36,443 nucleotides of DNA from Acidimicrobiia bacterium (GTDB lineage Bacteria > Actinomycetota > Acidimicrobiia > Spongiisociales > Spongiisociaceae): NCBI GenBank assembly GCA_009838635.1, contig VXRE01000006.1:1-36443 (forward strand). The letters run 5' to 3'. Under the pieces are notes generated by a model. The model saw only the letters and a program-made list of their open reading frames with translations, was not told where the DNA came from and did no database searches. The position numbers were made by a program, and so were the translations under genes. Shown in pieces: positions 1 through 36,443 of this stretch. Position 1 is the stretch's first letter; every line of letters begins with the position of its first letter.

Positions 1-974
1 GGGTGGGAGGGCAACCCGGCATAGGACACCCACGACACCCGGCTGTCCGCGTCCAGGAACTCGGCCACCGCCTGGGCGTTGGCCACATGGCGCTCCATCC
101 GCAAGGACAGCGTCTCCAGCCCCTGGAGCAGCAGGAACGAGTTGAATGGCGACAGGACCGCGCCCACATCCCGCATCAGCTCCATGCGGGCCTTCATCAG
201 GTAGGCGTACTCCCGGAAGTTCGCCCAGAAGGTGAGGTTGTGATAGGCCGGTGACGGCTCGACGATGGCGGGGAACCGTCCGTTGTCCCACGGGAAGACC
301 CCGCTCTCCACGATCACACCTGCGATCGAGGTGCCGTGGCCGCCGATGAACTTGGTGGCCGAGTGCACCACCACGTCGGCGCCGTACTCGATGGGCCGGC
401 ACAGCGCGGGGCTGGCGAAGGTGTTGTCCACCACCAGGGGTAGGCCGTAGGAGCGGGACAGATCGGCCATCGGCGCCAGGTCGAGGACGTCACCCGCCGG
501 GTTGCCGATCGTCTCTCCGTAGACGAGCCGGGTCCGGTCGGTGATGGCCTGCTCGATGGCATCGAGGTCGTTGGTGTCCACGAAGGTCGTGTCGATGCCC
601 ATCCGGCGGAGCGTCACGTCGAACTGGGTGAACGTCCCGCCGTACAGCGACCGGTTGGCGACGATGTGGTCCCCCACCTCGCAGAGGGTGAGCACCGCCA
701 CGAGCTGGGCCGCCATGCCGGAGGCGGTCGCCAGGCCGCCCAAGCCGCCCTCCAGGGAGGCCATGCGCTCCTCGAAGGCCGCGTTGGTGGGGTTCCCGAT
801 GCGCGTGTAGATGTTGCCGAAGCTCTGGAGGGCGAACAGGTCGGCGGCCTGCTGGGGATCCTCGAACACGTAGGAGGTGGTCTGGTAGATGGGCATGGCC
901 CGCGCACCGGTGTCGGGGTCCGGCCGCTGGCCGGCGTGGATGGAACGGGTGTCGAAGCCGAACTCGTGGCTCAT
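1..974 (-). CDS. metY: O-acetylhomoserine sulfhydrylase / PLP-dependent Cys/Met metabolism enzyme (3' end outside window)
   Basis: Minus-strand frame from CAT at 972-974 reads [39 protein letters not shown]...; [13 protein letters not shown]-lysine motif; adjacent to metX. Confidence 0.9.
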
Positions 975-2191
975 CTGGCGCTTCTCCTGGACCGGGTCGT
1001 GGATGAGGGATCCCAATCGGATTCCAGATGGTAACGGAGGTGGGGCTCGAACAGATGCGGCTCGAGCAGGAAGGCATCGTGACCCTTCTCCGAGTGGACG
1101 GTAATCCAGTTGAAGTCCTGACCGGCCGCCTTCAACTCCTCCGCCAGCTCCTTCTGCTCGCCCGGGTAGTAGCACACGTCGGAGTCGATCGAGAAGACCA
1201 GATACTTGTGGGATCCGGCTGAGAGCATGTCCCGGAGCGTGATCCCCTTGCGCTCGGCCTCCGCATACAGATCGAAGTCCTGCCATGCCCACATTGTCCG
1301 CAGGTAAGCGTTGGCGTCGAAACGCTTGACGAACTTCTGGCCCTGATGCCACATGTAGCTCTCGATCGGAAGCCGTACCCGATCTCCGGACTCGGCCACC
1401 TCCCCCCTGGCCCGCTTCTTCATCTGGTCCAGCGAGACGAACGTCTTGTGCCCGATCATCCGGGCGAGGGCGAGGCCGGCGTCAGGCGCGTCCCCGTCGT
1501 AGTAGTTGCCGCCCTTGAAGTCCGGGTCGTTGTAGATGGCGTTGATCTGCTCGAAGTCATGTATCACGTGGAGGGTCGTGGCCCGCAGGCCTGCCGCGAT
1601 AGGAACGACGAAACGCACCCGATCGGGGTAGCGGACCGCCACGTCGAGGCACATCATCCCGCCCACGCTGCCACCTACCACCGCATGGAGTTTTCTCACC
1701 CCGAGGTGGTCCAGGAGCCGGAAGTGTGCCCGGACCGTGTCGCCCGCGGAGACGCGCGGGAAGTCGGGTCCGTAGGGCTTGCCGGTGAGCGGGTTGATGC
1801 TGGCGGGGCCGGTGGTGCCATAGCAATGACCCAGCCAGTTGGCGCAGATCACTGCGAACTTGTCCGTGTTGAGGGAGCGGCCCGACCCGATGAAGTCGTC
1901 CCACCACCCGGTATGCATCTCGTCGGTCCAGCGGTCCTCGGCGCCGGTGTAGTCACGGTTCTCTCCGGCCGCGTGGTGGCCGCCGGTGAGGGCGTGGAAA
2001 AGGAGGATGGCGTTGTCGCCGGCCTCGTTGAGCTCGCCGTAGACCTCGTAGGCGAGGGTTACCTCGGGCAGCACCTCGCCGCTCTCGCAGACGAACGGAT
2101 CCGATTCGCTGCCGAACGTGAAGAACCGGGTCTCGACCGGTCCGATGCCTTTGCCCATGAGTCCATTCCGAGTGCCTCTGGATCGGCGCAT
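971..2191 (-). CDS. metX: Homoserine O-acyltransferase (MetX, alpha/beta hydrolase); start may be internal at MGKGIG
   Basis: GGSVGGMM nucleophile elbow, HALTGGHHAAG, FSIDSDVCYYPGEQ, SEKGHDAFLLE; 4-bp overlap with metY start. Confidence 0.92.
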   Translation of the reverse strand: MRRSRGTRNGLMGKGIGPVETRFFTFGSESDPFVCESGEVLPEVTLAYEVYGELNEAGDNAILLFHALTGGHHAAGENRDYTGAEDRWTDEMHTGWWDDFIGSGRSLNTDKFAVICANWLGHCYGTTGPASINPLTGKPYGPDFPRVSAGDTVRAHFRLLDHLGVRKLHAVVGGSVGGMMCLDVAVRYPDRVRFVVPIAAGLRATTLHVIHDFEQINAIYNDPDFKGGNYYDGDAPDAGLALARMIGHKTFVSLDQMKKRARGEVAESGDRVRLPIESYMWHQGQKFVKRFDANAYLRTMWAWQDFDLYAEAERKGITLRDMLSAGSHKYLVFSIDSDVCYYPGEQKELAEELKAAGQDFNWITVHSEKGHDAFLLEPHLFEPHLRYHLESDWDPSSTTRSRRSAR

Positions 2192-2242
2192 ACGATATCA
2201 ACCTATCCGGCCATCCCGGACATCGGGGGTGGAGCGGATCCC

Positions 2243-2875
2243 CTACAGCTCCCGCCGGTCCGCCAGGGCCCTGCCGAGGGTGATCTCGTCGGCGTAGTCC
2301 ATGTCGCCCCCGACCGGCAGACCGCTGGCCGGACGGGTAACGGTTACGCCGAAGGGCTTGAAGCGTCGCGCCAGGTACATGGCGGTGGTATCCCCCTCGA
2401 TGGTGGGATTGGTGGCGATGATGATCTCGATCCGCGACTCCCCGGTCCCCGCGCCGTTGTCCCTGTGCCGGTCCCGGAGCTCCTCGATCCGGAGCTCGAG
2501 TTCCTCTATCCGGAGCTGGGAGGGTCCTATACCGTCGATGGGCGAGAGAGCGCCGCCCAGCACGTGGTACTGCCCGGCGAACTCGCGCGTACGCTCGATG
2601 ACCGCTATGTCCTGGGCCCGCTCGACCACGCAGATGTACCCGGGCTCGCGGCGAGGATCGCGGCAGATCGAGCACTCCTCCCCCGCGGTGACGTTGTAGC
2701 AACGAGAGCAGAAGGAAGTCTGCTCGCGCAGGTCGATGATCGCCCCCGCCAAGCGGCGAGCGTCAGCCTCCTCTACGTTCAGCAGATGGAAGGCGAGACG
2801 CTGGGCGGACTTGCGACCCACCCCGGGAAGCCTGCTCAGCTCGTCGATCAGTCGTTGAACGGGACGCTCGAACAT
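2243..2875 (-). CDS. recR: Recombination protein RecR
   Basis: [19 protein letters not shown]4 zinc motif (CSRCYN..CSIC), Toprim [36 protein letters not shown]. Confidence 0.95.
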
Positions 2876-2931
2876 CAGCCTGACCAGGGTAGTCGGTGAC
2901 AGTGACGAAACCGTCGCATCCTCGCCTACGC

Positions 2932-4737
2932 CTAATCGGGCTGGACCTCCTGGACGTTCAGTTCGGACTCGCGCAGCAGAAGCTCCGCCTGATGCATGGC
3001 CGCCTTCGGGTCCACCTGCGGCGGCGCCGGCGAGGGAGCGGGCTCGTCCACCGGCTCGGCAGGATCAGGGGCGTCCGGCTCCGGCCCTGACTCGGGCATC
3101 GGATCCGGCGGGGGTGAGGGATCCGGTCCGGCACCCTGGCCCTGCGACCCGCCGGGCGCGCCCGCCATCCGGAAGTCGATCCTCACCGACCTGCCGAGGA
3201 GCCTCTCTCCCTCCCGAGCGAGCAGCGCGGCCAGATCGGCGTCCGTAGAGAGGGTCTTGTAGTGAAGCTCGTACCCGGCCGGAAGGTGCAGCACCAGAGC
3301 GGAACCGTCCACTGCGCCCGGAACAGCCTCGCGGAAGAACGCACCCAGCCTGCCACCCAACCCTTCGATGACCGCGTTGCTGAGCTGCGGCCAGATGCGG
3401 TCCAGGTCCGCATCGGCGAGTGGCTGGTCGGACGCCGGGACGGATAGAGGCTCTTGAGGCGGAGAGGCCGGAGTGTCCGCCGGGGCTTCGGCAGGGGCGT
3501 CCGGAGTGGATGCGGCCGGGGCGGAGGTCGCCGAGGCAGTAGCGGCCGGGGCCGGGACGACCGGGGCCGGGCTGCGGACGGGCGCGACCGGCCGGCCTTT
3601 CTCGAGCCGCTCGATCCGCCGCAGCAGTCCGTCCGGGCGGTCGTCCAGCTCGGGGCGGGATAGCTTCAGGACCGCCAGCTCCAGCATCATGCGCTCGTCC
3701 CGACCCTCCCTGAGCTTGACCAGCGCCTCTCCCAGGATGTCGATCGACCTCATCACCAGAGCCGCCGGCATCCTGCCTGCCACCTCCTGCCAGTGCTCGA
3801 TCACCTCAGGCGGCTCGTCGGTGAACTCCCTCACATCCGAGCTGTAGTGGGTGAGGAAGACCCCCCGGAAGAACCCCAGCGCATCGCCGGCGAAGCGCCG
3901 CAGATCGACGCCGCCCGCCGACAGATGGGCCACCAACTCGAGGGCGGCGGCGGGCGCCTCGTCAGCAACCGCATCCACCAGCTTCATGAGCGACTCGGGC
4001 CCGGCCACGCCGAGCGCCGCCTGGACGCCTTCCTCGGTGACGGTACCGTCCCTGGCGGCTACCTGCTCGAGGAGGCTCAACGAGTCCCGGACCGACCCGG
4101 CAGCCCGCCGAGCCACCGCCAGCAGGGCGCCGTCGGCGGCCTCGAACCCCTCGGCCTCGGCGATCCACCTCAGGTGGTCGGTCAGGGTGTCGGTCGGCAC
4201 CAGATGGAAGTCGAACCGCTGGCTTCTCGAACGGACCGTGTCGAGCAACCGGTAGGGCTCGGTGGTGGCCAGCACGAAGTGCACGTGCTCGGGTGGCTCC
4301 TCCAGGGTCTTCAGCAGGGCGTTGGCGGCCGACTTGGTGAGCATGTGGGCTTCATCGAGGATGAACACCCGCCGAGCACCCCCCACCGACGCCACCGTGG
4401 ACACCCCGGCGCGCAGTTCCCTGATGTCCTCCACCTTGTTGTGGGAGGCGGCATCGAGCTCCATCACGTCCATGGAGGCTGATGACGCCACGCCCGCACA
4501 GGACGGGCAGGCGCCGCACGGCTCGCTGTCCGGATCCCGGTCGGGACAGTTCAGGGCCATGGCCAGCAGGCGGGCGGTGGTGGTCTTGCCCGTGCCTCTG
4601 GGACCGGTGAACAGGTAGGCGTGAGCCACCCGACCTCCGGCGATCTCCCTGGCCAGGGTCACGGTGACATGCTCCTGGCCGATTACCTGATCGAAGCGCT
4701 GCGGCCGGTACTTGCGGTAGAGCGCCTGGTACTCCAT
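2932..4737 (-). CDS. dnaX: DNA polymerase III subunit gamma/tau
   Basis: [24 protein letters not shown] start (in-frame alternative ATG at 4755), Walker [13 protein letters not shown], Zn cysteines [30 protein letters not shown]; Pro/Ala-rich C-terminal linker. Confidence 0.95.
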
Positions 4738-4799
4738 CGCCGGAAGCGTACTCATCCGGCGCGGGCCGGCAACCTGGACGGCCTCGCTATCGTCGGAGC

Positions 4800-5795
4800 G
4801 TGGTCGTCCATGCGGAACCCTTCCGGCACGTTGCCCGCGAGGCTCGAGAGAACTCCGAATTCCTGCGGATGGCACCCGCCGCCACCAAGGCTGCCGAGTC
4901 CAAGGGCCGGGAGAGTCCGGAGGAGCCCGACCCGCTCCGTACCGCATTCGAGCGGGACCGCGACCGCATCGTCCACTCCAACGCCTTCCGGCGGCTGGCT
5001 CGCAAGACCCAGGTGTTCATCGACCCCGGCAACGACCATTTCGTCACCAGGCTCACCCACACGCTCCAGGTCGCCCAGATCGGACGCTCGATGGCGGTTG
5101 CGCTCGGCCTGAACGAGTCCTTGACCGAGGCCATCTGCCTGGGTCACGACATCGGGCACGCCCCATTCGGTCACACCGGAGAGGACGCCCTCGACGAGAT
5201 GCTCGACGGGGGTTGGGTCCATGCCGATCACTCGGTGCGGATCCTGTCAGTGATCGAGCCGCTCAACCTCACCTGGGAGACGCGGGACGGCATCCGCGCC
5301 CACCCGTGGCGGATCGAGGAAGGGCCCACCACCCCGGAAGGGGCCCTGTGCCGCTACGCCGACCGGATCGCCTACCTCAGCCATGATCCCGTCGATGCCA
5401 TGCGGGCCGGGATCATCCGCTACCAGGACCTGCCGTTCCGGGCGCAAGCCCTGCTCGGCGACCAGCACGGGCGTTGGGTGACCGCGATGGTGCACGCGGT
5501 GATCGACGGCTCGATCAGTGCCGGCCGCGTCCGGATGGCCCCCGATGTGGCCGAAGCCATGGACGATTTGCGGAATTTCATGTTCGAGCGGGTCTACCTT
5601 CGGGCTGAGGGTCAACCTCTGAGGAGGCAGGCCATGGCCGTGGTCCAGGACCTGGTCCGCTACTACGAGGCGCACCCGTCCGAGATTCCCCCCTCCGCGC
5701 GGCGGTCCGACTCTCCGCAGCGCCAAGCGGTCGATTACGTGGCCGGCATGACCGACCGTTTCGCCAACCGGGTCCACGCGGCTCGCTGCGGGTAG
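4800..5795 (+). CDS. dgt: Deoxyguanosinetriphosphate triphosphohydrolase-like HD protein
   Basis: FRRLARKTQVF, RLTHTLQVAQIGRSMA, HDIGHAPFGHTGE HD-domain signatures; exact start uncertain. Confidence 0.9.
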   Translation: MVVHAEPFRHVAREARENSEFLRMAPAATKAAESKGRESPEEPDPLRTAFERDRDRIVHSNAFRRLARKTQVFIDPGNDHFVTRLTHTLQVAQIGRSMAVALGLNESLTEAICLGHDIGHAPFGHTGEDALDEMLDGGWVHADHSVRILSVIEPLNLTWETRDGIRAHPWRIEEGPTTPEGALCRYADRIAYLSHDPVDAMRAGIIRYQDLPFRAQALLGDQHGRWVTAMVHAVIDGSISAGRVRMAPDVAEAMDDLRNFMFERVYLRAEGQPLRRQAMAVVQDLVRYYEAHPSEIPPSARRSDSPQRQAVDYVAGMTDRFANRVHAARCG

Positions 5796-5801
5796 GGCGA
5801 G

Positions 5802-6836
5802 ATGCTCCGACCGGTGATCCTGGCGGGAGGATCGGGCACCCGGCTGTGGCCGCTGTCGCGTCCCGAGCATCCCAAGCCGCTGGTCCGACCGGCCGGCGGG
5901 CGTTCGATGTTGCAGGAGACCCTCCTGCGCGCCGCCCTGCTCCCGGAACCGGCGGATCCGATCATCGTGTGCGGTGAGGGCCACTACCAGCCCGTATCCG
6001 ACCAACTGGCCGAGATAGGGGTGAAACGCTTCCAGGCGGTGCTGGAACCGGTGGGCCGCAACACCGCTCCCGCCGCAGCCGCAGCCGCGTTGCTGTCGGC
6101 GGCGGACGACCTGCTGCTGGTGCTCCCGGCCGACCATGCCGTCAGAGACACCGCAGCCTTCGTCGAGGTGGTGGAGCGAGCCACGGCCGCCGCCCGGGCC
6201 GGCTGGCTGGTCACCTTCGGCGTCACGCCGGACCGGCCCGAGACCGGATACGGCTATATCGAGCACGGGCCGGCCGTCGCCGACCTCCCGGGCGTGATCA
6301 GGATCGCCTCGTTCCGCGAGAAACCGGACCGTCCGACCGCCCGCCGTTACGTCGATTCGGGCCGCTACTCATGGAACTCCGGCATGTTCCTGTTCCGGGC
6401 CGGCACCCTCGTCGACGAACTGCGGTCAGCCAGTCCCGGCATTGTCCGCCAGGTACGGGCCGCGCTCGGCGGCCGGGGCGGCGAAGGTCCGGTGGTGTTG
6501 GAGGAGCAGGCCTTCTCAGCCTGTCCGGAGGGCTCCATCGACCGGGTGGTAATGGAGCGGACCCGTCGCGGCGCCATGGCGCCCTTCGAGGCGGGATGGT
6601 CCGACCTGGGGTCCTGGGCCGCTCTCTGGGAGAGAGCCACCAGAGACGAGCACGGGAACGTGGTGGCCGGGCCTGCCGAGGTGCGCTCGGTCTCGTCCAG
6701 CTACGTCTCGGCCGGGGAGCGGCCCGTCCTGGTACTCGGCCTCGACGGGGTCATAGTGGTGGATACCGGGGACGCGGTCCTCGTGGCGGCCATGGACCTG
6801 GCCCAGGACGTCAGGCCCCCTGAGCATAGTTGTTAG
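5802..6836 (+). CDS. manC: Mannose-1-phosphate guanylyltransferase
   Basis: LAGGSGTRLWPLSRPEHPKPL, LPADHAV, FREKPDRPTA, WNSGMFLFRA, SDLGSWAALWE. Confidence 0.9.
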   Translation: MLRPVILAGGSGTRLWPLSRPEHPKPLVRPAGGRSMLQETLLRAALLPEPADPIIVCGEGHYQPVSDQLAEIGVKRFQAVLEPVGRNTAPAAAAAALLSAADDLLLVLPADHAVRDTAAFVEVVERATAAARAGWLVTFGVTPDRPETGYGYIEHGPAVADLPGVIRIASFREKPDRPTARRYVDSGRYSWNSGMFLFRAGTLVDELRSASPGIVRQVRAALGGRGGEGPVVLEEQAFSACPEGSIDRVVMERTRRGAMAPFEAGWSDLGSWAALWERATRDEHGNVVAGPAEVRSVSSSYVSAGERPVLVLGLDGVIVVDTGDAVLVAAMDLAQDVRPPEHSC

Positions 6837-6850
6837 TTGCTAGTTGCTAG
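6827..6850 (+). repeat. Heptad TAG array at 3' end of manC
   Basis: TAG at 6827, 6834 (manC stop), 6841, 6848; exact 7-nt spacing. Confidence 0.85.
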
Positions 6851-6888
6851 TCGTTAATTGCACTAACAACCAGCAATACGAAACTCTG

Positions 6889-7053
6889 TCAAGGACTGCT
6901 TCCCCAAACAGCCACGAAGTTAAGCCTCTCCCCCCGCCAAGGCCACGCCGCCACGAACGCGATCTTCTCAAACGGGTCGGCTGGCCGCAACAACTGCAAC
7001 TCTTCCTCATAGCCGACCTGCCTGTGAGGGCGTTGATTAGTAGTTGGTAATAA
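6889..7053 (-). pseudogene. Start-less 54-codon open frame, possible protein relic between manC and rpoC
   Basis: Minus frame reads LLPTTNQRPHRQVGYEEELQLLRPADPFEKIAFVAAWPWRGERLNFVAVWGSSP*; no ATG; flanked by heptad TAG arrays. Confidence 0.3.
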
Positions 7054-7081
7054 CTAGCAACTAGAAACTAGGGGCTAGAAA

Positions 7082-7084
<3 letters not shown>
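7054..7084 (-). repeat. Heptad TAG array at 3' end of rpoC
   Basis: CTA (TAG on minus) at 7082 (rpoC stop), 7075, 7068, 7061, 7054; exact 7-nt spacing. Confidence 0.9.
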
Positions 7085-11118
<4,034 letters not shown>

Positions 11119-11122
<4 letters not shown>

Positions 11123-14100
11123 CCTTCTTCCCTGCGCTCCGGACGCGACAGATCGATTCCGAGTGACTCCGACGTGCGATAGAGGTCCTCATCCAGGTCT
11201 CTGAACTGGACTTCCTCTCCCGCCGACAGCAACTCTACGTTGAGACACAGGCTCTGCATCTCTTTGATTAGCACCTTGAAGGACTCCGGGATCCCCGGTT
11301 CGGGTATGTTGTCGCCCTTGACGATCGACTCGTAGACCTTGACCCGACCCAGGACATCGTCCGACTTGATGGTCAGCAGCTCCTGGAGGGCGTAGGCGGC
11401 GCCGTAGGCCTCGAGAGCCCACACCTCCATCTCTCCGAAGCGCTGGCCGCCGAACTGCGCCTTACCGCCCAACGGCTGCTGGGTGATCATCGAGTAAGGA
11501 CCGGTCGAACGGGCATGGAGCTTGTCATCCACCAGGTGGACCAGCTTGAGGATGTAGAGGTATCCCACCGTGATGGTCGTGTCGAAGGGCCTCCCGGTCC
11601 GCCCGTCGTAGAGAGTCGCCTTGCCGTCGTCGCCCACCAGGCGCATCCCGTCCCGGTTGGGGAGGCTGTTGGCGATGACGTCGCGTATCTCGCTCTGTCG
11701 GGCCCCGTCGAACACAGGCGTGGCCACGCGAGAGCGGGGCGGCCTGCCCTCCGCCGCCGGGGTCTCGCTCTTGAAGGGGCGCCATCCCTGAGCGGCGGCC
11801 CATCCGAGATGCGTCTCCAGCACCTGGCCGAGGTTCATCCGGGATGGAACGCCCAGCGGCGAGAGCACGATGTCGATAGGGGTCCCGTCCGCCAGGAAGG
11901 GCATGTCCTCCTCCGGGAGGATCTTGGCGATCACGCCCTTGTTGCCGTGCCGGCCCGCCAGCTTGTCCCCTTCGGAGATCTTGCGCTGGCTGGCCACGCA
12001 CACCCGTACCAGCTCGTTGACCCCGGGCTGGAGATCGTCGTAGCCGTCCGCCCGCCGGTAGACCCGTACATCGATCACCTTGCCGGACTCGCCGTGGGGA
12101 ACCTTGAGGGAGGAGTCCCTGACCTCTCGGGCCTTCTCCCCGAAGATGGCCCGAAGCAGGCGCTCCTCCGGGGTCATCTCGGTCTCACCCTTGGGTGTCA
12201 CCTTGCCGACCAGGTAGTCGCCCGGTCCCACATTGGCGCCCACCCGGATAACGCCCTCGTCGTCGAGGTCCTTGAGTACCTCCTCCGCTACGTTCGGAAT
12301 GTCGCGGGTGATCTCCTCGGCGCCCAACTTGGTATCGCGGGCGTCGACCTCGTACTCCTCGATATGGATCGAGGTCAGCACGTCGTTCTTGACCAGACGC
12401 TCGCTGAGGACTACGGCGTCCTCGAAGTTGTGGCCCTTCCACGGCATGAATGCGGCCAGCAGGTTCTTGCCCAGCGCCAGCTCGCCCGCCTCGGTGGAGG
12501 GCCCGTCGGCGATCACGGTCCCCGCCGATATCTCGTCACCGATGTCCACCACCGGCTTCTGGTTGATCGAGGTGCCCTGGTTGGAGCGCTCGAACTTGCG
12601 GAGCCGGTAGCGGTGCTCCTCATCGGTTCCGGTTTCGGAGATCACGATCTCGTTGCCGTTGATGGAGGTCACCACGCCCGCCACCTCGGAGGTGATCAGA
12701 TCACCGGAGTCCTGGGCGGCCCTGGCTTCCACGCCCGTGCCCACGAGAGGCGCCTCGGCCTGGAGCAGCGGAACCGCCTGGCGTTGCATGTTGGAGCCCA
12801 TGAGCGCCCGGTTGGCGTCGTCGTGCTCGAGGAACGGGATCAGGGAGGTGGCCACCGAGACGATCTGCTTGGGTGAGATGTCCATGTAGTCGACGTCCCT
12901 GGGCGGTACCCGGTCGATCTCGCCGCCGGCTCGCCGGACCAGAACCCGGTCGCGAACGAAGGTGCCGTCCAGGTTCAACTCCGAGTTGGCCTGGGCGATC
13001 ACGAAGCGCTCCTCCTCCGAAGCGGTCAGGTGCTTGGTGACATCGGTCACCCGGCCGTCCTTGACCTCGCGGTAGGGGGTCTCGATGAAGCCGAACCGAT
13101 TGACCCTGGCATAGCTGGCGAGGGACCCGATCAACCCGATGTTGGGACCCTCGGGGGTTTCGATGGGGCACATACGCCCGTAGTGGGAGGGATGGACGTC
13201 CCGCACCTCGAAGCCTGCCCGCTCCCGTGATACGCCGCCCGGACCCAGCGCCGACAGGCGCCTCCTGTGGGTGAGCCCGGCCAGTGGGTTGGGCTGGTCC
13301 ATGAACTGGCTGAGCTGGCTGGACCCGAAGAACTCCTTGATCGAGCCCACCACCGGCCGGATGTTGATGAGGGAGGTGGGCGTGATGGAGTCCGGGTCCT
13401 GGGTGGACATCCGCTCCCTCACCTGGCGTTCCATCCGGCTCAGACCCACCCGGATCTGGTTCTGGACCAGCTCCCCGACCGTCCGTACCCGGCGGTTTCC
13501 GAAGTGGTCCGTGTCGTCGGTGCGGACCACCACCTCGGTACCGGCCCGGGTGGTCATGGTCTCCTTACCCTGCTGGAGGTGGATCAGGTAGCGGATGGTG
13601 TCGATGAAGTCGTCCTGGGTGAAGAGACCGTTCTCGGACGAGTGTCCCCCCGGGTTCTCGAACTTCTGGTTGACCTTGTAGCGGCCTACCTCGGTGAGGT
13701 CGTAGCGCTTCGAGTTGAAGAAGATGGATCCGATCAGGCCCTTGGCGGAGTCCAGGGTGGTCGGCTCGCCGGGGCGTTGCTTGCGGTAGAAGTCGAGCAT
13801 GGCATCCTCGACGTCACCCACCGGGTCCTTGTCCAGGGTGTTGGCGATGACATCCGCGTCATGGAACAGGCGGAGTATCTCGTCATCGGTCTCGGCGATG
13901 CCCAGCGCCCTCACGAACGACGTGATGTACTGGCGCCGCTTGCGGTCCACCCGTACGCCGACCGTGTCGCGCTTGTCGATGTCGAACTGCATCCATGCGC
14001 CCTGGCCGGGTATCACCTTGGCGCCGTACACGTCCTTGTCAGAGGCCTTGTCCACCGAGTGGTCGAAGTACACGCCCGGAGACCGAACCAGCTGGCTCAC

Positions 14101-14487
14101 CACCACCCGCTCGGTGCCATTGATGATGAAGGTGCCGTTGCGGGTCATCATCGGGAAGTCGCCCAGGAACACCCTCTGTTCCTTGATCTCGCCGGTGTTG
14201 CGGTTCACGAACCGGGCGATCACGTGAAGGGGCTTGGAGTAGCTCGTGTCCCGCTCCTTCGCCTCCTCCTCGGTCATCAGCGGCTCCCCGAAGTAGTGAT
14301 CGCTGAGGTCGAGAGCCAGCTGCCCGCCGAAGTCCTCGATGGGTGAGAGCTGCTGGAATATACGGCTGAGGCCTTCTTCGAGGAACCAGCTGAAGGACTC
14401 GCGCTGGACCGCGATGAGGTCGGGCAGGGGGCTGACCTCGGGGATCTTGGAGAAGGACAGTCGATCAACAGCGGGGGCTATGGCCAA
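11119..14487 (-). CDS. rpoB: DNA-directed RNA polymerase subunit beta
   Basis: [75 protein letters not shown] start with AGGAGG upstream. Confidence 0.98.
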
Positions 14488-14683
14488 AGCTTCCTCCTAA
14501 TAGATACCCGACCGGCATGACCGGCCGGCTTGACTCACTTGACCCGATACATCCGTGTTCCGACGCCAAACGGACACGAACGATCACCATGCTCTCCGAA
14601 AGTCGGTCGCCATCAGGCGGGATGTGTGAAGGTACGCGTGCTCTCCCGACACCATAGGGCACAGCAAACCGGTAGTTTAGCAC

Positions 14684-14748
14684 GCGGCAAAGCCGCCTAA
14701 ACCCGAAGCCTTAGGCGGAAATCAACTCCTATCGACGGGTTCCCGTCG
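14684..14748 (-). promoter_or_regulatory. Structured rplL-rpoB intergenic RNA (candidate attenuator/processing hairpins)
   Basis: CGACGGG(14733-14739)-tt-CCCGTCG(14742-14748); CCGCCTAA(14693-14700)-10 nt-TTAGGCGG(14711-14718); overlapping alternative GCGGC(14684-14688)-aaa-GCCGC(14692-14696). Confidence 0.45.
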
Positions 14749-14891
14749 CTTGACCCTACGGGCTAAGCCGTCCACTTCGCGGTGATGTTAACGGGAGACC
14801 CGACCAGCCGCCAGTCTTAGTTGCTGGTTTAGGTTCTAGTCGGCAGTTTCATTGTTTGCTAACCATGCCCTACCAACTACAACCTACCGGA

Positions 14892-15278
14892 CTAGCGGAT
14901 CTCGACCGAGCCTCCGACCGCCTCGATCTTCTCCTTGGCAGCGTTGGCCTCGTCCTTGGAGACCGCCTCGAGAACGGTGCTGGGGAGACCGTCCACGACC
15001 GCCTTGGCCTCCTTGAGCCCGAGACTGGTCATGGCCCGGACTTCCTTGATGACCTGGATCTTCTTGTCGCCGGATCCGGTGAGCACCACGTCGAACTCCG
15101 TCTGCTCCTCGGCGGGCGCCTCGGCCCCGGCGCCGTCACCGGCGGCGACCGCCATCGCCATCGGGGCTGCCGCGGTCACATCGAAGTGCTCCTCGAAAGC
15201 GTCGAGAAACTCCTTGAGCTCGAGGACCGTCATCCCCTCGAACACACCCAACAGTTCTTCAGTAGTCATGCTGGCCAT
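14892..15278 (-). CDS. rplL: 50S ribosomal protein L7/L12
   Basis: [30 protein letters not shown]..., [43 protein letters not shown] 6 nt before ATG. Confidence 0.97.
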
Positions 15279-15344
15279 TGCCATCCTCCTAGATTCCGTT
15301 CGTTCGGCCGGTGCGGGCACCGGTGGCCGCGTCTGGACCCGGCC

Positions 15345-15866
15345 TTATCCCTCTTCCTTCTTTTCGAGCAACTGCGAGAACATCGAGGCTGCGCTCCTCG
15401 TAAAGGAGCCCATCAGCGAGGCGGCTCTGGTCAGAGGCGCGTTGAAAGCCCCTGCGACCGTGGCGAGCAGCACATCCCGGCTGTCGAGGGTGGCGAGGCG
15501 CGCCACCTGATCGGCGCCGATGGCCCTGCCGTCGAGCATGCCGGCCTTGATGACCAGACCTTCGTGGTCCCGGCTGAAGGCGACCAGTGCCTTGGCGGCC
15601 GGGACCGGATCGTCCTCGACGAAGGCCACGGCGGTCGGCCCCGTAAGCCACTCGTCCATGTCAACGTGGCCGAGATCGTGGAGAGCTCGCTTGGTGAGCG
15701 TCATCTTCAGGACCCGGTATCTCGCCCCGGCTTCCCTGAGGCTCCGGCGCAGTTCCTGCTGGGCCGCCACCGGCAGGCTGCGGCACTCGGTCAGGAACGA
15801 TGAGGACGAGGCCGAGAAGTAACCCTTGATGTCTTCAACAGCCCGGACCTTGTCGGGTCGTGGCAT
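15345..15866 (-). CDS. rplJ: 50S ribosomal protein L10
   Basis: MPRPDKVRAVEDIKGYFSASSSSFLTECRSLPVAAQQELRRSLREAGARYRVLKMTLTKRAL; GGAGG upstream. Confidence 0.95.
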   Translation of the reverse strand: MPRPDKVRAVEDIKGYFSASSSSFLTECRSLPVAAQQELRRSLREAGARYRVLKMTLTKRALHDLGHVDMDEWLTGPTAVAFVEDDPVPAAKALVAFSRDHEGLVIKAGMLDGRAIGADQVARLATLDSRDVLLATVAGAFNAPLTRAASLMGSFTRSAASMFSQLLEKKEEG

Positions 15867-15869
15867 GAG

Positions 15870-16060
15870 TTCCTCCGCTGGATTGCGGGTCGCGGGCCGT
15901 CCCGCGACTTTGCTGGCGGTAGGCCGCACGCGCCGGAACGGCGCACAGGGACAGCAGGGAGGGGATCGGGACCGATGCCTCGATCCGACCTCGGCAGGCG
16001 AATCCTCCGGGATTGCTTTACACCCGTAACGGGTACCGGCTGTCTACGGCCAAACATTCC
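15870..16060 (-). promoter_or_regulatory. Candidate ribosomal protein L10 leader region upstream of rplJ
   Basis: Position upstream of rplJ-rplL plus perfect 8-bp hairpin GTCGCGGG(15889-15896)-ccgt-CCCGCGAC(15901-15908) next to the rplJ RBS; boundaries approximate. Confidence 0.4.
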
Positions 16061-16123
16061 CGGTCCGGAACCGGGAAACCGCGGGCAGTGTAGCGACCGC
16101 GCCCACCCTGCGCCAGGCAGGTC

Positions 16124-16184
16124 TAGTTTCTAGTCTCTAGTTTCTAGTTGCTAGTTTCTAATATTGACTAAGAACTAGTAACTA
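16124..16184. repeat. Palindromic heptad TAG array between rplA and rplJ
   Basis: Plus TAG at 16124, 16131, 16138, 16145, 16152 then TAA at 16159; minus TAG (CTA) at 16168, 16175, 16182; all 7-nt spaced. Confidence 0.9.
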
Positions 16185-16375
16185 GCTCTGATTACACCGG
16201 TATCCGGGATTAGGTCACTCCAACCACATCATTTACGAAGTAGCTCGCTCACCCGGCGAGTGATTGCACACCCTGGCCGGAAGATGGGGCCGTCAGATGC
16301 CTATAAACCCGGGTCAGGAGTATGAAGCGCCCATTCTCAGCACCCGCACAAATCTCCATCCATGAATTATTAAGG

Positions 16376-16392
16376 CTAACAACTAGCAACTA
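16376..16392 (-). repeat. Heptad TAG array at 3' end of rplA
   Basis: CTA at 16390 (rplA stop), 16383, 16376. Confidence 0.8.
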
Positions 16393-17106
16393 GGAAGCAA
16401 CGCTGGACAGGCGGTCCACCTTCGTCACGTCCACCCTGATTCCGGGACCCATGGTCGAGGCTATCGACAACCCCTTGAGATAAGTGCCCTTCGAAGCGGC
16501 CGGCTTCACGCGCAGCACCTCGGACACCAGGGAGATCAGGTTCTCGTGGAGGCGTGTCTCGTCGAAAGAAGCCTTGCCGATGGGAGCAGCCACGTTCCCG
16601 TAGCGATCGTTGCGGTACTCGATCTTGCCGGCCTTGAACTCCCCGACCGTCCTGGCCAGGTCTCGGGTGATGGTCCCGGCCTTCGGGTTGGGCATGAGAC
16701 CCCGCGGTCCCAAGATCCTTCCGAGGCGACCCACCTTCGGCATCATGTCCGGTGAGGCGATCGCGACGTCGAAACCGACATCCCCGCCCGAAGCGATCGA
16801 CGCGATCAGTTCGTCGCCACCGACCACCTCGGCTCCCGCCTCCTCGGCCTCGGTTGCCAGGTCACCGACCGCGAACACGCAGATACGGATCGCCTTGCCG
16901 GTTCCATGGGGGAGGACCACGGTGCCCCGGACCAACTGGTCGGCCCGGCGCGGGTCGATCCCCAGCTTCATCACCGTCTCGATGGTCTCGTCGAATTTGG
17001 CGGCGGCGGAAGCCTTCACCATGCGCACCGCCTCGAGCGGCTCGTAATGGTGGTACTTGTCGAATGCGGCGGCGAGCCGGTCGTAGCGCTTGCCCCTGCG
17101 AGCCAT
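16390..17106 (-). CDS. rplA: 50S ribosomal protein L1
   Basis: MARRGKRYDRLAAAFDKYHHYEPLEAVRMVK, GRLGRILGPRGLMPNPKAGT; AAGGAGA RBS. Confidence 0.97.
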   Translation of the reverse strand: MARRGKRYDRLAAAFDKYHHYEPLEAVRMVKASAAAKFDETIETVMKLGIDPRRADQLVRGTVVLPHGTGKAIRICVFAVGDLATEAEEAGAEVVGGDELIASIASGGDVGFDVAIASPDMMPKVGRLGRILGPRGLMPNPKAGTITRDLARTVGEFKAGKIEYRNDRYGNVAAPIGKASFDETRLHENLISLVSEVLRVKPAASKGTYLKGLSIASTMGPGIRVDVTKVDRLSSVAS

Positions 17107-17131
17107 AGGGTTTCTCCTTGTGGTCATAGCG

Positions 17132-17150
17132 AGCCACCCTCGCGGTGGCT
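17132..17150 (-). promoter_or_regulatory. Hairpin upstream of the rplA RBS
   Basis: AGCCACC(17132-17138)-ctcgc-GGTGGCT(17144-17150), perfect 7-bp stem. Confidence 0.35.
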
Positions 17151-17205
17151 CTCCCATCGGTATTCGGTTGTCCCAACCCCCCGCTCCTTGGGGCGAAGGG
17201 CCTGG

Positions 17206-17634
17206 TCAGTCGGCGACGATGATCCCCATCGACCGGGCGGTGCCGGCCACGATCTTCATGGCCGCCTCGATGTCGTTGGTGTTCAGGTCAGGAAGCTTGG
17301 TCTCGGCGATCCGCCTGATCTGATCGCCGGACAGGGTGGCAACCTTCTCCCGGTGCGGCTCCGGCGACCCCTTCTCCACCCGAGCCGCCTGCCGGAGCAA
17401 GACCGCCGTGGGAGGTGACTTGGTGACGAAGCTGAACGACCGATCCGTGTAGATGGTTATCTCGGCCGGAACGATGGTGCCCACCTGGGCCCGGGTGGCA
17501 TCGTTGTAGGACTTGACGAACTCCATGATGTTGATGCCGTACTGGCCCAGAGCCGGCCCGACGGGCGGCGCCGGGCTGGCCTCGCCGGCCGGGATCTGAA
17601 CCTTCAGGATGGCTGCAACCCTTTTTCTGCCCAT
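17206..17634 (-). CDS. rplK: 50S ribosomal protein L11
   Basis: [39 protein letters not shown]. Confidence 0.98.
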
Positions 17635-17697
17635 AGTCGGTCTGTCCTTCGTGTCTCTCGTCTTGGCGGTCTGGTCTCGGTCCGGATGGTCGTGGCG

Positions 17698-18552
17698 CTA
17701 CTGCTTCTGGATGTCCTCGAAACCCAGTTCCATCGGCGTGTCCCGGCCGAAGATCTCGACCAGCACGGTGACCTTCTGCTGGTCGACGTTGATGTTCTCC
17801 ACCACGCCGTTGAAATCGGCGAAGGGCCCCTTGGACACGCGCACCGTCTCTCCGATCTCCCACGCCGGCCGGAACCTCGGGGCCTTCTTGGCCGCCTCTC
17901 TCTTGAGACCCAGGAAACGCTCCACCTCGCGGCGCGACAGCGGGGTGGGCTGGAATCCACCTCCCATCCCACTACCCACGAACGAGGTGACTCCGGGGGT
18001 GTTCCGCACCACGTTGAAGGTATGGGTGTCGTCGTACATCCTGATCAAGAGGTAGCCGGGGAACATGCGCCGCTCCACCTCCACCTTGCGGCCCCCTTTG
18101 ATCTCGACCACCTTCTCGGTGGGGATGACCACCTCGAAGATGCTCCCCTCGAGGTGCTGGGAGGTCTTGAGGGTGTCGAGATTGGCGCGTACCTTCTTCT
18201 CGTGACCCGAATAGGCATGGATCACGTACCAGGACCCCCGCTTGTCGTAGGGGCTGATCGGATCCTCCTCCACGAACTCGGGAACCAGCTCCTGGGTGAC
18301 GGCGGCCTTGGCTCCGTCCGCCGGAGTCTTCGCAACCGGTTCCTCCCGCTCGGGCTCGGCGCTGGTCTCCGTGGCTTCCACCTCCGGGCCGGAGGCTTCC
18401 TCGACGGGCTCCGGCTCGTTCTCGTCACGGGATCCGTCTGCCAGGAAGCCCGCACTCAGGAATGCCGCTCCCAAGGATCCGAGCGAGGAGTCCTCACGAT
18501 CCCCCTGCTCGGCGGGAGCTCCCTCCTGCTGCTCTGCCGTCCGTTCCGCCAT
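17698..18552 (-). CDS. nusG: Transcription termination/antitermination protein NusG with ~100-aa acidic N-terminal extension
   Basis: WYVIHAYSGHEKKVRANL, FPGYLLIRMYDD, VRNTPGVTSFVG, KOW VRVSKGPFADFNGVVENIN. Confidence 0.95.
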   Translation of the reverse strand: MAERTAEQQEGAPAEQGDREDSSLGSLGAAFLSAGFLADGSRDENEPEPVEEASGPEVEATETSAEPEREEPVAKTPADGAKAAVTQELVPEFVEEDPISPYDKRGSWYVIHAYSGHEKKVRANLDTLKTSQHLEGSIFEVVIPTEKVVEIKGGRKVEVERRMFPGYLLIRMYDDTHTFNVVRNTPGVTSFVGSGMGGGFQPTPLSRREVERFLGLKREAAKKAPRFRPAWEIGETVRVSKGPFADFNGVVENINVDQQKVTVLVEIFGRDTPMELGFEDIQKQ

Positions 18553-18554
18553 CT

Positions 18555-18869
18555 TCAACCTGTCAGCGCTCTGATCCCGGCCAGCACCGATCGGCTGAGG
18601 GCCAGGTCGACCAGGAATACGTAACCCGTCAGGACGCCGGTCGTGATGACGGTCACCGTTGTGAACGCGATCATCTGTCGGCGGTTGGGCCAGTTGACAC
18701 GGCTCAACTCCACCCGCACCTCGCGGAGGAACTGGACCAGCCGGCCCAAGCGGCCGGTCGCCGACCCGTCGCCGCCCGGCGCACCCGCGATCGGCGAGCG
18801 GCGGCGGTCACCCTGTTGTTTGTTGCGCCGCTCTTCCCGCTCGGCCATGCGACGCATCTCGCGGTTCAT
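18555..18869 (-). CDS. secE: Preprotein translocase subunit SecE
   Basis: RLVQFLREVRVELSRVNWPNRRQMIAFTTVTVITTGVLTGYVFLVDLALS; directly upstream of nusG. Confidence 0.9.
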   Translation of the reverse strand: MNREMRRMAEREERRNKQQGDRRRSPIAGAPGGDGSATGRLGRLVQFLREVRVELSRVNWPNRRQMIAFTTVTVITTGVLTGYVFLVDLALSRSVLAGIRALTG

Positions 18870-18927
18870 TTTTCTGCTGCCTTTTCTTGTGGGTACTGCG
18901 ACGGGAGCCGCAGTGAACGAGTCGAGC

Positions 18928-19002
18928 AGGGGCGGAGGGACTCGAACCCCCAACCTCCGGTTTTGGAGACCGGCGCTCTAACCAACTTCGAGCTACGCCC
19001 CT
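18928..19002 (-). tRNA. tRNA-Trp(CCA)
   Basis: Minus: AGGGGCGTAGCTCGAAGTTGGTTAGAGCGCCGGTCTCCAAAACCGGAGGTTGGGGGTTCGAGTCCCTCCGCCCCT; anticodon loop CTCCAAA. Confidence 0.93.
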
Positions 19003-19081
19003 CGGCTGCCGCAGGGAGTATACGAACAGGTCTGCCCTAGTTTAGACACCTTACGACCCCGTCCGGTCGTCGGCGGCTTAC

Positions 19082-19477
19082 CTACCGGATGCTTGGCGAT
19101 CTCATCCGGCGGGCCAGCACCACCACCCCTATGGCGGCGATCGATACCGCCGACGCCACCGCGGTGGCGGTTCTTCGACTGGTAGGTCGCTGCTCGGAGG
19201 GGTGGTCGCCGCCCACCTCGGCCGGGTACTCCAGGCCGGCCGTCATGTCAAAGGGCGCCGGTTCGACCTGGGTTCGCATGGCGCCCAGCTCGGCCAGCAT
19301 CCTCCGCTGGCGAGCGGTGGCGGCCTGGCAGGACAGGCAGCCGCGGCGATGTCGCTCCATCACCGGAGGTAGATCTATCCCGCCCGACTCGGCCCCGTGC
19401 AGGACCAGCCGGGTGAGGCCGCAGGTGGCGATCCGAGGAACGCGATCGAGTCCGGCTCGGTTCACCAGGCGGCTCAA
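19082..19477 (-). CDS. Putative zinc-binding anti-sigma factor with C-terminal TM segment
   Basis: HxxxCxxC (HRRGCLSC), hydrophobic segment TAVASAVSIAAIGVVVLARRMR; overlaps end of the ECF sigma gene. Confidence 0.6.
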   Translation of the reverse strand: MSRLVNRAGLDRVPRIATCGLTRLVLHGAESGGIDLPPVMERHRRGCLSCQAATARQRRMLAELGAMRTQVEPAPFDMTAGLEYPAEVGGDHPSEQRPTSRRTATAVASAVSIAAIGVVVLARRMRSPSIR

Positions 19478-20037
19478 CTCGACTCCTTCAACAGCTCCCG
19501 CAGCCGGAGATGAGCGCGGTGCAGTCGCACCTTGGAGGCGGTCACCGAGATCGACAGCGCTTCGGAGATCTCCTTGTGTGACCAGCCGTAGACGTCCTTC
19601 AGGATCACCACCGCGCGCTGGGATCGCGCCAGTTCTGCGAGCGCCGCCCCGAGCCGGGCGCGCAACTCGGTCCGCTCCCCCGCCACCTCGGGATTGCCGC
19701 GGTCGCTCGCCTGCGGTTGGACGATCATCGCGTCAAGCTGGTAGGTGCGCTGGCGAGCCGCCCGTCCCTTGAGCGTCCAGGCGACGTTGGCCGTGATCCG
19801 GTACAGCCAGGTGGAGAAGCTCGAGTCCCCCCGGAAACGCCCGATGGCCCGCCACGCCCGGATCAACGCCTCCTGGGTGACATCGGCTGCCAGGGTTCGA
19901 TCACCCACCAACCGGACCGCCAGCGTGTAGACCTCGTGTTGATGGAGCCGTGCCAACTCTCCGAAGGCCTCCCGATCACCGTTTCGCGACCGATCCACCA
20001 GCTCGTTTACGTCGGGACCCAACCGATGGTCCTGCAC
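19474..20037 (-). CDS. ECF-type RNA polymerase sigma factor (GTG start)
   Basis: VDRSRNGDREAFGELARLHQHEVYTLAVRLVGDRTLAADVTQEALIRAWRAIGRFRGDSSFSTWLYRITAN (sigma2), ILKDVYGWSHKEISEALSISVTASKVRLHRA (sigma4). Confidence 0.9.
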   Translation of the reverse strand: MQDHRLGPDVNELVDRSRNGDREAFGELARLHQHEVYTLAVRLVGDRTLAADVTQEALIRAWRAIGRFRGDSSFSTWLYRITANVAWTLKGRAARQRTYQLDAMIVQPQASDRGNPEVAGERTELRARLGAALAELARSQRAVVILKDVYGWSHKEISEALSISVTASKVRLHRAHLRLRELLKESS

Positions 20038-20041
20038 GCTC

Positions 20042-20926
20042 CTACCCGCTTCCGTCGTCCTTCGGTATCTCGATGCTAGCCGAGACGTGATCCCCCGCCT
20101 CGGACGAAACTGTCGAGTTGAGGACGGTCCGCCGCTCATCCCGATCCTTCACCATGGTGGTGACACGGGCAGCCTGGTCGGGATACAGGGGCCGCCGGAA
20201 CCGGAAGCGGGCCCTGGCGAGCGGACGGGGCCGGGGCGACGATGCAGCGGCCGGCTGGGTAGCCCATGCGGCCATCAACAGGCCGTGGCAGATGACACCG
20301 CCCACCCCCGACTCGACCCCGCGGACGTGGTCCCAGTGGACCGGGTTGAAGTCCTCGCTGGCGGCGGCGTACCGCACCAAGTCGACCCGGGAGGCCGACT
20401 TGGCCAGCGGCGTGAGGGATTCGCCTACCTCGGGCAAGGACTCGGCGCGGGGAACGGAGTTGGCCCGGCGCGCCTCTGCCGCCGGCTCGGAACGCTCGGT
20501 GGCCGTTCCCCCGGGTGGACTCTCCGGGGACATGAGGAACAGCGAGCGGGACGACAGCACCGTCCGGTCGGCGGAATCTACGACCTCGGCGCCGAAGGTT
20601 ACGAAGGCGGTGCCGGCCCGCTCCCGGAGCCGGTCGATCCGAGCCGAGATGGCGAGGTCGGCGCCGATCCGCCAGGGCTGGCGCCAGGTGAACGTCTGCT
20701 CACCGTGGATGAGCAAGCGGGCATGCGAAGCAACGTCCGGATCGCCCAGGAAGGACGTGGCCACCTTGAAGAGAACCGCCCCCGCGAACGAGGGCGGAGC
20801 GTGGGAGTGCCAGCGCTCGGGATCGTCGCCGGACGCCGCCACGTATGCGGCCGCCTGGGCCCGACTGACTCGGAACCGCGACGGGCCGTACGTGCGACCG
20901 GTCAAGCCCTCCAGGCCCGTCACCAT
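20042..20926 (-). CDS. Fused HadA-like + HadB-like (MaoC) hydroxyacyl dehydratase
   Basis: C-terminal hotdog SRVDLVRYAAASEDFNPVHWDHVRG...GVICHGLLMAAWAT; N-terminal FAS1-type dehydratase-like half; between rpmG and trpT-secE-nusG. Confidence 0.75.
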   Translation of the reverse strand: MVTGLEGLTGRTYGPSRFRVSRAQAAAYVAASGDDPERWHSHAPPSFAGAVLFKVATSFLGDPDVASHARLLIHGEQTFTWRQPWRIGADLAISARIDRLRERAGTAFVTFGAEVVDSADRTVLSSRSLFLMSPESPPGGTATERSEPAAEARRANSVPRAESLPEVGESLTPLAKSASRVDLVRYAAASEDFNPVHWDHVRGVESGVGGVICHGLLMAAWATQPAAASSPRPRPLARARFRFRRPLYPDQAARVTTMVKDRDERRTVLNSTVSSEAGDHVSASIEIPKDDGSG

Positions 20927-20936
20927 CCCGACCTGC

Positions 20937-21004
20937 TAGTGGTCTGTCTGCGAAACAACCAGGCGTGTTCTGGCGGCCACAGACCGGCCACTACCGCGTT
21001 TCGC
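20937..21004 (-). promoter_or_regulatory. Two interleaved inverted repeats (pseudoknot-capable) at rpmG 3' end
   Basis: TAGTGGTCTGT(20937-20947)/ACAGACCGGCCACTA(20979-20993, 2-nt bulge) interleaved with GCGAAAC(20950-20956)/GTTTCGC(20998-21004). Confidence 0.4.
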
Positions 21005-21173
21005 GATGCAGCGTGTGGCGCCGGAGAAAGCGGTTGTACTTCCTGAGCTCGAGCCGGCCGGTGGTATTGGTCCGGTTCTTGGTGGTGATGTAGCGCGACG
21101 GGGGCTTTCCCTCGGCCCTCGCCTCGGTGCACTCGAGGGTGATCTTGATACGGCTTCCCTTTTTCTTGGCCAT
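20991..21173 (-). CDS. rpmG: 50S ribosomal protein L33
   Basis: [60 protein letters not shown]. Confidence 0.95.
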
Positions 21174-21214
21174 GGGGCCCTCCCGCTGTCCGATTCTCCG
21201 ACCCGGCGTTCCGG

Positions 21215-22402
21215 TTATTCGATGATTTTGGTGACGGTGCCTGCTCCGACGGTGCGTCCGCCTTCTCTGATGGCGAAGCGGAGTCCTTCGTCCATCGCGA
21301 TCGCCGATCCCAATTGGACGGTCATGGTGGTGTTATCTCCGGGCATGACCATCTCCACCCCCTGGGGCAACGTCACGGTTCCGGTGACGTCGGTGGTACG
21401 GAAATAGAACTGGGGCTGGTAACCGGAGAAGAACGGGTTATGCCGCCCTCCCTCGTCCTTAGTCAGCACATACACCTGGGCTTCGAACCCGGTGTGGGGG
21501 GTGATCGACCCCGGCTCCGCCAACACCTGGCCCCGCTCCACCTCGGTCTTGCCAACCCCACGGAGTAGGACACCGACGTTGTCGCCGGCCATGCCCTCAT
21601 CCAACAGCTTGCGGAACATCTCCACGCCGGTAGCCACCGTCCGCCGCGTCTCCCGGATACCTACCACCTCGACAGGGTCACCAACTTTGACGATGCCGGC
21701 CTCGACCTTGCCCGTCACTACGGTGCCTCTGCCGGTGATGGAGAACACATCCTCTATAGGCATCAAAAACGGGCGATCCACCGGACGGTCAGGAACCGGC
21801 ACATAATCGTCTACCGCCCCCACCAACTCCAACACACCCGAAGCCGCCTCCTCGTCTCCTTCTAGGGCCGCCAACGCAGACACCTGGACCACCGGCACGT
21901 CATCGCCGGGGAACCCGTAATCGTCCAACAACTCCCGAACCTCCAACTCCACCAACTCCAACAACTCCGGATCATCCACCAAATCGACCTTGTTCAAAGC
22001 CACCACCACACAAGGAACCCCCACCTGGCGAGCCAACAGAACATGCTCCCGCGTCTGGGGCATAGGACCATCCGCCGCAGACACCACCAAAACAGCCCCA
22101 TCCACCTGCGCCGCGCCGGTGATCATGTTCTTTATGTAATCAGCATGACCCGGCATGTCCACATGCGCGTAATGCCGCGCCTCCGACTCATACTCCACAT
22201 GAGCAATAGCAATAGTAATACCACGCTCACGCTCCTCAGGCGCCTTATCAATATCATCAAACACCGTAAACACATTACCCTCAACCCGCTCAGCCAACAC
22301 CCGAGTAATCGCCGCAGTCAAAGTCGTCTTCCCATGATCAATATGACCCATAGTCCCAACATTCACATGCGGCTTATCCCGCACAAAACGCTCCTTACCC
22401 AT
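21215..22402 (-). CDS. tuf: Elongation factor Tu
   Basis: [86 protein letters not shown]. Confidence 0.98.
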
Positions 22403-22484
22403 GACGATTCTCTCCTCGTGTAGCAAGTAGTTGACACATACGTTCGGCGGGCCGGCCATCCCGCGTAGGACAACCGACCGCTCG

Positions 22485-22558
22485 TAGCGGCGGGCAGACT
22501 TGAACTGCCGACCTCTCGATTATGAGTCGAGCGCTCTTACCGACTGAGCTACGCCGCC
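22485..22558 (-). tRNA. tRNA with CAT anticodon (Met, or Ile2)
   Basis: Minus: GGCGGCGTAGCTCAGTCGGTAAGAGCGCTCGACTCATAATCGAGAGGTCGGCAGTTCAAGTCTGCCCGCCGCTA; loop CTCATAA. Confidence 0.9.
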
Positions 22559-22596
22559 TGGCCCTTGGGCAGGACAGGCTGTTCACCTGCCTGCCG

Positions 22597-22670
22597 AGCC
22601 CCCTTCCGGATTCGAACCGGAGACCTCCTCCTTACCATGGAGGCGCTCTGGCCTACTGAGCTAAGGGGGC
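22597..22670 (-). tRNA. tRNA-Thr(GGT)
   Basis: Minus: GCCCCCTTAGCTCAGTAGGCCAGAGCGCCTCCATGGTAAGGAGGAGGTCTCCGGTTCGAATCCGGAAGGGGGCT; loop ATGGTAA. Confidence 0.93.
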
Positions 22671-22703
22671 CTGTCAGGGCGGACGATCAACCGTCCGCGC
22701 CGG

Positions 22704-22785
22704 TGCCGGGAGAAGGATTCGAACCTCCGAAGGCATCGCCGGCAGATTTACAGTCTGCTCCCTTTGGCCGCTCGGGCATCCCGGC
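22704..22785 (-). tRNA. tRNA-Tyr(GTA)
   Basis: Minus: GCCGGGATGCCCGAGCGGCCAAAGGGAGCAGACTGTAAATCTGCCGGCGATGCCTTCGGAGGTTCGAATCCTTCTCCCGGCA; class II variable arm. Confidence 0.93.
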
Positions 22786-22870
22786 ACGGGTGGCAGACGC
22801 CACCGGTTTCTGGCGCAAGAATGCTAGTCGCTCCGATCCGCCGCGGAAACAAGCACGCGGCGCCCGCCGA

Positions 22871-23731
22871 TCAGATCCGGTAGTACATGTTCTCGAGCCG
22901 GCGAACCCTCTCCTCGATGGGCGGATGGGTGGAGAACAGCCGGCCGGCTCCGGCCGGACGCCGCCCGCCGAACGCCTATAGCGGGTCGGCGATGCACAAC
23001 TGGCTCACCGCCGGGTTCACGTCCATCGGTATCCTTCCCGATGCGCTCCCGATCTTCTGCAAGGCCCGGGCCAGGCTGAGCGGCTGGCCGGTCATCTCGG
23101 CGCCCGAGCGATCGGCCTGGTACTCGCGAGCCCGCGAGATCGCCATCCGGATCACCATGCCGGCCAGCGGCGCCAGGATCATTGCGGCCAGGGCCACCAC
23201 CAAGCCGATCGCGTTGTTGTTGCGACGGCCTCCGCCCCCGAACCAGAAGGCCATCCGGGCGAAGATGGACAGGGCGGCGGCGAGCATCGCGGCGATCGAG
23301 GAGATCAGAATGTCACGGTTGCGGACATGGGAGAGCTCGTGCGCGATGACACCCTCTAGTTCGTCATCCCGCATGATCTCGAGGATGCCCGTGGTGACGG
23401 CGACGGCGGCGTTCTTGGGATTGCGACCGGTGGCGAAGGCGTTGGGCTGGGCGGAATCGATCAGGTGGATGGAGGGCACGGGCATGTTCGACGAGGCGGC
23501 CAGGCGGCGCACCATGCCGTAGACCTTGGGCAGCTCCTGCTCGGTCACGGGTCGGGCCCGGCTCATGGCGAGGGCCATCTTGGCGGAGAAGAAGTAGGCG
23601 CCGAGGTTGAGCAGGGCTGCGAACCCCAAACCGATGTATATGCCCTGGGAGCCGCCGAACAGCGCCCATCCGAGCATCCAGACGAGCGCGCTCATCAGGC
23701 TCAACAGCGCGACCGTCTTCAGGTTGTTCAT
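22871..23731 (-). CDS. htpX: HtpX-family membrane metalloprotease; in-frame TAG at 22976-22978 interrupts the C-terminus
   Basis: MNNLKTVALLSLMSALVWMLGWALFGG..., GVIAHELSHVRNRD (HEXXH), AREYQADRSGAEMTG; after TAG the same frame reads AFGGRRPAGAGRLFSTHPPIEERVRRLENMYYRI* to TGA at 22871-22873. Confidence 0.85.
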
Positions 23732-23754
23732 GGTGATCGGATCATAATGGTGCC

Positions 23755-23857
23755 AGGAGGGTACTGAAAAATGTCCAGTTGGCCAGGTAGCCGGCAATAA
23801 AACCCCAGGTCAAAGTGTCGTAAGCCAATCCTTGCCCGTCTTTTTCAGCACCCTCCT
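23755..23857. mobile_element. Candidate 103-bp MITE-like element with 17-bp terminal inverted repeats
   Basis: AGGAGGGTACTGAAAAA (23755-23771) vs TTTTTCAGCACCCTCCT (23841-23857): 16/17 inverted match; no coding content. Confidence 0.55.
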
Positions 23858-23864
23858 AGGACCG

Positions 23865-24938
23865 CTATCGGGTGGCCACCAGGACCCGGAAGTCGCCGAA
23901 ACCCCGGGGGTGCAGCAGGGTGTCGATCTCCTTCACCCTCGACCGGAGACGGAGCCGCTCGATCGGATCGCCGCCCCGCGCCTCCGCCAGCTCCCGCCTG
24001 CGTAGTTCCTCCCTCCTGGCGTCCAGCCCCAGCTCGGACAGGAACTCGTCCTGGCGGCATAGCCTGGTCTGCATTCCCCGGTCGGAGGCCACCCTGGCCA
24101 GGGCAGAGAAGTCGACGTCGGCGGTTATGTCCATAGAGCCCGGCTCGTCGAGCGGATGCCGGGAGAGGTGATGAGCCCGATAGGTTCGCAGCGTCCCACC
24201 CCTGCGGCGGCGGGGCAGGAGTCCTTCCGAAGTGTCCCCGTAGTCGATGACCACGACCGCGCCGGCCTCGAGCAGATCGATCATCCGAAGCATCCAGTCG
24301 CTAGCAGCCGGCTGGCACTCCACCACCCCACCGGCGGGCACACCTGCGGCATGCGCCTCCAGCCAGGCCAGCACCTCGGGACGGGCGGGCGCCTCCACCA
24401 GCACCAGATCGGCGCCTTCGGACCAGACCCGGCGCTCCGACCAGCCCCCGTCCTCCGCCCGTACCGCAATTGCCACCGGAAGGTTGTCCACGACCTCGTT
24501 GGCGATGACCACTCCCCGGAAGCGATCCGGTTCCCGGCGGTCCGGCACCACCTCGACAACCGGGAGCGCCTGGCGGAGTGCCTGCCGGGCGGCGGGAGAG
24601 GCCTCCAGCGCCACGGTTCGGGGCGTCCAGTCCAGCGCACCTAGCAGCGGACACAGCAGGGTGCCCGACCCCGCTCCCACCTCCAGCAGGGTGAACCCGG
24701 CCGGGCGGCCCAGCCGCCGGAACTCCCGGCCCACGAAGCGGGCGAGCGTGGCCCCGAACTCGGCGCTCGTCTCGGGGCTGGTCAGGAAGTCCCCCTCGGC
24801 CCGGGACCGCAGCGGCCCCGAAGCGAAGTACCCGCCGTCGGGGTCGTAGAGCGCCATCTCCATGAAGCGGTCGAACGGGATCGGCCCCTCACGGTGGATC
24901 AGGCGGCGGATCCGCCCCTGGAGCCCGCTCCGCTTCAT
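23865..24938 (-). CDS. SAM-dependent methyltransferase, MidA/NDUFAF7 (COG1565-like) family
   Basis: IPFDRFMEMALYDPDGGYF, GDFLTSPETSAEFGATLARF, LLEVGAGSGTLL, VIANEVVDNLPV, VVIDYGD. Confidence 0.85.
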   Translation of the reverse strand: MKRSGLQGRIRRLIHREGPIPFDRFMEMALYDPDGGYFASGPLRSRAEGDFLTSPETSAEFGATLARFVGREFRRLGRPAGFTLLEVGAGSGTLLCPLLGALDWTPRTVALEASPAARQALRQALPVVEVVPDRREPDRFRGVVIANEVVDNLPVAIAVRAEDGGWSERRVWSEGADLVLVEAPARPEVLAWLEAHAAGVPAGGVVECQPAASDWMLRMIDLLEAGAVVVIDYGDTSEGLLPRRRRGGTLRTYRAHHLSRHPLDEPGSMDITADVDFSALARVASDRGMQTRLCRQDEFLSELGLDARREELRRRELAEARGGDPIERLRLRSRVKEIDTLLHPRGFGDFRVLVATR

Positions 24939-24961
24939 AACGTGCCCTGAGCAGTGGTCGC

Positions 24962-25029
24962 TAGTTGGTAGTTAGTAGTTAACATAGAATTATACTGACT
25001 AGAAACTAGCAACTAGAAACTACAAACTA
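24962..25029. repeat. Palindromic heptad TAG array at 3' end of purine nucleoside phosphorylase gene
   Basis: Plus TAG at 24962, 24969, 24976; minus TAG (CTA) at 25027, 25020 (stop), 25013, 25006, 24999; 7-nt spacing. Confidence 0.9.
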
Positions 25030-25844
25030 GGAAGCAGGGCGTCGAAGAGCGCCCGGAGGTCTCCGGCTGCCCGGCCGGCCGTCTCGATGACCTCCTCGCC
25101 GGTGATCTTGCGGCCGGCCAACCCGGCTGCCCGGTTGGTACACAGCGATATTCCAAGCACCTCCGCGCCCATGTGGCGAGCGGCGATGGCTTCCGGCACG
25201 GTGGACATCCCGATCAGGTCGGCGCCCAAAGTGATGGCCATCCTGATCTCGGCCGGGGTCTCGAACATCGGCCCGCGCCACCACATGTAGACACCTTCAT
25301 GCAGCGAGATCCCCACCGAGGAGGCAGCGGCGATGGCTATCCGGCGCAGCGCCGGGGAGTACACGTCGGTCATGTCGGGGAATCGGGTTCCGAGGCGTTC
25401 ATCGTTGTCGCCGCGCAAGGGGCCGAGACCGGTCGGGTTGATGTGGTCGGTCAGGAGTACGAGGTCGCCGGGATCGATGCCGGGCGTGCATCCACCGGAG
25501 GCGTTGGTCAGGACCACCTTGCGGGCGCCGGCCATGACGGCCGCTCGCACCGGAAAGACGATCTCGGCCGGGCTGTAGCCCTCGAAGTGATGGACCCGGC
25601 CCGAGTAGAGCAACACCCGGTTGCCGCCCATCTCGAGGGAGTAGGCGGTGCCGGCGTGACCGGGAGCGGAGGGTTGCGGGAAGCCAGGTATCTCCGAGTA
25701 CGGGATTGCCACCGCACCATCGAGAGTGTCGGGATAGCCGCCGAGACCCGAGCCCAGCACGGCCACCACATCGTGGGCGTCCCGCCCGGTGAGCCGGTTG
25801 AGAACCTCCGCCGCCTCCGTGAGACGCTGGTACAGATCGCCCAT
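25020..25844 (-). CDS. Trimeric-type purine nucleoside phosphorylase (candidate 5'-methylthioinosine / 5'-deoxyinosine phosphorylase)
   Basis: VLGSGLGG, GRVHHFEGYS, LTNASGGCTPGIDPGDLVLLTDHIN, GPMFETPAEIRM, GMSTVPEAIAARHMGAEVLGISLCTNRAAG; start at MGDLYQ or upstream at 25895. Confidence 0.88.
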   Translation of the reverse strand: MGDLYQRLTEAAEVLNRLTGRDAHDVVAVLGSGLGGYPDTLDGAVAIPYSEIPGFPQPSAPGHAGTAYSLEMGGNRVLLYSGRVHHFEGYSPAEIVFPVRAAVMAGARKVVLTNASGGCTPGIDPGDLVLLTDHINPTGLGPLRGDNDERLGTRFPDMTDVYSPALRRIAIAAASSVGISLHEGVYMWWRGPMFETPAEIRMAITLGADLIGMSTVPEAIAARHMGAEVLGISLCTNRAAGLAGRKITGEEVIETAGRAAGDLRALFDALLPSL

Positions 25845-25875
25845 CACCACCTTGTATCCGCTGCCGGACGGCCGG

Positions 25876-26601
25876 TCAGCCGTCGATGAGGGCATCCAGT
25901 CCGATGTCGATCATCGCCTCCACCGCGTCATAGACGACCTGGCGGTGCGGATCGTAACCCCCCGCCTCCCTGTGGAGGGGATTGCCGTCCGCTACCAGCA
26001 CCGCCCCGGTGGTCAGCGAGTTGAGCGAGCCATTGACGAACAGGGCGGCACACTCCATCTCGACCGCGATGGCGCCCGCCCGGTGCCAGAACTCCAGGTC
26101 GCCCCCTAGCACCTCGCCCGGATAGAACAGCGAGTGGGTGAGCACCACGCCCTCGTGGGAGCGGCGCCTAGTGGAGGCGACCGCCCGGCGGATCGCGGTG
26201 ACCACGTCTACCGAAGCGAGCGCCGGGAAGGGCGCGGGGACCATGGCGTCGGTGACACCGTCGGCGCGGATGGCGCCGGTGACGATCACCAGATCGCCGT
26301 CCTCGACCTCGACGGCCAGACCCCCGCAGGTTCCGGTCCGGATGATCCGGCGGACGCCGGCGCGGCTCAACTCCTCGAACACGATGACCGCTCCGGGCGC
26401 TCCCACCCCGTGCGAAGCCACGGCCACGTCGACGCCTCGATGGGTCCCGCCGTACGTCACGTACTCCCGGAAGCTGCCCAGCATCCGCCGACCCTCGAGG
26501 CGCCGGGCGGCCAGCTCCGCCCGGGCGGGATCGCCCATCACCAGCACCCGCTCGGGCACGTCATCCGGATCCACCCGAAGGATCGGGGTCAGTTCGGCCA
26601 T
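25876..26601 (-). CDS. Nucleoside phosphorylase, PNP_UDP_1 (uridine phosphorylase/DeoD-like) superfamily
   Basis: VLVMGDPARAELAA, GVGAPGAVIVFEEL, IIRTGTCGGL, AIAVEMECAALF. Confidence 0.88.
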   Translation of the reverse strand: MAELTPILRVDPDDVPERVLVMGDPARAELAARRLEGRRMLGSFREYVTYGGTHRGVDVAVASHGVGAPGAVIVFEELSRAGVRRIIRTGTCGGLAVEVEDGDLVIVTGAIRADGVTDAMVPAPFPALASVDVVTAIRRAVASTRRRSHEGVVLTHSLFYPGEVLGGDLEFWHRAGAIAVEMECAALFVNGSLNSLTTGAVLVADGNPLHREAGGYDPHRQVVYDAVEAMIDIGLDALIDG

Positions 26602-26629
26602 CCAAACACCTCCTCGACCGGCAGCCTAT

Positions 26630-28603
26630 TCAGACCACCCGTTCGTTGCCTCCGTCCACGGGGACCTGCGCGCCCGTGGTCACCGCGAAGGCATCCCCGC
26701 ACAGTTCGACCACCACTCTGGCGACGGCGGCCGAGGTCACCTCGGCCGACAGGAGGTTCCGGGTCCGGTACTCGGCCTCGCTGAGCCCGTAGGCGGCGGC
26801 CCGCTGAGCGATCAGATCCTCGTCCCAGAGTCCGGTGTCGAACACCCCGTCCGGATGCACCAGGTTGACCCGGATGCCGTCATCGGCCCACTCGAGAGCC
26901 GCCACCCGGGCCAGCTGGGTGACGGCCGCCTTGGAGGCGGAGTAAGCGGCGACACCGCGGCCGGGAGCGGCGACGTTCTTGGAGGCGATCACCACCACCC
27001 GGCCTCCCACCGGGGAGCAGGCCAGGAAGGGATGGACGGAGGCGAGGAGGGTGGCCACGGCGTCCGCGTTGACGGACAGCGTCGCCCGCCACCGGTCCTC
27101 GTCGAGCTCGCCGACCGGCTGGGCCTTGCCGAACACCCCGGCCGCCGGCACCACGATGTCGATGCCCCCGAACCGCTCCACCCCCGCCTCGATCGCCGCC
27201 TGCTGGGCGGAGCTGTCGGTCACGTCCACCGCCACGCCCAGCCAGGCCGGACCATCGAAAGCGTCCACGACCGCTCCGTCACGGTCCAGGCCGACCACCG
27301 CGCATCCCCTCGACAGCAGGGCCGCAGCGCAGGCCCGGCCGATGCCCGAAGCGGCTCCGGTCACGACCGCCACCATGCCGGCGAACTCCGGAGGCCTGCC
27401 CGCCCGGCGCAGCTTGGCCTGCTCCAGATCCCAGTACTCGCAGTCGAACAGATGGCCCGCCTCGAGCGCCACGTACCCGCCCAGATGGTCCTCGGCGCGT
27501 TCGAGGACGGGCATGGTGTGCTGGTAGATGTCGGCGGCGATCCCGGAGGCCTTGGCGGTCTCGCCCACGGTCAGGAGACCCAACTCCCTGTCCACCACCA
27601 CCCGCGGCGCCGGATCGAGCATGGTCAGCTCGGTCCGGGCGCGGTGCCGGTTCTCCTCGAAGTAGTGCTGGTAGCCGTCAACGTAGGCGTCCACGTCGGT
27701 GCCCACCATGGGGCACCGCTTGGTACGGATGACGTGGTCGGGCGTGAGCGGGCCCCGGGTGGCCAGGCTCCCCAGGTCGGGCCGGCCCACGAAGCGGGAC
27801 GCCGCGGCGTTCGTATGGCGGGTCATGATCATCGGCTTGCCTGCCGCAGCCGAGATCTGGTTGCGGAGCCGGGCCAGCGCTACCGGCGCTGCCGGAGGGA
27901 GCCCCGCCTCGTCTTGGGTAGGCGCCAGCGGGGCGCGGGCGTCGAGCCACTCCTCGGCCCTGGTGATCAGCTCGATATGGCGGCCGTATGCCTCCTTCGT
28001 GGTGTCCCCGAAGGTGAACAGGCCATGGTTGAGGAGGACCATTCCGGTGGCGCCCTCGTGCGGCTGAGCGCGCCAGATCTCTACCACCAGTCGGGCGAGG
28101 TCGAAGCCGGGCATGACGTAGGGCACCACCAGCACGTCGCTTCCGAATACCTCCCGGATCCGCCCCTCCCCGTCGGCCAGGTTGGTGAGGGTGACGATCA
28201 CGTCCGCATGGCTGTGCTGGACGGCCCGGTAGGGCAGGAAGGCGTGCAGCAGGGTCTCGACCGAAGGTTGCGGGGCGGCCGGGTCGAGGCGGGCGGCGGA
28301 CAGCTCCCGCATCATGTCCGGATCGGAGAGCCGGTCGAGCGACAGCAGGTCTTGGAGCCGGTCGATCGGCAGGGGTGTGAACCCCGGCGCCTCGATGGTG
28401 GACAGGTCCCACCCCGAGCCCTTCACGTAGAGGGCTTCGATGGTGCGGCCCGTTATGTCGCGAAACGGCGCCTTGACGGATGTGTTGCCGCCGCCGTGCA
28501 GCACGAGGAAGGGGTCGCTCCCCAGCAGGCGTGATCCGTAGACACACCCACCGAGCGGCCCTTCGAATGCCGCCGCCTCAGTGTCGTCCCACCTGTCTTC
28601 CAT
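26630..28603 (-). CDS. Bifunctional class II aldolase / short-chain dehydrogenase (RhaD-aldolase/ADH-like fusion)
   Basis: LHGGGNTSVKAPFRD, HSHADVIVTLT (HxH), LLNHGLFTFGDTTKEAYGRHIELI, then Rossmann VTGAASGIGRA and YSASK. Confidence 0.9.
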   Translation of the reverse strand: MEDRWDDTEAAAFEGPLGGCVYGSRLLGSDPFLVLHGGGNTSVKAPFRDITGRTIEALYVKGSGWDLSTIEAPGFTPLPIDRLQDLLSLDRLSDPDMMRELSAARLDPAAPQPSVETLLHAFLPYRAVQHSHADVIVTLTNLADGEGRIREVFGSDVLVVPYVMPGFDLARLVVEIWRAQPHEGATGMVLLNHGLFTFGDTTKEAYGRHIELITRAEEWLDARAPLAPTQDEAGLPPAAPVALARLRNQISAAAGKPMIMTRHTNAAASRFVGRPDLGSLATRGPLTPDHVIRTKRCPMVGTDVDAYVDGYQHYFEENRHRARTELTMLDPAPRVVVDRELGLLTVGETAKASGIAADIYQHTMPVLERAEDHLGGYVALEAGHLFDCEYWDLEQAKLRRAGRPPEFAGMVAVVTGAASGIGRACAAALLSRGCAVVGLDRDGAVVDAFDGPAWLGVAVDVTDSSAQQAAIEAGVERFGGIDIVVPAAGVFGKAQPVGELDEDRWRATLSVNADAVATLLASVHPFLACSPVGGRVVVIASKNVAAPGRGVAAYSASKAAVTQLARVAALEWADDGIRVNLVHPDGVFDTGLWDEDLIAQRAAAYGLSEAEYRTRNLLSAEVTSAAVARVVVELCGDAFAVTTGAQVPVDGGNERVV

Positions 28604-28661
28604 CAGAATCTCCCAGGCCCTGCGGGAGCAAGACTAAACCGGGACCGGCTGGCGGTCGCGG

Positions 28662-28955
28662 TCAGGCGATACGGGTCATCCGGGTGACCACCACGGACTC
28701 GGTATGGTCCGCAATGGCGGCCAGGCCATCGGCGATGTGGGGTTCGTCGAGGTGAGCGTCGAGGTCGGCTTCGTTACGCCAGAGGGCAACGAAGCAGAAG
28801 AGCCCGGGTTCGCTGCGGACCTCGTGCAGCCGGTAAACGAGGCAACCCTCCTCCTCACGGGTGGGCGCGACCATCGCGATGAGAGCGTCCCGCACGGTCT
28901 CCTCCGATCCGGGAACGGCCCGCACCCGGGCCACGGCTGTGAGAGCGCCCGCCAT
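28662..28955 (-). CDS. Antibiotic biosynthesis monooxygenase (ABM) domain protein
   Basis: 97 aa: MAGALTAVARVRAVPGSEETVRDALIAMVAPTREEEGCLVYRLHEVRSEPGLFCFVALWRNEADLDAHLDEPHI. Confidence 0.85.
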   Translation of the reverse strand: MAGALTAVARVRAVPGSEETVRDALIAMVAPTREEEGCLVYRLHEVRSEPGLFCFVALWRNEADLDAHLDEPHIADGLAAIADHTESVVVTRMTRIA

Positions 28956-29008
28956 GGAGTTCAACTGTACCGCCCTTCCCGCTTGCCGGGACAGGAGTGA
29001 GTCAGGGT

Positions 29009-29791
29009 TCAGTACCAGGTGTCGCCGCCGTCCACGTTGATGGCCTGGCCCCGGATTATGTGCGCCGCGTCCGACAGCAGGAAGGCGATCACCCGGCCCA
29101 CCTCCATCGGGGTGATGCGCCTGCCCAACTGCGCCGGCCCCATCGATCCCAGGAGCTCCTCGGCCGGGATGTCGAGCCGGGGCGAGAGCCACTCGGCCAC
29201 CCCGGCCAGCATGGGGGTGTCGACCCCGCCCGGACAGACCGCGTTGACGTTGATACCGTGCTCGGCCCACTCCATGGACAGGGACCGGGTGAGACCCAAG
29301 ACCGCCGACTTGGAGGCGTTGTAGGCGGCCATGTTGCGGTAGCCAACCTTGCCGCAGTTGGACGCCACGTTGACGATGCTGCCCCCGCCCGAGGCCTTGA
29401 GCCGCTTCCCGACCGCCTGGGCGACCAGGAACGACCCGGTGACGTTGATCTCGAGCTGGTGGTTCCAGTCGGGACCGGTGGCCTCCCAGGCCTCGTCGAG
29501 CGTCACCACCCCGGCGTTGTTGACCGCGCCGTCGATGCGGCCGAAGTGCTGCACCGTGCTCTCCACCGCCGCTTCAACCTCGTCCGCATCGGACACATCG
29601 GCTCTGAAGGCGGCGGACGATGTGTCGGCCAACCCGACCCGTCGGGCCGTCGATCGGGCGCCGTCCAGGTCAATGTCCACCAGAGCCACCATCCCGCCGG
29701 CCTCGACGAGGGCCCCGGCGATCCCTTCCCCGATCCCGCCGGCCGCCCCGGTCACCAGGTAGACCCGGCCCTCAAGGCTGGTCGCGTTCAC
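29009..29791 (-). CDS. SDR family oxidoreductase
   Basis: VTGAAGGIGEGIAG, NNAGV, YNASKSAVLGLTRSLSMEWAEHGINVNAVCPG. Confidence 0.92.
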   Translation of the reverse strand: MNATSLEGRVYLVTGAAGGIGEGIAGALVEAGGMVALVDIDLDGARSTARRVGLADTSSAAFRADVSDADEVEAAVESTVQHFGRIDGAVNNAGVVTLDEAWEATGPDWNHQLEINVTGSFLVAQAVGKRLKASGGGSIVNVASNCGKVGYRNMAAYNASKSAVLGLTRSLSMEWAEHGINVNAVCPGGVDTPMLAGVAEWLSPRLDIPAEELLGSMGPAQLGRRITPMEVGRVIAFLLSDAAHIIRGQAINVDGGDTWY

Positions 29792-29801
29792 GGGACCGAC
29801 C

Positions 29802-30605
29802 TCACCAGGTGGGATTGGACATCACGCCGCCGTCCACCACCAGCTCCGCACCGGTGATCCACCGGGCCAGGTCGGAGCAGAGGAACACGCAGGCGTCCCC
29901 GATGTCCTCGCGGGTGCCGAGGCGCCCCAGCGGACAGGCCTTCTTCCAGCGTCCTACCCCGTCCGGCCAGGCATCTTCGATGCCGGGACGGGAGATCAGG
30001 CCGGGAGAGACCACGTTGACCCTAACCCCGGCGCCGCCGTAGGTCTGGGCCGCGGCCCGGGCTTGCATGATCATCCCGGCCTTGGAAACGGAGTAGTGCC
30101 CGTGTCCGGGCGCCGGGTAGCTCCCCTCGATGGAGGCGATGTGGACGATCGACCCTCCCGATCCCTGGGCAGCCATCGCGGCCGCCGCCGCCTGGGTCAG
30201 CCGGTGGGTGGCGGTGAGGTTGGTGGCGATCATCTCCGACCACTCGCGATCGGTCAGCTCGGCGAAGCCGGCCACCGTCTGGATAGCGGCGTTGTTGACC
30301 AGGCCGTCCAGCCGGCCGTAACGCTCCAGGGCCGTGTCGACGAGGAGGCGGGGCGCGTCGGAGTCGGTCAGGTCGGCGGTCACCACCAGCCCGGGCTGTC
30401 CCGAGCGGCCGGTGATGGGATCGGCCGGCGAGGACCGAGTGTGGGAGACCACCGTGGCGCCGACCGCGGCCATCCTCGCGGCGATACCGGCCCCGATGTT
30501 GCCCCCGGCGCCGGTCACGACCACCACCCGGCCGTCCAGGGCGATCAGTTCGTCCGGCGCCCCCAGACGGCCCGACGCCGGCGCGCCGGAGCTATTCCCT
30601 GGCAT
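29802..30605 (-). CDS. SDR family oxidoreductase
   Basis: VVVVTGAGGNIGAGIAARMA, NNAAIQTV, YSVSKAGMIMQARAAAQTYGGAGVRVNVVSPG; start at MPGNSSG overlapping the cupin gene. Confidence 0.88.
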   Translation of the reverse strand: MPGNSSGAPASGRLGAPDELIALDGRVVVVTGAGGNIGAGIAARMAAVGATVVSHTRSSPADPITGRSGQPGLVVTADLTDSDAPRLLVDTALERYGRLDGLVNNAAIQTVAGFAELTDREWSEMIATNLTATHRLTQAAAAAMAAQGSGGSIVHIASIEGSYPAPGHGHYSVSKAGMIMQARAAAQTYGGAGVRVNVVSPGLISRPGIEDAWPDGVGRWKKACPLGRLGTREDIGDACVFLCSDLARWITGAELVVDGGVMSNPTW

Positions 30606-31038
30606 AGCGGGCGATGAGGTCGGCGGCGTGCGGGTAGAGGCCGACCAGCTCGGAGTAGGTACCCAACTCGAATCCGTCCTCGCGGTAAGGCGGCGCCATG
30701 GTAGTTCCCACCAGCGACCAGTCTCCGGTCGTTCCGGCGCCCATCCACACTCCTCCGGGCACCGCCACGAACGGGTGCTCCCCCGCCGCCAGGTCGTCCC
30801 CGAGCAGCAGGCGTCTCGCCGCACCGTCCGGCTCCAGCAGCAGCATCTCCACCGGGTGGCCTGCGTAGTGGTGCCAGAGTTCCGGCCCGTCCAGACGATG
30901 CAGGGCCGAGAAGTCGTCAGGCTGCATCAGGTAGTAGATGGCGGTGCCGTTCTGGTCCCTCCAGGTCTGGGCCCACATTCCCCCCTCGGAAGGCAACGGC
31001 GCCAGGCCCAACAACTCGGCTACTTCGGCGCCGGTCAC
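30592..31038 (-). CDS. Cupin family protein (DUF985/COG3542-like)
   Basis: TAIYYLMQPDDFSALHRLDGPELWHHYAGHPVEMLLLEPDG...VPGGVWMGAGTTGDWSLVGTTMAP. Confidence 0.8.
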   Translation of the reverse strand: MTGAEVAELLGLAPLPSEGGMWAQTWRDQNGTAIYYLMQPDDFSALHRLDGPELWHHYAGHPVEMLLLEPDGAARRLLLGDDLAAGEHPFVAVPGGVWMGAGTTGDWSLVGTTMAPPYREDGFELGTYSELVGLYPHAADLIARYARE

Positions 31039-31048
31039 GCGACACTTC

Positions 31049-32356
31049 TCACTTGGCCAGCCGCCGGGCGCGCTCCGTCACCTCCGCCGTCACCTCGCCA
31101 ACGTCCACCGTGATCACGCGGCCGTCGCGGACCACCTGCTCACCACCCACCCAGACCGAGCGGACTGCCCGGGGCGACCCCGACCACACCAGGCGCGACA
31201 CCGGGTCGTCCTCGTCCGGCACGACCGGATGCAGAGCCGACTCCGACGGAGACAGCTGCACCATGTCGGCCCGGGAGCCCGGCTCGAGCCGGCCCAGGTC
31301 GGAGCGCCCGATGGCGTCGGCGGCCCCGGCCGTGGTCATGTGGAGCGCCTGGTGGGGTGGCATGAAGGCCGCGTCGCCCCGGTCTATCCGGGCCAGCCGG
31401 ATGGCGGTGCGCATCTCCTCGAACAGGTCGAGCCGGTGGTGCGAGGCCGGGCCGTCCGTGGCGATCCCCACCTTCATTCCGGCCCGGATCATCGCGTCGA
31501 CCCTGGCCAGGCCCGAGCCGTGCTTGGAGTTGGAACAGGGGCAATGGGCCGCCCCCACCTCGTGGCGGCCGAAGATCTCCATGTCCTCGTCCGAGAGCCA
31601 CACGCAGTGGGCGGCCAGCACCCTGGCCTCGAGCATGCCGAGCGACTCCAGGTAGGCGGGCGCCGACAGGCCGCCGGACAGCTCCCGCACCGCCTTGTCC
31701 TCCCACTCCTGCTCGGCCACGTGGATGTGGACCAGCATGTCGTGCTCGCGGGCGATCCGAGCCACCATCTCGAGGCACTCCCTCGACACCGACCAGGCGG
31801 CGTGAGGTCCCAGGCCCACCTCGATCAACTCGCTGGATGCCCACCGGTCCCGGGTGGCGACCATCTCCTCCAGTTGTTCCTGCCAGGTGCCCATCCGGCC
31901 CAGTTGGGCGTCCTCGATGATCGGAGCCGCCACCACGCAGCGGAGCCCCGCCTCGGCAGCCCCCTGAGCGACCGACTCCCCGAAGAAGTACATCTCGGAT
32001 GAGGTGGTGACGCCGTTGGAGAGGAGCTCGGCTGCGCCCATCAGCATCCCCACCCGCACGTCATCGGGGGTCAGGCGGCCCTCCCGGGGCCACATGACCT
32101 CGTGGAGCCACCGATCCACCGGAAGCCCCTCTCCGGCGCCGCGCAGCAGGATCATCGGGGTATGGGCGTGGAGGTTGACGAGTCCGGGCATCAGGATGCC
32201 GTCGATCCGGTGTACCGGCGCCCCGGCCTGGTCGGGCGCCTCCGAAGCGGGGCCGGCCCAGACCACCCGTCCCCCCTCCACGTCCACCATCCCTTGCGAG
32301 ATGGGGGCCTGGCCCTCGGACATGGTTATCAGCAGCTCGGCTTGGTAACGGTCCAT
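31049..32356 (-). CDS. mtaD: 5-methylthioadenosine/S-adenosylhomocysteine deaminase-like amidohydrolase
   Basis: GLVNLHAHTPMILLRGAGEGLPVDRWLHEVMWPREGRL, AELLSNGVTTSSEMYFF, CPCSNSKHGSGLARV, GIATDGPASHHRLDLFEEMR. Confidence 0.85.
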   Translation of the reverse strand: MDRYQAELLITMSEGQAPISQGMVDVEGGRVVWAGPASEAPDQAGAPVHRIDGILMPGLVNLHAHTPMILLRGAGEGLPVDRWLHEVMWPREGRLTPDDVRVGMLMGAAELLSNGVTTSSEMYFFGESVAQGAAEAGLRCVVAAPIIEDAQLGRMGTWQEQLEEMVATRDRWASSELIEVGLGPHAAWSVSRECLEMVARIAREHDMLVHIHVAEQEWEDKAVRELSGGLSAPAYLESLGMLEARVLAAHCVWLSDEDMEIFGRHEVGAAHCPCSNSKHGSGLARVDAMIRAGMKVGIATDGPASHHRLDLFEEMRTAIRLARIDRGDAAFMPPHQALHMTTAGAADAIGRSDLGRLEPGSRADMVQLSPSESALHPVVPDEDDPVSRLVWSGSPRAVRSVWVGGEQVVRDGRVITVDVGEVTAEVTERARRLAK

Positions 32357-32393
32357 CTACTCGCCCCCGGTCACTGCCTGTAGCATAAATGTC

Positions 32394-33446
32394 ATGCAGC
32401 AACTCGGTGACCGTCCGCTCGACTGGATCGACGGCGGCGTCTCGATGGTCGACCAGACGAGGCTTCCCGACCACTACGAGGTGATGCGGATCGAAACGGT
32501 CCCCGACATGGTGGCCGCCATCCGCCGCCTGTCCGTGCGGGGAGCGCCTGCCATCGGCGTGGCCGGGGCCCTCGGGGTGGCGCTGGCCATCAAGGCCCAC
32601 GGGACCTCCGGACCCGACTTCGACCGGGCGATCCACTCGCTGCGGGAAGCCCGACCCACCGCGGTGAACCTGGCCCGGATGGTGGACAGGGTGGCCCCCC
32701 TCGCCGAGCAAGGTCTGGACCGCGTGCTCGACGAGGCGCTCGCCGTCCGCGACGAGGAGATCGCCGCATCCGTATCCATGGGAGAGTACGGGGCCGACCT
32801 GGTGTCCGAGTTGGTCACCGAACGGGCAGCGGCCCGGGCGATGACGATCTGCAACACCGGGGGGTTGGCGACCATCGAGCGCGGTACCGCCTTGGCGGTC
32901 ATCCAGACCCTGCACGAGCGGGGCACGCTGGCGGAGGCTCTGGCGCTCGAGACTCGGCCGCTCCTCCAGGGCGCCCGCCTCACCGCCTGGGAGTTGGCCC
33001 GCATGGGCGCTCCCCACCGGATCCTGGTCGACTCCGCCGCCAACTTCATGCTGGCCCGGCGTCAAGCCGACGTGGTGCTCACCGGCGCCGACCGGATCGC
33101 CGCCAACGGTGACACGGCCAACAAGATCGGAACCTTCTCCCTGGCTCTCGGCGCCCGGTACGCCGGGGTCCCCTTCATCGTGGTCGCCCCGGAGTCGACC
33201 GTGGACATGGACACTCCCGGAGGTGACGCCATCCCCATCGAGGACCGCGACGCCGGAGAGGTGGTGTCCGTCCGGGACCGTGCTACCGCTCCTGCTAATA
33301 CCGACGCCGCCAACCCCGCCTTCGACATCACGCCGCACGCCCTGATCACCGCGATCGTGACCGATCGGCGGGTGGTCAGGATTGATCGAGGTGATAGCCT
33401 CCGGTCGGTGCCGCTCGGGGAGCTTCGCCGACCGGCCGACGAGTAG
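32394..33446 (+). CDS. mtnA: S-methyl-5-thioribose-1-phosphate isomerase
   Basis: LSVRGAPAIGVAGALGVA, CNTGGLATIERGTAL, ETRPLLQGARLTAWEL, GADRIAANGDTANKIGTFSLA. Confidence 0.93.
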   Translation: MQQLGDRPLDWIDGGVSMVDQTRLPDHYEVMRIETVPDMVAAIRRLSVRGAPAIGVAGALGVALAIKAHGTSGPDFDRAIHSLREARPTAVNLARMVDRVAPLAEQGLDRVLDEALAVRDEEIAASVSMGEYGADLVSELVTERAAARAMTICNTGGLATIERGTALAVIQTLHERGTLAEALALETRPLLQGARLTAWELARMGAPHRILVDSAANFMLARRQADVVLTGADRIAANGDTANKIGTFSLALGARYAGVPFIVVAPESTVDMDTPGGDAIPIEDRDAGEVVSVRDRATAPANTDAANPAFDITPHALITAIVTDRRVVRIDRGDSLRSVPLGELRRPADE

Positions 33447-33502
33447 TCAACACAGTCACAGACACACCAGCGGAACGTCCGCTCTGAGGGAGGAGAAACC
33501 CA

Positions 33503-34597
33503 ATGACCAGACCCCTGAAGATCCTGGTGCTCGTATTGGCGCTGGCCGTAGTGGGGGCCGCCTGCGGAGATTCCGGCGACGACGCGCCCGCCACCACAGC
33601 CGCGCCCGCCACCACAGCCGCGCCGACCACCACAGCCGCGCCGACCACCACGATGGCGCCCGAGGATCCGGTCAGCCTGATCTACGTCAGCCCCAACCCG
33701 TTGGGCGTGAACAACTTTCTGATTCTGGGCGAGGTGGGTACCCAGCGGGTCGCCGAGCGGCGCGGCGGGACGTGGAAGACCTTCGAGTCGGTGGACGACT
33801 CCACCCGGAGGGCCAACATAGAGGCAGCCATCGACGAGGCGCCTGACGTCATCGTTCTCACCACATTCACGCTCGTCGAGATGGCAGACGAGTACTCCAA
33901 GGCCAACCCCGACCAGAAGTTCATCATCATCGACGCTTGCCCGGACGAGCCGGCGCCCAACCTGCACTGCGGAGTCTTCCGCGAGCACGAAGGCGCCTTC
34001 CTGCTCGGAGTGATGGCCGGCCACCTGTCGGAGGCGAAGCAGATCGGCTCCGTGGTGGCCCTCGACATCCCGTTCTTCAAGCGGTGGTGGCAGAGCTTTG
34101 CCGAGGGAGCGCAGTCGGTTGATCCCGCTATCGAGAACTCGGTGGTGTTCATCGCCGGTGACAACCCGTTCTCCGACCCGGCACGCGCCAAGGAACTGGC
34201 GCTGTCGCTGGCGGCGCAGGGCCCCGACCACATCTTCGCGGTTGGCGCCGGATCCAATGGCGGTATCTTCGAAGCCGCCGCGGAGGCCGGCTTCCTCTCG
34301 TACGGCGTGGACGTCAACGAGTGTCCCAGCGCGCCCGGCTACATCATCGACAACAACCTGAAGGTGGTCGATGCGGTGGTCGAGCAGCTCCTCGACCAGG
34401 TACTGGACGGGACTGCCGGTCCGGTGGTGTCCTTCGGACTGTCCGAAGGCGGGACCGGGGTGATGGCCCTGCAACCGGGCCTGGCCGACAGCGAGTGTGT
34501 GATCGCCGACCATCCCGACATCGTCGAGGAGGTCCGCGCGGTAGCCGACGGAATCATCGACGGCTCGATCGTGGTCAACGATCCGTTGTTCGGCTGA
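33503..34597 (+). CDS. BMP-family ABC transporter substrate-binding lipoprotein (nucleoside type)
   Basis: Lipobox VVGAACG, TTAAP-repeat linker, BMP-family pattern (ALDIPFFKRWWQSFAEGAQS, GAGSNGGIFEAA, GVDVNECP); followed by ABC ATPase and permease. Confidence 0.88.
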   Translation: MTRPLKILVLVLALAVVGAACGDSGDDAPATTAAPATTAAPTTTAAPTTTMAPEDPVSLIYVSPNPLGVNNFLILGEVGTQRVAERRGGTWKTFESVDDSTRRANIEAAIDEAPDVIVLTTFTLVEMADEYSKANPDQKFIIIDACPDEPAPNLHCGVFREHEGAFLLGVMAGHLSEAKQIGSVVALDIPFFKRWWQSFAEGAQSVDPAIENSVVFIAGDNPFSDPARAKELALSLAAQGPDHIFAVGAGSNGGIFEAAAEAGFLSYGVDVNECPSAPGYIIDNNLKVVDAVVEQLLDQVLDGTAGPVVSFGLSEGGTGVMALQPGLADSECVIADHPDIVEEVRAVADGIIDGSIVVNDPLFG

Positions 34598-34608
34598 TCG
34601 GGAATCGG

Positions 34609-34644
34609 CGGCTCTCCAAGAGCCGTGAAGGCGGCTGATCCGCC
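34609..34644 (+). promoter_or_regulatory. Two adjacent intercistronic hairpins before the ABC ATPase start codon
   Basis: CGGCTCT(34609-34615)-cca-AGAGCCG(34619-34625); GGCGG(34630-34634)-ctgat-CCGCC(34640-34644) abutting GTG at 34645. Confidence 0.5.
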
Positions 34645-36168
34645 GTGACAGCGGCTCTCGAGTTCCGGGGAGTAACCAAGCGGTTCCCGGGTGTGCTCGC
34701 CAACGACGCAGTCGACATGACGGTGCGCGCCGGGGAGATCCACGCAGTGGTCGGGGAGAACGGGGCGGGCAAGACGACCCTGATGTCGATCCTGTTCGGC
34801 CTGCTCCCGGCCGACGCCGGCCACATCCTGGTGAACGGTGAACCGGCCCGGTTCGCGTCCGCCCTGGACGCTATCCGCGCCGGACTCGGGATGGTGCATC
34901 AGGCCTTCCGGCTCTTCCCCACGCTGACCGTCGCGGACAACGTGGTGTTCCGGGAGGAGCCCACGCGCAGTGGCCTGGTGGACCGGTCGGAGAGCATCCG
35001 GCAGGTGAGAGACGTCGCCGACCGGTACGGACTGGCGGTCGACCCGACCGAGGTGGTCGAGAACCTCCCGGTCGGGGTGTTACAGAGGGTCGAGATCCTC
35101 AAGGCTCTCTACCGGGACGCGCAGATCCTCATCCTGGACGAGCCGACCGCGGTGCTGACCCCCCAGGAGCGGGACAAGCTGTTCGAGGTGATCAGACTGC
35201 TCAGGGACTCCGGACGCACGATCCTGTTCATTACCCACAAGCTCGGCGAGGTGATGGCTCTGTCGGATCGAGTCACGGTCCTTCGTGACGGCCGCTCGGT
35301 CGCCCATCTCGTCACGGCCGACACGAGCCCCGAAGAGATCGCTCGGCACATGACCGGACGCGAGGTCGACCTGGACCGGAGGGCGCCTCAACACAGCCCG
35401 GGCCAAGCGGTGCTGGCGGTATCGGACCTCAGCGCTACCGGCGAGCATGGGCGGCCGGCTGTCCATGAGGCGTCGCTGGAGGTTCGTTCAGGTGAGATCG
35501 TCGGGATAGCAGGCGTAGCGGGCAACGGTCAGAGCGAGCTGATCGAGGTGATAGCGGGGCTACGGGCGGCGGACTCCGGCTCGGTGCACCTCAACGGCGT
35601 TGACATCACCCAAGCAGAGGTGTCGGCCCGCCGGTCCAGCGGCATGGCCTACGTACCGGAGGACCGCCACGGGGTGGGGACCAGCCACCGGGCCTCGGTG
35701 TGGGCCAACCTGCTGATGAGTCACCAGCGAGGACCGGCGTTCCAGCGGAGAGGCTGGTTCAACCTGCGGGCTGTCCGAAAGCACGCCCGCAACCTCATCA
35801 GCGCCTACGACATACGAACGGGCCCGATCGGCAGTCCCGTGTCCACCCTGTCGGGGGGCAACCTCCAGAAGGTCGTGGTGGCGCGCGAGATATCCCACGG
35901 GGCCCCGTTGTTGATCGCCGAGCAGCCCACCCGAGGGCTCGACATCGCGGCGATCGAGTTCATACACAGCCGTCTGATCCGGTTTCGGGATGACGGCGGA
36001 GCGGTGTTGATGGTGTCGGCCGAGTTGTCCGAGATCCTTGCCCTGAGCACCCGGATCCTGGTCATGTTCGAGGGCCGGATCGTCGTCGAGTTGGATCCTG
36101 CCGAGGTCACCGAGGCCGATGTCGGCGTGTACATGACCGGAGCGCACCAGGAGCACCCGGATGGCTGA
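34645..36168 (+). CDS. Nucleoside/sugar ABC transporter ATP-binding protein (two ABC domains)
   Basis: GENGAGKTTLMS, LPVGVLQRVEILKAL, ILILDEPTAVLTPQE; second domain GVAGNGQSELIE, LSGGNLQKVVVAREI. Confidence 0.93.
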   Translation: MTAALEFRGVTKRFPGVLANDAVDMTVRAGEIHAVVGENGAGKTTLMSILFGLLPADAGHILVNGEPARFASALDAIRAGLGMVHQAFRLFPTLTVADNVVFREEPTRSGLVDRSESIRQVRDVADRYGLAVDPTEVVENLPVGVLQRVEILKALYRDAQILILDEPTAVLTPQERDKLFEVIRLLRDSGRTILFITHKLGEVMALSDRVTVLRDGRSVAHLVTADTSPEEIARHMTGREVDLDRRAPQHSPGQAVLAVSDLSATGEHGRPAVHEASLEVRSGEIVGIAGVAGNGQSELIEVIAGLRAADSGSVHLNGVDITQAEVSARRSSGMAYVPEDRHGVGTSHRASVWANLLMSHQRGPAFQRRGWFNLRAVRKHARNLISAYDIRTGPIGSPVSTLSGGNLQKVVVAREISHGAPLLIAEQPTRGLDIAAIEFIHSRLIRFRDDGGAVLMVSAELSEILALSTRILVMFEGRIVVELDPAEVTEADVGVYMTGAHQEHPDG

Positions 36169-36443
36169 GGCTCAACCGACCCAGCGCCACAGCGCTGCCG
36201 CCAGGGTCGAGGCGGTGCTTTCCCATCCGGTTGTCTTCTCGCTGGTCTTCGCCTTCGTCCTGGGCTGGGTGATCGTCTACCTGACCGGAAACGATCCGGG
36301 CTTCGCCTACCGGGAGATGTACGACGGGGCCATCACGGGCTCAGGGCTGCGCAACACGCTAGGGAGAGCTGTTCCGATCGTCGGGATGGCCCTGGCAGTT
36401 TCGGTTGCCTTCCGGGCAGGGGTCATCAACCTGGGTGGGGAAG
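36161..36443 (+). CDS. ABC transporter permease (partial, runs off window)
   Basis: ATG at 36161 reads MAEAQPTQRHSAAARVEAVLSHPVVFSLVFAFVLGWVIVYLTGNDPGFAYREMYDGAITGSGLRNTLGRAVPIVGMALAVSFRAGVINLGGE. Confidence 0.85.
   Translation, partial: MAEAQPTQRHSAAARVEAVLSHPVVFSLVFAFVLGWVIVYLTGNDPGFAYREMYDGAITGSGLRNTLGRAVPIVGMALAVSVAFRAGVINLGGE

Follow-up and report, generated by a model that had tools for sequence, protein, structure and literature searches.

HtpX gene and the in-frame TAG

The window (the whole 36,443-nucleotide stretch of DNA that was analyzed) is one contig of a 2.89-Mb draft genome (171 contigs, 95.75% complete) whose closest named relatives are uncultured Acidimicrobiia represented by metagenome-assembled genomes. 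Its minus strand encodes the membrane protease HtpX (coding positions 22874-23731), with genes for tRNA-Tyr, tRNA-Thr, and tRNA-Met and tuf located downstream. Translation is free of stops from the methionine at 23731 through codon 251, and codon 252 is an in-frame TAG. The protein sequence reads VNPAVSQLCIADPL directly before the TAG and AFGGRRPAGAGRLFSTHPPIEERVRRLENMYYRI after it, and a TGA closes the frame. The features of the gene are listed below, from its upstream part to its end.

22979..23731, minus strand: upstream part of htpX, codons 1 to 251, with membrane helices and the zinc-binding motifs HELSH (H131, H135) and EYQAD (E203) (NCBIfam; Pfam PF01435)
22995..22995, minus strand: private transversion F246C
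22976..22978, minus strand: in-frame TAG at codon 252, where the seven closest same-genus relatives have AAG (Lys)
22966..22966, minus strand: private transversion R256G
22874..22975, minus strand: 34-codon post-stop tail with the invariant HPX4R active-site-plug motif (motif role, PMC7950410)
22925-22927, minus strand: H269 of HPX4R
22907-22909, minus strand: R275 of HPX4R
22871..22873, minus strand: original htpX stop, TGA (direct sequence)

The first-pass annotation had described an amber codon in htpX followed by 34 same-frame codons and a TGA, which is exact, and had taken these codons for a typical HtpX tail, which is borne out. A whole-gene search places the 286 residues in a single frame that is interrupted only by the one TAG. 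Inclusion of the tail raises the Pfam M48 match from 105.7 to 126.6 bits and extends its reach along the profile from position 164 to 185 of 186, and the tail aligns to every close relative without a change of frame. Given these three results, the match of frame across the TAG is not a matter of chance.

The product passes the Pfam M48 (PF01435) cutoff and matches NCBIfam HtpX models with E values down to 8e-86, although these matches are below the curated cutoffs with or without the tail. The HEXXH zinc motif is present as HELSH (residues 131 to 135; H131, E132, and H135 are invariant in homologues), and the third zinc ligand is the Glu of an EXXXD motif, EYQAD, which begins at residue 203 (E203 and D207 are also invariant). 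An M48 fold is supported by the model of an intact relative, G006 (mean pLDDT, 75.6), which matches ZMPSTE24, Ste24p, and the Vibrio HtpX domain. Thus, the gene shares its membrane helices and both zinc-binding motifs with the HtpX zinc metalloproteases of peptidase family M48. It differs in that translation should end 35 codons early, ahead of the HPX4R plug (residues 269 to 275), which the product would contain only in the event of readthrough or of an erroneous stop. No other M48 gene was found in the genome, and we therefore reject backup by a second one.

The tail carries the motif as H269-P270-x4-R275. H269 and P270 occur in all 83 distinct homologues and R275 in 82 of them, about as conserved as the HEXXH histidines, and T268, H269, P270, and R275 are invariant in a 53-sequence alignment. 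In Escherichia coli BepA, the HPX4R motif, conserved across PF01435, forms an active-site plug whose His is the fourth zinc ligand; the H246N variant of BepA fails to complement, and the protease is apparently deregulated (PMC7950410). In the G006 model, the stop position falls just ahead of a low-confidence linker (residues 255 to 266), which is followed by a more confident terminal helix (residues 272 to 284). Because the tail that carries the plug would be lost, the 251-residue product is probably inactive or deregulated. Reinitiation past the TAG was considered and rejected, as a start codon first occurs 29 codons into the tail and nothing functional is left beyond it.

Origin of the stop codon

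Codon 252 is AAG (Lys) in all seven of the closest same-genus relatives (89 to 99% amino acid identity), CAC in one further member of the genus, and ATG in one member of the family. Of 138 genomes searched within the order, 102 gave a match (the window's own genome included), and no htpX copy other than that of the window had an internal stop. As AAG is present in all seven closest relatives, the TAG represents a private A-to-T transversion, and among the relatives that could be searched it is private to this genome; the collections searched contained no genome of the same species. The comparison of close relatives proposed with the first-pass annotation thus found sense codons throughout, consistent with a simple mutation or an error. 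That annotation had offered a nonsense mutation, a sequencing or assembly error, and stop readthrough as explanations, and the first two fit the codons of the relatives, whereas the third is unsupported, as discussed below.

Private changes were those at which five same-genus genomes, aligned across most of the window, unanimously differed from it. There are five in htpX: two are synonymous (23035 and 23357), and three alter the protein (F246C, K252stop, and R256G). The latter three are all transversions, and all fall within 30 bp. Codons 1 to 245 contain no private amino acid change relative to the five genomes, such changes being confined to codons 246 to 256, and the rest of the gene, judging from its sequence, is constrained up to the present. 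Of five sites placed at random in an 858-bp gene, three would fall within 30 bp of one another with a probability of about 3%, and the chance of such a transversion triple anywhere in the window is about 19%. The cluster adjoins an inverted repeat of high GC content, CCGGCCGGctCCGGCCGG (22940-22957), and the DNA fold of this region has an energy of -22.3 kcal/mol (z, -2.15). Distant homologues differ at codons 246 and 256, so that F246C and R256G could be natural.

We conclude that the TAG is very probably a nonsense lesion confined to a single genome, whether through a very recent, real mutation or through a base-call or consensus error in the draft assembly. In the proposed sequence of events, Lys252 (AAG) became TAG in the sole M48/HtpX gene found in the genome, the TAG would terminate translation normally to give a 251-residue HtpX without the HPX4R plug, and the plug-less protein would be nonfunctional or misregulated. 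The case closely resembles the pseudogenes with internal stops, real or spurious, that are found in draft bacterial genomes (PMC11017572), which likewise have a single in-frame stop in a conserved gene that is intact in relatives; we see no notable difference from them.

Of the two origins, we slightly favor a real, very recent nonsense mutation in this strain, either as early pseudogenization or as a segregating allele, and consider it somewhat probable. The contig is colinear with that of relative G001 through the site (one alignment, 22349-36435), so there is no assembly joint there, and we reject a joint at the TAG as its cause. In sister genomes, too, some genes of this stretch contain an isolated stop or a break of frame. 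A codon-usage survey of coding-like frames, which covered about 423 kb of this genome (the window plus 20 other stretches), yielded 17 same-frame candidates with coding-like sequence past a stop; in nearly all of them a start codon follows within a few codons, so that they resemble tandem genes, and htpX alone is clearly a split gene. An assembly with one such case in about 423 kb is not generally error-ridden. A generally error-prone assembly is also not suggested by the private changes, which show no excess of transversions or of amino acid changes relative to sister genomes. Against a real mutation, however, are the clustering of the private transversions and the otherwise intact state of htpX, the genome's sole identified M48 peptidase.

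A sequencing or consensus error in the draft assembly is a serious, if less probable, origin. Three private transversions in 30 bp beside a GC-rich inverted repeat are more tightly clustered than scattered mutations would be, which leans toward either a localized error or one complex event. Illumina miscalls have been linked to GGC and inverted-repeat contexts (PMC3622629), and spurious internal stops are known from low-coverage assemblies (PMC11017572). However, relatives have similar GC-rich sequence without the changes, and the strongest error motifs reported do not occur directly ahead of the three sites. Transversions account for 44% of the private changes across the window, which is not above their share in sister genomes (46 to 51%), and the ratio of silent to amino acid private changes is also similar. 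We retain both mutation and error because the tight cluster and its inverted-repeat context are set against window-wide changes that are no more error-like than those of sister genomes.

Stop codon usage, readthrough, and recoding

Of 282 coding-like frame ends in the survey, 169 are TGA, 101 are TAG (about 36%), and 12 are TAA, and TAG also terminates several genes in the window. The genome encodes release factor RF1 (prfA); PylS was searched for in the genome and not found, and the tRNAs found (45 matches) include none that would read UAG (anticodon CUA). TAG is a normal stop in this genome.

We consider programmed UAG readthrough, which would yield two HtpX isoforms, one with and one without the active-site plug, to be very unlikely. 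The hallmark of programmed readthrough is conservation of the stop codon. Here the stop is conserved in none of the relatives searched, and neither a suppressor tRNA (CUA) nor PylS was found. The RNA fold around the stop is unremarkable (z, -1.21), with no sign of a stimulating structure. The frame and tail motif are intact past the stop, which counts for readthrough, but an intact tail is equally consistent with recent origin. In the structural model, the stop precedes a probably flexible linker and so might be a tolerable isoform boundary. Beyond this anatomy, nothing favors a switch between isoforms by plug loss. Two isoforms, one of them plug-less, would be an attractive regulatory idea if true; a strain-specific version, in which a minority of plugged full-length HtpX accompanies a deregulated short form and the stop sets the dosage of protease autoregulation, seems to us just as improbable. 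Reassignment of TAG to an amino acid, pyrrolysine or other, could accommodate the single in-frame TAG of htpX but is rejected as having a negligible probability, given the use of TAG as an ordinary stop, the presence of RF1, and the failure to find PylS or tRNA(CUA).

The lesion is of little significance in itself, being an ordinary kind of change. The case illustrates cleanly that one base of a draft genome can mimic recoding and be resolved by relatives, stop codon usage, and tRNA content. Should the loss be real, the lineage would lack the sole M48 membrane protease identified in its genome, which would be of modest interest for protein quality control in an uncultured actinobacterium.

Other features of the contig and of related genomes

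Two more clusters of private substitutions, some of them transversions, occur in the window at 29642-29716 and 31098-31124. The htpX contig of each of the five same-genus relatives examined breaks off within the 5' part of tuf, with matches reaching only to 22342-22349, and the contigs from the opposite side end before or inside tuf (window positions 21215-22459); the window contig spans the gene. A duplicated tuf gene probably breaks the assemblies of these five relatives.

Two genomes contain paired htpX copies. The public metagenome-assembled genome Plut_88890 has two (L034 and L049; JAAXHN010000172.1 and JAAXHN010000125.1), 94% and 67% identical to that of the window, and G114, which is placed in another family, has copies of 93% and 64%. 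These pairs suggest a mixed bin or transfer.

A 483-amino-acid frame at 33062-34513 finds only a stop-interrupted or piecewise fit in five of five relatives, and either the gene call or the integrity of the gene across the genus is doubtful. Heptamer-type repeats (units such as CTAGTTG, ACTAGAA, and TCTAGTT) occur in intergenic-looking sequence at 6827-6861, 7038-7091, 16122-16160, and 24998-25030. Many contigs of the five relatives have matches to short copies of the segment at 6827-6861 and to parts of 7038-7091, indicating a dispersed repeat family.
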